From positions 21,364,020 through 21,428,019 of the forward strand of contig CM020620.1 of NCBI GenBank assembly GCA_009829735.1: 64,000 nucleotides of DNA. Reading direction: 5' to 3'. Origin of the DNA: Pyropia yezoensis. Taxonomy: Eukaryota; Rhodophyta; Bangiophyceae; Bangiales; Bangiaceae. The notes below the pieces were generated by a model. It was not told the DNA's origin. It saw only the letters and a program-made list of their open reading frames with translations, and did no database searches. Shown here piece by piece: positions 1 through 64,000 of the stretch (position 1 is its first letter; every line of letters starts with the position of its first letter). The position numbers and the translations under genes were made by a program.

Positions 1-1284
1 GGCAGGGGAGGGTGCGCGGTGAGCAGCCGCCCGTCGCGACGGCGCACGTCGCCGCCTGCGCCGCGTCGACCGGGGAGTGGAGCGCTCTACAGGCAAGCAG
101 GTCGCGTGCGACCACCGGCCGCCCGCCGCAGGCGGCGGCGGGTGGAAGGGGCCACCGTCGGACCGCGCAGCTGCCAAGGTCGTGACGGAGAAGAGGGGGG
201 GGACGGGGGGAAACCGACGCCCCCTCCTCCCCTCCTCTGTCAGCCGAGCGGGGGCAGCATCATGGGCACGTTGGGTCGGGGGCGGCACGCCGCCACGCGG
301 CAGACGAGCGCGACGCGGCGGACAAGCGGAAGCCGAGCGCTACTTGGGCTGTGCCAAGCGTCGGCCAACCCCGCGGATCGAGGTGGACGTTTCAAAATCT
401 AGTTGCCGTTTGCTCACCGGGCTCACCGTGTCGTTGTAGGTGGAATGGTCGGCCAACGATGACGAGGTCTCTGTCTTGAATTCCGGTGAGAAATGTATTT
501 CTTGCGCGCAAAGAATCGAGTTGACACAGAATCGTCAACTCAGAATCGTCATGGCCGCTCACCCTGTTTTGAGTTTTCCAGGACTGCACCTCGTTTTTTA
601 AGCCCTGCTGGCGGCCCCCGCCCGAGCGAGCGATGGCCTCCAGCAAGGAAAACAAGGCACACCAAACAGCACACGCTCGGCCATCCGCCAATCACGGCCC
701 ACTCTCGTCCCACGGCCTATCTCAACGGCAGCCCAGGGCAAGGGCGCGGCCGTTGAACTGCTGCGGGCACGCGCGCTCGCGCTGCTAGACGGGGCTACAC
801 AGCGGGGGGGGGTGCCAGCGCATATGCTTCCCTCCGCGATGGGTAGCCTACCGCCAAGCGGTACAGCCTGGCGGACAGCGCGCCGCGCTGCGCGCCGGCG
901 TTGGGGCACGCGCCGCACGTCACGTGCGGAACGCGGCGGGCGAGGGGCGCGGTAGACCCGTGTTGCGTCGCCGGCCCGCGTCGTCTTGGCCATTGCCGTG
1001 CCGCCTCCTCCTCCGCTGCAGTGCCTGCCCTGGTGTCCCCCCGTTCTGTTTCTTTTTCCCCCCTCTTCTTCCTGTGCCGTCCCCTCCTCCCCAGCTCCGC
1101 TTGAGCTGGGCAGTTTCGCCGCCCCTTGGCCTTGCCCTCTACCCCCCCCCCCCCTTTCCCCTCTTCGTACCTTCCTCCCCTTCCCCTCTCCTCGACCCCT
1201 GCCCTTCGGCCTGTATCCCCATCCCCCCCCTCGCCCCCGTCCGCTCACATCCTTTGCCCCCCCGGCGTCTTGGTTTGTAGCGCC
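1..1284. other. GC-rich region without a supported gene; leader of the next gene
   Basis: Reading frames here are Arg/Pro/Gly-rich in all phases, as expected by chance at this GC content, and none resembles a known family. From about 1000 onward the plus strand becomes a strong C/T tract that runs up to the start codon at 1285. Similar tracts precede most genes in this window, so it is probably the promoter and leader of the MARVEL-like gene. Confidence 0.5.
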
Positions 1285-1815
1285 ATGGTTGCTCTCGGCG
1301 GCACTCCTCTGGGCATTGCCAGGCCCGCCCTCTACGTCGTGCATTGGCTATGGACGCTCGTCATCTTTGCTGCCACGTCCGACCAACTTCAAGGCAGTAA
1401 TGTTTGCTACTTCACGGGCCGTGCGTCCATGTGCAACTTTATCATTGCGTGGGGGGTCCTCGCGTGGCTCTTCACCTCTGCCGTCATTGCGGCCTACGTG
1501 CTGGGGGTGGTGGGGTCGTGGCGCCTCAACCAGCGGGCTGAGGCCGTCGCGTGGGTGGCGTCAGCGGTGTGGTGGCTCGTCGGCGCCATTGCCATCTCGG
1601 CCGCATCGACGCCGTCTGGGTTGATTCAGGGCCTGCCGCGATCGGCTGCGCACGCCGTCGAGACGTTTGCGTGGATGCTCGTGTTCCTGTCGGCCGCCTC
1701 GGCGGGAGTGGCGTGGGTGACCGCCACGGCCGAGGACAGGGCAGGGGAAGGAACTATGGGTGACCTGGGGCCCGCCCCAGACGTCGAGGCGCCGGGAGGT
1801 GTCTATATGGGGTGA
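1285..1815 (+). CDS. MARVEL-like four-helix membrane protein
   Basis: A 176-residue protein. The start at 1285 (context GCCATGG) was preferred over an in-frame ATG at 1126, because the upstream part is only Pro/Ser/Leu translated from a C/T leader. Four hydrophobic segments are visible, at about residues 10-30, 48-72, 84-104 and 124-146. A loop with two Cys follows helix 1. The C-terminal tail of about 30 residues is polar and probably cytosolic. Spacing and the Trp/aromatic-rich first helix resemble MARVEL-domain proteins (physin, Nce102 or CASP types), which act in membrane apposition and vesicle traffic; that role is inferred from topology only. Another small tetraspan family is possible. 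Single exon, with no overlapping neighbour. Confidence 0.55.
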   Translation: MVALGGTPLGIARPALYVVHWLWTLVIFAATSDQLQGSNVCYFTGRASMCNFIIAWGVLAWLFTSAVIAAYVLGVVGSWRLNQRAEAVAWVASAVWWLVGAIAISAASTPSGLIQGLPRSAAHAVETFAWMLVFLSAASAGVAWVTATAEDRAGEGTMGDLGPAPDVEAPGGVYMG

Positions 1816-3379
1816 TGTGCGCAATCAGTTGGCGGGGGGGGTTGCAGAGGAGGGGGGGTGGGAGGTTACCGATCCGAGGTGGGTAGCCACGGCGGCGCCA
1901 TGGCCTTAAGTGGCTGGTGCTGAGCGGACGCTCGGTGCGTCGGAGCGGCTGTTGGCTGGCGAAGGCTGTGGCGTCTGGCTGTCCCGTAGTGGGGTGGTGC
2001 GTTGGCCGCGGCGCGTCGCGTAGCAGCGGAAGCCCAGCTGCGCCGCGCGGGGCGGGAATGTAGCCTCCCGCTGCGAGGCACATCCTACGGGGTTGCCCGT
2101 GCATATATCTGCGTGAACCGTGTGGGCATCTTTTATTTCCTGTCTCTCACCCCCTTTTTGCTCTTCCACTCCAGTGGAGGGTTTGCTGGGCTGGGGAAGT
2201 ACTGTACAGGTGGTGGGGACGGACGGAGCCGTTGCGGAGGATGTGGGGGGGTTGTGTGATGAGGAGGCCGGCGGTGCCATGGGAACACGACCGTGATGTG
2301 CATCATCCGCTGCGTCTGTTTTGCTCCCCACCCCGCAGTCGACTGTGCCCGTATCCTAAAAAGCTATGCGAATACCCTTGTGGACGTTGGTACATGAGCT
2401 CATAGTGGTCGTAAAAAAACGTTCGTGCTGCACCAGTGTGATGATGTCCTCATGGAAGAGAGCGACGTGAAGCGGTTGTCGAGACCGCCAGCCTCTGTTG
2501 AGGCAAGGTTCCTTCGACTGTACGCGCCTGAAGGGGTACGTGGTAACACGCTCGTAGAAGCACTTACAAACCATGTCTTGGTCTCCGCAGCACTTTTTGA
2601 ACTCGGTTGTGCCTGGGGCTCTCAACTTCCACGCACGACCACCGCCTACCCCAAAACACCCCCACCGTGAGTCTGCCCCCTCTCTCTGCGTACCTGAATG
2701 CATCCGAGCGGATCTTGAGGTCGAGGGTTAAAGGTGCCAGGTGGACTCTCGACTTGCGTCTTGCCCCGTGCCCCCCCTCTTTCCAATGATGGAAAGGGGC
2801 TGTGGGGAGGGGTGGGTGGCTGGAGACGTGCTCATGCCCCCGAGGATGATGCCCGCATTGTGGCAGAGACGCGCCCTGCGCTCCATGCAGAGTTGGGGGA
2901 TTGCCAGGCGCCTGCGCAACGGCTGGCCCCCGAGGTGATTGGCATGCCATGGCTGGGGGCGTCCTTTCCCACGCCCCGTATGTAGATACGCCTCTGTTCG
3001 CTGTCGGCCGGTCCGCGATCCTGTCAAGCCTGAAAAAAAATCCGTTTGCGGTCTCCACAGCACCTTGACAAAGTTTCAAAAAGCTATGGTGTTGGCAATT
3101 TTTGTATCTTTGAGATGAAGCGCTGCTAAAGTGCACACGTGGAGACTTTTTGACCCGCACTTGGGCAAAAGCACGCGGCTGTCGTGCCGTGGCCAAACCC
3201 AACGGCAGACACACCGTCGGAGCTCTCTCCCCTTCACCTCTGGCAACACCTTACCGAGTGCGGATGCCCGTGCAAGCCCAGCGCATCACGGGGTGTGCCC
3301 GCCGATGACTCTCGCAGACGTTGGCGAGTGCCGCTGTCGGCGCTGCAACGAGGGAAGCGCCAGACGGTGGCCACCTGAC
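1816..3379. other. Intergenic region, no supported gene
   Basis: Short frames occur on both strands (for example 2002-2259 plus and 2356-2703 minus), but none has a family signature. One palindromic GTACTGTAC is at 2199-2207. Composition is less extreme than in the genes, with scattered A/T runs. Confidence 0.4.
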
Positions 3380-3381
3380 TA

Positions 3382-3496
3382 TAGTGCGACCCGTAAAAAG
3401 TGGACGTGCTCGTGTCGTGATCATGTGAAATATCGGCCACTGGACCAATCAAACCCACACTGCACGACCCGTGCACGTCCACTTTTTACAATACTG
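3382..3496. mobile_element. 115-bp MITE-like element with TA flanks
   Basis: Inverted arms of roughly 27 bp meet around a short core. The left arm contains GTAAAAAGTGGACGTG at about 3393 and the right arm its complement ending near 3490. The outermost left bases are TAGTGCGACCC and the right end is CAATACTG. TA dinucleotides lie directly outside both ends (3380-3381 and 3497-3498), the target duplication expected of Tc1/mariner elements. The left end resembles the CAGTGCGACCC terminus of the MITE at 38211-38439, so both may belong to one superfamily. No coding capacity. Confidence 0.55.
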
Positions 3497-3498
3497 TA

Positions 3499-4146
3499 TA
3501 GGACAGCTGCTCCGCAGCTCACCAAACATCCTCGGGACGTCACATCCTATTTCTCTCAGGTGAGCAAGGAAAATTGGAATAGGCCTGGACTATATTTACT
3601 AAAATTTTCCAGAACCAGTGCCGTTCTCTGCGTTTGTTAAGCCAGAAACGCCCCCACGGTACACCGCGACCGTCACCTCGTCCGGCCTTCTGCGGAGCGG
3701 CGGCCACAGCCGCGGCTCTGCTGACTCTGTGGCCCCCAGACCAGAGTGCTGCTGCCTCGGACCCGCACGCAACGCCTGTCGGCGTCGCCGCGCCCCCGCT
3801 CCCAGCCCCCCCCCCCATTGCCCCCTCCCATGTCGACGTGAGAAGGCGTCTCCCATTATTTCCATACAGTACCGAGGGCGGGCAGCCAGCAGCCAGCCCC
3901 CCGCGCGGGGGTGGGGGGGGGGGGGGGGGGGGCGGGGGCGCGGGGGGATCCCCTCCCGGAAAGAAACCACATACAAAAAAAAAACCCAAAAAAACGGCCA
4001 CGCACCTCGCCCGCCAACGCGGTCGGGACGGTGGGACACGACGGGCGGGGGCGTCTGCCTTTTTGGATGTGGACGTGACGCCACGCGGTCGCGGCGCGCG
4101 GCCCCCCCGCACCCGCCGTGGCAGGTGCGGTGCGGTGCCGCGGTTG

Positions 4147-4179
<33 letters not shown>

Positions 4180-5510
4180 CGGGGGGGGGGGGGGGGGGGG
4201 GGGGGGTTGTGGGCGACACCGTCAGACGTGTGTCTCACCGCGGCGTGTACTGTACATAACCACGCCCCGCCCCTCCTTCCCCCCCCCCTCCCAGAAGGCC
4301 CCGTAGGAAGGGGTAGGCGGCGGGGATCCCCTCCCCCCCCCCCTTCCTACGGGGCCTCTGCCCATGGGTTTTCTTTTTTTGAAAAAACAACCGCTGGCAC
4401 CGCCCACCGCCGGGCCCACACCCCTCTCTCCCCTCTCTCCCACTCCCCCGCAGCACCACCCCCCTGCGCAGGAACGTAGATACCCCTGACGCGGCCAGGG
4501 GGGGGGGGGGGGGGGGGTTCCCTCGCGCCCCCGCCCACCCCCCCCTCCCCCGTATCGCCCGTGGCTCCCGTCCGTCCGGCGTATGTACAGTATTTTGACC
4601 CGCGCCCGACGCGGGCGGCCGGCCGCCCTCTCGACCGCTCCCGCGCACCCCCCCCCCCCCCCCCCCCCTTTGCCCCTCGCCGATGCCGGCCCCCCGGCAG
4701 ACGCGGTCGCGGTCTCCTCCCGTTTCGCCCTCGCCCCGCTGCGCTCATCCTCTGCCCCCCCCCCCCCCCCCCCCCCCCGCCCCTCCCCCGCCGCCGCCCC
4801 CGTCGCCTGCCTGCCTCCCCACATCCCTCCGCCAGCTCCTTCTCCCTCCAAGGGGATCCCTTCCCCCCTCCGCGGTCGGCCACCCACCCCCCCCCCCCCT
4901 CCCGCCTAACCAGCCCTCTGGCTCCCCTCGCCGCCGCTCCCACCGCGCTAGGCTGGGCGGCGTGCGCAACCCCACCGCCGGGCCGGGCCTTGCGCCAGGC
5001 CACGGCGGCTGCGCGCACCTGGGCCTTGCTTTTTGTGCCCCCCCCCCACCGTGTTGGCGGTGTGGGCCGCGCCACGCGGCGCCGCCGTGACGCACAGGCT
5101 GTACGCAGCCCGCCGGCCGGTAGGTAGGGGCGCGCGGCTGCGCCCGCGCGCTGCCCACGGCACCTCTGCGCCACCACCCCGTCGCTCCCAACGCGGTCCG
5201 CCTCCTATTGCCGCGGCCGCGTTTTTCCCGTGCGGCTGGCCTCCTGCCCGTCCGTTCCTTCCCCTTGCCCGCCCTCCCACTCCCACTCCCACCGTGGTGC
5301 ACGGGGTCAAACGCGTGGTCAACGCCCTCCCCCCGCCCCACCTCCCCCACCTCCCCTCCCCACCCCGAGCCCTTCCCTCCCCTCCTCGTGGCGTCCTTCC
5401 CCTTGTCCCCTCCCCCCCCCCCCCCCCCCCCCCCACCCCGAGCGCCCCCACACGACGACCACCGGCACCAACCACCGCCACCACCCTTGCAACCAACCAG
5501 CCGTGCCCCC
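3499..5510. other. Intergenic region dense in G and C homopolymers
   Basis: Long G runs occur near 3908-3932, 4147-4206 and 4500-4517, and long C runs near 4650-4669, 4757-4778 and 5407-5433. Frames through them code only for Gly, Pro or Arg runs. A perfect 18-bp hairpin lies at 4296-4357. GTACTGTAC is at 4247-4255. From about 5240 the plus strand is a pyrimidine leader for the gene starting at 5511. No gene supported. Confidence 0.5.
4296..4357. repeat. Perfect 18-bp inverted repeat (hairpin)
   Basis: The arm AGGCCCCGTAGGAAGGGG at 4296-4313 is matched by its exact reverse complement at 4340-4357 across a 26-base loop. The loop contains GGGGATCCCC. No U-tract follows on either side, so a bacterial-type terminator is not implied. 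It may be a transposon end or a replication-slippage product. Confidence 0.6.
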
Positions 5511-6123
5511 ATGGCGGAGACCGCCGACCACGCCGGCGGCCGCCGCCCCCACCGCCCCCTCCACCGGCGACCATGGCGGCGGCTGTGGGCGTCCCGCCCG
5601 CGACCGCCGTCGCCGCCGCCCGACGGGCTGACGCTGGGGCCGTCGGCGGCGGCGGCGGCCACTGGCGGTGGCGACACCGGCGGCGGCGGCGGCGGCGGCG
5701 GCAGCGGTACTGGCGGTGGTGGCGGCGGTGACGGCGGCAGCGGCAGCGGCGGCGGCCGCCCCGCCCCCTTAGCCCACCCCCACGCGCTGGCGCTGCCGGG
5801 CAGGGCGGCAGGGGGTCCGCTGCCGCCACCCCCGCCGCCGCCGCTACCGCCGCCGTCGTCCTCCCCGGGTCCTTTCCCCATGGCTGCGCTCGGCTGGGGG
5901 CCGCCCCCCCGCCTCTCCTCCCCCCCCTATCCCCGCCCCCTCACCGGCGGGCCCGCGGCTGCCGCCGCCGCCGTTGCCGACACCGCCGCCCCCACCGCCG
6001 CCGCCCCCACCGCCACCCCCGCCGCCGCCGCCGCTGGGACGACGCCCTTTGTCTATGACGGCCCGGGGGCCAACGTGTCGGTCGCGGGCGCCTGGGACGG
6101 TTGGCTCCACCACCGCCTCACCC

Positions 6124-6183
<60 letters not shown>

Positions 6184-7994
6184 GGCGCGGCGGCAGAGCG
6201 GGGGGCGACAGTAGCCCCGCGGTGGGGTCCCTGGCGGGCCTCCCGCCGGGGGCACACCGGTTCAAGTTTTTTGTGGACGGCGGCTGGGCCCTGAGCGCGG
6301 GGGTGCCCGCCACTGCCGACGGCTCGGGCGTCCGCGCGCACGTGGTGGTGGTGCCCCCGCCGCCGCCGCCGCCGTCGCCGCCGCCACCTTCCCAGCCCCC
6401 ACCCCCATCCCCACCGCCACCACCCCTTCCCCCACCGCCGCTGCGGCCGTCGACGCCGCCCGCTTCACCCGCCGCCGCCGTTGCCGCTGCCGCCGGCGGG
6501 TCGGACCCCCGGCGACGGCCACGGACCCCCCCGCGGGGGGGAGGGGGCGGCGGGGTGCCGTCTCCCCCCATGACGCCCCCCCGGCCGCCTCCGCCGTCCC
6601 CCCCAACCCACCCGCCACCGACCGAGACCGCCTCCTTCCCCGCCCGCCCTCCCCCCCCTCCCCCACCTGCATTGGTGGGGGGCGGGGGGGGACGACGCGG
6701 CGGCGGTGGCGCCGGCGGCGGAGGAGGCGGCGGGCGGGCCCGCCGGCGTGCCGCCTCCTCAGCGGCGAGCCTCCCAGACATGGCGGCGGTAGGGGGAGAC
6801 GGGGGCGCCACCGCCGGCACCTCCACCGTTGGTGGCGGTGACGCCGCAGCGACGGCCGCCGCCGCCGCGAGGGGCCGAGGGGGCGCACCCGGTGGCGGTG
6901 TTGCCCCGCCCGCCCCGCCGGCGGGCACCGACAGCGGCGGCCGGTTACCACGGCCACGGGTCGGGGGTGTCCGCCGATTTTCTCTACCCCGCCGGGGGGG
7001 GGGGGCGGCGGCGGCGGCGGCGGCCGGCGCCGCCCCGCCGCCGGTGGTAGGGGGGGGCGTGTCGGCCCGCGCCCGCCGGTCGCTGCCCCGCTGGGCAGGA
7101 GCGGCGGGCGTCCTTGCCGCCGCGGGCGGTCGCGGCGGCGGCAGCGGCAGCAGCGGCAGCGGCGGCGGCGACGGCCCACCACCGGGGACGGCGGCGGCGG
7201 CGGCGGCGGGTGGTCCCGCTGCCCCCCGCCCCGCGGCCGGGGCTGCAGCGGCGGCGGCGTCGACGGCAACGTCAGCGACAGCGGCACCCGCGGGCGCCGC
7301 GGCGGCGGCGGGTGCCCCGTCCGCGCCCACCGCGCCGACGCTGACGCAGACGCCCACGCCCGCGGCGGCGGCGGCGTACGCCGCCATGGCCAACCACACC
7401 CTGTCGGCGCTGGCCGACGCGCCCGCCGCGGCGGGCCTCGCCGCCCGCTCCGCCGCCACGTGGACGGCGCTCGGCCCCGCCTACGCGTCGCAGGCGGCGG
7501 CGGCGTACGTGCTGCTCGCCCGCTGTGCCGGCCGGTCGGTGGCGGCGGGGGCGGCGGCGGGGGGGGGTGGCGCCGACGGCAGCGGCGGTGGGGGCGCCGA
7601 CGCGGCCGAGGCGGCGCTGCGGCGCGCGGCGGCCGCCGCGGCGGGCCGCGGCGCCGCTGCCGAGGCGGATATCGTCCACCACCTGGCGGTGGTGGTGGAG
7701 CGGGCGGGGCGGGTGGACGAGGCGGCCTGCCTGTACCGCGACGCGGGGCGGCTGTACGTGGAGGGGGGGGTGGGGGGGGGGGCCAACGCGGCGCTGTGTG
7801 CGCGCAACGCAGACGGCTGTGGGCGGCGGCGGGAGCGGGCGGCGGCGCGGGCGGCGCGGGCGGCGGCGCGGTCAGAGGGGGCGAGGGGAGCGGGAGGGGG
7901 GGGGGAACATGGGGGGGGGAAGGGGGATCCAGCGGCCCCACACTCGTCGGCCAGCCGCACGCGGCTTGCACCGCCGGTTGGGGGGGAGAGGTAA
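5511..7994 (+). CDS. AMPK/CBM48-like glycogen-binding domain protein with TPR-like tail
   Basis: 827 residues from the ATG at 5511 (CCCATGG after a C/T leader); longer in-frame starts lie within leader-like sequence. Residues about 177-280 match the carbohydrate-binding fold of AMPK beta subunits and CBM48/CBM20: a Phe-Val-Tyr-Asp-Gly opening, an Ala-Trp-Asp-Gly-Trp turn, then Pro-Pro-Gly-Ala-His-Arg-Phe-Lys-Phe-Phe-Val-Asp-Gly. A run of about 20 Gly splits the domain after its first strands. Pro-, Gly- and Ala-rich linkers follow. Residues about 613-790 are predicted helical with repeated Ala/Tyr/Leu spacing like TPR units. Binding of starch or glycogen-like glucan is inferred from the family. 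No kinase or hydrolase domain is seen, so a targeting or scaffold role is likelier. The last 40 residues may read past the true end. Confidence 0.6.
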
Positions 7995-8244
7995 CGCCTC
8001 GGGGGGGGGGGGAAGGCACCGTCGGTGGCGCCCCCCCGCTGGCTGTCCAACACACGGACTGCGGCGGTGGGGCTCTCTCTCCCCTCCTCCCAAAAACAAG
8101 TGGTTGCCCAACGGTTGTGAGTCAGCCACTCCACTCCTCCCAACCCTTCGCCTGTATACGGAGCATCACTTCCTTTGGCCACGCGCCCTCCCCCCTCCCG
8201 CCCGCCCGCCCTTAACCCCGCCCATCACAGGCACCCGGCGGCGG

Positions 8245-9642
8245 CTAGGCCCTCCCGTTGACCGCTTCGAGCAGCCGGCGGAGCTCGCCACCCACCTCCC
8301 CCCCCCCCTCAAACGCCCCCACCTCCACGCCCGTCGCGGCGACGAGGCCGCCCAGCGACGGCCACCCGCCGACCGCCAGGCCAATGGCCGTCAGCAGGTG
8401 GGTGGCGTGGTCAGCGGGGGGGGGCGGGGAGCCGTCCAGCGCGGCAGCCGCCGCCGCCACCACCGCCGTTGCCGCCGCCTCGCCGCCGCCCCAGCCGTGG
8501 ACGGCGGCGCGTGCGAGCGCCCGCGCCAGCAGCGCCCCGGTCAGCCGCACGCCCGCCGTTGGGCCCCCCAACGCGGGGGCCACCGCGTCGGCCAGCTGCT
8601 CCGCGCCCGTCTCGGTCCGACCACCGCCGCCGCCGCCGCCGCCGCCACCACCACCGCCACTGGCAGTCAGCACAGTGGCAGCGAGTACCGCCCGCGCGGT
8701 GGCCTCGACGGCCAACACGTTCACCGCCGCGCGCAGGGTCATCATCCACCCCGCCGCAGCCGCGGCCGCCGACGTTGCCCGCAGCGGCGACGCCGCCACC
8801 CCCCCCGCGCCCGCGTAGGTGGCCATGAGGCCCGGCAGGGCAGACGCGACGGCGCCGGCGCGGGGTCCTGGCTCCGCGGCGGCCAACCGGAGGAGGTCCA
8901 ACGCCGCAAACGACGGCACCCGCTCCAAGGAGGCGAGCAGGTCCCCCACGGGGGGGCGGCTAGGGGTGGCAGCGGCGGTACCCCCCCCAGCGCTGCTCGA
9001 GGCCCAGGCGGGGTCGGCCGCGGCGAGCGCGGCAAGAATCTTGGGGGTGGCGCCGACGGCGGCGACGACGGGCGTCCGCACCGCGCGGGCGAGGGCGGTC
9101 TCTGGAGGCGGCGGCGGTGGTGCCGTCGCGGACAGCAGCGCCCCCCCGCGGGTGCCGGTCAGCTCGTGGCCCGCGCTCGCGTCCCGGATCTGCGCCTGCA
9201 TGCCGTCGAGGGACTGACGGAGCATACCGCCGAGCGGGCTGGCCAGTGCCACCGCCGGCAGGTCTGAGATGTAGGCCGGGATGGTCACCCCCTCCCCGCA
9301 CAGGTACGCGACGACTGCGGCGGCAAAGTGGTTACAGTTGTGGTCAAGCAAGTGGTACGACGCGGCGGAGTAGGCGGGCGCCAACACCGCCCGCAGGTGC
9401 GCCAGGAAGGTGTCTCGTGGCACGGACGTGGTGCCCAGCGCGTGTGTCGATACCGGTCGGCCGTAGGGGGTGCGCCCGGGCGGGTCCGCACAGATGCCGC
9501 CCCCGTAATAAAACTCTGTCCCGTGCACAACGACGCCAGAGTGCCAGATTCCGTCAATGGGGATGCCCAGGGCGGGTGCAAACTGGGCAGCCATTCCCCC
9601 AGAGAGGTCATAGACATGAAGGGTGACGGGGAAGGTGGCCAT
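8245..9642 (-). CDS. DeSI/PPPDE-type isopeptidase with PUL-like C-terminal domain
   Basis: 465 residues, starting at the ACCATGG at 9642. The preceding in-frame stretch to 9873 has leader character. Residues 5-125 form a PPPDE (DUF862) thiol peptidase domain as in DeSI desumoylating and deubiquitinating enzymes. The catalytic pair is visible: His34 in a Trp-His-Ser-Gly-Val motif and Cys103 in His-Asn-Cys-Asn-His-Phe. The downstream part, about residues 190-450, is helical and Ala/Leu-rich and resembles the PUL domain, which binds Cdc48/p97 partners; fungal and plant proteins join these same two domains. A poly-Gly insert lies near residues 330-345. The predicted role is removal of SUMO or ubiquitin in the cytosol or nucleus. 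The peptidase assignment is firm, the PUL assignment moderate. Confidence 0.8.
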   Translation of the reverse strand: MATFPVTLHVYDLSGGMAAQFAPALGIPIDGIWHSGVVVHGTEFYYGGGICADPPGRTPYGRPVSTHALGTTSVPRDTFLAHLRAVLAPAYSAASYHLLDHNCNHFAAAVVAYLCGEGVTIPAYISDLPAVALASPLGGMLRQSLDGMQAQIRDASAGHELTGTRGGALLSATAPPPPPPETALARAVRTPVVAAVGATPKILAALAAADPAWASSSAGGGTAAATPSRPPVGDLLASLERVPSFAALDLLRLAAAEPGPRAGAVASALPGLMATYAGAGGVAASPLRATSAAAAAAGWMMTLRAAVNVLAVEATARAVLAATVLTASGGGGGGGGGGGGGRTETGAEQLADAVAPALGGPTAGVRLTGALLARALARAAVHGWGGGEAAATAVVAAAAAALDGSPPPPADHATHLLTAIGLAVGGWPSLGGLVAATGVEVGAFEGGGEVGGELRRLLEAVNGRA

Positions 9643-12283
9643 GGTGACCGCAGCAGAGGGAATGGGGGGAGCGGACGGGCGACGCAGGTGGTACCGGTCG
9701 AGGTGGCAGCCAAAGAGGAAGGAACCGGGGACGGCGCTAAGTGAAAATGAGACGGGAAGCGCGGGATGGAAGAGGGGTGTGGAGAAACGAGAGTGGAAGA
9801 GAGGGATGAAGAACAAGGTAATGGACGAGAGGGACTGGCGATGACCCACGAGCAGCCGCCACTGCTGTGGCATGGCAAGAGGGATCCAGCCTGGACAGCA
9901 GGGTATCTTACACGAGCTGACAGTTCAATAGCACTTCGAAGAATCCTCCTGGTCAAGTAAGTTCGTCGTGCTATATATTGTGCGTCACAGTGTACATAGT
10001 TGCATTGTGTATGTATTGTACGAATAATTCTCACCGTGACCTGCCAACGCCAAGCCTGCACCTCCCCCCGGCTCGCCCCAAAGAAACGCCCTCCCGCCAC
10101 CGACCGGAGCACTCCTCCGAGGTCTTCGTGCCACGGTCCGTCATGGCATCCCTCACAGCGCTTCCACGCCGGCTTCAAAGCAAACATGGCCGCGCCAAGA
10201 GGCGCTACGGGCGCCACCCTTTCTTCTTCGGAGTGCGCCCCCGTTCGCGCGCGCACAGGCCCCGCCAGAGAGGAAAGGGGAGCGTTGGTCCTATGTACCC
10301 GACAGCTGCGAGGAAGGTCCCGCCATCATGGCAGGGTGAGGGAAGACTCCTCAAGATGCGGCCGCGGAGGAGAGTGCTCGTCCGTCTACGAAGCCAGAAT
10401 TCATCTGATGTGCCGCCTTGCCGCAGGCTGGTGCGTCCGCCAGTGGCGATACGTTTCGTACGGGCCTGAAATCCAGATTGGACTCCCTACAGTACACTGG
10501 GCCAAACACGGGGGACGTCGGACGGCCGACCGTCGCACTTAGTTGTCACCGGGTCCTGTGGGTTTCTCGGCTGTTCGGAGTGCCTTTTTTTTTCTCTCAC
10601 GCTCTACAGAGGCCCCACATCAGACCTGGCTGGCGCGCTGATGCGGGACTTGAAGTGAACGGGGTTGGCCGTGCCGTGATGTCCGGAGTGGGCTTGCGTG
10701 TCGCACGCGCCGTCCCGCGTCGGGAGGATGGGGCCCGCCCCGTGCCAGCCAGCGGGCGGGGGTGCAAAAACTGAAGTACGCGTCACCTTTCTCGCGTGTG
10801 CGGTGGCGCCAACGCTGGCGCCTGGTCCGGTGGAGCACCGCCACCCGCATGCGCTGTTTGGATTGGCGGTCACTCCAGCCAGAGCGCGCGACTACTGCCC
10901 AACCTGACACGATCCCCCGTGGTGGTCTGCCCGCTAGCGGGTGTTGCCGTGTGGCTGGCTATACGTGGAGCTGTCGCGCACGCGGGCCTTGAAGTGCCTC
11001 TCCCTCAGTGGGCGGGACACTTGTGCCGTGCCGGGCAAGCATTCCCACCCGTCGGGCCGCCCGCACCTCGGGTGTCAGGCGGGATGGAGCTCCCGCTGGC
11101 CGGGAGTGGGAGACGGGGGCTTCTGCAGGCCCGATCCACCCCCCAGGCCCGTGCACGCGGTCCGGCGCTGGCCTGATCCTCCGCCAGCCAATGGCTGCCG
11201 GCGGTTGTCGTTGGCGCGGAGCGCGTGTGCTACGACCCCCCCTCTCGCTGGATTGCGTGGTGTGGGCCACGGTCGAGGGCGTGGCCGAGGATGGGGCGAC
11301 AGCCACTGCTGTCTCCTTGTCAGGGGGTGTTGGACGCGCCAGCGTGCTCCGCAGCCCCCACGGGCCCACTGCTGTTTTGGGCACATAGCATGCCGGCCAA
11401 GGCGGGCCGTGCCCCCTTGACTTTTTTTTTGTGGGCGGCCCACGCATGGCCCTGTCACCGGTTACTCTCACCCCCTCACCCCCCCCCCACGGTGTGTTTC
11501 GAGGAAGGTCCACTCTGCTCTCTCCACTTGTTTTCCGCTGTTGCCGCGGCCAAGGCGGTTGGGGCATCGAGAGACGCGCGTCCAACCAGGCGGGTCGGCC
11601 CCCGCCCGTGTGGGCCATCCCTTCTGCCCTCCGTCCTCCAGGGGGATACGCGGCGCACCAGAGCTGGCGCCAGCCGACCGCCGCGGGACCGCCGGGCGTC
11701 ACGCGCTCGTCGAAGGCATCGAGGCGGTGGCGTAGCATACGCCGGCGGCGTCGCAAGGCGGTGTGCGGTTGCGCCGGGACACCGGTGGTCGGGTCGGGTC
11801 AGACACGCCACCTCAGCGCGTGGAGTGCCCACTCCTCCAACCCGACTTTCCGGGTACGAGAAGGGGGGGCGGCCGTTCCACCCCGTCGCGGTCGCGAGGT
11901 GGTGGGGCCCTGTTTGCCTGCGGCTTTGTTGTCCACTGCCGCACACCCTGCGCCGCGGCCGCCTGAAATAGTCCCGCGCCTGATCGCGGGCGAGGACGCA
12001 GGGGTGTTCCCCCGGTGACCGGCGCGACCGTGGGGGGGTGCCTACCCGCACGTGTTCAGGGGACGCGCGCCCTACACTCTCCCACGGCTTGGCCATCTTT
12101 GGCCACCATCCCTGGTGTCATTGGCACCTCAGCCTGCCGCTGTGTGTCTCGGCACCCGAGGCTGCCGCTGTTTGCCCTTGGGCAGCTGGCAGTCTTGGGT
12201 GCAGACGGTGCGGTCTCGTCCTCAACGCGGCCGCCTCACCGTCCCGCCCCCCTCCCCCCCCGTCTCCCTCACCTCTGGCGACC
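9643..12283. other. Intergenic region of about 2.6 kb, no supported gene
   Basis: The first 230 bases are the C/T-type leader of the minus-strand peptidase gene. An AT-rich patch with TATATATT at about 9971-9978 and several TGTACA words follows. Between 10000 and 12000 all six frames are open for stretches, but their products are Arg/Pro/Gly-rich and unlike any family. The last 150 bases are a pyrimidine leader for the gene at 12284. Confidence 0.4.
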
Positions 12284-14674
12284 ATGTCCGCTCTCGACGT
12301 CTACCGCGCGGCGCGCCTGGAGCGCTCCCTCGTCATCCTGTGCGCCTACACCCCATCTCCTCCCCCCGTGTGTACCGACACGTTGCCCGAGGCTGGCTGC
12401 GCCGCCCCCCCCACCCCCAGCCATGACTCCTTCCCCACCCGCTGGGCAAGCGTGCCGTCGCTGGCTCGGCGGCTTGCCAATGCGGACGCGGCACTGCTGC
12501 TGCTCGCGGCCGGCCCGCAGCGGGTGGCCGACGCGGACGCAGCGGCCGCGGGACTGCTGGCCACCCGCGCCCTCCGCCGGCGGGTGCTGGTCGTGGGCGA
12601 CACGGACGGGACGCTGCGGTCAGCGCTGGACGCGGAGCGAGTACTACCGCCCGCAGCATCGCCGTCAGCAGGCGGCGGGGAAGGAGGAAGATGTGGGGGG
12701 GGGGGAGGGGCGCGGCTCTCCGCCGCCACGGCTGCGGGAGGAGGGATGAGCACTGGTCGCCGCTGGTGGCACCAGCTTCTTGGCGGCATGGACTGCACGT
12801 CAGGCTCAGCCGCGGAAGCGCCCGGCGGTGTGTCGGGGCAGTGTTGGGGGAATGATGGCAGCGGTGGCGGTGCTGTCTATAGAGGAGCCCCGCGGGTGGC
12901 GCTGGTGACCCGTGATGGCCGCGTGGTTGGCCGCTGGGGCGGCTATGGCTGTCCCGACTGGGCCGTCTACCCTGACGCCATCATTACCACCACAGAGATG
13001 ATGCTGGGACCGCGCCCGCCATCACTTTCTTCCCGCCCCCGCCGATCTTCTTCGGCGGCGCCAAGTGGCGACGGTGGTCGTGGCACTCGCGGAGGGTGGG
13101 ACGAGGAGACGTCCTGGGACGCGCCACCGGTGGCTGTTGCAGAAGGACCCCACGATGGGGACGTGCGGGGGGATACCCTCCGCGCGCTGCTCCGGGTGAT
13201 GCGCAACGACTACCTGCACCAGCTGCCCGCGGACGCGGCCAAGCAGGGGCGCAAGGGCGGCTCAACAGCCGCGTCGGCGACGGTGAAACCTGCTTCGGCT
13301 GGGGTGGTGGGTGCCGTGACCAAGGACCGTCGTCGGCGCAGGCCATCCAGCCGCCATGTCTCAACCGCGACCGCCAACATCGACGCCGTCTGTGCGTGGG
13401 CTGACGATGCGGATGGGGATCCCTCTGCTGGAAGGCGCGTCAGTGAAGACACCCCTTCCCGTCGGCGTCCCTCCCCTCCCTCTGCTCGTCGTAAATCCGA
13501 GGCGGTTGGGAGCGCTCGCTCGCAGCGGCGCGTGCCTCGGCCAGTCTCGGCCGCCCCGGCTCCAGTTGGCAGTATCGTTCGACCATTTCCGGCTTGGGGG
13601 CAAGCCGGAGACGACCGTGTCAATACCAGTCGACGAGATAACAGCCGTGGGGTGTCTGTTGATGGTTCCGTATTAGTCGTGGCCGACGCCCCGACGTCTT
13701 CTGCCCCAATGTCGGCATCGTTGCTCATAACACCGCCGTCGTCCGTGGATGGTGCATGGGAGTCGCAACGCACGCGACAGCCACGGGTCGCGTCGGCTGC
13801 GGGCGCCGCACGTGGCTCCCCCGGCAGCCACGGCCGGTCGGTGGCGTGGGCAGACGGCGGGCGAGACGGCGGTGGGGGCAGCGGGCGCCCCTTGGCCACG
13901 ATTGGAGGCGAAGATGCAGGGGGCGGTGGCGATGCCAATCGCCGGGGCTCGTGGCGGAGCGGCTCCCCAACGCCAGCCCCCACGGAGCCTCACCCTCCGT
14001 GGAAGACTGTCAAGTCGCTGCCAGCATTGAGTAGCTCGGGGGCCACCCACGATGCCGCCCCCCCAGCTGTTGGCGGGCGCGTCGACCATTCCATCCCACC
14101 TGGGCGCCCTCCCCTCCACACCAGCCGGTACGACACAAGTGGCTGGTCTGTCCTGCCAGATAGCCCTCCATCGACAGGCAGCAGCAATTGCGGCAGTGGT
14201 GGCGGACGGCGGTCGCGAGATGACCCTCGACGACGGCGGCAGCCGCTGCGGGACCTCGTCGAGCCAACGCGGGGGGGGGGACGCCGGCCGCCACGACCAC
14301 CGTCCCATGCCCAGCCGCCGACCGTGTCCAATGTTCAACCACAGCCGGTGGCCACGGCGACGGTGGCAGCGACACAATGTTGGGCAACAATGGGTGGGGC
14401 TGTGACTTCGGTAGCGACGGGGGAGGCGGCCAAGGGATTTCACGGCAGTCCACTGCCTCTCCCACCGTGCAGCGCCACACGCTACAATACCACCCCGGGC
14501 CGGGCGGCGTGTGGCGCAACGCGGCATTCACTGGATCCCGGCGTCGCGATGCGGCGGTCGCTCGACGCTGGCACTACTGGTCATGATGATGGCCGGGGGG
14601 AACGCACCCGTCGACGAACGTCAATTGGTGCGCTGGTGTCGGGGGTGGCAGGTATCGGTGGCTGGTTGTTTTGA
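12284..14674 (+). CDS. Large low-complexity protein of unknown function
   Basis: 796 residues. The start at 12284 (ACCATGTCC, immediately after a C/T run) was chosen over the upstream frame from 12038. Residues 1-320 look globular. They contain alternating hydrophobic strands (a Leu-Val-Ile-Leu-Cys-Ala stretch near residue 17 and an Arg-Val-Leu-Val-Val-Gly-Asp stretch near 105) and an Arg-Val-Ala-Leu-Val-Thr-Arg-Asp-Gly-Arg-Val-Val segment near 207 that recalls the last strands of thioredoxin-like folds. No CxxC site is present, so this is only a hint. Residues 330-790 are Ser/Arg/Pro/Gly-rich and disordered, with many Arg-Arg-x-Ser sites that basophilic kinases could use. Single exon. Confidence 0.55.
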   Translation: MSALDVYRAARLERSLVILCAYTPSPPPVCTDTLPEAGCAAPPTPSHDSFPTRWASVPSLARRLANADAALLLLAAGPQRVADADAAAAGLLATRALRRRVLVVGDTDGTLRSALDAERVLPPAASPSAGGGEGGRCGGGGGARLSAATAAGGGMSTGRRWWHQLLGGMDCTSGSAAEAPGGVSGQCWGNDGSGGGAVYRGAPRVALVTRDGRVVGRWGGYGCPDWAVYPDAIITTTEMMLGPRPPSLSSRPRRSSSAAPSGDGGRGTRGGWDEETSWDAPPVAVAEGPHDGDVRGDTLRALLRVMRNDYLHQLPADAAKQGRKGGSTAASATVKPASAGVVGAVTKDRRRRRPSSRHVSTATANIDAVCAWADDADGDPSAGRRVSEDTPSRRRPSPPSARRKSEAVGSARSQRRVPRPVSAAPAPVGSIVRPFPAWGQAGDDRVNTSRRDNSRGVSVDGSVLVVADAPTSSAPMSASLLITPPSSVDGAWESQRTRQPRVASAAGAARGSPGSHGRSVAWADGGRDGGGGSGRPLATIGGEDAGGGGDANRRGSWRSGSPTPAPTEPHPPWKTVKSLPALSSSGATHDAAPPAVGGRVDHSIPPGRPPLHTSRYDTSGWSVLPDSPPSTGSSNCGSGGGRRSRDDPRRRRQPLRDLVEPTRGGGRRPPRPPSHAQPPTVSNVQPQPVATATVAATQCWATMGGAVTSVATGEAAKGFHGSPLPLPPCSATRYNTTPGRAACGATRHSLDPGVAMRRSLDAGTTGHDDGRGERTRRRTSIGALVSGVAGIGGWLF

Positions 14675-16042
14675 GCTGCTTTTCACTTGACGTAGAAGAC
14701 ACGCCATCATGGGGAGTCCATGGTGGGGGACGTGCGGCAGGTACAACCAGGCCAGTGAACGCGGAGGAGGGTGAGTCAGAGAGTTGTCTCTGAGAGCTGT
14801 CTCATGGGCTTTGGCACGCAGAGTTGTCTCTGCGAGCTGTCTACAGGCGGTTAGCACTGCGCACCTGATGTTCTCCATGCTCCGTGCCGCTGGTGCCTCT
14901 CCGTGGTAAACCCTGCTCCCTGGCATACGTACACCTGTCTGCTTGCGACCAACGAAGACATCTATTGCTACGTACGTTTGGTGATGGTTCACATAAATAC
15001 ACCGTCCACCAGACTTGCTCTTCAAATCATGCCAAGGACCCTGTGCGCTCCCGTGCTGTTTCTCGTCTACCTCGAGACTCAATGTGGTTCCCATCTCGAG
15101 GCCCGAAGACATGAGATAATTCTCCGAGACAAGACCAGCCTGACACGCCGTTGCCTGTGTGCGACTACGAGACCAAGCCGAGGAAGAGGGAGAGGAGTGG
15201 GTCCGCCGAGGTAAATATATATGTGGCATCATGATGTACCCTCGTGGGGCCCACCCCCTCTCTCTCCGTGAGTCCCGCACGGCCACGGACGTGGCCGCTG
15301 CGGGTCGTCCCAGCAGGCCGGCACCTCACCAACAGGGGTCATCCCCCCCCGTGGCACTATCCAGCTGGCCACACTACCCGTGACGACAACGGCGGCACCG
15401 GCGGCGGCGGTGGCATTGCGTGCTTTCGACGGGAACATGGCGGGCAGGGACGGGTGTTGCCCACCCGCGTTTCTCCGTCGAAGGATTGCTTGCAGCGGGT
15501 GACGCGGCAGAGCAGTGCAGGCGCAGCGCGTCGTGACTCGGCGGGGTAGCGGCCGTGAGGGGCATGTCGCCGCCGGCCACCCCCCTAGCCTTGCGGAGGA
15601 GGGGAGGGGGGGCGGCGGCGCTTGCTGACGCGACCGGTGCCGACCCGGCATGAGGGGGGGGGGAGGGTGGCCTCCATCGATTCGCATAGCGTCGTAGCTT
15701 GGGAGGAGGAGGAGAGGGTCGCCAGTGGCTGTCGTGGACCGTGATGCACCCTCCTCCTCTGCGTCGTCTGGCCGATGCATCTGCATGGCTCACCAGCAGC
15801 GCGGGGCGAGGGGGGAGAGGTGACGCCGCGACCTAGCGCACGCCCCTTTGTGCGCCGCCTGCAACAATGAGCTCCCGGCTGCCTCCCCCCCCACCGCCCC
15901 CCACCGACCACTCTCTGACTCTTCCCTTCCACTTCCAAGACATCTCATTCTGTGTTCTTGTCCTTCACCCTTGCCGACACCCTACCACCTGCATCACCTC
16001 TCTTTCTCTCCCTCTCCCCCCCCTCCCCCCCCCCCTGTTGTC
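14675..16042. other. Intergenic region, weak minus-strand frames only
   Basis: A minus-strand frame at 14621-15286 (221 residues) has a less biased composition than the shadow frames, but it matches no family and overlaps the end of the preceding gene. Another at 15229-15786 is equally unassigned. A short imperfect direct repeat built on GAGTTGTCTCTG lies at about 14771-14845. From 15880 the plus strand is the C/T leader of the next gene. Confidence 0.35.
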
Positions 16043-16777
16043 ATGGCGCGGTGCGGTCGGCGCCCTTTCGTCCGGCACTTTGCGGTGGCAATTTCCGTCG
16101 TCGCCGCGGCGGCCACCGCCGTCGCCTCCGCCACGGACGCTGCGGCGACGGGTGCCCCCCCCGAGCTCGCCGCCGCCTATGCCGAAGCCGCCCGCGCGAC
16201 GCAAGAGCTCTCCCGAGCCCGCGGGGAGGTGGCTGCGGGCGCCGATGAAGTCGCCCGCGGCGCCGCCGACGCGGCGCGCGCCACCTCCGAGACCCGCCGC
16301 GGGATTGCGGAACTCCGCCGCGCCGTCGCCGAGGCGGCTCGCGCGCCGGGCGGGCCCCCCGCGGCTGACGCGGCTGCCGCCGCCGCCGAGGCTGCCGACG
16401 AGTGGCTGCGGGCGTTGCCCCCCGCAAAGGGGGGCGGGGCGGACGCCCTGTCAGCCGGCTGGTCGGCCGCCGACGCGGCCGCGACGGCGGCGGGGGTGGA
16501 CGGCCGGGAGCGGGATGCGGACGTGGCGGCCCTGCGGCGGCTTGGTGTGGGCCGCGACGGGGGGGTGCGGGCGGCCGCCGAGCTGATTCGAGCGTACGCG
16601 GAAACCCACCGCGCCCGCGCCGAAGGCGTCCGCGCCGCCGCAGCGGCGGTGCGAGGAGTGGCCGAAGCGGCGCGTGCGCGCGCCGCAACGGTGCGGGGGC
16701 GCGCCGAGGGCGTCCGCGCCATTGCTGAGCGCGTGCGAGGGGAGGCGGAGGTGACCCGCAAGGGCGGGCAGACGTGA
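16043..16777 (+). CDS. Exported Ala/Arg-rich helical repeat protein
   Basis: 244 residues from TCATGGCGC at 16043, directly after a long C/T tract. An N-terminal hydrophobic stretch (about residues 11-30, Ala/Val-rich, ending in Ala-Ser-Ala) looks like a signal peptide. The rest is almost wholly Ala, Arg, Glu, Val and Gly in heptad- or 11-residue-like spacing. It is strongest at residues 45-105 and 180-240, where units of the type Ala-Arg-Ala-x-Gly-Val-Arg-Ala recur. This predicts amphipathic helices or coiled coil, in the manner of apolipoprotein or LEA proteins. Compartment (ER, cell surface or plastid) cannot be settled. No catalytic motif was seen. Confidence 0.55.
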   Translation: MARCGRRPFVRHFAVAISVVAAAATAVASATDAAATGAPPELAAAYAEAARATQELSRARGEVAAGADEVARGAADAARATSETRRGIAELRRAVAEAARAPGGPPAADAAAAAAEAADEWLRALPPAKGGGADALSAGWSAADAAATAAGVDGRERDADVAALRRLGVGRDGGVRAAAELIRAYAETHRARAEGVRAAAAAVRGVAEAARARAATVRGRAEGVRAIAERVRGEAEVTRKGGQT

Positions 16778-19441
16778 TGCCAGGTGGATGGGGGTGGGGG
16801 GTGGGGGGGGGGGGGAAGGAGCGGAAGGGGGAAGTGGGAGTGGATACACCTTGACGGCTGCTGTGTTTGATTGAGGGGAACTGGGGAGGCGAAGGAGCGG
16901 GGGCGGCCGTGGGCTGGACTCGCCCGTGCGCCCAAGGCGATGGTGGGTGGGCCATTCGTCCACAGGTTGTGATGCGGGGTGGCGCCACCGCAGGCAGTCT
17001 TCCGGCCGCGGTGGTCGGGCGACAACCTCCACACAGCGGCTTCATCTCGCGTAAAGCAAGCACCGTCGAGCTCTCTTGTCGCTCTTCTCTGTTGGGTCCA
17101 GCAATGACAGATACCTCTCGGTCCCGCTCCTTTTGCTGCCCACGGGCCATAAAGTGTAGCGCCATGATGGCATGTATGTACTGTACATACTTGTACTTCA
17201 GAGGGGGTTCTTACACCCCCTTTGCGTACACCCTTCAGAGGGGGTTGTCGCACCCCCTCGACAAACACCCTTCAGTGAGGGCTGTCGCACCCCCTGTACA
17301 TAAATATTGGCTGTGCACGTGTCGGTGCTTTTGCAGACTGGGAGATCTTGACCCCAACGACATTCGTGCAATCGTGTACAGTACCTACCAAGGTGCAGCA
17401 GGACGTGGCAAACAACCGCGAAAATGGTTCAGTCGTCAATCAAGGACAAGAGCAAGGCGTGCCCTCCTGAACACGCGGCGTGCTTTTAACAGTCAGCGAA
17501 GTGCTCGAGACGAGTACAAATCGTGCGTGTGCGAGACAAGGCACCAAGGGTCGGTGCGAACTCGATGCCTCCGTCATTTTTCCTCTCTTATTCGTGGACA
17601 ACCGCCCGACAGAGGTGCTCGTCGGCGTTTCTTGAGAATGAAGAGAGTCAGCAGCTCTGTGCTCTCCCTTGAAAGCCGTGTACATCCGGTTTTCATTCAA
17701 GGTAGCCACATGCAGTGCTCTGCTATGACAAGGGCGCAACGACAGTGGGCAGCCCTCCCCCCCATGGTGGGGGATAGGGGGGCGCCGTGACAGCCTTGGC
17801 AGCCCCCAGACGCAGCGCAGTCACCGAGCATGGATATGTATGTGGCGACACAGGCGGGGGAGGTTAACGGATGGACGGCGGGCGCCGCCGCCGTGGCCGC
17901 TGCGGCTGGCGAGGAGGGTGGGGGCATGGATGGCGGCGGCAGCGCGCTAGCGGCCGCCGAAGCCCCGCATCTGCGAGTGCGGGGTCGAGCATCGCCTCCC
18001 CGCGCGCGTCGGCTGTCTCGAGGATGCTGTCAGAAGCTTGCACGCAGTCCATCGTCTTGAAAATAAACAGTACGGTACACACAGTACTCCACATACAGTA
18101 CAGTACGGTACAAACAGTACTCCACAGATAGCCTCCTGGTACCTCTTGTCCAGCAGCGAGTGGCCTGCGACGCGCCAAATTTAAATGAGATTTCAAAAGT
18201 CGCGGGCAAGCGGCCAATCACGAGCAACAGGAGGGACACGCCACCGTCGTTTCCTGGCACCCAACCTCTTCGGCCGGTGTCGTTGGCTTGCCTTTGCTGT
18301 TGTCGCCGCGCGCGGCCCCCTTCCCAAACCCTCCCCCAGCCCTGCCCCACGTGGGCCACTCCCAATGCATAGCATGCGCCGTCTGGATGGATTGGTATGT
18401 ACATACACAAATTTGCACAGAACATGACAAGGTCGTCCATGCATCGATGCCAGATGCGAGGTTGTCGCACCTCTCCTCCGACGCGCTGTCAACAATAGAA
18501 AAGACCGCAACCAGAAACGGCACAAACCGGCAAGAGTGCCGTCCATTGGCCCCCTCCCGGCCCATGATATCCACTGTTGGCGTGGCGTGGTGCTGGGGGG
18601 CCCCCCGTGCACGGTTTCTGGTTTTGCTCCGACGGCCAGGCGACGGGGGCAAGCGTCCGAGGCAGCGTCGGTGGCCCTTGTGGGGGCCCAGCGCGGGGGA
18701 CACTCTCGGATATGGCCATCCGGCGGGGGCCAGGGTCGCCACCGCAGCAAGAGCGAGGGCCACACTGGTCTCCCCGCCAACGTCACCATAGGAGAAAGAG
18801 GCCGCTGGGGGGGGTTGGCTGTTTGGGTGAATGTACAGTACATTAAGCGGCGGCCCGCACCCCCCGCCCCCCTCTCCAATGGCCTGCCCGTGTCCCCGTC
18901 ACGGAGCCCCCGCGCGGGGCCGCCCCCCCGCACGCACGGCCGGGCAGGGGGGGACGTTGTTATTTTGGCAGGCTTGCCTCCCCTCTGACCCGTTTTGGGG
19001 AGGAGGGGGGAGGCGGCGGGCAGGCGGTGGCCGCCCATCGTCACGGACGTTCCGCCCTCGGCGCTGTCCCCCCCCCCTCCTCCCCCCCGGTCCGACCGCT
19101 CTGCCTCCCGGCGCGCTCACCCACACGACGTGGGCGGTGCGGTGGAGGAGGCCTCCTCCGCCGCCCCCGCCGCCCTCCCCCCCCCCCTCTCACGCGCCTT
19201 CCTCCTCCCCTCTCCCCTTGTCCGACATCCGGCGCCGGGCAGGCGCGCCGCCGTCGCCCGCGCGCACCGCCGCGTTCCTGTGACGCGGGGGCTGGCGCCA
19301 CCGGGACGACCGACGCTGCCGCCGGCGCCTGCCGGTCGTCGTTGGGGGAGGCGGTGGCCTCTCTGCCCTCCCCCCCCCCCCCCCCCCTTCCTCTTGTTCA
19401 CCCCCCCCCTTTCCACGCCCCCCACCCCCCTCGACACCGCC
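16778..19441. other. Intergenic region of 2.7 kb with short repeats
   Basis: No frame with a family signature was seen. It holds a 37-bp tandem repeat (17198-17306), a dense cluster of ACAGTAC and GTACGGTAC words at 18067-18126, and GTAC(A/T)GTAC palindromes at 17178-17186, 17376-17384, 18098-18106 and 18833-18841. From about 19060 the plus strand is C-rich leader sequence for the gene at 19442. Confidence 0.4.
17198..17306. repeat. Tandem repeat, three units of about 37 bp
   Basis: Units begin at 17198, 17235 and 17272 with TTCAGAGGGGGTT or close variants. Each unit has an internal palindromic block (GAGGGGGTT...ACCCCCTC), so single strands can fold. The third unit is the most diverged and ends in TGTACATAAAT. 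Confidence 0.7.
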
Positions 19442-19575
19442 ATGACGGCGGCTGTCGTTGTGGCGGCCGCCGGCGGCGGCACTGCCGGCAGGCCGCGGCG
19501 ACCGCCGCGGCCGCCGGGGGCGGAGCGGCCCGGTGGCAGCGGCGGCAGCAGCGGCAGCGGCAGCGGCAGCGGCAG

Positions 19576-19607
<32 letters not shown>

Positions 19608-21598
19608 CGGCCGAGCCGTCGGCTGGCCCTGCCCCCCCCCCCCCCCCCCCCCCCCCACCCGCCGCGCCGCAACCGGCTGGGGCGTCGGTGCCCCGGCGGC
19701 TGGTACTCCCCCCCCCGCCGCCAATGACGCGGATGGGCCGCCGCTGCCGCTCCACCCCCGACGCCCCCGCCGCGGCCTTCCTCCCCACCTCCTCTGCAGA
19801 CGAGCCGCCGTCGCCACCGCGGCGGCGGGGTGCGGGTGCCCCGCTGTCCGCGTCGCTCTCGTCGTCTGGGGGCGCACGCTCCGCGGGCGCCCACCCGCCC
19901 CCTCACGCGCCGCCCACGCACCTGTACCCCCTCCAGCCCCACCCCCTGTCCGTGCCTGGCCCAATGGCCGCCCCCCGGGGGCGCCCGCGGCCCATCCGGG
20001 GTGGCAGCCTCAACGCCGCCGCCATTGACTCGGTGCTGACCCAGCTGGAGCGGCGGCTGCACACGGTGGAGGACTCGATGTTTGCGGCGCCCACCCCCCG
20101 GGGGGGGGGGGCGGGTGGTGGTGGCGGCGTAGGCGGGGGGGGGGGGGGGCGCCTCCCTACCTCTGCCTCAGCGGTGGAGCTGGGGCCCCGCCTGTCGGGG
20201 CGGCTGCGGCACTCGTCATCTTCCCGGTCGTCGTCCTCATCCGACTCGGAGGGGGACGGGGGCGGAGGCGGTCACCGCGGCGGCCGTCGGCGGTCGAGCG
20301 CAGCGCCGCCGCCACGGCGGCGGCCAAGGCATTCCATTGGCGGTGGGGGGGGGGCGGGGGGGGGAGCCCCCGTCGGCCGTCGGTCGGCCCCCGTCCTCGG
20401 CACCGTCCCTGCCTCTGCGGGCGCGCACCGGCCGCATGAGGGGCGCGACCGCCACGCGGGCGGCGGGCGGCCGTCGGGAAGCGTCGCGAGGCGGGGTAAG
20501 ACGGGCCCTGCGAGCGGAGGTGGGGGAGGTGGTGATGGTGGCAGTGGCAGTGGCGGTGGCGCTGATGGTGGTGGCGGTGGTGGCGGTTGCGCTGATGGTG
20601 GTGGCGGTGGCGGCGGTGGTGGTGGTGGTGGTAGCGGTGGTGGTGGCGGTGGGCTAGCGGTCGGCGCCGCAGCCGCAGGGCCCCCGTCCCCTTCATCCCC
20701 CCCCGGCCCCGCGGCGCACCCATCGGTGGCCCGGCAGCGGCGACCGGCCCCGTCGGGTGGCAGCAGCAGCAGCGTGCTGAGTGACTTGAGCTCTCGCTCG
20801 AGCAACAGCGGCTTGTCGGTGCCGCGGCGGTCAGCGAGCCGGCAGGGTGGCCGCCTGCCCGCGTCTTCGCGTGCCGACGTGGCACCCACAGCGGCGGCGG
20901 CGGCGGCGGCAGCGGCAAAGACCGACCCAGCAGAGCGCCCCCGCGTGCCGCCGCCGTTGGCCACGGGTCGCGGGGCGGTGGGTGGCGGCGGCACCGCCGA
21001 CGCTGTCGCAGGCACACTGCCGTCCCCGACGGCGGCGGTGGGATGCGTCACGCCCGGTGCTGGGCTGCTCGTCGCTGCTGCCGTCGGCCGCTTCCGTGCG
21101 GTTGCGGCCGCGACCGCCGCGCTGGTCGGGGTTGGGGGCGCCGCGGGGATGCGGCGGGACCTCCACACCATCCTGACGCCCAAGGAGGTGCTGGGCCTGG
21201 CGGGGCAGGTCCTTCGTGATGCGGGCTGTGCGGTGACGGCTGCGTCCAAGCGGGACCTGCGGCTCGAGGCGGTGACGCCGCTGCCGCCGCCGGCAAGGGC
21301 GGCTGCGGACGCGACGGGCAGCCCGGTTACCCCGCCGCTCTCGCACCTTGTCGGGAGCGCCAAGGGTGGGGACGGCGGTGGCGCCGGCGACGGCGGTGGC
21401 GACGGTGGCACCGCCCGGGTGGTGGTGGGGGTGGATCGCAGCAGTGACGCGCGGATTGTGGTGGTCGTCCGCCGCGGCCGCACGGACGGGGGCGGGGCGG
21501 GGTGGCCGGGGTGGACCGCCTGGGCCCGCGCCACGCTCGACGCCCTCGAGGGCGCTTGCCGCATGCGGGAGGCGCGTCTCAACCGGCAGACATTTTGA
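19442..21598 (+). CDS. Low-complexity protein with KA1-like C-terminal domain
   Basis: 718 residues. The ATG at 19442 (GCCATGACG after a C/T leader) was chosen; the frame stays open to 18995, but that part is Pro-rich leader. Residues 1-540 are disordered, with Ser/Gly runs, poly-Pro, an acidic Ser block and poly-Gly. One helical patch near residues 190-215 (Leu-Thr-Gln-Leu-Glu-Arg-Arg-Leu) could dimerise. The last 150 residues are folded. A segment reading Thr-Pro-Lys-Glu-Val-Leu-Gly-Leu-Ala-Gly starts a pattern like the KA1 domain, which ends AMPK/MARK/CIPK kinases and binds membranes or partners. It closes with a Val-Val-Val-Arg-Arg strand and a final helix. No kinase domain is present, so this may be a free-standing regulator. 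Confidence 0.5.
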
Positions 21599-22579
21599 CG
21601 CGCTTGCTGGGGGGGATGGCAGGGAGGGGGGGGGGAGGTGGGGCAGCGGCGGCGGAGAGACTTGGCGGGGCGGGGACTGTCGGACCCCGCCCTTTGCGTC
21701 GCTCGAGGCCGTGTTCAGTATGTGGGCGTTGGGGGCGTGCGGATGGGGCGTCGGGGAGCGTCGGGGGGCGCCGGCCTGTTTTTCGCGTTTGGTTGTCGAC
21801 CCCACCATCCTCCGTTGGCCAAGCTGACCACGGGGGGATGGGCGGGCGCGCGGCGGGCGACCGCGCCGTTGGCTACAGCCGGACGGCTGCCGCTCCGAGG
21901 TCTTGTTGGCTTTTTTTTCCGTGGGCCGTGCCCGGTCGTCCATGGGCGGCAGCGGGGTCGTCGGTTTTTTTTCGAGCCCGACAGACCCCCTGTCTCGCTG
22001 GCTGCGATGTGTGGGCTACCACGGCTGCCTGTTACACCACTCCTCCATGTTGAATCCCCCGTACGATTCGGTCTGTCGCGAGTGCTCCTGCCCTCGGGGG
22101 GGCGTGCCCGATATGAGGGAGTGTAAAGGGGTGGGAGGGATGGGACGGCGTCCTTCGTCGCGCGGGTCGATGAGCTCGGCATGCACGTGGAACCAAAAAA
22201 AGAAAAAGTGGGAGGAGACCCGCAACTCTAGAGGAAGTAGAGACTCATAGGACACCCGCAGCAGCGCCATCTATCCAAGCAGCAACACAATGTAGACCAC
22301 TGAGGCACAACAACAGCACCAACGCAACAGCCACAAGATACAACCAGGGGAATCATCGCAAGCTCAACACAACGAGGTGAGTTGGCTGTCCGATAGAAGT
22401 GGATTACATGGGCAAAGACCGAGCCACCCGCACACTCCCCTCCCCAAACCAGGCGCAAGGCGCAAGGGAAGAAGGGTTGTGGGCGGCGGCAAGGTGCACG
22501 TGTCAGCAGCGACTGTTCCCAGCCGAGGCGGGTGTGTGGTTTCAATCATCCAGGGTTCAGTGGAAGAAGAAGTCGTTTT

Positions 22580-22588
22580 GTATAAATA
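22580..22588 (+). promoter_or_regulatory. Possible TATA box
   Basis: TATAAATAC stands out in very GC-rich surroundings, 120 bases before the ATG at 22705. The A/T context is limited and no initiator can be recognised, so the assignment is tentative. Confidence 0.3.
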
Positions 22589-22704
22589 CAAAGCCCGCGA
22601 TCATCCTTCACGAAGAGGGGGGGGAAGGGGAGGGGGAGGGTGTCGCAACGCAACAGAAAAGAGGGGGGGGGAGGGAGGGGGGAGCAGGGGAGAGAGAGGA
22701 AGCG

Positions 22705-22920
22705 ATGGGCGTACCTGTTGACGTCGAAGTCACGCCAACGGCCGCCGACTGGACCATTCGCATCCGACAGGAGGTGGGGCGACATGCGCGCCTCGACCCG
22801 TCTCAATCCACATCAACGGGACCGTACAAGCTTCGCAGGAAGCAGTGCCGTGCGCGCCCACAACCTTCACAGCGCGTCGACGTCGTTGCCCTGCGCTGGA
22901 ACACGGCGTGGATGGTATAG
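22705..22920 (+). CDS. Possible small protein, unknown
   Basis: The 71-residue frame begins at GCGATGGGC and has balanced composition (Val, Asp, Thr, Ile, Arg), unlike the Gly/Pro/Arg shadows around it. A TATA-like word precedes it by about 120 bases. No domain, signal peptide or membrane helix is seen. The frame continues upstream to 22399 without a stop, so the true start is uncertain. It may be chance. Confidence 0.2.
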   Translation: MGVPVDVEVTPTAADWTIRIRQEVGRHARLDPSQSTSTGPYKLRRKQCRARPQPSQRVDVVALRWNTAWMV

Positions 22921-23222
22921 CTGCGGTGAAGACGAGCTGTTTTCGCCAAGTAGCGCAGGAGCCCGGGTCACAAGGGAGGTTTGATCTAGACGCTCTGGCC
23001 ATGTTCCGATTTGGTTCAACCGATCATCAATACAGCACACACGTGGCAAAGGCAACCTTGCGTACATTTCCACTTTCAGACAGAGCATATTGGACAAATC
23101 GAAAGTAGTGAAAATAAAATGAGCAATAATATATTTGTGGCCGGGCTCACGCTGTTCTTCGTTGACCGCTGTCTCACCCGACCCCTCACTACCCCCAGCT
23201 GCTCTGCCCAGCGCACTGCTCC

Positions 23223-24904
23223 TCATTCCCCTTGTGGTGCCTGTCGCCACTGCCGCCGGCGCTCTGCGTCTGCCACCACCCCTCGGCGGACCCCCTCGTA
23301 GACGGTGTACCACACCGCCGACGCGGCGGTCACACTGACCAGCCGCGGGGCGGTGCCCCGCCAGAGGGTGGCCACCCCCTCGGCCCGCGCAATCGCCACG
23401 GCGGCCGCCCACGGGGTGCGCCGCGCCGCCGCCCTCACCGCCGCCGACGCCGACGCGTCGACCGCGGCGGCGGTCATGGCGCGCGTCCGCACCACGTCGA
23501 GGGGCTCGGTGAGGACGCTGGTGATGGCGCCGGTGGCGGCGCCCACCACCGCGGCGGCGCCGCCACCCAGCCGCGGGGGTGGTGGGGGGGCGGGGGCGGC
23601 CTCCCCACCGCCGCTGCTCTCCCCCGCTCCAGGACCGGGGCTGGCCGCCCGCCGCCGGCGGTAGCGCCCAACCGCGGCGGTCAGGGCGTCTAGGCACGTC
23701 AGCTGCACCGCCGCGTAGGGCACATCGTACGCCACCGCCGCGGACCAGCCCGGGTAGAGGCGCGCCACGCGGGCGGCCACGAGCGCCGGCACCGCCACCG
23801 CTGCCGCCGCCGCGCGAGCCGGGCCCGCCGCGGCGGCGGCGGCAGAGGCGACAGAGGCGGCGGCAGGCGGCGGGGCGGCCAGCAGGGCGCGCGCGGCGGC
23901 GGCGAGGGACGGGTACGCCCCCGCCTGCACCCGCTTCTTGCACACGTCGAGGGGCACCCGCACCAGCGAAACGGCAACCCCCGCCGAGGCGGCAGCGGTG
24001 GTGAGGCGGGCGCGCCGGTTGGGGATGTGTGGCTGACATGAGGCGGGGGGGGGGAGGGGGGGGGGGCACGGGGTGGGGACGCGCAAGGGGTAAGGCGGGA
24101 GGTGGACAACAGTGAGGGAGGGGGGGACGACGAAGCACGCACACCAGGGGCCGGGCCGTCAGTCCATGGACGTAACCCACCGCTGCAGCCGGGTCACAGG
24201 CCCCTCGGTGTGCGGCCCGCCACTCGTAGCACGCCGTCAGCGCCTGCGGCCTCGCCGCAAGCAGACCGTCCTCCCCTCGACTCTCCCTCCAGTCGCACTT
24301 CTCAAAGCTGCTGCCCCCACCCCACGCCTCCCCCCCACCCACAGCCCGCTTCTGCCCCTGCACACGCACCTTGAGCGCCTCCCCAACCCCTACATAGACG
24401 GGCATGTACACCCACGCGTGCGGCAGCACGCCCACCACCGCCGCGGGCAGCCCGCCATACAGCCGCCGCGCCACACCCACGACGCCACCACCCCCTTGCG
24501 CAACCGCCCGCACCGCCACACGTAACGCCGAGGCGGCGGGCGCCGCCGCCGCCGCCGCCGCGCTGCCCGCCGCGCCGCCCGCCGCGCCGCCCGCGGCGCC
24601 GCCCGCGGCGCGGGCAGCCGCTGCTGCCGCCGCCCCACCGGCTGCCGGCACAGCCACCCGCCCCACACTAGCCGCCCCTGCCGCCTCCCCTGCCGCCCCC
24701 ACCGCCCCCGCCGCCCCTGCCGCGCCCGCCAACCCCGTGCCCCCCCCAGCCACGGACGCGGCCGCCCGTGCCACCCGCACCGTCTGCACCCGCACCTTGA
24801 GGCTGTCGAGCGGGTAGAGGAGGAGCTTGGTCGCCACCCCCGCCGCCGTTGCCGCCGCCCGAACGCCGGTGGAGGGAGGGACGGGGGGAGAGGCGAAGGG
24901 GGGG

Positions 24905-24938
<34 letters not shown>

Positions 24939-25071
24939 ACGTGGGGGGGGGCGCTTGCCGCGGCGACGAGCGGCCGCCGCCCACAGGACCCGCGGCGGAG
25001 GGGCGGCGGGGCGGCCCAGAGGAGCGGCCGGCCGGGCCGCACCCGCTGCGTCCACAGATGGCGGCAGCCAT
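23223..25071 (-). CDS. Mitochondrial carrier family protein, two exons
   Basis: Exon 1 is 25071-24370 and exon 2 is 24032-23223. The intron at 24369-24033 (337 bp) has GTGCGT and TGTCAG ends and joins in phase 0, giving 503 residues. All three signature repeats are present: Pro87-x-Asp89-x-x-Lys92 followed by Val-Arg-Val-Gln, Pro261-x-Asp263-x-x-Lys266, and Pro411-x-Asp413-x-x-Arg416. Unspliced, the frame runs on without the second and third repeats, which supports the intron. The family moves metabolites across the inner mitochondrial or plastid membrane. The substrate cannot be fixed; S-adenosylmethionine-type carriers share this layout. It is about 200 residues longer than usual because of Ala/Gly-rich inserts between helices (about 105-185 and 285-315) and a 65-residue N-terminal extension. 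GTACTGTAC lies 140 bases upstream. Confidence 0.8.
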
Positions 25072-25210
25072 GGTGAGGAGCGCACAGGCGGAGGGGGGCG
25101 TAGGCGCCGATGGAGGGGAGACGGCGGGCGTCCCTCACGACGAGAAGACCCTCGAGCGTGGTGTGAGGAAACCCCAGCCATGCATTCCAATCTCAGACAG
25201 ATACATATAG

Positions 25211-25219
25211 GTACTGTAC
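25211..25219 (-). promoter_or_regulatory. GTACAGTAC palindrome upstream of carrier gene
   Basis: On the minus strand the word reads GTACAGTACCTA and begins 140 bases before the start codon at 25071. The identical 12-mer lies exactly 140 bases upstream of the dehydrogenase start at 54387. This spacing suggests a promoter element, but no such factor is known to me. Confidence 0.35.
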
Positions 25220-26096
25220 GAGGCATATCACATCAAATCACAGAAACTACACACATGACTAGTATTTACTGTAGAGTAGTGCCTCTCGTTGGACAGGCGA
25301 CCTTGAGCCGGCGGCAACTTGGTGCGCGGCCGTTTCGTGCCACGCACTGTCGGGCGGCCGCACCCCCTCATCATGATGACCATGCATGATGGGCTTCTTC
25401 ACGGGAAGTTGGGGATCCGACAACCGCCCCCTGCAGGCGGCAGCCACACCCCCTCTTCCGCCCCGCGGCGACGGCCGCGCCCCCCCCTCCCCCGGCCCTC
25501 ACTGCAGGCCCGGTCCGTCGCGTCCTTTGCCCCCCTCGTGTCTGTCGTTTTTGTTGCTGCTGCTGCTGCGGGTGCCGCTGTGCCCCCCGACGGCTGCCAT
25601 GGTGGTGAGGGGGGCACGCGGCCCCCCGCACCCACCGGCAGCGGCGGGGGGAGGCAAGCCCCCAGCGTCGGCGGGCGGGGTGCTCTGGGCGGTGCGTAGG
25701 CCGCGGCGGTGGCTAACGAGCGGTAGCGGCGGCGGAAGCGCGCCGCGGTGGCCGAGGCGGCGGCCGTAGCAAGCAGCTGCAGCGGCGGTCGCGGCAGCGG
25801 CGGCCGCTATAAGTGCGGCTTTCTTCCTCTCTCCCCCCCGTTCCTCCCGCCCTCCCGTGCTCCCTTTCTTCTTGCCTTTTTGGCCCTTTCCCCTCCCCGC
25901 CCTTACCCTCCTCGCCCTTTCCCTCCTCGTCTCTCTCCCTCTTCCCTGGTGGGTCTGCCCCGCGGCAGCGGTCGCCTCATCAAGCCCCACCTCTCCTACC
26001 CTGATGAGGCGCCGGTCTCGGATGCGGGCTGCCCATAGAGGTGCGGCGGCGCTGGGGGGGGGGAACGGTCCGGGCGTGAGTGGGGCGTCTGCCGCT
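25220..26096. other. Intergenic region, no supported gene
   Basis: Frames on both strands are Pro/Ala/Arg-rich. One plus-strand ATG at 25599 opens 56 residues with no family signature. The 25800-25960 part is a C/T-rich tract. Confidence 0.35.
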
Positions 26097-26474
26097 GTGG
26101 GGTGCGGTGCGGGTGTATGTGCTGGTTGTTTGGGGGGTGGGGGGGGGGGAGGGTCGGGTGTGCCGGGCACAACCACCCGGGACGGGGTGTGACAGTCGTG
26201 GCGATGGCACCCTGAGGCCGTCGCGAGCCGTCTCGCGAGCTGAACGCCCGCTGGGGTCGGCGGGCCGGGCCGCGGCACCGCGTCGAGTGCCGCCGCGGGG
26301 GACCTCATAAGCGGGGCTCCCCCGCCGTGACCGCCCCGCCCGTCTGGCACTGGCCATCGACCCTTTGCCGCACTGCACAGTTGCGGCCGCCCCGCCGCTC
26401 CCTGCCGGCCGTCCTCCTCCCTCCACTCCCTCCCCCCCCCCCTCCCCCCACTGGCCGGCGCCCAGGCGGTCGGC
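26097..26474 (+). repeat. Duplicated promoter/leader segment, copy 1
   Basis: 378 bases that recur at 28623-29000 with the same length and almost no differences; one is visible near the left end (GGTGCGGTG against GGTGCAGTG). The segment includes the C/T run and ends three bases before the start codon of the Cys-rich gene, so it is probably that gene's promoter plus leader. Confidence 0.9.
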
Positions 26475-26477
26475 GCT

Positions 26478-28004
26478 ATGGTCCGCCTCCTGGTCCTGGC
26501 GGCGGTTGCCGCGGTAACCGCGGTAACTGTGTTTGTGGCTGCGACTGCCCCCACTGCAGCGGCGACCACCTCCCCCGCGGGTGGTGCCACCGAGACGCTC
26601 CGCTGGGAGACGGGCCTCGAGGATCAGCGCCGCCCCGTCCTCCCACCGCTCACCTCTCGTCGACGCGCTACCATTGCGCACTGCCGCCCGTGCCGGGGTG
26701 GGGGCGCGTACGGTGCCTTTGGCACCTGCGCGGCGGGGTCCAAGTGCAGCAAGAACCCGGCCGCCCCGCGCGGTGCCACCCACACGTGCGCCAAGGAAGG
26801 TTGTGTCGGCGCCGTGTGCAAGACGGGGTGCTTTGTCTGCCGCCGGGGGTTGGTCTGTGCCGCCAACGGCCGGTGTGCAAAGCCCCAGTCGACGCCGCGA
26901 GTCATCACCGTCGGCCGGTGCGGGCGGTGCGGGGGCAGCCGCCAGTGTGCTGGCTCGACGGCTTGCCGGGGCGGCTTTTGCAAGTCGTATGGCTCGAAGG
27001 ACGCGCTGTGCTCGCCTGCGTGCGGGGGCTGCCGGCGGGGCCTCGAGTGTGCGTGTGGCGTCTGCGCGCCGACGCCGCCGCCGATGGCGACACCGACGCG
27101 GGTCATTGTTGTCGACCGGTGCGGGCGGTGCGGGGCTCTCCGCGAGTGTGCGGGCTCTGCGGTGTGCCGGGGCGGCTTTTGCAAGTCTGACGGCTCGACG
27201 GGCGACCGCTGCTCGTCTGCCTGCGGGGGCTGCGGGCGGGGCCTGAAGTGTGGCAAGGGCGTCTGTGCGCCGCCGCCGACGCCGGCGCCAGTCGACCGCT
27301 GCGGGCGGTGCGGCTACAACGGCAAGTGTGCGGGCCGTGCGACGTGCCAGGGCGGCTTTTGCAAGTCTGACGGCTCGACGGGCGACCGCTGCTCGTCTGC
27401 CTGCGGGGGCTGCGGGCGGGGCCTGAAGTGTGGCAAGGGCGTCTGTGCGCCGCCGCCGACGCCGGCGCCAGTCGACCGCTGCGGGCGGTGCGGCAACAAC
27501 GGCAAGTGTGCTGGCCGTGCGGCGTGCCAGGGCGGCTTTTGCAAGTCTGACGGCTCGACGGGCGACCGCTGCTCGTCTGCCTGCGGGGGCTGCGGGCGGG
27601 GTCTCGAGTGTGGGAGGGGCGTCTGTGCGCCGACGCCCTCGCCCTCGCCATCACCATCGCCATCGCCGACGCCAACGCCGTCGCCCACCCCAACGCCGAC
27701 GCCGACTCCCACTCCCACGCCGACGATGACTCCCTCGCCGACGCCGACGCCGACTCCCACGCCGACTCCCACACCAACTCCACCGGCGCCGACACCACGG
27801 GCAGCGCCCCCCGCCCGCCGGTGCGGCCGGTGCGGTGGCGCCGTTGGCTGCGTCGCGGGCGCCGCCTGCGTCGGCGGCACGTGCACGTCGGCGGGCCGGA
27901 CGGGCGACACGTGCTCCAAGGCGTGCGGTGCGTGCGCGGGGGGGCTCGAGTGCGGGGCGGAGGGCATCTGTGAGGCGTCGCTGGATGACTGGAACTATGA
28001 GTAG
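26478..28004 (+). CDS. Secreted Cys-rich repeat protein with Pro/Thr-rich hinge
   Basis: 508 residues. A clear signal peptide (hydrophobic residues 3-24, Ala-rich end) is followed by a first Cys-rich unit near residues 69-135. Repeats of about 60 residues then begin with Cys-Gly-Arg-Cys-Gly and contain Gly-Gly-Phe-Cys-Lys-Ser, Asp-x-Cys-Ser-x-Ala-Cys-Gly-Gly-Cys and Gly-Leu-x-Cys-Gly. Four repeats lie at about 147-385. After a hinge of alternating Pro with Ser or Thr (about 387-440) comes a fifth, diverged unit. The even Cys count suggests disulphide-bonded modules. The Pro/Thr hinge resembles algal cell-wall glycoproteins that are hydroxylated and O-glycosylated. An extracellular matrix or carbohydrate-binding role is inferred. 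Start GCTATGGTC after a C/T leader. Single exon. Confidence 0.7.
27117..27656 (+). repeat. 180-bp coding tandem repeat, three near-identical units
   Basis: Units start near 27117, 27297 and 27477 and correspond to one Cys-rich module each. Units two and three differ by only a few bases over 180, including wobble positions, which points to recent unequal exchange or gene conversion rather than old duplication under selection. Confidence 0.8.
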
Positions 28005-28363
28005 GTTTCCACTGGTGGGGAGGATTGGCGGGGCGGAGAAGGGGGAGGGGGGGTGGGTGGGAGAGCGCTGCGCGACGCACTCGGTGGCGGCGGCGGCGCC
28101 CCTACCGGCGGTGGTGCCCTTTCCGTGAGGGCGGCCGCTCTGGACGCCCCGTCGCGCGGTCAGCGCGGAAGGCATTCCCGCCCTCCCTTCCTGCAGCCGC
28201 CGGTCGGGTCTGCAGCCGCCGGTCGGGGCATGGCGGCGTGCCCACGGAGGGGGGGGGCGTCGAGGGGTCCACGCATGACCCCCACTGGCCCGTCTGTACG
28301 TAGGTGCCTAAATTATGCGCTTCTTGACGACAGGGTAGTGCGTGGGAACGCACGGGGAGAAAG

Positions 28364-28575
28364 CCAGAGGTTATCACCGCCCCCCCCGCAGTTATCACCC
28401 CCCGCAGTTATCACCCCCCCCCCTCGCTCGCCAACCCAGCCAGAGGTTATCACCCCCCCCCCGCAGTTATCACCCCCCGCAGTTATTACCCCCCCCCCTC
28501 GCTCTCCAACCCAGCCAGAGGTTGTCACCGCCCCCCCCGCAGTTATCACCCCCCGCAGTTATCACCCCCCCCCCC
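28364..28575. repeat. Minisatellite, about 2.8 units of 75-76 bp
   Basis: Units begin with CCAGAGGTTATCACC at 28364, 28440 and 28515. Each contains two GCAGTTATCACCCCCC blocks, a C run and CTCGCT(C/G)(G/T)CCAACCCAG-type ends. It lies between the Cys-rich gene and the duplicated promoter copy, with the duplication starting about 50 bases after it. Confidence 0.8.
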
Positions 28576-28622
28576 CCACCCCGTCGCCGTCACCGCCGGC
28601 ATCAGATGCATCCGGCTTGCTT

Positions 28623-29000
28623 GTGGGGTGCAGTGCGGGTGTATGTGCTGGTTGTTTGGGGGGTGGGGGGGGGGGAGGGTCGGGTGTGCCGGGCACAACC
28701 ACCCGGGACGGGGTGTGACAGTCGTGGCGATGGCACCCTGAGGCCGTCGCGAGCCGTCTCGCGAGCTGAACGCCCGCTGGGGTCGGCGGGCCGGGCCGCG
28801 GCACCGCGTCGAGTGCCGCCGCGGGGGACCTCATAAGCGGGGCTCCCCCGCCGTGACCGCCCCGCCCGTCTGGCACTGGCCATCGACCCTTTGCCGCACT
28901 GCACAGTTGCGGCCGCCCCGCCGCTCCCTGCCGGCCGTCCTCCTCCCTCCACTCCCTCCCCCCCCCCCTCCCCCCACTGGCCGGCGCCCAGGCGGTCGGC
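28623..29000 (+). repeat. Duplicated promoter/leader segment, copy 2
   Basis: Near-identical to 26097-26474 and in the same orientation. Homology stops two bases before an ATG at 29003 that opens an unrelated frame. The gene body was not copied. Confidence 0.9.
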
Positions 29001-29002
29001 AT

Positions 29003-29689
29003 ATGGCCCGTCGAGAGAGGTGCTGGGGGCGGGGCGAGGCGGCGGCCGCCGCGTCCTGGTCATTCGCGCTTCGCCACTGGGACAGGGGGGTGCGGCGCGC
29101 CCTCGACACCGCCCCTTTTTTGCCCCTCTTTCCCGTCCGCCGGAGCCCTGGAGAGGAGCGGGGGACGGCCGGGGGGATAGGGAGCACGCAGCACCCCCCC
29201 GGAACCGGGGAGGTCGCCACTGTCGATGGGACAGCAGGAGACACTGACCCGACGGCCGCCACTCCCGGGGGGCCCCCGCGACGTGCGGCGGCAGCGACAC
29301 ATCCGGTGCAGAGGGGGGGGGTACCAAAACGGGGAGCGCCATGGACCCCAACGCGGGTGCGCTTCCATGACGCCAACGCTGGTCGACCAGACCGCGCCCG
29401 ACAAGCTCCGGGTCTACAGCATTTAAAAAAAACAGAAGGAAGGCATCACCGCCCTGCCAGACGGCAGCGCGCCGTCACCCCCCCCCCCCCGCCCGCCCAA
29501 AACTGGACACCCGCAGTCCCGCTGCCGCCGCCGTGCACTGCGCGGCCGCCCCCCCTCCCCCCCCCCCCCCCCACCCCTCCCCCTACCTCACGCCGCGGGC
29601 ACGCCCACCAGCTCCGGGTGGTCGGCCATGTAGGCCTTAAGGGCGGCGGCCAGCCGGCGCACCCCCTCCCGCAGCGGGGCGGCGTCTAA
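29003..29689 (+). CDS. Hypothetical protein behind the copied promoter
   Basis: A 228-residue frame starting at ATATGGCCC, directly after the duplicated leader. The first 100 residues have mixed composition without any domain, signal peptide or membrane helix. The last 70 are Pro-rich and run antisense into the end of the aminotransferase gene, so the true end is doubtful. It may be a new transcript created by promoter duplication, or no gene at all. Confidence 0.25.
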   Translation: MARRERCWGRGEAAAAASWSFALRHWDRGVRRALDTAPFLPLFPVRRSPGEERGTAGGIGSTQHPPGTGEVATVDGTAGDTDPTAATPGGPPRRAAAATHPVQRGGVPKRGAPWTPTRVRFHDANAGRPDRARQAPGLQHLKKTEGRHHRPARRQRAVTPPPPPAQNWTPAVPLPPPCTARPPPLPPPPPTPPPTSRRGHAHQLRVVGHVGLKGGGQPAHPLPQRGGV

Positions 29690-30820
29690 AAACGCAAAGC
29701 ACACCCGCAGCGCGTGCGCGTACGCCTCCCCCCCCGGCGCGCCCGACGCAAAGTGGCGGCCCGCAAAAAAGACCACCCCCGCCGCCGGCGCGTACGCCCG
29801 CAGCACCTCCTCCGTGTCGACGCCCGAGGCGAGGCGGACAAAGACAAAGAACCCGCCCGACGGGCGGAGGTAGCGGAAGCAGGTGGCGCCGCCCAGGACG
29901 GGCGGCAGCTCCGCGTCGAGCGCGTCGCACAGCACCGTCGCCGACGCGGCGTAGGCGTCCCGGACGGCGACCACGTGGCGCTGGGCGGCGCCCGAGCGGA
30001 AGAGCTCCGCCACGACCGCCGACGTAAAGGGGTTGAGGCCGCCGCCGCTCTGGATGGCCCCCGCCCCCACCAGCCGGGCCACCTGCGCGGCGCCGGCCTC
30101 AACCCAGCCCAGCCGCAGGCCCGGGCCGAGGAGCTTGGAAAAGCTATTGATCGCAAACACCACCCGCCGGTCCGGGTCCGTGTCAAACTGGGCGAGGCTC
30201 GGCGGCGGCGCCCCCCCGTCGTACGTCAGCAGCTGGTACACCTCGTCGGCAACGATGAAAAAGCCGTACTGGCGGGCCAGCCCCACAAGCCGCCGCCGGC
30301 GGTCGTCGGTCATGGTGGCGCCCGTGGGGTTGGCGCCAATGGGCACCGTGTAGACCACCCGGGGGACCTCCCCCGCAGCGCACCGGGCGGCCACCGCCTC
30401 CACGTCCATCCCCGCCCCGTCCGTCGGCACGTCCACCACCCGCAGCCCACAGTCGCGGAAGGAGGGAAAGGCGAGAAAGTAGCCCGGCGAGTCGCAAAAG
30501 ACCGCGTCCCCGGGGGACGTGAAGAGGTGGAGGATGAGGTCCAGCGCCGGCCCCGAGCCGGTCGTGATTAGCACGTTTTCCGGCTGCAGCTCCTCCCCAC
30601 GGCCGACGGCGTCACGGAGCCAGGTGATGAGCAGGGCGGTGAGGTCCTCGCTGCCCTGCATGCGGCCGTACTGCAGCAGCGCCGTCGCCGCGCCGGGGCG
30701 GGCGGCGGCCGCCGCCGCCGCGGCGGCCATGGCGGGGAGCGGCAGCAGCGACGGGCGGGGGTGGCCCTTGCCAATGTTGATCGCCTCCTTGCCGTCCTTT
30801 GTGTCCCACAGGGACGCCAT
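29588..30820 (-). CDS. PLP-dependent aminotransferase, class I/II
   Basis: 410 residues from GCCATGGCG at 30820. The fold-type I motifs are all visible: Asn164-Pro-Thr-Gly, Asp192-Glu-Val-Tyr195 for the pyridine ring, Ser-Phe-Ser-Lys229 for the Schiff base, and Arg236-Leu-Gly-Trp with a phosphate-binding Arg. The N-terminal Asn-Ile-Gly-Lys-Gly-His-Pro element and the absence of an organelle peptide suggest a cytosolic enzyme close to the 2-aminoadipate / kynurenine / MocR-like aminotransferase group. Substrate is not determinable by eye. Length is normal for the family. Only a poly-Ala insert at about 31-40 is unusual. Reaction: reversible transfer of an amino group from an amino acid to a 2-oxoacid. 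Single exon. Confidence 0.85.
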   Translation of the reverse strand: MASLWDTKDGKEAINIGKGHPRPSLLPLPAMAAAAAAAAARPGAATALLQYGRMQGSEDLTALLITWLRDAVGRGEELQPENVLITTGSGPALDLILHLFTSPGDAVFCDSPGYFLAFPSFRDCGLRVVDVPTDGAGMDVEAVAARCAAGEVPRVVYTVPIGANPTGATMTDDRRRRLVGLARQYGFFIVADEVYQLLTYDGGAPPPSLAQFDTDPDRRVVFAINSFSKLLGPGLRLGWVEAGAAQVARLVGAGAIQSGGGLNPFTSAVVAELFRSGAAQRHVVAVRDAYAASATVLCDALDAELPPVLGGATCFRYLRPSGGFFVFVRLASGVDTEEVLRAYAPAAGVVFFAGRHFASGAPGGEAYAHALRVCFAFLDAAPLREGVRRLAAALKAYMADHPELVGVPAA

Positions 30821-32584
30821 GGCTATATAGCCCAGAAGACGGGGCGGCCCAGCGGGGGCACGGAGGAGGACGGTGGTTGCAGTCGCGGGGAAGCGCAGCT
30901 GGTCACTGCAGTGAAGCTCGCGGGATCGGCAGCTAGAGGACACAGCTTTCCGCTCAGGCCCCGTATCGGCGTTTTTGAGCGCAGTTTACGCTCAGATAGC
31001 GATTGTGATACAGTACGGTCTTTGATGCGCATCAGTTTTCGCTCCGAATGGATCACGGGAGCGAGGCATCCCAGCCACGAGCGCGTCCGTCACTTGTCCT
31101 TGTCTCCCTCTCCGCCAAACTCCATGGCCAATGACTGGCTGCACTGGTCCCATACGGGAAGCTGCCGCAGGTGTACACAGGTTGTGTTACGCAGAGCTGC
31201 GCGACAGAACGGGCGCGGCTGGGTCGCAGTCTTTCAGGGCTCCAAGCGGCACGAGACGGGGGCAGGCGTGAGAACCTCCGCGTGTCCGTTTGGATGGCAA
31301 CGGCCGACAGGAGGACTGGCAATGCCGTGGATGCCGATGTAAGGAAAGGGGGACACAGAAGGGGCGCGGTAGAGCTTTGTATGCACTCTCACTGCTGGCT
31401 CTGTGCGCACCGACGGGTCGTGTATCATGTTCTGTCGTGTGGAATATCTGCTGCTTGCTGGTTGGGCAGTCGCTACGTCTACAGTCCATGGATACTGGTA
31501 GCTGGGCACGGTCGCGCGGGTAGACAAACAATGCTAACCCTGGTCCATGGCGCAGAATGGGTCGCCAGTATCCTCGCCGCCCGCCACCACCGCCTGACGG
31601 TGGACGCCACCATCGCCTGGCCACGCGCTCCCCCGCAGCTGCCGCCTGTGTTGTGGGGCGAGCCCGGGGAGGAGGAGCAACTTCCAGGTGCTGCCTCCCC
31701 CGGGTGGACACTGCGGGGAGGATTTGTCGTCCACCCGGCAGGGGGCGCTGCACACACGCAACCACGACCCGTGGCGCCGGCACCCAGCCTGGGTGGCGGC
31801 AGCACGCTGCTGCAAACCGGGCTGGACGCTTGAGGGGGGTGCGGCCATGATGGAGGGCGCCATCACTGCCTCCCCACGGTCTGCGGGTTGCCCTCCGCAC
31901 TGGGAGCGGGCGGCGGCGGGCCATAGCCACGCTCTGAGTGGCTGGGCAGGCGCCTGCCATACGCCCGACAGGCACGTTAGCCACACACTGAGGCTGGCGT
32001 GCAGGCTGAGCGGACGACGGGCGCGGCCGGGGGCCGACGAGGGATTGCACGCACCGAGGGGATGGCCCACGTGAGCCCCCGAGCGGGGGGGCCAAGCGTG
32101 GGCAAGCGCCCAAGGTGGGCACGGCACGCCTGCCGAGTGGCGAACGCCGCCGTATGAGGGTCGGTCTATTTAGTTTATAGGTGAACAACCGCGGGGACTA
32201 GCCCTGCGGGGGAGAGAGAGCGAAAAGCTTTTACCTTTAGAGACACTTCCTCGACACTGGCACTGCGCGGGAGTAACGGCGAACGCACACGCAACGACTG
32301 CGACGCGCACCGCTACCAAGGTTGTTCACTACAGCCTGCCGCCATCCCCGCCGCCCCACGCCACAGCCACAGCCACCGCCACCACCACTGCCGGTGGTGA
32401 GACGTTGATGCATGGGCCAGAGGAAGACCTGAGAAACCTCGAGAGATCACCCACCGCTATCTGGAAAGCAAATGACGGGCGACGGCAGCAGACGAGGAAA
32501 GCGCTGCCGCATCGGAACCGCCCGTGGGGCCGCACCGCCCGGCGACCCCTCTCCCCCCCTCCCTAAATAGGGGCGCCCCCCCCC
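30821..32584. other. Intergenic region of 1.8 kb, no supported gene
   Basis: Plus-strand 31171-31833 and minus-strand 31187-32188 frames overlap each other, and neither has a family signature. ATACAGTACGGTC lies at about 31010-31022, 190 bases upstream of the aminotransferase start. A CCACAGCCACAGCCACCGCCACC stretch at 32360-32385 is a simple repeat. Confidence 0.35.
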
Positions 32585-33085
32585 TCACCAACAAAACGCC
32601 CACAGCACCGCCACGTAGGCGCCCACTGACAGGACAGCGCGGACGTGGTGGCGGCGGCAAAAGCTGCGCGCCGTAGCGGCCACGCGCTCGTCCGCGGCGG
32701 CGCCCGCGCCCCGCAGCGACGCAATGTCCTCTCCCATAAACACCGCCGTCCACAAAATGACGGCCACCATCGCGGCCGCCGCGGCCGCCGCGGCGGTCGC
32801 CGCCCCGCCCGATGCCGCCCCCACCGCCGTCGACGCGGCGGACGCGGTGAACGCCAGCCACGCGTACGCGGCGGCGGCGGCGACGCCCAGCGGGGCCATC
32901 CAGTCGCGCCCAATGGGCCACCAAATGCGGAAAAAGGCGCGCAGGACGGCTGTCTCACCTGCCGACACCAGCCGCCCCAGCGTCCGCGCCTCGACGGCCG
33001 ACACAAACGCGAGGGAGCCCGCGTGGAGGCCGCCAAAGAACAGGGAGACGGCCAGAGCGGTCGAGTGGGGGGGCGGGGAAGCCAT
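32585..33085 (-). CDS. DUF1772-like four-helix membrane protein
   Basis: 166 residues from GCCATGGCT at 33085 after a C/T leader; the frame extends upstream to 33385 only as leader-like sequence. Four hydrophobic helices lie at about residues 10-30, 62-82, 90-115 and 145-164. Features shared with the DUF1772 family (which includes fungal anthrone oxygenase-like proteins) are the Gly-Gly-Leu-His-Ala-Gly turn in helix 1, a Phe-x-x-Trp-Trp-Pro stretch between helices 1 and 2, and an Arg-x-x-His-His-x-x-Arg patch before the last helix. Function in algae is unknown. An ordinary unassigned tetraspan is the alternative. Confidence 0.55.
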   Translation of the reverse strand: MASPPPHSTALAVSLFFGGLHAGSLAFVSAVEARTLGRLVSAGETAVLRAFFRIWWPIGRDWMAPLGVAAAAAYAWLAFTASAASTAVGAASGGAATAAAAAAAAMVAVILWTAVFMGEDIASLRGAGAAADERVAATARSFCRRHHVRAVLSVGAYVAVLWAFCW

Positions 33086-33627
33086 GGCCAAGTCAAAACG
33101 GACGCGGGGGGAGGGGGGGCGGGGTGCACCGGGGAGTGGCAGCGTGACAACGGCAGGAGTCGGCACGAGAGAAAGAAGAGAGGGGCGGAGGGACGGCCGT
33201 GCACGTTGCCGAGCAGGGGAGAGGTGCGCGTGCGGAGCGACGACTGCCCGACGGAGCTTTAATACCGGCGTGATGCCACCCAGTGTCCTCGCCGTCTGCG
33301 TGGCGGAGAGTGCTCTCCCCCGTACATGGACATGGTCGAAAAAAACGAGTTCTGGTGGGCATGTCCTACCGGCATCGATGAGCACCTCAGGAGGCCTGAT
33401 GGACGACGTTGAACGATCGACCGTAAGCTACGTCGACGACTGGGTGCCGAAGATGATGGATAGGTCGGCGTGGCCGGGTGTGTCCCTCCTGGCATCCGTA
33501 CTTGGGGCGCTCATTTAATTGCATTTCAGGTGTTTACGATGCAGAGTGAAAGTGCTGGGGGGTAGTTTCTCCGAGAACGCCACGTGTGTAAGTAGTGCAT
33601 CAAGGATCAGTCGTGTGTAAACCAAGG

Positions 33628-34120
33628 ATGGAAAAAAGGGATTTCTTACATCCCAGATAGATTAATCTATAAATTAATAAATTAAATATCAAATGTGATT
33701 AATCATGTTTTTGCTGGACTTGGCCTGACCTCGCTGCCGCGACGCCGTGGAGCGCGCCACTCACTTCGTCGCCCAGACACTGCCCTCTACTCCTGCTCGC
33801 TCCTCGCACTCTCGTTGCTGATCTTCTTGCCGCACAGGACGGTGTTGAAGGCGGCGATGGATCGGCTGCGACCCTGGGCGTTGCAGCGAAGGCGACAGAG
33901 CAAGCGGCCGTAGCAGTCTCGGCAGTAGTGTTCTTCAGCGTCGCACCGATCCACCACCGTACTTGGGGCGTGCTACCATCAGCGTGGGAGGGTCTGTGGC
34001 CCGGGCGGCGGCGAGGAAGTCTGCGGTGTCAGCGACAGCAGTGGTGGTATAAGTGGCAGCGTCCACGTGAGCGACGGACCGTCGCGCAGCGCCAGCCCTA
34101 CTGTGGCTGCTCCGTGGCGT
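33628..34120. repeat. Short interspersed repeat, uninterrupted copy
   Basis: About 493 bases that match 36233-36556, 38061-38143 and 45273-45390 in order. The left part is AT-rich (ATTAATCTA words); the right part ends CTCCGTGGCGT. The minus strand holds a short frame with Cys-rich spacing (Cys-Arg-Asp-Cys-Tyr-Gly-Arg-Leu-Leu-Cys), which could be the decayed end of a transposase, but stops lie just upstream. The family is unidentified. This copy is the empty site for the two insertions described at 36557 and 38144. Confidence 0.85.
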
Positions 34121-36232
34121 CTGACTTGTACATAGCTCTGTTCATGTACTGTGTTTGGTTGTGCTTGGCCTGTTCATCTTCTGAACGTATCTCTCGCTGC
34201 GTGATTTGTATTTAAAAAAAGGGGGGGACCTGATGAACACCTGTGGCACAGCCAGCTTAACAGCTTCACTAGCATGGGCGTCGATCTTGGACGCGAGCGG
34301 CCTCGCTCTGTGTTAACAGCCGTGTTGTGCTTCCCAAACAACCCCTCGCACGGCGCTTCCCGCTGACAGTTCAAGCTCTCTCTACAAGCCCTGCGCAGCG
34401 GGTCGAAAACCCTGTCCTATACCGACGGCCGATTTGACGTGCAACGGCGTGCGCGACCCGTTGCACGTGCACTGCAATGTGGCCCCAAGCGCCCAAGAAC
34501 GCCCTTTCCCGCGTTTATGCACTGCACGTCTGTCGCGCTACGGCCCCCCCCAGAAGGGGAGGCGCCGGCGAGACCCCGTGTTTTTGAGAGGAGCATGAGA
34601 ACGACATTGTGGAGGTGTGCGTGAAGAGCGTTTTTCTCTCCGGCGCTTCCTTCGCCAGTTATTGCCTTTCGTTTTCTGGATCATGTCGTGAAACACATGC
34701 ATTCGTACATACACGGGGCTTTCACGTTGCACGATTCGCGGCCACGCGCTGCATAGAAGTGGAAAAAGAGTTTGCAATACTCACCCCCCTGCACCAGATC
34801 CCGTGCAATCTTGCACGACCAAGCATGGCATATGCTTGCAGACCTGTGCAAAAGCTCATGTTCTCTTCAACGACATGCTTCTTGAGAGCAACCCGCGCGC
34901 CCCATCTACAGTGCGTACTCAGTAGCGTGTCTCTGCACGCCAATGCAGCCGAGCGACTCTCTTCTTACCGAGTGGAGCGATCTCCAGTTCACGGTCTGTG
35001 CACGAACGCGCACACTGGGTGCGGGCCTCATGCGGCATCCGCCGCGCGCCTGCAGCATTTTTCGGTGCAAAATGCAGTGAATCGTGCTCTTAACCAGGTA
35101 CACGAGGTGAAGAAGACGCCAGTGAAGTGACATTTATGCTTTTCTACAGGTAGGCTAGGCCAGCGCCCCCAAGGCCGCCTGCTGACTGACCCGCAACGCG
35201 GGTGGGCCCTACCAGAAAAAAATGCAGAGAGGTAAAGGTACAGGCACCAAGGTAGTAAAGACGACGCGCGTGCCCACGTCCACCGCCGTCGCAAAGGGGA
35301 AACGCAGAGAAGAGGCGTTGGCTGCCCCGCCTCGAGCGGCTCATCTCGCTTGGGATGGTGTGGGCGCGGTACGGTCGGCGCCGCTCGCGTTGGAGGCGCC
35401 GGCTTGCGTGCGTCTTGACAGACTTGGCGAGGAAGAAGGGCGCTTTGACCCTCAGGGTGCTGCGCAGCTCGATGCTTATAGGGGATGGGCGGGCGGGACG
35501 CGTGAGGAGAAAGGACGCTGCCGGCCAGCTGGCCGGCGGTGGCCTGCCCCACCCCGCCACGGGTCTTAACCCGGCGGGTGTCGCGCGCCTCCCCCGCGCC
35601 GGTGCCCCCCACAGGGTGCCGGGGCGTGGGCGCAAGCAGGTACAATCAGGGGCGCCGTTGGCTGGCCAGTGGGACGGTGGTACGAACTTGCGTTGAAGGG
35701 CGCGGCCGCCAGTGCCACTGCCGCCGTGGCAGCGCCGGGAGGAACAGCAACGCAGCGGCCGTAGGGGGCGGGCCGCAGCGACAAACGGTCGTGGCGCCGG
35801 CGAGTGGAAGCAGAGGGGTGCGCGGCCGCAGCCGAGCAACGGTACCCTGCCCCGCCCGCCGGTGACGACCAACGGCGCGTCAAATTCCGCCCGCCTGCCC
35901 CCGAGGGGGCGTGGGCGGCGGACACGCGGGCGGCCAAGGCCGCCGCGGACGTGGCGCGGAGGAGGCGCGTGGTGCCGCCGAGGGAGACAGACAGCGACGA
36001 CGGGCGCGCCCACGGCACGCCCGCTTGAGCGGACCGCGCGCCCCCCGCGCGGTCGATCGCACAATCACAGCCAGTTACAAGAAGAATCATCATTCCAGAC
36101 ATAAGCAGGGGAAAACGTGCACAGTTGCAAGAATTGGGGCCCTGTGCACACCCGTGCTGGGCCGCGCCAGAACGTGTTTACCAGCCCGAACACTAAAAAT
36201 CGGCTCGAAGCAAGGGACGATTTAAGACATTC
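34121..36232. other. Region between repeat copies; weak frames only
   Basis: From 34121 to 35140 base composition is more moderate. A plus-strand frame at 34609-35130 (173 residues) shows no family signature. From 35222 a frame begins after an A run with Lys/Thr/Val-rich residues and continues to 35569. A second frame, 35804-36028, ends in an Arg-Glu-Thr-Asp-Ser-Asp-Asp-Gly tail. The two could be exons of one unknown gene, but no convincing splice pair was found. Confidence 0.3.
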
Positions 36233-36556
36233 ATGGAAAAAACAGGACTGTTTAAATCCCAGGTAGATTAATATAAGATCAATATATTAATCTATAGATT
36301 CATAGGTTAAAGATCGATTTTCAATTAATCTACTGTTTTTTGCTGGTCTTGGCCTGACCTCGCTGCCGCGACGCCGTGGAGCGCGCCACTCGCGTCGTCG
36401 CCCAGACACTGCCCTCTACTCCTGCTCGCTCCTCGCACTCTCGTTGCTGACCTTCTTGCCGCTCAGGACGGTGCTGAAGGCGGCGATGGGTCTGCTGCGA
36501 CGTTCGACGTGGCGGCAAAGCCGATAGAGCCAGTGACCTTAGCAATCCCGGCACTA

Positions 36557-38058
36557 TAGTCGATTCCATATTGCTAGGCCCCTGGCCACCGGGCAACTTT
36601 GTCGCTGCATAAGTTCGTCAAGACGAAACAGCTGAACGCTTATCTCAGTCCATACGATGAAGCTTCTCACTGGCTTTCTCTTGAGCCACTCTACTCGGCT
36701 CCACGATGCCGAGACCGTACATCGAGGTGCCGACAATGAGTTGCCAGCCTTATTTTTCTCACTTATTGCTGTACTCAGAGCGCTCTGGCCAGGTGAGTAT
36801 TGACCCTTCGGAAGTGGCACCGACTCAGTTCGTGTACGAAGAGGTGCGGGGGGCCGTCCAGGCCGTCGCGGGCACGCTCAAATCACGAGAAGCGCGGGAG
36901 AAGCGTTCATAGCACACGTAGGCGGAAGTCCTCGGCGGGTCGAGCGCAGAATCGTGCGTTGCGAAATCAACTTCATGAGTCAAAGAGCGAACGGGGGCCA
37001 CTTCGAGGGGGCTACTTGTGTGATCCCTTGCCGTTTCTTTGCCCGCCTTTTCTTCTGCCGGATCACCTACCGCCTTAGCGCGCGCAGGGCGCCTTGCCAT
37101 GCAGCGGCAAAGGAGCTCGGGTGATCGAGGGAGGCTGCTGGCTGCCTTTCTTCGTCAGCATGCCTCGCGGGAGCGGTGCTGAGGCTGTCGCGCGTAAGCG
37201 CGGCCGCGCGATATACGCTCTCACGAGGGAGTGCGCCGTGATCGTGTCGAACGTTCGGGCGTTCTTCGAGCGTGAGCGAGACGTCGGGCGATCCAGGGCG
37301 CTGAATAACCCTGTGGAGCGCACCAGCTTAGCTACAGGAGTAAGTGAGCGGACTGTCAAGCGCGTGCGCTCGGAGAGCTATCAAGCTACGCGTCGGCCGA
37401 CAGGGGAGCCAGAGAGGCGGGCGACCAGCCGCCGCGTGCCTGCGGCGCAGCGTGTGAGGGTCCGCGAGTCGATTTATAAGCAGTTTGAGAACCGCTCGGT
37501 GCCCACGCTGGACTCAACTCTGTTGTACCTGGCGGCTGAGCGCGCCGCAGGGCGGTCCGACAGCACCTACCCGGGGTCCCGCACCACGTTGTTGGCGGTC
37601 GATCACGGTCGCAGTGACGGGTAAGGGCACCCGTTGCGAACCAGCCACCGCGAGGCGGTGACGGACAGCGACGCATACCGGGATGGTGGGTCAGGGCGAG
37701 GGAATGAGTGTCCAGGGGGAGACACGCACCCCGTGGAGACGGCGACCACGTCCCAATCCACAGGTGCCGATTGAGTGGGGGGATGATGCAATTCCAAATG
37801 AAGCCCCCCCCTACACCAATTTCGATGTTGCGATCTACGTGCGACAACCGAGTGAAGACCGGTCATCGCGAGCTTTGCGTGAGATACGGGCACAAATAGG
37901 CACCTTGCGGCCCCCGTGAGGCTGCATGCATAAAGCAATCTTTCCAGAGGGAGCAGTACGCCGGTGCTGAACCATCCTACAAAGTTTCAACTCGATGTCT
38001 TAAAGAGCGTTGGCACAGGGGCCGGAATCCCACGGGCCTAGCTATATGGAATCGACTT
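36557..38058. mobile_element. Tc1/mariner-like element, 1502 bp, non-autonomous
   Basis: Terminal inverted repeats of about 25 bp: AGTCGATTCCATAT(T/A)GCTAG is seen inward from both ends (36558 onward, and the complement ending at 38057). TA is present on both sides (36555-36556 and 38059-38060), while the homologous empty site at 33926-33927 has one TA. The only transposase-like frame, at 37160-37624, covers the DNA-binding part; no DDE/D catalytic region was found, so mobility would need a transposase from elsewhere. Confidence 0.85.
37160..37624 (+). CDS. Truncated Tc1/mariner transposase, helix-turn-helix part
   Basis: 154 residues from the ATG at 37160 (AGCATGCCT); an in-frame ATG at 37094 is also possible. 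Residues about 58-75 (Thr-Ser-Leu-Ala-Thr-Gly-Val-Ser-Glu-Arg-Thr-Val-Lys-Arg-Val) are a typical first HTH of IS630/Tc1/mariner transposases. Residues about 95-125, with a Pro-Thr-Leu pair and Leu-x-x-Leu spacing, fit the usual second HTH. The frame then stops before any Asp/Glu catalytic residues. It could act as a DNA-binding repressor of related elements, but is more likely inert. Confidence 0.6.
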   Translation: MPRGSGAEAVARKRGRAIYALTRECAVIVSNVRAFFERERDVGRSRALNNPVERTSLATGVSERTVKRVRSESYQATRRPTGEPERRATSRRVPAAQRVRVRESIYKQFENRSVPTLDSTLLYLAAERAAGRSDSTYPGSRTTLLAVDHGRSDG

Positions 38059-38160
38059 TAGTGTTCTTCAGCGTCGCACCGACCCCCCACCGTACTTGGC
38101 GCGTGCAACCATCAGAGTGGGAAGGTCGGCGGCCAAAGCGGCGCCCTACAGAATGTGCAT

Positions 38161-38613
38161 CCCTCGATATTGAGGGTTTACACGCGATATCGCGGGTATT
38201 CTTTCCAATACAGTGCGACCCCTCACTTGCCCTGGGGTAGACCAAGGAGGTGGCCACCCTTCCAGTGTCCGACAGTTGTCCTGAGATGTTCAGATTTCAG
38301 CGATCTGGACGGTATGAGCCAATCAGCGCCCGTCAATCGCCCGAATATGAGCCGCCCGGCCGGGCCACTTCACGCGTACCCCCCCCTCAGTTGTGCCGAT
38401 CGGCACAACTGCGGGGCGGCCAAGTGAGGGGTCGCACTGTATCGGAGGTGGACACCTCGAAATCGTGGGTGAATAGGAGCACCACCCTCCGTATCGAGGC
38501 CGGAGTACCGGCCTCCCAACAGGCAGCCTCGATCTTGGGGACACCCCGTCACAGCTGTCGCGGGGAAGCCGCGATATCGAGGGTCACCGATCGGAAACCC
38601 TCGATTTCGAGGG
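38161..38613. repeat. Left subterminal palindromes of the CACTA element
   Basis: CCCTCGATATTGAGGG at 38161-38176, CGCGATATCGCG at 38183-38194, GCGATATCGAGGG from 38571 and CCCTCGATTTCGAGGG at 38598-38613 share a CGATATCG-type core. Right-end counterparts are listed separately. CACTA elements use such clustered motifs as binding sites for their TnpA-type protein; binding here is inferred. Confidence 0.7.
38211..38439. mobile_element. 229-bp MITE inserted in the CACTA element
   Basis: Inverted ends CAGTGCGACCCCTCACTTG (38211 onward, complement ending at 38439) match perfectly over 19 bp. TA lies outside both ends (38209-38210 and 38440-38441). A perfect 24-bp palindrome sits at 38388-38411. 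TA duplication and a CAGT start indicate the Tc1/mariner superfamily. It separates members of the CACTA subterminal repeat array, so it arrived after the CACTA sequence formed. Confidence 0.85.
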
Positions 38614-38772
38614 CGATGTGACGCCCTGGAAGGATCTCGAGTCTTCCAGATCCTTCCGGAACGATCCAGACCTGGTCTTGGATGGAGCCTCCAACCGGGT
38701 TCCAAATTGGCATCCGCGTCGCTCCATATTGGCTCCCGGAATGGGACATACACTATGTCACTCTTGAACGCT

Positions 38773-38806
38773 CATTGGCCGACGTGACAGGTTTGCGCGT
38801 ATAAAA
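38773..38806 (+). promoter_or_regulatory. CCAAT and TATA boxes of the transposase promoter
   Basis: An inverted CCAAT word (ATTGG, from 38774) is followed by TATAAAA at 38800-38806, about 210 bases before the ATG at 39013. Transcription would be expected to start near 38830, giving a leader with the C/T runs typical of this genome. Confidence 0.6.
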
Positions 38807-39012
38807 CCACTCCTTGAGAGCCACTTCAAGCCGCCGTTCCCTCCCCATCATCCAACGTCAGCTGCACGCACGTACGCTTCGACCCAACTGCGACGGTCGA
38901 CCAACCGGTCGACCAGCCATCATCCCGCGCGCCCTCTCCGCCCCCCCTTCCACTGTCCGCTGCCGCCGCTGCTCCCCCTCCCCCCTTCTCTCCACAAGCG
39001 CCGCTCATCCAC

Positions 39013-42000
39013 ATGTCATCAGAACAACCAGAATGCTTCTGCTCGCGCTGCACGTTGGGGAACCCAGGGAACCCTCAGCGGGTGTCTCTGGCTACGTGGA
39101 AAAGGCACAACCGTAAGCGCACCCGACCCCTGGCCGGTACATCTGGAGGGCCAGCCGAAGTCGCGGAGGCTGGGACTTTGCCACTCGCCGTGCGTGCTGG
39201 GCCTGCAGATGGTGCTGGGTTTGTCGGGGACCTGGCAGGCGGACCCGCGCTGCCAGCCGGTGCAGCGGACGACCCAGAGGGCGCTCTGAGTGCACCAGAA
39301 ACGAGCGACGATGGGTCCTCTAGGAGTACCGGCAGCAGCAGCAGCTCCAGCGCTGCCAGTCCAAATGTGGACCGTGATAATGCACCCGCCCCAGCTGCAC
39401 CGCCGCAGCCCATTGTCCAAGACGTGGCGCGCTGTAACGAGGTGCTTCTCCCAGTCGTCCAGTTCACGGAAAACATCGACGATTTAGCTCTGTACGCTTG
39501 GTTCGTACAACACAACGTCCGGAAGGCGGCAGTGAAAGATCTACTGAGGCTGAAAACGTGCTCCGCTGCTTACCGCACTCCCGCGAAAACGGAGCGGTTT
39601 ATTGATGCCAGTGTGGACGTTCACCAGCGCCAAGTTGATGCCTGTATCAACGGCTGCGCTGCCTACACGCACACGAGGGCAGCGCTGACAAGCTGTGAGT
39701 ACTGCGGCCAGACACGCTTTCGAGCGAGCGGGCAGGCAGCCAAGCAGGTCACGTACTGGTCCTTGTCGGGACGGCTGATCAACATGATTAGCGACCCTAC
39801 ACTCGGACCAGAAACGATTGCAACGATGGCGAGGGCTCGTGAGGCTGCGGGACATCCCGTCCAAGACTTGAGAGATTGGTACGATGGCAGCAATATTCGA
39901 GACGCTGTAAGGGCGGGCTACTTCAACGCCGATACGGACATCGCACTGAGCCTGTCCACCGACGGCTTCGAGGCGTGGCGTCAAATGGGCTTCCAAGGAT
40001 GGCCTGTAATAGTTACCGTACTTAACCTGAGCCCTGAGATTCGGTCCCGGAATGTGTGCCAAATCTTGGTCACTGTAACTCCTGGACCCAAACAACCACG
40101 AGATCTCGAGTCTTTTCTGCACCCCTTGGCGGAGGAGCTGGACCTGTTGGCAAGGGGAATTCCAGGAGTTCGAGTGTATGGGTCGACTGAGTCGCACACA
40201 TTGCGAGGTCTGGTCCTCCAAGTCACTACCGACATGTTGGCTGGCAACAAGCTCTTCAATGCCGTGGGGCATAATGGTCATCAGCCTAACCGATTTCGGG
40301 CTTTTCACGGTGTTTTCGCGCCCGGAGCGAACCACACCTACCACCCCCCCAAGCATCCTGGTACGGGCGAGGTCCTGTTTTCTGTGGACGGCTGCGTAGT
40401 TCCCAGAAGGACGGCAGAGAGCATACGCGCTGCCGCGACGGCCATGGAGGCTGGCAAGACCGCAGGTCGATTGCAAGCGTACCTGACCGGCCTCGCCAAA
40501 ACAACCGGCATCAAGGGCCACTCTTTGCTTTTCTGCCCCAGCCCCGCTCAACGACTTTCCTACCCTAACCTGGCCTATCTCTCAGAGATTGGACCTGCGG
40601 CGGCTCCATACGACACCATGCACCTGCTGCTTCTCAACGTGGTCCCGCTTCTCTGGAAACTGTTTTCTGGCGGCCTTCCGATTGTAGGCGACGCCTCTGA
40701 AGACTACGTGTTGCCACGGCAAACTGTCGTCTTGATTGGCAGGGAGATGGAGAACGCCCGACAAACCGTGCCCCTCTCTCAAGCGCGGTCCTTGAGGAAC
40801 ATTGACATCAAGAGCAAGTCCTTCAAAGCAGTCGATTGGATGTATTGGCTTCTAAGTACCGGAGAAGTCCAGCTCGCCGAACGAATTCCGGACTTGTACT
40901 ACAATTTGTTCATGTCTCTGTGCCGTGCCAGCCGACTGCTGTTTCGACCAAGAGGTCTGAGCATGTCTGAGCTCGGAGACGTCGAGATCGACCTCAAGCG
41001 CTTTGTGGGACAGTACTACGCATCCGTTTATCGTGGCTCGTCTCCCGTCTGTCGATCAACTGTAGCAGCAGTTTTGGACATTGTGCCTAACCTCAGGTCC
41101 TGTGGACCAGCCTGGGTGTCGTGGCAGTTCCCCGCTGAGCGGAAGATTGGGTCCCTTACGGCGCTCATCGGTTCCCGATCAAACCCGTACGCGAGCCTCG
41201 TCAACAATGTTTGTTCCCAGTACAAGGCCGAGCTCATCTCTTCTTTTGGGCAGACGTATGTACCTGGCCAATGGGCGAGGGCAACGGGCAAAGAGCCGCG
41301 CAACGACGATCTGCCCTCCCACAGTTTGCGGCTCTCCATGGAAGATGGTCTCGGTCGGGCTCTCATGCCGCCTCCGACCAGAGCAGCTCCACTTCAAGGA
41401 GAGGAGCTGACGTGCATGCGTGCAGTCCTCCTGGCTGACGGCGTCAACTTGATGGATGAGCCGATAATTGCGGTGAAATACTTTCGGTTAAGGTTTGCTG
41501 GAGGTGGAATTGCTGGGGCCCGGCCAATTAGGGCGGAAAGCGAATGTCATTGCCGCCGTAACTTCCTTGTTCGCGTTAATTCTTCTGAAAGGCGGCGCGC
41601 TGCTAACGGTCAAGTTCAAGAAGTAGCAGTGAGCACCTATGGCGCCGTGCTTCACTACGCTGCGGTCCCTGTCGTGGGGGAGCCCGGTCACAAGGTTTTT
41701 GCCTTCATGGAGCGCATCAAGTCTGCTCGTGACAGGTCTGGGAGGTACGGATACGCGGCGCAGAAGAGGGGAAGAGACTGCTTTCATGGCTTTGGAGGTG
41801 CCAAGCAGTACGTCCCAGTGGGGGCTTTGGACGCTGCGGTGGGAGCGTTGGAGCGGGAGGGCCTTCATGCCGTGCTTTTTGATCGTGAGCCTTTCTCAGA
41901 TAAAACGAGGTGAGTAAATAGTGTTTTTGTTTGGTTCCATTTTTTTTTCTCGAACAATTTTAGCGTAGCATGGGGCACGACTTCTGGCCCTGTGCACGTC

Positions 42001-42069
42001 ATCAACGCACGTGGCAACTGTTCACACGTGGGAAGAAGTACCTCCCTCACCAATGTGAATTTACACTGA
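39013..42069 (+). CDS. Tnp2-type CACTA transposase, two exons
   Basis: Exons 39013-41909 and 41964-42069, with a 54-bp intron whose ends are AG|GTGAGT and TTTTAG|C. Spliced length is 1000 residues; unspliced, a stop follows at once. Residues 8-32 form a small Cys/His motif (Cys-x-Cys-x-x-Cys, then Thr-x-x-x-His) common at the start of Tnp2 proteins. About 195-235 is a zinc-ribbon-like segment (Cys-x-x-Gly-Cys, Cys-x-x-Cys). The Tnp2 core follows with Leu-Ser-Leu-Ser-Thr-Asp-Gly-Phe near residue 318, carrying the first catalytic Asp, and downstream Val-Thr-Pro-Gly-Pro-Lys-Gln-Pro and Asn-Arg-Phe-Arg blocks. The enzyme cuts and joins element ends. The frame is intact, and codon usage is less GC-rich than in neighbouring host genes. 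Confidence 0.85.
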
Positions 42070-42430
42070 ACAGCAAAATTGACCTAATCGTCTGTCGTGG
42101 GATCACCTCCTGCGAGACTTCCTGACCTCATATGTGGGAGACCGGTATATTTTTGAGGGACTGCCGGCAGATTGTCAGATGTATTTTTGGGAAATTCTCC
42201 GCACTCCAGCTGGAAGGCCGGAGATGGCGGCGGCCGGCGCTTGCGTCGTGTGGCTGGCCTGCGCTTCCTCTACCCACCCGATCCGTGACCACCTTGTCGC
42301 GGTCCGCCACCATCTCACACCTCCTTGTCCGCCCTCCTCCCTCCCCCCCGGGCTGGATCTGCCCGCCAGACCATTCTCCCCGGCCTGCTGTGTTTGCTCT
42401 GTCACACTCGAGCACTTGTCGGACGGCATC

Positions 42431-44847
42431 ATGCCGCGCAAGCGCAAGCGGGCGCAGCGTGTCGATGAAGGTAACTTTGAGAGCGCTGGTGCACATGAGC
42501 TGATGTCGACCTGGGGCAGGATGACATTGTTTGAGGAGCGTGAGGCCGGGAGAATAACGTTCTCACTTCTTTCGTCTCGCTTATGCTTCCTTTCATGCGC
42601 CGTTTTGCTGCTCTTGCTTGATGCATCACGCGTCCCCACAGAGAACAAGCTGAAAGCGGCCGCTGCGGCGGCCGCTGCGATGTCGAGCGCTTCAGGCAGA
42701 GCCGGGAGCGCGGCACGTCGATGGATGCCACAGCCCCATCCCCCCCCCGTGGTACCCGCCGCCCCTGACGGGCCGCCCGCCCCCCCCTCGTCGCCCCCCC
42801 TCCCCCCTTCACTCGGCATACAGCCGCCGGCGCCCGCCCCCTCCCCCGTCCTGGCCGCCTCCCCAGGGGCTGCAGCGACGCCTACGGTCGTGCCGGTGCG
42901 GCAGAGACGGACCAGAGCATCCACGAGAAGCGGAACGGTGAGGACGGCCGTCAACTCCCCCACGGCCGCGGCCGGGTCCCCTACGCTTGCGGGGACATCC
43001 ACGCATCAGCCAAGGGCCGCTGCGTCTTCGCCACTGGAATCTGCAGCAAGCCGATCAAGTGGGGCTACTTTGGCAAGGACGCAGCAGGCGGCAGTGGCCT
43101 CGTCGCTGCCGTTGGAAAGACCGCCGCTTCCACCGCCTCCTCCTCGACGCGGCCCCCGCCCACCCTCCCACGCGCCTCCGTCCCAATCCGCAGCGTTGCC
43201 AATTTCTGGCTCGCTCCCCGCCGGTCCTGATATGCAGATCCCGGACCTACCGCCTCCTCCGTTTCCGGGCGGCCCTGCTGGGCAGCCGCCGGTGCCCACC
43301 CCCTCCTCTTGCCGCCGCCCCCGCCTGCCTCTGCCGTCCCGCCTCCCTCCCGCGCTCCCCCCCCGCCGCCGTCGCGCAGGGCGGTTGTGCAGCCGCCCCT
43401 GGCGCCTCTCCCTGGCCCGGGCACTGCCGCATCGAAGGGGCTGGTCCTCGCCCTGCCTCCTCCCCCTCCTGTTTGGGACGACCGTGCTGGGCCACCCCCG
43501 GCGGTCATCCCCCCCCCCTCCGAAGTAGTTTCCTCGGCGCCGCCTCCACCCCCCCCTATTTTGAGGCTCCTTTGCGCCCTCCCCCCCCCCATCTTTTTTG
43601 GCTCCTTTACCCCACCCCCCTCCCTCCTCTTTTGTGGCTCCTTTGCCCCCCCCCCCCCCCCCCTCATTTTCAGCTTCTACGCCGCCCCCCGCCTTGCCCT
43701 CCTGTGCGGCTGCTGTGCCACCCCCCCCCCCTCCGCCTCTGCGACTGCTGTGCCGGCGCCCCCCCCCCCCACCTTCGCGGCTGCTGTGCCGCCCCCCCCC
43801 CCCCCGCTTTTGCGGCTGCTCTGCCGCCCCCCCCCCCCCCGCTTTTGCGGCTGCTGTGCCGCCCCCCCCCCTCCCATCTTTGGGGCCGCTGTGCCGCCCC
43901 CCCCCCCACCTGCCTTTGCGGCGCCGGCGGCGCCTCGAGTGGGGCTAGTACGGCACCTTCCTCCCCAAGTTTTGGCGCCATCCCTTGCCTCGCCTTCCCC
44001 TCTACCGCCTGCAGCGTTTTCGCGGCCTGGGCCGCCTGGCGATGGGCCCGGGGGTGCCGCCCTCCTGCATCCTGCGGCAGCTCCTGGACGGCCGCTGTCT
44101 GCCGTGCCGTCCGCTGGGGGTGGGGCGGCGACGCCGAGACCGAGAGTGCGACTCCCCGCCCCGTCTCGGCCGCCAGGTGCCACATCTGGTGCGTCCTCGG
44201 ACGCGTCTCTGACCGGGAGGGAGGGTGGCTCCGCGAGGCCATCAAGGGCCCACACCAATGGGAGGTGTGGGATTGTGCTGGCGAACGATGCCCACGCGAG
44301 CATCCGCACGGTGGATGCGCCCCCGCCCCCTCTTGTGGAGATGGAGGTTTTCACGGACCCAGACCTGAGCATCTCCCTGAGCGAGGCCGACGCAGCGAAG
44401 GTACACGTGCGCACGGTCGTCAAGAGCTTTAATCCCGAGCTCACGTTTACCAATCAGGAGCGGGACACCATTGCTACAGCTGTTGTCTACCTGGAGGCGC
44501 ACGTCCCCGAGCTCGCCGTGTGCAAGAGGTCGTGGGGCGCGTGCACCCTGCTTGCCCGCTCCGTCAACAACCGCACTGCGTACTGGAAGGCGCGGCGTGC
44601 CAGCCGGGCTCGAGCCGCGTTGGTGGCGGCGGCGGGAGCAGCAGCGCTTGGTGCTGCGACTGGGATGGGGGTGGCCTCGGTGGTTGCGCCGAGTCGATCC
44701 CCCACAGCCGCGCCGGCGCCAGTGCCGGCTGCTGCGTCGGCATCCGTAGCAGCCGCGGCCGCCGCGGGGGCAGTGGCGGCAGCGGCGGCAGCGGCAGCAG
44801 CGGCAGCCCAGCCGACAGCTGAGGAAATGTTCAGTAGATTACAGTAA
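42431..44847 (+). CDS. Second CACTA gene, Pro/Ala-rich TnpA-like protein
   Basis: The likely start at 42431 encodes a basic Pro-Arg-Lys-Arg-Lys-Arg stretch (nuclear signal). A 171-bp intron, 42471-42641, with GTAACT and CCACAG ends joins in frame to an Ala-rich helix. A long Pro-rich part follows in one frame to 43528, and the C-terminal part lies in another frame, about 43309-44847. The change falls within dense C runs, where a further intron or a homopolymer length error is possible; I could not choose. The last 190 residues are folded: an acidic stretch, then Asn-Pro-Glu-Leu-Thr-Phe, a helical block with Cys-Lys-Arg-Ser-Trp, and an Ala-rich tail. By position it corresponds to the TnpA end-binding protein. 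Confidence 0.5.
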
Positions 44848-45090
44848 TGTAGCGTAGCATTAAAACTGGACAAAATCAACAATGAAATGTGAAAGCTGTA
44901 AATCAACAATGAACATGAAAGTGTTTCATTTACGTAGGAATCATATTTGGTTCAAGCGCTGGAACAGAGCCCCATGGAGATGAAGCGTTGATACGGATAC
45001 AAGCGTCGTTGTGCAGACCAGCATCGCCGCTCTGCGAGGGCGTCATGTCGAGGCTTGTGAGCCAATCATTGGCTCAATGATCGCGGGTTG

Positions 45091-45250
45091 TACCAATATC
45101 GAGGCTACGACTCGGCGGCCCAGGATCGCAGGTTTGATCCTCGATATTGTGCGTTGAGGCCCGTGCCGCACACTCGATATCGGGTGTTGAACGACAGCAG
45201 GACGCCCTCGATATCAAGGCTCCCCATGGCCTGCCGACCCCCGATATCGG
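45091..45250. repeat. Right subterminal palindromes of the CACTA element
   Basis: AATATCGAGG (45095 onward), CCTCGATATTG (from 45139), CTCGATATCGGG (from 45173), CCCTCGATATCAAGG (from 45206) and CCGATATCGG (45241-45250) repeat the core seen at the left end, in both orientations. Confidence 0.7.
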
Positions 45251-45390
45251 AAGAAAATCTTTTGTAGGGGCGGCGAGGAAGTCTGCGAAGTCAGCAACAG
45301 CAGTGGTGGCACAAACTAAGCTTTAGCAGTGTCCGCGTGAGCGACTGACCGTCGCGCAGCGTCAGTCCTGCTGTGGCTGCTCCGTGGCGT

Positions 45391-45975
45391 AGTGCGAGAA
45401 AATAATGGGAAAACGAACAGGACAACGGGCAATGCGGAGAAGTGGGGGGTGCGGGGGGCGGGCTCACCCAGCATTTAGTTAAAAAACATATTTAAAAAAC
45501 GAGAAAGCGCCAACTGATTAATCAATAATCAAGCTACGACTAATTGTATTTACTTTAAAGCATCGATTTCATTGTTGCCATCCATTGTTTAAGAACCCCT
45601 GTGCAGGTGCACATGAACTGTCACTCTGTCAGTCGTAGTCGCCAATTACCACGGGGCGAGAGGGCGGGCCCCAATACTGTTAGTGGGTATTTCCCAGACA
45701 GCAAGATGCGCCATGGCCCGACCCAAGTTTTGCGAAGCTCGACGTGGGTACGAATTGGGCACCTCTACGTAGGTCGCCGACCCACGCTCTACCCACGTTT
45801 GGCAGCCCCGCCATTGGCTGGAGCCGGCACCCCCCTCGCAGCACCCCCCTCGCAGCACCCCCCGGCTCCCCCCTGCACCCCCCCTTCCCAGCAACCAAAA
45901 CGTCGCAGGTGCCGAAGCTCGATCAGCAGCGGGCGCCTTCCCCCCCGCGGCCGACGGTCACCGTCACCACCGGGA
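45391..45975. other. AT-rich gap and leader of the CCA-adding enzyme gene
   Basis: The 45470-45600 part is unusually AT-rich (TTTAAAAAAC, ATTAATCAATAATC), possibly the far end of the host repeat, which shows similar words at its left end. The 45600-45975 part becomes C-rich and leads to the ATG at 45976. Confidence 0.4.
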
Positions 45976-48505
45976 ATGGCGGCGGCCACCGGTGCCACCG
46001 CCACAGAGACGGCGGCAGGGTCGGCGGCGGTGGCGGTGGTGGCGGCGGCCCCCCGCCGGTCCCCCCGCGATGCAGCTGCTGCCGCGGCTGCTGCCGCCGT
46101 CTCTGTCGGCGGCGGCGCCGCTGCCCCCCACGACACACCGCTGCGTGTGGCCGTGTCCCCTGCCGAGGCGCGGGTGTGTGCGCTGCTGGCCGACACGGCC
46201 GCCGGGCTGTCGTCGCGTCGGCGGGGGGCGGGGGGGGGGGGGGGGGTGAGCGTGCGCATTGTGGGCGGGTGGGTGCGGGATAAGTTGCTGGGGGGGGGGG
46301 TGGAGGGGGGGGGTGGGGGGGGGGGGGGGGCGGGGGGGGGAGCGCCGACGGTGCTGCCGACGGTGACGGCGGCGGCGGCGACGGCGGTTATGGCGGCGGC
46401 GGGAGCGACGGCGACGGCGGAGAGATCTATGGCGTCGGCGGCGACGGCGGCGGCGGCGACGGCGGCGGCGGCGGGGAGGCCGGTGGCGGCGGTGGCGGCG
46501 GCGGCGGCGGTGGCGGCGGCGGCGGCGGGGGGGGTGGTGGTGGGGCGCCCACGGTGCGCGCCTCCCCCCCGGGGGCCGCCCGCCACCACCCGCTGGACAT
46601 GGACACCGCGGTCTGCGGGGTGGACCCGCGGGCGTTTGCCGCGGCCCTCCACGCGGCGGCGGTGGCGGGGACGCCGCCGCCGCACCCGCACCCGCCGCGG
46701 CGGCCGCCTCGCGGCAAGGCCCACCCGACGGTGACGCTCAAGGTGGGGGGCGTCTACGTGGATGTGACGGGCCTGCGCGTGGGGGGGGGGGCAGCGGCCG
46801 GCGCACCTCCCCCGCCCGCCCCAGCTGCCGCTGCCGCTGCCGCTACCGCTGCCGCTGCCGCTGCCGCATGCGCCGCCACGAGTCCGCCCGCGGCGGCGGC
46901 GGCGGCGGCGGCCGTCGACGACCAGGCGGCGGCGTGGGCGGCAGACGCTGCCGCCCGGGACCTCACCCTCAACGCCCTCTCCGTGGACCCCGCCACGCGG
47001 TTGGTGGCCGACCCGACGGGCCGTGGGGTGGCGGCGGCGGCGTGGCGGCTCGCCGCCACCCCCGCCCCCGCGGCGGTGACGCTGGGCGCCGACCCGCGGC
47101 GGGCGCTGCGGGTGGCCCGCCTCGCCGCCGCCGCCCGCCTGGTGGTGGACGCGGCCATCCCGGCGGCGGCGGCGGCGGTGGCGGCGCCCGCCCTGGCCGC
47201 CACCGTTGCGGCGGGCGGGGGGGGTGCCGTCGCCGTCGCCCGTGAGGCCGACGCGCTGGTCACCCTGGGGGGGGGGCGCGGCGTGCGGCTGGCCACCACG
47301 TGGGGCGTCTGGGCGGCGGCGGTGGGGGGGGAGGACGGGGGGGTGGCGGTGGGTGGGGAGGGGGGGGGGGGGAAGTACCCCCGTGGGTGGCCGCCTGTGC
47401 CACTGCCCTGGACGCGTACGAGGCCTGGGGGGGGGTCGCCGTGATGGGCGGTGGCCCCGCCTCCGCCGCCGCCGCCGCCACCGCTGGCGCGGACGCCAAC
47501 GCTGCCGCGGGGGGGTGGCGAGGCCTGGACCGCCTCGGCCGGTACGTGGCGCTGACAGCGCCGCTGGTCACCGCCGTGCGGGACTGTCCAGCGACGGCGG
47601 CCGCCGGCAGGGGCGGCGATGGTGCGGCGGCGGTTGTGGCCACGGGCAGCGCGGCTGTGGTGTCCTTCCTCCGCGACCGCCTGGGCGTGTCGGCCCGCCA
47701 CGCGGCGGCGGTGGCGGCCGCCCACGGGGCGGCCGCAGAGGTGGCAGCAGCCGCTGCGGCGGCATCCGCGGCGTCGACGGCCGCGCCAGACGCGGCGGCG
47801 GCGGGCGCGGCGGGGGGGGGGGCGGCGGCCACCCCCGTGCAACGGGACGTTGGCGGCCCCGCCGGTGGGGCACCTGGCAGGGGCGGCGGCGGTGGCGACG
47901 GCGGCAGCGGCGGCGGCGGATGTGCCGTCGGCGGGGCCGCGGAGGTCCCACCGCCCCCCGCCCCCCCCCCGCTGGCTGGTCCCGGTGACGGCCCGCGGCT
48001 GCCGGCGGGCACGTCGGCCGCCGCGCGGCGGCGGGTGGTGCTCGGCCGCCTCGTCCGCGGGGGTGGGCCGACCTGGCGGCTATGCCTGGTCGCCGCCGCT
48101 CTGCGCGGCCGCCGCTGGCACGCACCGCCCCCCACGGCGGGGGCGGGCGACCCTGCTCGCGCCGGCGACGCGGGCGCGGACGACGCCTCTGCCGACAGTG
48201 TTAGTGCCGATGGCGGTGGTGGTGCCGCGGCGGCGGCGGCGGCGGCGGCGGTGACGACGACGGCCGCGGCGGTGGCAGCGGCGGCGCGGTTGGCCGCCGA
48301 GATTGACGCTGCCGGCCTGGCCGGCGCGTGGGCGGACCGGCCCGCGCTGCCGGGCTCCCGCCTCGACGCCGCCCTGCCGCGGCGACGAGCGGGTGACACG
48401 GCCGTGCAGGCGGCGGTGGCCGACTGGTCGGCCGCAACGGGGGGGGTGGGGGGGCGGGACGCGTGTGCCGCGTGGCTCCGTGCCCTCTTTCCCGACTACG
48501 CGTGA
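45976..48505 (+). CDS. tRNA CCA-adding nucleotidyltransferase, frame broken at G runs
   Basis: Class II tRNA nucleotidyltransferase, which adds CCA to tRNA 3' ends. Family motifs appear in order: Val-Arg-Ile-Val-Gly-Gly-Trp-Val-Arg-Asp (about 46252), Leu-Asp-Met-Asp-Thr-Ala (about 46595, catalytic Asp pair), a Lys-Val-Gly-Gly-Val-Tyr-Val-Asp-Val-Thr strand (46740), Arg-Asp-Leu-Thr-Leu-Asn-Ala-Leu (46957) and Pro-Arg-Arg-Ala-Leu-Arg-Val-Ala-Arg (47094), then a helical C-terminal domain to Asp-Tyr-Ala at 48505. The frame changes twice: between about 46290 and 46560, and near 47356-47372. Both coincide with G homopolymers, so they are more likely length errors or polymorphism than decay. Ala/Gly inserts fall between motifs. 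The ATG at 45976 gives an Ala-rich N-terminus that may be organellar. Confidence 0.75.
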
Positions 48506-49639
48506 CGCGGTGGAGGGGGGGGTCTCTGGGGGGGGGGGGCGAGGTAGCGGCCAGGCTGGGGCCCCCCTGCAGGCGCCCCCCATGGCGGCGCCCGTACGGG
48601 GACGCCCCGCCAGCCGGGGGCCCCCGCGGTAACCCCCCCCCCCCCCCCCCCACCCCCGAGACACGCATGCCCTTTTTGCGGCTGCGCCTCGTGCGGCTGC
48701 TACGACCGGGGTGCCAGCTGGCACTCCCTCCCCTCCGGCTCCACCCGCACCTTCACGTCGGCCCGCAGCGGTTGTGACGCGACAGGAGCTGCCGCTGTGC
48801 TGCTCCCTGTGCAGGGGCCGGGCCACTGCCGTGCAGCGGGAGGGCGGGGCGCCCTTTAATCATCTCTGCACCCGTGGGGGGGCGGGCCGGCTGGGGAAGG
48901 GGGGGGGGCGTCAGCGTACACTTCCGCGGCTTGCGCCATGCTGGCGGTAGCTGGCGTCCCGCTTTTTCGGGGGTGGGGGTGGGGGGGGCACGGCTTCCCG
49001 CCAGTGGCCAATGGGTACAGAATGGACGACACTGAGGCGCCCTCGGCGGCAACGGCAAGCGGCAAGCCACGATTGCCAGCGGCTGCTGGACAAGAGAAAC
49101 ATCGGCACCACCCCCGGGGAGCCACGCTGCCCTACCCCCAGCGGCCAACTTCCCGAGCCCGGTGGGCTCCCATCCCACACGCACCATCTCGGCCATGACG
49201 GAGCCACCGGGGCGCCTGCTGCGGGGGGCGCCCGGTGGACAGTCGACAGCCCGATTCCCACGCGACTATGGCGGCACCCCCTGAGGCGGCGGACTACGAG
49301 CACGTGCTCTCCCGCCCCGCTCGTACGCGCACGCCCACCACGAAGTACACACTCGTAGACGCTGCCCCCCACGTCCCCCTTCCACATCACCCGCAGCGGT
49401 GCCGCGCAAGAGGACAGGCAGCAGCCAGCAGCCCAGGTGGAACAATTCTCTCGTCTTCTTTTTTTTTTGCTCCTGTTTCCTGGCCCTCTCGTCTACCCGA
49501 CGGCCTCGGTTGCCGCAGCGGCAGGGCCGGAAGGGGCGGGGAGGGGGGGGCAAGGGGAGGGGGCAGCGACGGTGAATCCCCCCCCCTCCCCGAACTGACA
49601 CGCCACCTGTCCAGACGCGACGCGCCCGCCCGCGGGGGC
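48506..49639. other. Intergenic region, no supported gene
   Basis: Several overlapping frames on both strands lack any family signature. G and C runs occur at 48525-48540 and 48633-48655. Confidence 0.35.
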
Positions 49640-51896
49640 TCAAAAGCAAAAGAGCCCAAAGAAGCGGCACGTGGGCGTCGCCACTGGCGACGGCGCCGAC
49701 GACGGCGCTGGCGACGATGACGACGACGGCGCCGGCGCCGGCGTGGGCGCTGGCGCGGGCGTCGGGCAGCGGCCAAAGCGCCACCACGGGCACACCACGA
49801 CAATGGGGGCGGGGGGCGCCGCGGTCGCCGGTGCCGCCGTCGGCGACGCGGTCGCCGGCGCCGCCGTCGGTGACGCCGTTGCGGGCGCCGCAGACGGCGA
49901 CGCCGTCGCCGGCGGCACCGCAGACGGCGACGGCGACGCGGTGGCGGCGGCCACTGGCGGGGGCGCCGGCGTCGGCTCGACGGGCACCTGGCGGCAGAAG
50001 AAGAAGAGGGTGCACACGGTGCGCGTCGGCACCGCCGGCGCCGTGGGCGCCGCGGGCGGGTCTGTGGCTGGCGCGGCCGTCGCGGCGGTTGGCGGCACCG
50101 CCGCGTCGGGGAAGAGCTGGTTGAACAGCGCCTCGAGCGGGCTGAGCTCAAACGCCACCCGGTTGACGGGCGCGTCGGGGTAGAGCGCGTCGTCCGTGTC
50201 GATCCACGCCTTGCAGACGGGGAAGGCGGGGGAGTAGAGCATCGCCGCGGGCGCCCGCAGGTTGTACGCGCCCGACCGGGGGATGCGGGAAAAGTCCACG
50301 TCCACGGCCGCCACGTTGTTGGCCACGTTGGCCTCGCCCAGCCGGTTGCCCGGGTTGACCGTCACCCGGAGGGTGTACCGGCGGGACAGGTCCAGGCCCG
50401 TCACGTCAATCCACTGGCAGGTGAGGGCGTTGGAGTAGATGTCCCCGCAGCCGGCGGTGATGCCCATGTTGCAGCACTGGAACTTTTTGCCGGGACAGTT
50501 GGTCGAGTCCTCCACACAAAACTGGGTCAGCGGGAGGGCAAGAGAGTGCGGGGGGGGGGGGGAGAGCGGGGGGGGGGGGGGGGGGAGGTGGGGGTGGAAA
50601 GACAGCATCCATACACAGGGTCAGCCTGATCGTACGAGGGCGTGGTGGAAGTGGCGCCTGTCAGTCGTGTGCTCCGTGCGAGTGCACCCGTGCGAGGCTC
50701 GTGCGGGCAAAAATGATGTGCAGTGGCGAGACGGGGCGGCAGGGAGCACCATGTCCAACCAGCCAGGCAAGACCAGGCGAACCGCGCCACCCTCCGCCCC
50801 CCCCCCCACCCCCTGCTCTCCTCTCCCCTCCCCTCCCCCACAGTGCCCCTCCCCTCCTCCTACTACCCCCCCCGCCCGTCCCACCCACCCCCACCATTCC
50901 CCACCACGTACGCCCGTCTTTTGGCCATTGATCGACTGGGCCGACGTGGAGGGGGTGAAGCCGACCCCCGCGTCCCGGCCCGTCTCGTCAATCAGCTCGT
51001 ACGCAGCGTACGCCGCAAAGTGCCAGTGCATGTGCGTGGCGCCCCACTGGAGGGGGACGATGACACAACCACATAGGCCACGCGCACACAGCAGCAGAGA
51101 CACAAAGAAAAAAAAAGCCAGGGAAAGAGACGGGCGGGGGGGGGCGGGGGACACGCATGTGCACCACCGTTGTGTAAGTCATACGCACGCGCCCAGTGCG
51201 CAACGACCAGGAGCGAGACCAGGAGCGGGAGCGCAGCCAGTCAAGAGGAGGGTCAGAAACAAAACCAGGGGAGGGTCAGAAACAAAACCAGGGGAGGGTC
51301 AGAAACAAAACCAGGGGAGAGTCAGAAACAAAACCAGGGGAGGGTCAGACCCAGGACGGAGCAGCGCCCGTGTGCACAGGAACTACCATCCAGCGCCCCA
51401 CTCCGCAGGCCGCCTCCGTTTGTAAAGCGACCCACGGGGAAGACCAAAAAAAAGGAGAGCCTTCCCCAGGTCCTTCCTCCCAACCACTCGAGCTCCCGCT
51501 CGACCCGCACGCGCAACCCCCCCCCTACAACCGTACCTCCCAGTTGGCATCAGAGAAGGAGCGGTCGTGCGGCGGGAGCCCAATGACCAGGTCACTATCC
51601 CCCACGTTGCGGATGGTGGTGGTGAAGCGGAGTACCTCGTGGGTGGCCCGCCCCGTGTCCCGGCGGAGGCAGTTTTCCTCCCGCAGCGCCGCCGCGTAGG
51701 CCGCGTTGGGCCCCCCCGACAGGTCCAGGGTGGACAGCACCAGGTCCGACACGCCAACGGTCAGGTCAAACGCCGCGTCTGCGGGCGCCGCCGCCGCGGC
51801 GGCGAGCACCACCCCCACCACCGCCGCCGCCACCGCCGCCACGGTGGCGGTGGCGGCAGAGGTGCCAGCAGCGGCCACCCGCCGACGGGGACTCAT
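49640..51896 (-). CDS. Lysyl oxidase, three exons, with Ala/Pro/Thr repeat tail
   Basis: Exons 51896-51537, 51046-50912 and 50521-49640, all joined in phase 0, give 458 residues. Introns 51536-51047 and 50911-50522 have GT...CAG ends. A signal peptide or anchor (about residues 20-43) is followed by the lysyl oxidase fold: Leu-Arg-Phe-Thr-Thr-Thr-Ile-Arg-Asn-Val-Gly, the copper site His125-Met-His127-Trp-His129 at the start of exon 2, Gly-Gln-Lys-Thr-Gly|Phe-Cys at the exon 2/3 junction, Gly-Ile-Thr-Ala-Gly-Cys-Gly-Asp, Cys-Gln-Trp-Ile-Asp-Val-Thr, and Asn-Pro-Gly-Asn-Arg with Asn-Asn. Members oxidise lysine side chains of extracellular proteins to aldehydes, allowing cross-links. The tail after residue 330 is Ala/Pro/Thr repeats between short Cys/Phe-rich blocks. 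Confidence 0.9.
51248..51359. repeat. 23-bp tandem repeat inside lysyl oxidase intron 1
   Basis: Four full units of GAGGGTCAGAAACAAAACC plus AGGG (at 51248, 51271, 51294 and 51317; the last with one change), then a partial fifth. Units are almost identical, so the array is young. Confidence 0.85.
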
Positions 51897-52974
51897 CGTG
51901 TCGTGGGGCGCACCGCGGGGTGGAGGGAGGGGGGCGGGGGGGAGGCAGCGAGCAGAGCGTGGGGCAACCGAGCCCCGCCGTCACCGCGCCCACCCACAAG
52001 GCAGTCAACCGTGGGGCAAGGAGGGGCGGAAGGTGGGGAGGGCGCCCGTGCACAAGTGGACGGGCAGCCAACCACAGGCGGGTCCTCTCAAAGGCGGGGC
52101 GGCGCTGCGCACGACGCACCTCTGCCACGCCACGCCCACCCGACCGGCGGGGGCGGCGGGTATACGACAATGCGCAGCCGGCCGGCCGGCCGACGGCAGC
52201 CGCGGCCGAGGCCGCGGGGGGGGGGTGGGGGCGGAGAGGGCGGCCGCGGCGGTTCGACCCGCCGCCGACGCGGCGCATCGTCGGCAGGCTGCGAGAGGTG
52301 CCCGGGGAGTGGGGGGGGCGGGGGGAGAGGGAGGCGGGAGAGAAGCTCCCCCACGGTTGGGGAGGGAGGGGGAAGAGCAGCCCGCCACGCGGCCATCAAT
52401 GGGCGGGCAAGGTGGGCGGCCGCGGCGGGGGCGGGGGCGGCGGGGGGTGTCCCCCGCGGGCAAGGCAACCCCCCCCCCTACCCCCCGCTCGGCACCCTCC
52501 CCCACCCCCCTCCCCCCTCCCACCCCTCCCTCAGCCCTCTCTCCCCCCCTTCCCCTCTCCCCCCTGGCCCACCCTCATTCACTATTCCCGTCCCGTCGTA
52601 GGTACCTGCACGACGCACCTGCACGGGGACGACGCGGGCGGCCGCCGTCGGGGACGACACGGGCGGCCGCCGTCGTGGCGGCATGCCAACCTGCACGACC
52701 CTCCGGGCAGGCCGCATCCCCGCGGCGGGGGGGGGCCGCAGCCACGCCGGCGCGCGCCCCCACCCTCCCCCCCCCCCCCCACCCGCCGCCACGCGGCGCC
52801 GCTCGCGCAGCAGAGAGAGAGAGCCACTCCCAGCCCGCACCCCCCCCCCCCCCCCCCCCCCAACACCCCCTCCACCACCCCCGCCCCTGCCCCCGCCGCG
52901 CAATCCAACACCCCCTCCCCATCCCCCCCTGCCCCGCGGTCCCTCCCCCACCAAGGGGAGGGCGGGGCGTGTCC
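51897..52974. other. Intergenic region, no supported gene
   Basis: Lies between two minus-strand genes. Very long open frames cross it on both strands (one on the plus strand runs 51706-54498), but they are Arg/Pro/Gly-rich and antisense to real exons. Near-identical GGACGACxCGGGCGGCCGCCGTCG units occur twice at 52627-52674. Confidence 0.45.
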
Positions 52975-54042
52975 TCACCACGCCAGCCGGCGGCGGTCAC
53001 GCCAAAAGCCGCCGCTCGGCACGTGCGACCCCCCCGCGGTGAGCCACAGGAGCCCCGCCGCGGCAGCGGCGGGCGGCCGGGCGCGCCCCGCGGCGGCCGC
53101 GTCGACCATCCGCGTCGCCACGTCGCCGGGGCAGACGGCGTTGACCCGCAGGGCGGCGGCGGCGCCACCCCCACCCCCACCCCGACCCCCACCCCCACCC
53201 CCACCCCCACCCCCACCCCCACCGCGGGCGGCGTGGCGCGCAGCGTAGCGGCCGGCGCGCGCCGCCAAGATGCGCACGTACGCGTTGAGGGCGGCCTTGG
53301 ACAGCCCATACGCCGGCTGGTCGCCGTGCACCAGCGACGACAGCGGGGTGGCGCCCGCCGCCACCGCCGCGACCGTCGCGTCGAGGGTGGTCAGCAGCGC
53401 ACGCTCCCACTCGTCGGGGGTGGCCAGGTCGCTGGCGGCTGCCGCCGCCGCCACCACCCCCGCCGCCCCCGCCGCCGCCCCCGCCGCCGCCAGGGGCTGC
53501 TGCCCCCCGCTGGCGGGCGGGTCCCCCCCCCCCCCCCCCCCCACCCCGCCTGCCGCGCCCACCACAGCCGCGGGGTCGGCGGTGGCGGCGGCCGCCTCGG
53601 CGGCCGACGCGGCGCCGTCGAGCGCCGCCCGCAGCGGCGACGCGAGGAACGCCAGCTCCCCATCCCCCGACGACACCACCACCAGCCGCGGCTGTGGCGC
53701 CCGGCACAGCGCCGGCAGCAGCGCCGCCGCCACCGCGCGGGTGGCGTAAAAGTTGGTGCGCAGCGCGGCGGCCAGGGCGGCCGCATCGGCGGCGGCACTA
53801 GCGTTACCGCCGCCGCCGCCGCCGCCAGCCTTGGGACAGACGCCCGCGTTGAGGACGGCCACGTCGAGGCCGCCGCCGCCGGCGGCCGCGTCGGCATCGA
53901 CGGTGGCGGCGAGCGCCGCCACGCTCCCCGCGTCGGTTACGTCCAGCACCCGCACGCGGGCGGTGGGTGGGAAGGGCCCGTCCCCGACCCCATCACCGTC
54001 GCCGCCGCCCCCGTCGTCCCAACCGCCCCCACCGCCCCCACT

Positions 54043-54092
<50 letters not shown>

Positions 54093-54387
54093 GGGCAGTG
54101 GCGGCGGCGGGAGCGCCCACCACGGGGGGGTGCCGCGTGCAGAGGAGCACCGCGTCGCCGCGGTCGGCGAGCGCCGCCGCCACCGCCAGGCCGAGGCCCC
54201 GGTTGGCACCCGTCACCAGCGACAGCCGCAGGGGCGGCGGCGCGGCGGCGGCGGTGACGGTGGCGGTGGCGGTAGTGGTGGCGGTTGTGGTGGCGGTGGC
54301 AGTGGCGGTAGTGGTGGGGGTGGCGGTGTCGGTGGTGATAGTGGTGGCGGTGGCGGGTGGGGGGGGGCGTGGCGTGGCGTGGGTCAT
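52975..54387 (-). CDS. Short-chain dehydrogenase/reductase (carbonyl-reductase-like)
   Basis: 470 residues from ACCATGACC at 54387. The first 50 are Thr/Ala repeats. The Rossmann motif Thr59-Gly-Ala-Asn-Arg-Gly-Leu-Gly66 is followed by a beta strand ending in Asp-Val-Thr, the Asn-Ala-Gly-Val motif, a Val-Val-Ser-Ser-Gly strand with the catalytic Ser, Tyr360-Gly-Leu-Ser-Lys364, and Asn-Ala-Val-Cys-Pro-Gly-Asp-Val. The order and the Asn-Arg-Gly-Leu-Gly variant resemble carbonyl reductase-type classical SDRs that use NADPH; the substrate is unknown. It is almost 200 residues longer than usual because of Gly runs near residues 105-125 and 375-395 and Ala-rich inserts between strands. Single exon. 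GTACTGTAC is 140 bases upstream. Confidence 0.82.
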
Positions 54388-54526
54388 GGTCGCGGGCGGC
54401 AGGGCAGCGGGGGTAAGGGCGCGGGGTGTGGGTGGGGAGGAGGTGCGCCTCGGGGGACGGGTCGACGACGGTGCCTGGTCACCGCCAATGAGCGATGAGG
54501 TTTTCACTGCAATAGGTATGTTGTAG

Positions 54527-54535
54527 GTACTGTAC
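54527..54535 (-). promoter_or_regulatory. GTACAGTAC palindrome upstream of dehydrogenase gene
   Basis: Reads GTACAGTACCTA on the minus strand and begins exactly 140 bases before the start at 54387, the same word and distance as at the carrier gene (25211). The function is inferred from this coincidence alone. Confidence 0.35.
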
Positions 54536-55071
54536 TTTTCACGGGTGGTCTCGCCGGAGGTAGTACAGTAGTGGTCCCCCCGCGCAGCGGCGGGGTTCGC
54601 CCACGCGATCCAAGACGGCGCAGGCACTCGGGAGGCGAACGGTTCGTTCTCCCTTGTCCTGGCTCGAGCCGGAAGAGCGCCGTCGACTGCACCTTCCGTC
54701 GCACCTTGGCGCGTGCACACCGCGGTGGCTACGTAGCTGGTGTCTCCCACGCAGGACCGTCTTCCGCACGGCCTGCGACGCCCACGCGCCCTGTCCCTTG
54801 GGTGCTTCCGCCTCACCCCCTCTTGTCCCCGCGGCCGCCGCTGTGGGTCGGTGGATCCTGCCTAGGAGCTGCGGTGGACGCCGCCTTTAGCTCCCCCACC
54901 AGCGACGGGCGAGCGGGCGTTCGCGCAGCGTGGGCGGGGACCCGCCGTCCCGGGGGGTGGACGGGGTTGGTGGACGGGGTTCCGAGCGTGTGTGTCTGCC
55001 AATCCCCCCCCCAACTCCCGCCCCCCGCGCGCTTGCGCGGCCATACCCGCCCGCCGCAGCCAGCCGCCGCG

Positions 55072-56687
55072 ATGGAGGTCCCGTCGCTGTGCAAGAGACG
55101 GCGTGCGCCCATTGATGACGCCCTGGACAAGGTCCGGCCGCCGCAGGGTCCCGTTGAGGTGGGCCTGTTGGACCTACCAGACGAGCTGCTGCGTGGCATT
55201 GCGGCGCAGGTGTTTTTTTTTTCGTCCACGGCGAGCTTCGTGCGAATCCCTTTCGACGCTGGCTGCTCGTCTGCCGGCGGCTTGCTGTGGTGGGCTACAG
55301 CGCCCTGGAGCGCATCACCATCACGCCCCAGCTGACTTTTGGCGTTCGCTCGTTTCCCTCTTCTTCGTCGGCAGTGGACTGGCTCGTGTCTGCGCCAGGC
55401 CAGCAAATGGAACGACGGCTGGCGTCCCTGTCTGCTTTCTTGGGTCACATGCATCTCGTACGCCACATGGTGCTGGACCAGACAGCCCATTATCGACCCG
55501 ATGATCCCGGCCGACGGGACGCGTACCGCCTCTGGTGGGACATGGTGTTGCCCGCCCTGTCGCGCCTGCCAATCCGCTCGCTATCAGCTGGTGAAGGGGC
55601 TGTGTCAGCGCTGGTCGACGCACCGATTGGCACTGTGCCCCTGCGGCATCTCAAGCTTCTACCTATGTGCCACTCTGATAGAGAGCACTGGCGAGGAGCC
55701 CTATCGGTGCTGACGCGGCATCAGCAGTCGCTTGAACGTCTGGTGGTGGACGCTTTCTGCTCGGCGCCGATTGCAGAGGGCGGTGGCGAACCGTGGTCTG
55801 TTGCGTCCCTGTTTGGTCCTGTTGGCGGCCTGCCCGCGCTGACGGCGCTGACTCTGTGTTGCCCGTTGACCACTGCGATTGCCAAGTCGGTGGCCGCTGC
55901 GTGTCCGGCTCTGGAGTCTTTGACACTAAAACAAGATATATATGGAGAGCATGATGAGGGGGTGTTGGGGTGCTGGAAGTACCCCGAAGCGCTCCCCCGT
56001 CTATCGTCGCTGCATGTTCGTTCTGGATGCTCGTTTGCATCTCTTAACGACGACACCGGCTTTTCTCGCTTGATGCGTGGTCGTCGCCTGCGCCAACTGA
56101 CCGTGGGAGAAGAATAGCGCGCTGGGTATTTTCCACGTTACCCACGTGACCTTTCTGCGGACTTCCTCGAGGCCGCCGCTGCGCTTCCAGTGGAGCTCAT
56201 CATCCGCGGCCTGTATGTCTGCAGTGACGCATGGCTGGAGCGACTGGTAAACGGCCCCCCAGATTCGGCGGCCCTGCATGGCCTGGCACTTCCGGTAGCA
56301 AACGCGTGGCCCACAACCCCGTTGTTGCTGTCGCGCCTGACGGGGCTGACGCGCCTGGTGGTGCGAATAAGTGGTAATCTCAGGTTTGTAAAGTGGCCTA
56401 GCTTGCCAAGCCTGGAGATGCTCCACTTAATTCACGATGTCAAGCAAGAATGCCCGGGCTGGGGGGCGTCTCTTCTGGCGGCACTGGCGGCGTCGCCCAC
56501 GCGACACTCCCTCCAGGTGCTGCGCCTGAGAGGCCTCGACTGCGAGAGCGATGTCGACGCGACCGTGTCCGCGACAGCGCCGCAGATGACTGCGCTTCGC
56601 CGGTTGACAATGGATGGGGTGGAGTGGACGCTTGCGCGTGGTACCATCGTGGGTAGGTGGCCACGGTTGGCAGAGCACGAGGCATGA
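55072..56687 (+). pseudogene. F-box/LRR-like gene with broken frame
   Basis: Starts at GCGATGGAG (55072). Residues about 32-45 read Leu-Leu-Asp-Leu-Pro-Asp-Glu-Leu-Leu-Arg-Gly-Ile, the first half of an F-box. A run of ten T at 55212-55221 shifts the frame. The second F-box half (Arg-Trp-Leu-Leu-Val-Cys-Arg-Arg-Leu) then lies in a different frame, which continues to 56117 with Leu-rich repeats such as Leu-Pro-Ala-Leu-Thr-Ala-Leu-Thr-Leu. A TAG at 56115-56117 interrupts that frame, and the same frame stays open to 56687 with more LRR-like units. F-box proteins choose targets for SCF ubiquitin ligases. One homopolymer shift and one stop suggest a young pseudogene, but sequencing error plus an unseen intron is possible. 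Confidence 0.55.
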
Positions 56688-57741
56688 AGCCACCCGCCTG
56701 ATGAGTCAATGGCTGTACAGATGCGCCGAGTAGTTGACACGTGATCACCAGCAGAATGTGATGATGGCTGGACTCTACTTTGTTTTCTTGCATCCAGTCG
56801 CAAGGAGTATCGCCTTCCGAAGACGCGCGTCGCATGTCGCATGGATGGTGCTCGTCTGTGCCGGAAGCGCACGACCCTCAGCTTCCTTGCGGTACCAGCA
56901 GAACAACGTGCGGACTTGTGCAACTGGCAGCTGGAAGCGTAAAGCAACAAAAGTGCTCAAAATCGGCGTCCTTCATGCCCTGAGAGGGGGTTGCAAATTC
57001 TTGCGCAAGCGGAATACACCCGGGGTGCAAGAAATCCGTGGTGCCCCTTGAGACCCCACTGCGCTGGTGGCAGAGCACGGCGGGCGTAGGACCCGGGGAC
57101 ACGTCCAAGCTCCCCGTCAACCGAGGCTCCTCCGCGAATGGCGGGATGCGGAAGGGGGGGCGGGTGCGGTCGCGCGCACTGCCGCAATGCCACTACACCG
57201 GCCTTTCCCACTGCTACCGCTGGCTGGCGTGCCAGCCCAATGTGGTGGACACTATCAGCTCGGGTTTCAGCTCATTCTTGTGCACGTACGGCACGCAGTG
57301 TATGTGCTGGGTGTCTGTACATGCAGAGTACAGATCTGTCTATCGGCCACCGCGGGGGGGCGGGACGGTGTCCGTTGGCACGAGCCGGTGGCCACGGCGG
57401 ACGGCCGGGACGGGCTGGAGCGCGCGTGTGTAGGGCCGGCCACGGGGGCGTCACGCCTGGTGTGCAGGGCCCCCCAGCGGGTGCGGCGGCCGCCGCTGAC
57501 TGACGGGGGCCGGGGCGGCCGCCGCCGCTCGGCCACGTCTGCCAGCGGCGTGGGCGTCGACCTCTCCACCGCAGCCGCCACCGCGGCCGCCGCCTTTGGC
57601 TGGTCGTGGCGGTCGCGGCTCGTCGACGACCGAGCAAAAAGGAGACACGCGGTCCACCCGCACCCGCCGGGCGCTCTGTAGGTATGAGGGAACGACGGGG
57701 AGCGCCTGCTCCCCGCGCATCACCCCGCAGAGGCGGGCTGC
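56688..57741. other. Intergenic region, no supported gene
   Basis: A plus-strand frame at 57067-57681 and minus-strand frames at 57272-57856 overlap, and neither shows a family signature. Composition is moderate until 57340 and then GC-rich. Confidence 0.35.
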
Positions 57742-59358
57742 TTAGAGGCCGAGGCCTCCCCCCCCACCCTCCTCCGCGGGCACCGCCTCGAACGTCCGCT
57801 CCACCGCCACGTCCAGCCGCCGCGTCAGCACCGCTGCGACGGTAGCGTACGCCCACGGCACGAGCGCCGCCTCTGTCGCCCAGTACACGCCACGGTGCAG
57901 CAGCAGGCGGCAGAGGCGCGCCGCCGCGGCGGGCGCGGCAGGGGGCCCCGCGGCGGGGGGCCCACGCGGCGATGCCCCCGCGGGGGGACCCCCCCCGCCA
58001 GGGCTGTCGCCCCCACCGCCCCCGCCGCCGCCCGGCGCACCCCCGCCGTCGTCGCCGCCGACGGCGTCGCCGGCACGCCGTTCATTACCCCCTTCGCCGT
58101 CCCCTCCCCCCTCCTCCCCCCCTCCGCTCCCCCACCCGTCGCCGACGACGGTCATGAACTGCACTGGCGCCCGGGGCGTCATAGCAAGCACCACGTGCAG
58201 CCGCCGCGGCGCGTAGAGGTCCGCCGCCGTCACGAGCGCGGCGGCCACCTCGGCCGTCGCCGCCGCGTCGGCGGCCGCGTCGGCCCACACCGGCCGGTCG
58301 CCCCACGCGAGGCGGACAGGGCGGCAGGCAGCCCCGCGGCGTCCGCCGCCGCCGCCGGCCGGGCCGTCGCCCCCCACCGCCGCTGCGAGCGCGGCGGTCG
58401 CCGCGGCGGCCGCCGCAGCAGGGCGCCCGCGCCCATCGTCGGCGGCAGCGGCACCCCCGCCGCCCCCTAGTCCGTGACGGTAGCGTACGCTGCGCAGGCG
58501 GAGGCGCCACTGCGCCACACACACGTCGCGTAGCGAAGAGGAGCCGTGCAAGTAACTGCGACTGGTCATGGTGCGGCGCTCCAGCACAGAGACGGTGAGG
58601 CACAGCGACGGCCGCGCGTCGCGGCCGACGCGCGTCGCGGCGGCGGCCATGGCGGCGGCCGCGATCGGGGGGCCCACCCACACCCGCGCCCACCTCAGCG
58701 ACGGGAGCGCGCCCGACAGGTAGCGCACGCGGAGGGCCCAGGCGGCGGCGACGGCGGCCGCCGTCGCCACGACCCCGCCGGGCGAGGCGCGGCCGCTGCC
58801 CCTCAGGGCAGCAACCCCAATGAGGACGGCAATCCCACACCCAAGAGTCGAAATAAGTGTCCCAACGCCCACAAAGATGGCCGCGACGCCGGGCGCCAGC
58901 CCGCCGGCAGACGCGTGGAGGTAGGCGCCGCGGGTGGCCCAAAAAGAGAGTAGCAGGGTGGCCCCGAAGGCCAGCCGGATGGCCTCGATGGACGGGTCCC
59001 CCGCCAAGGTGACCACCGGGACGCTCATGTGTAGCAGCGGGACGACTGCTACGACCACCGTCACCGCCGTGGCCATCCAGTGGGGCGGCGGGAGGAGCGG
59101 CGCGTCGGCAGCAGCGGCGGCCGCGAACGCGCCCATCACCTCCGCCGCCGTCGGTGGTGGCGGCGCCTCCAGCACCCACCCCGACCACGTCAGTGGGACG
59201 GGGAGGTTTGGTGCGTCCCAGCTGGGACCCGTCCAGGTGCCCCAGGGGGGGCGCGGCAGGCCGACGGGTGCGCGGGTGCCGACGGGGGGAGGGGGCGGGG
59301 GGGGGGCACCGGCGTCTCGGCGTTGGACCGCTGCCCCCGCCACCCCCGTCGCCGTCAT
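57742..59358 (-). CDS. Multi-pass membrane protein of unknown function
   Basis: 538 residues from GTCATGACG at 59358. After a Pro/Trp-rich N-terminus there are about five hydrophobic helices at residues 94-118, 124-142, 156-185, 194-212 and 226-241. A soluble part follows, containing Ser-Val-Leu-Glu-Arg-Arg-Thr and later Leu-Tyr-Ala-Pro-Arg-Arg-Leu-His-Val-Val-Leu. A Gly-rich stretch leads to a possible last helix near residues 495-515. Helix 3 has repeated Gly-x-Gly spacing. No transporter or enzyme signature was recognised. Ala runs mark loops. Single exon, tail-to-tail with nothing recognisable. Confidence 0.5.
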   Translation of the reverse strand: MTATGVAGAAVQRRDAGAPPPPPPPVGTRAPVGLPRPPWGTWTGPSWDAPNLPVPLTWSGWVLEAPPPPTAAEVMGAFAAAAAADAPLLPPPHWMATAVTVVVAVVPLLHMSVPVVTLAGDPSIEAIRLAFGATLLLSFWATRGAYLHASAGGLAPGVAAIFVGVGTLISTLGCGIAVLIGVAALRGSGRASPGGVVATAAAVAAAWALRVRYLSGALPSLRWARVWVGPPIAAAAMAAAATRVGRDARPSLCLTVSVLERRTMTSRSYLHGSSSLRDVCVAQWRLRLRSVRYRHGLGGGGGAAAADDGRGRPAAAAAAATAALAAAVGGDGPAGGGGGRRGAACRPVRLAWGDRPVWADAAADAAATAEVAAALVTAADLYAPRRLHVVLAMTPRAPVQFMTVVGDGWGSGGGEEGGGDGEGGNERRAGDAVGGDDGGGAPGGGGGGGGDSPGGGGPPAGASPRGPPAAGPPAAPAAAARLCRLLLHRGVYWATEAALVPWAYATVAAVLTRRLDVAVERTFEAVPAEEGGGGGLGL

Positions 59359-60180
59359 TGGCCGGGGGGGTACCCCTGGCGGCGGGACCCAGACCGTCAG
59401 AAAATGCTGCCACTCGAACGGGGGCCCGGATCGTTGAAGCTGCGACCAGTCCCCGTTCTCCGGCGTTGAGTAACTGTTAGAGTGTTCGCTGAGCCCTGTT
59501 CACCCTAGCAAGGGCGAACAGTAGCGGCTCTCGATGAGCGTTGCTAGGGGCGATGGGGGACCTGTCAACCATCGCGGGCGCACGGTTGGAAGCTTTACCG
59601 CGATCTGAGCAGCCACTCACAGCACGTCGAGGACGGGGTGCGGCAGCGACTTACAAGGACTGTATTACTCCATGCAACTTTAAAATGAAGTATATCAGTG
59701 TACTTGGGCAGCAAAGCTACTCTATCCCGAGTTAAGGTGATTGTGAACTGTGATCGTGCGAACCCTCGTAATCGTAGGGTTGGTGTAAGAGGTAGGCTAC
59801 TGTGGGGCAACCGGGGCTACTGTGGGGCAACTGGGGCTACTACGAGGCAACCGGGGCTACTGTCCAGAATTGGGGCTACCGTGTAAAATGGAATATATTC
59901 CATGGTCGCATCGCCCGATACTCTGCTTGGACCGATCGTTCCCTGCGGCTGTTGGGCTTTGCTGCACTCGCCTTCGCCCGTGGGACCGGTACCACTGCAC
60001 AGCGGTGCGGTTCCCTGGGGGAAATCGACTTCGCCATGAACGGCTCCTCTGGCGGCGCGTGGTTCTTGGTCGTTGGGTGTCAGACAGGCGCTCCACCGTG
60101 CGGCGCCGCGCACGTGAGGGCCGGCTTGTATGCTCGGCGTGAGCGCCCGCCGCGTGCGAGAGAAGGTGTTGTGAGTTTTC
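59359..60180. other. Intergenic region with a short tandem repeat
   Basis: No gene supported. It contains moderate-GC sequence, the 20-bp tandem repeat at 59795-59873 and the leader of the gene at 60181. Confidence 0.4.
59795..59873. repeat. 20-bp tandem repeat, four units
   Basis: Units GGCTACTGTGGGGCAACCGG, with one to several changes, start at 59795, 59815, 59835 and 59855. The last unit is diverged and one base shorter. Confidence 0.8.
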
Positions 60181-63100
60181 ATGGCGGAGTCGCTGGGGGA
60201 TGTGGCCTCCTCGTTGGCGGCGCTCGGGTTCGGATCGCACTCCGCCGTCCTCTGTGCCGCCAGGGTCCTCCATTACTCTGCTCAATTGCTTTATGACGCC
60301 GGATGTGGAGACCTTGTTGTTGCAGTTGTTGTGGGCAAGCGCGACAGCACCAACGGGGTCCTTCTATACGGTGGGCCGCCGCGGTCTGTCTCTGTGGGAC
60401 CCTCGTTGATGGCCAACTTGTCCACTTCCGTCCGTTTGATGCTGAGCAGCCTTCGAGCTATTGCGAGCTGTCCGGAACGAGCGCCCCCCGCCCACCAGTT
60501 GCTAGATACCTTTTCCCAGCGTACACCTCACTCCCCTACTCCTGCCGCCCCCGCCGCTCCCTTGAGGCCTTCCTGGGTGCCTCCAAATGATGATGACGGG
60601 AGTTGGAACGAGGACAACCCTTCCGGCGCTTTGAGCCTCCCTGCGTCACCCTCTCTCCCTGCGTCCACCCCATCGGGAATTGTGCCTGGACCGACCGCTT
60701 TGCGGCCCCCACTGCCCTCGTCTGGAGGCGTCCCGCCTTCGGCTGTCGCGCCAAGTTTGGGTATCGCGGGGGCGGGGGCGGGGCGAGGGGGTTCGGCGGC
60801 GAGTGCGGCGAGTGGGGACTTGGCGGAGAGTGCCGGGCGGGGTGAATTGGTGGCGGGGGCAATGCGGCGCGGTTTGGCGGCTGGCAGGGGACGAGGTGTG
60901 TCGGCTGACGTGGTTGACGGCGACCAGCAGAACCTTTCATCGCCGAGCATGGTGCTTGACACGGTGCCTGGGCTCCTGGACATCCCGGACATGATTGGCT
61001 CTGCGGCGGAGGAGGCCAAGCTGACATTGCGGCCGCTCAACCAGATCTTCATACCCGACGACGTCACGTCGAGCGTGCTGCGGCAGCTGCGCACGTATTA
61101 CGATTCTGACAAGTGGCTGTTGCGGCGCTGGGCGCCGCTCCTCAAGCACGCGTGCACCTTGCTCATTGCCAAGAAGACGGCTCCCGGCAAGAAGGCAATT
61201 ACCATCGGGTCGTACAGGTCGATGACGCCCAAGGTGTGCTTCAACGCCATTGTCACCTTCACCGACGGATTGTGCAAGCGTGTCGCGGAGCGGCCCATGC
61301 TGGACAAGACATCCCACGTCAACGAGACCGCGTACTTTGCAGTGATCCTCGTCATGGCGTACCAGGAGCAGACGTTCTACCTGTGGCTGATTGAGCAGTT
61401 CGCCCACGGCGCCGTTTGCGCCACGGGGCGGAAGAGAAAGGCGCCGCTCTTGGCTGCCGGCGAAGACGCTGCAGCTGGCGCGGTGGAGGGCAGTGGCCCG
61501 TCTCGTGGCGGCGCCGCGGCAGCGGAGCGTGGTGATCCGGCTCGTGGCGGGTGTGGGACAGAGGGGCGCGGTGGCTCGGTGAGTGGTGGTGCTGGGGCAG
61601 AGGAGGCTGGACGCTTGGCGCATGTCGCCGCTGACGCGACGAGGGGCGGTGGTCCGGCGTGTGGTGGCTCTGCCGCTGTCGGGGGCGATCACCAGGCGCG
61701 TGGCAGCTCTGCAACGGGGGGGGGCGATGACCAGGCGCGTGGCGGATCTACCCCGGGCGGGGGCGAGGACCCGGAGCGTGGCGGCTCTGGCGCGGAACGG
61801 GGTGGTGGCCGAGCGAGTGAGGCTGGAAGGGATGGAGTTGGCGGGGCGCCTTCTGGTGCTGCAGCTGGCGAGGCGGCGGTAGTTCCCCCGTCGAGTGTCG
61901 CACAGGCGGTGAATTCTCGGCGCTCCTGTGCGCAGCTCATGCGTGAGCAGTGCGTCTCGGCAACCATTTACAACTCACCAAGCATGGAGCTGTTATTGAG
62001 GGACCACAAGGCTGTCGCAGTGGGGCTGTGTGACCCATCTGCAACGTGCGCACCTGATGGGTACGAACTCGGCAACACTGATGTATTTGTGCACGGCGGC
62101 GCAGAAGTGGTACGTGGATGCGGGGGATTGGCATATCCCGGCAACTGTAGCGACTCTTCGTCGCAGCGGCGGACGCTGCAGGCAGTTTGCGTGTCACCGT
62201 TCACTTGGGAGCTGTCCCACATAGCGTACGTGAGTTTCTTGAACATCACCCTTGACCATGCCAACCTTTTATTTCTTTTGCTTTCTGGTTGTGTGCGAAG
62301 TGGGGGGGAGAGGAGGAGGTGACGGCGCCGCCATCACCGGCGCCGGCGAGGAGGACACCTGGAGGTGGCCTCCATGGGGGTGGTTCCGGCCATGACGCCT
62401 GGCGGGGGGGTGCGGAATGGTGTGGCACCCCCCCCCCCCTCAAGGCGCCGCACGGCCATCAGCGGCGGCAGCATGGCGGAGCCCACGAGGGAAGCCGTGC
62501 CATGCACAAGCGGCGGTGGGCGGTCAGATGGGCTGCGCCGTCACGGCGACATGCGGGTGGCGTCGGGGAGCGGGCGGCGGCGGCAGCGTCTGGCGGCGGG
62601 TGACAGGCGCAGAGGGATTTTATCGCGTTGGCGCACCGGCACGGGGACAGCGGCCGCAGCGCCCCCCGCGAGCCCCCCTGTGCGCCTCTCCGCGCAGTGA
62701 CTACCGTGGGGTGCGGCGGCTGTGGCGGTGTTTTCTCGTCGCTGCCAGCCTGTGCGCACGGCCACCTGCAATGGCGCCACATCGGTGTAGCCCACCGTTG
62801 TTGCCACAGCCGCCTCACCCGACATTGGTGGTGGCCACTGTGACCGGCTGGGTGTCCTTTGAGGGTGGGGCGGGACCATGGGGGAGGGGCAGCGGCGGCA
62901 GGTGACCCTGTACGGACGATTGACTGACTTTCTGCCTGCGCTGTTGCGTTGCCCGATATGCAGTCCTCGAGTTGAGTTGTGGGATCGCATACCAGGTGCA
63001 CGACGCTCCCGTCTGCTGGGCACGGGACTTGTGTGGCGACGTGCCCGCCCGTCTGTCATTGAGTCGCTGCGTCACGCGGCCTTGTCGGCTTTGCGCGTAT

Positions 63101-63327
63101 TTGAGGTTTTTGCTGTGCGTGTTGGTCCAGGCCAGGCAGAGCGACGCTATCCTTTTACTGCCCTGCTGTATCAGAGCTCTGCCTTCAAGCACCTGGTGGG
63201 TGCCCACTTTCCTGACCGCATTGTTGCCAAGCTTATGCGAGATGTTGGTGCGTGCGGCGAACATACCCCATTGTCCAGACAGGTCGTGCTTTGGCAGGCT
63301 GCTTTCGTGAGGTTGTGTGACCGATAG
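60181..63327 (+). CDS. Unknown low-complexity protein, probably two exons
   Basis: The ATG at 60181 (TTCATGGCG) opens a frame to 62322. A strong donor, TAC|GTGAGT at 62230, suggests instead that exon 1 ends at 62229 (683 codons). The acceptor GGCGGCAG at 62901 would join in phase 0 to a frame ending at 63327, giving 824 residues; the intron (672 bp) is my proposal. Residues 1-100 are mixed. Residues 285-420 are folded and helical (Leu-Asn-Gln-Ile-Phe-Ile-Pro-Asp-Asp, later Thr-Ala-Tyr-Phe-Ala-Val-Ile-Leu). Residues 430-570 are degenerate Gly/Arg/Asp repeats. The proposed second exon has Cys-Pro-Ile-Cys and a helical end. The balanced codon use resembles the transposon genes more than the neighbouring host genes. 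No family recognised. Confidence 0.45.
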
Positions 63328-63383
63328 TGCGGGTGGTTGAGGGCTAGGTTGATCAACTTCGATGAAAGATGCTGTTTCGTTTA

Positions 63384-64000
63384 CTATCCCTCTTCCTCCT
63401 CCATGTCACGATAATACCTCAGGCCGCTGGCACACGTACGAATGTGCTCGCGACGTAAACCTTTGACACGAAGACAATCCAAAGACACAGCACGGGAGAT
63501 TGCAGAGTACGACAGGCAGTCAAGGGTCCACGAAGTACACGAAAAGTCAATGGCGACACGCTGCACGGTCATGCCCTGCGCCCGAGACACCGTGATGGCC
63601 CAGGCCAGCAGTAGAGGTATCTGCCGCCGCTCCGCCAGAGTACGCTCCAGGGCATCCTTGATGCAAAAGCTCTGCACCTCCACAGTGACAGGGGTCAGGC
63701 GGCCAAAGAAAGACACCAATACCGAGACTCCCGGGTTGACCGCCAAGACCTTCCCGTGCGACCCTGCCACGAGGTCCGCAGACAGCGTCCGCGTGAGGAC
63801 GACCGTTGCCCCCTGGCACAATGTCACCGACGTCGCAGCGAGCTTCTCCAGCTTGGCTCGCGCGTCCTTGACCTGTTCGGGGTGGACCACCTTGATTGTG
63901 TCCGCGCACTTGAACACGAATCGCTCGGCGGGGAGGCTGTCCAGCATGCGAGCGTTGTGCGCCGCAGCGTCAATGTTGCGGGCCCTCAGGTGCGTGAAGT
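63384..64000 (-). CDS. PIF1-like DNA helicase, C-terminal part, cut by window edge
   Basis: The frame enters from the right edge and ends at 63384; about 205 residues are visible. Late superfamily 1B motifs are present: a beginning like Asn-Ile-Asp-Ala-Ala-Ala-His-Asn-Ala, the Leu-Cys-Gln-Gly-Ala-Thr-Val-Val-Leu-Thr strand, a Gly-Ser-His-Gly-Lys-Val turn, then Leu-Leu-Ala-Trp-Ala-Ile-Thr-Val-Ser-Arg-Ala-Gln-Gly-Met-Thr (motif V region) and Tyr-Ser-Ala-Ile-Ser-Arg-Ala (motif VI Arg). PIF1 enzymes unwind DNA 5' to 3' in replication, telomere and organelle DNA maintenance. Many algal copies belong to Helitrons or other elements. The walker motifs lie outside the window, so host gene and transposon copy cannot be told apart. 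It ends in an acidic Glu run. Confidence 0.8.
   Translation of the reverse strand, partial: FTHLRARNIDAAAHNARMLDSLPAERFVFKCADTIKVVHPEQVKDARAKLEKLAATSVTLCQGATVVLTRTLSADLVAGSHGKVLAVNPGVSVLVSFFGRLTPVTVEVQSFCIKDALERTLAERRQIPLLLAWAITVSRAQGMTVQRVAIDFSCTSWTLDCLSYSAISRAVSLDCLRVKGLRREHIRTCASGLRYYRDMEEEEG

Follow-up and report, generated by a model that had tools for sequence, protein, structure and literature searches.

Nested cut-and-paste DNA transposons with exact borders in Pyropia yezoensis

The locus and its features

The window analysed here is a stretch of 64,000 nucleotides from the red alga Pyropia yezoensis (C3:21364020-21428019 of a 107.48-Mb assembly in 11 contigs), a genome for which 48.0% repeats and 65% GC are reported (PMC7423979). 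Within the window, one short repeat, hereafter the host element, is split by two DNA transposons, A and B, and B is in turn split by a miniature inverted-repeat element (MITE). The features are as follows, in window coordinates.

33623-34120, plus strand: paralogous copy of the host family containing neither A nor B, 3'-truncated (consensus positions 1-503 of 698)
36220-36227, plus strand: left 8-bp target duplication of the host, ATTTAAGA (family alignment and duplication test)
36228-36556, plus strand: first block of the host, starting CATTCATGG (family CATGGATGG); the TA that closes it is the left duplication of A
36557-38058, plus strand: element A, 1502 bp, a copy of a ~2.68-kb DDE_3 transposon that targets TA, shortened by an internal deletion; terminal inverted repeats [T/A]AGTCGATTCCATAT
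37163-37621, plus strand: what is left of A's transposase frame on the 5' side, truncated by the deletion; alone it matches no Pfam family
38059-38143, plus strand: middle block of the host; it opens with the right TA duplication of A at 38059-38060 and closes with the left GCG duplication of B at 38141-38143
38144-45269, plus strand: element B, 7126 bp including the MITE, ends CCCTACA...TGTAGGG
38209-38441, no strand assigned: the MITE (38211-38439, 229 bp, ends CAGTGCGACCCCTCACTTG) plus both of its TA duplications
39013-41913, plus strand: 966-aa open frame of B, transposase family tnp2 (Transposase_21; PF02992, E 2.6e-11, 43.6 bits against a cut-off of 28.6)
43309-44847, plus strand: second open frame of B, 512 aa and rich in proline and alanine, without a Pfam match
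45270-45586, plus strand: last block of the host; its first three bases (45270-45272) are the right GCG duplication of B, and its end reads CCATCCATT
45587-45594, plus strand: right 8-bp target duplication of the host, GTTTAAGA, 7/8 identical to the left one

Two further open frames lie outside the nest. That at 29591-30820 matches class I/II aminotransferase (PF00155, E 9.4e-33) and is likely a host gene; it stands a few kilobases away from the nest. That at 5511-7991 contains an AMPK glycogen-recognition domain (PF16561, E 2.6e-09).

The host family and its empty sites

Comparison of 33628-34120 with the window by BLASTN yields three collinear blocks, at 36282-36556 (86%, E 5e-87), 38059-38143 (87%, E 1e-24) and 45269-45390 (84%, E 3e-33); the first ~50 bases of the host lie outside this local match and were placed by the multiple alignment of the host family. 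Where the host blocks meet there is one TA and one GCG, and each of these targets is doubled in the nested copy, the left TA being at 36555-36556. The initial annotation had proposed this collinear joining, the single TA and GCG of the uninterrupted copy with their doubling in the nest, and the insert borders 36557-38058 and 38144-45269; the pairwise alignment and the family consensus bear it out on all these points, and both pairs of borders are exact. The junctions are read in one assembly, and an assembly error at the joins is conceivable until independent reads span them.

The same annotation used 33628-34120 as an empty-site control. This copy does lack A and B and does join collinearly, but it is a 3'-truncated paralogue without the host's 3' end, not an allele, and it differs from the family majority at 39 of 498 sites. 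The family alignment of 26 genome copies is the better control. The host family is multi-copy (40 copies scored among 153 candidates, hence at least 40), and the alignment comprises the 26 scored copies with near-whole matches (query start ≤6, end ≥486) plus the nested copy, the other 14 being left out as incomplete matches. Its consensus of 698 bp has inverted ends CATGGATGG and CCATCCATG and reads GGCACTAGTG at the TA site and GGGCGGCGGCGAGG at the GCG site. Three bases are missing at the TA site in at least four of the 27 aligned rows, which leaves the reading unaffected. The GCG duplication sits in a GCGGCGGCG run, and the duplication length of B in the window is read as 3 bp only because 3 fits the family consensus without a gap. 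The alignment also corrects the outer borders: the repeat is indeed split as first described, but its extent is not 36233-45390. The nested copy spans 36228-45586, reaching 196 bases past the earlier right end; that end had been set by the point, 34120, at which the match to the control copy gives out.

Since only 85 bp separate A from B, the two could conceivably be one composite insertion or rearrangement instead of two independent insertions. However, these 85 bp are in-register host sequence, matching the paralogue at 87% and the consensus at 96.5%. Separate inverted repeats and a separate duplication belong to each insert, and outside the window no place of A lies near a place of B among the matches listed. 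A composite origin is rejected as extremely improbable, with in-register host between the inserts and separate places for each elsewhere.

The ends of the host family were tested for target duplications in 22 copies including the nested one; these exclude the truncated control copy (L001) as well as L072, L077, L088 and L094, which have no recognisable 3' end. With flanks of 8 bp, 136 of 176 positions (77%) are the same on both sides, compared with a mean of 32% and a maximum of 48% in shuffled flanks, and agreement at lengths 2-7 and 9-12 stays within the shuffled range. Taken copy by copy, the 8-bp flanks match at 7/8 or better in 13 of the 22, at 6/8 in four and at 4/8 or fewer in five (L003, L069, L074, L089 and L097). 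The host is a DNA transposon family in whose copies no transposase was found. It is hAT-like by its 8-bp duplication, hAT elements being characterised by 8-bp target duplications, and it further shares with non-autonomous hAT elements the short inverted repeats and the absence of transposase in its copies; it differs in its CATGG ends and in that no partner transposase was identified.

Two other identities were weighed for this family. A different kind of dispersed repeat, e.g. a SINE, a solo LTR or a segmental duplication, would be in keeping with the five copies that have no good 8-bp match and with the lack of an enclosing autonomous copy: when compared by eye, none of the 19 exact right-end matches encloses any of the 83 hAT-domain places in the genome. 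The inverted ends and the duplication matching at 7/8 or better in most copies nevertheless speak for a DNA transposon, and Rfam gave no match at the gathering threshold in 32000-48000 of the window, so that we regard such a repeat as very improbable. Membership in the P superfamily is unlikely, though less remote. P elements likewise make 8-bp duplications, and their ends begin CATG, as do those of the host; on the other side stands the abundance of hAT domains in this genome. The model of the P-type RNase H (PF21787) is uninformative, having found no match here or in any of 14 control genomes. The hAT-like assignment is the one retained below.

A hAT dimerisation-domain match (C1:13408801-13409001) is separated by no more than a few hundred bases from a full host-family copy (L076, C1:13409033-13410329) and falls outside that copy's 8-bp duplications. 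Nine hAT-domain places are each in an 886-aa open frame (C1:9783508, 16223931, 19760838 and 31926587; C2:20660537, 20670210 and 24563803; C3:18762717 and 27327692), which suggests a recently active hAT family.

Elements A, B and the MITE

The deletion in A is placed at 37593/37594 by comparison with its relatives. In six of these, 1.16-1.82 kb of additional sequence interrupts the match at A position 1037/1038, and a seventh (C1:33.06, 84% identical) also continues past this point. Two relatives in which both ends are seen (C2:28.42 and C1:34.70 Mb) measure 2677 and 2679 bp with TA on each side, as in the window copy, so that the stretch missing from A amounts to 1175 and 1177 bp relative to them. 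A DDE_3 domain (PF13358) was found in the C-terminal piece of a C2 relative (E 1.2e-07), a part that A has lost, and in a 429-aa frame of the related L028 family (E 8.9e-08), which is ~67% identical to A in DNA. The Pfam search did not find DDE_3 in the frame of L016 or in an N-terminal piece. Among solved structures there were seven weak matches to the A-like transposase, of which the only transposase is Sleeping Beauty (5cr4, E 0.046). With its TA duplication and the DDE_3 domain of its relatives, A is best classed as an internally deleted member of the IS630/Tc1/mariner group.

The spacing between the second D and the E in A-like transposases is 91 and 90 residues, the catalytic residues being assigned by eye. 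PMC8533490 gives a spacer range of DD78E to DD111E for Sailor (DD82E) and places red algae, with one species in its table, among the taxa whose Sailor spacer exceeds 90. A resembles Sailor in the DDE_3 catalytic domain carried by its relatives and in a spacing inside this 78-111 range (PMC8533490). It differs in having a TA duplication, whereas most Sailor elements are described there as having TATA, and in ends that begin AAGTC, whereas Sailor inverted repeats usually begin GT or CC (PMC8533490). We have filed A as Sailor-like and not as Sailor.

Three right ends of B occur in the genome at ≤3 mismatches. Besides the window copy there is a second complete copy (L030, C2:21859757-21866629), with 95 mismatches over 6859 aligned sites and nine gaps, the largest of 34 and 9 bases, and a third, diverged right end on C1. 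Both complete copies have CCCTACA at either end, as does the third at the single end seen. The tnp2 frame stops after 825 residues in the C2 copy and is open to 966 in the window copy. The second open frame includes a tandem array of 35/71-bp units (window 43539-43922), and the 34-bp length difference between the copies falls inside it.

CACTA (EnSpm) elements have CACTA termini, a 3-bp target duplication and short repeats near both ends. B encodes a tnp2 transposase (PF02992), and a 3-bp duplication fits, being GCG in the window and GGG at L030; both lie in ambiguous G/C runs, where the length of 3 bp could be misread. The motif CGATAT[C/T], counted on both strands with the MITE excluded, occurs six times in the first 500 bp of B and seven times in the last 500, and is absent from the 5895 bp between them. 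Such crowding at both ends, with none in the middle, is likewise a CACTA trait and is the arrangement expected of putative binding sites near the ends. B departs from the CACTA rule in its CCCTACA termini. On its tnp2 transposase we regard it as a CACTA-like element with CCCTACA ends. Searches of open PMC papers on red-algal CACTA, Porphyra elements, nested insertions, Pyropia MITEs and algal CACTA ends retrieved nothing pertinent.

The MITE is flanked by TA at 38209-38210 and 38440-38441, and in the L030 copy of B the MITE is absent and its site reads as one TA, in agreement with the initial proposal that a MITE splits one of the two transposons. Full-length places at 99-100% identity number at least 41 (40 of 124 candidates scored), and a 21-base end pattern, with ≤1 mismatch allowed, has 99 matches on one strand and 98 on the other. 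A sample of 30 loci (L037-L066) corresponds to 23 distinct places, the window's included. All 23 are 229 bp long with TA on each side; 12 equal the consensus over the full 229 bp and 11 differ from it by one or two bases, in a sample of the places ranked closest to the window's copy, which leans toward low divergence.

Longer elements have the same kind of ends. Seven pairs of MITE ends spaced 3.4-3.6 kb were found on C1 among the matches listed. In the two that were fetched (L099 and L100), the left 63 bp are 92% and 87% identical to the MITE, and the right 80 bp are 96% identical in both. Both contain a DDE_1 transposase (E 2.6e-26 and 3.9e-25), accompanied in L100 by CENP-B_N and HTH_Tnp_Tc5. 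L100 has one open frame of 641 aa and the frame of L099 is split; at the likely first catalytic acid, judged by eye, the residue of L100 differs from that of L099. Owing to the split frame in the one and the residue difference in the other, neither is established as a working source. In L100, at least 102 bp of the pogo-type right end are tandemly repeated just outside the end (positions 3535-3763, 99% identical), where the locus ends. The MITE shares with pogo-type MITEs a TA duplication, short length and many copies, shows no notable difference from such MITEs and has CAGTGCG ends in common with the 3.4-3.6-kb elements. It is pogo-type, from a family of nearly identical 229-bp copies.

Order of insertions and significance

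The initial annotation held that the order of events can be read. This is so for three relations, since the nesting places the host before A, the host before B, and B before the MITE. It is not so for A and B, which sit side by side in the host; an order of A before B read from nesting is rejected, as the two are siblings. Divergence offers a second line of evidence. The nested host is off the family majority at 68 of 696 sites, A is off the majority of six relatives at 27 of 1498 (18/1036 plus 9/462), and the window MITE differs from its consensus at 2 of 229. For B, the two complete copies are apart at 95 of 6859 sites, and comparison over 1236 sites with the third copy as outgroup gives five private changes in the window copy and 12 in the C2 copy. 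Such divergences are upper bounds on insertion ages. They favour the order host, then A, then B, then MITE, and it is divergence only that suggests that A preceded B.

On this reading the nest began with a ~700-bp non-autonomous hAT-like element that inserted with an 8-bp duplication and now spans 36228-45586. This received A, a TA-targeting element of the IS630/Tc1/mariner group that has since lost ~1.18 kb of its interior, most of the transposase gene included, and B, a 6.9-kb element encoding a tnp2 transposase; the 229-bp pogo-type MITE then entered the left end of B. Cut-and-paste transposition with staggered-cut duplication is established for such superfamilies. By analogy, in each insertion a transposase would bind the inverted repeats, excise the element and join it at a staggered cut, with gap filling giving rise to the duplication. 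We consider this whole reading, a hAT-like host containing A and B with a later pogo-type MITE in B, highly probable.

The nested cut-and-paste transposons at this locus are real, have exact borders and are well resolved, and they are of an ordinary kind; by itself, the nest opens no long-standing question. Exact borders are now given for four DNA-transposon families of nori, and for three of these (A, B and the MITE) longer or complete relatives are present in the same assembly. More tentatively, and with somewhat less than an even chance in our estimation, the MITE family may be still moving or have moved very recently in nori and, in addition, A may represent a red-algal Sailor-like lineage (DD90-91E) targeting plain TA. 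The near-identical MITE family could supply markers for strains or be a sign that a transposition system is active.
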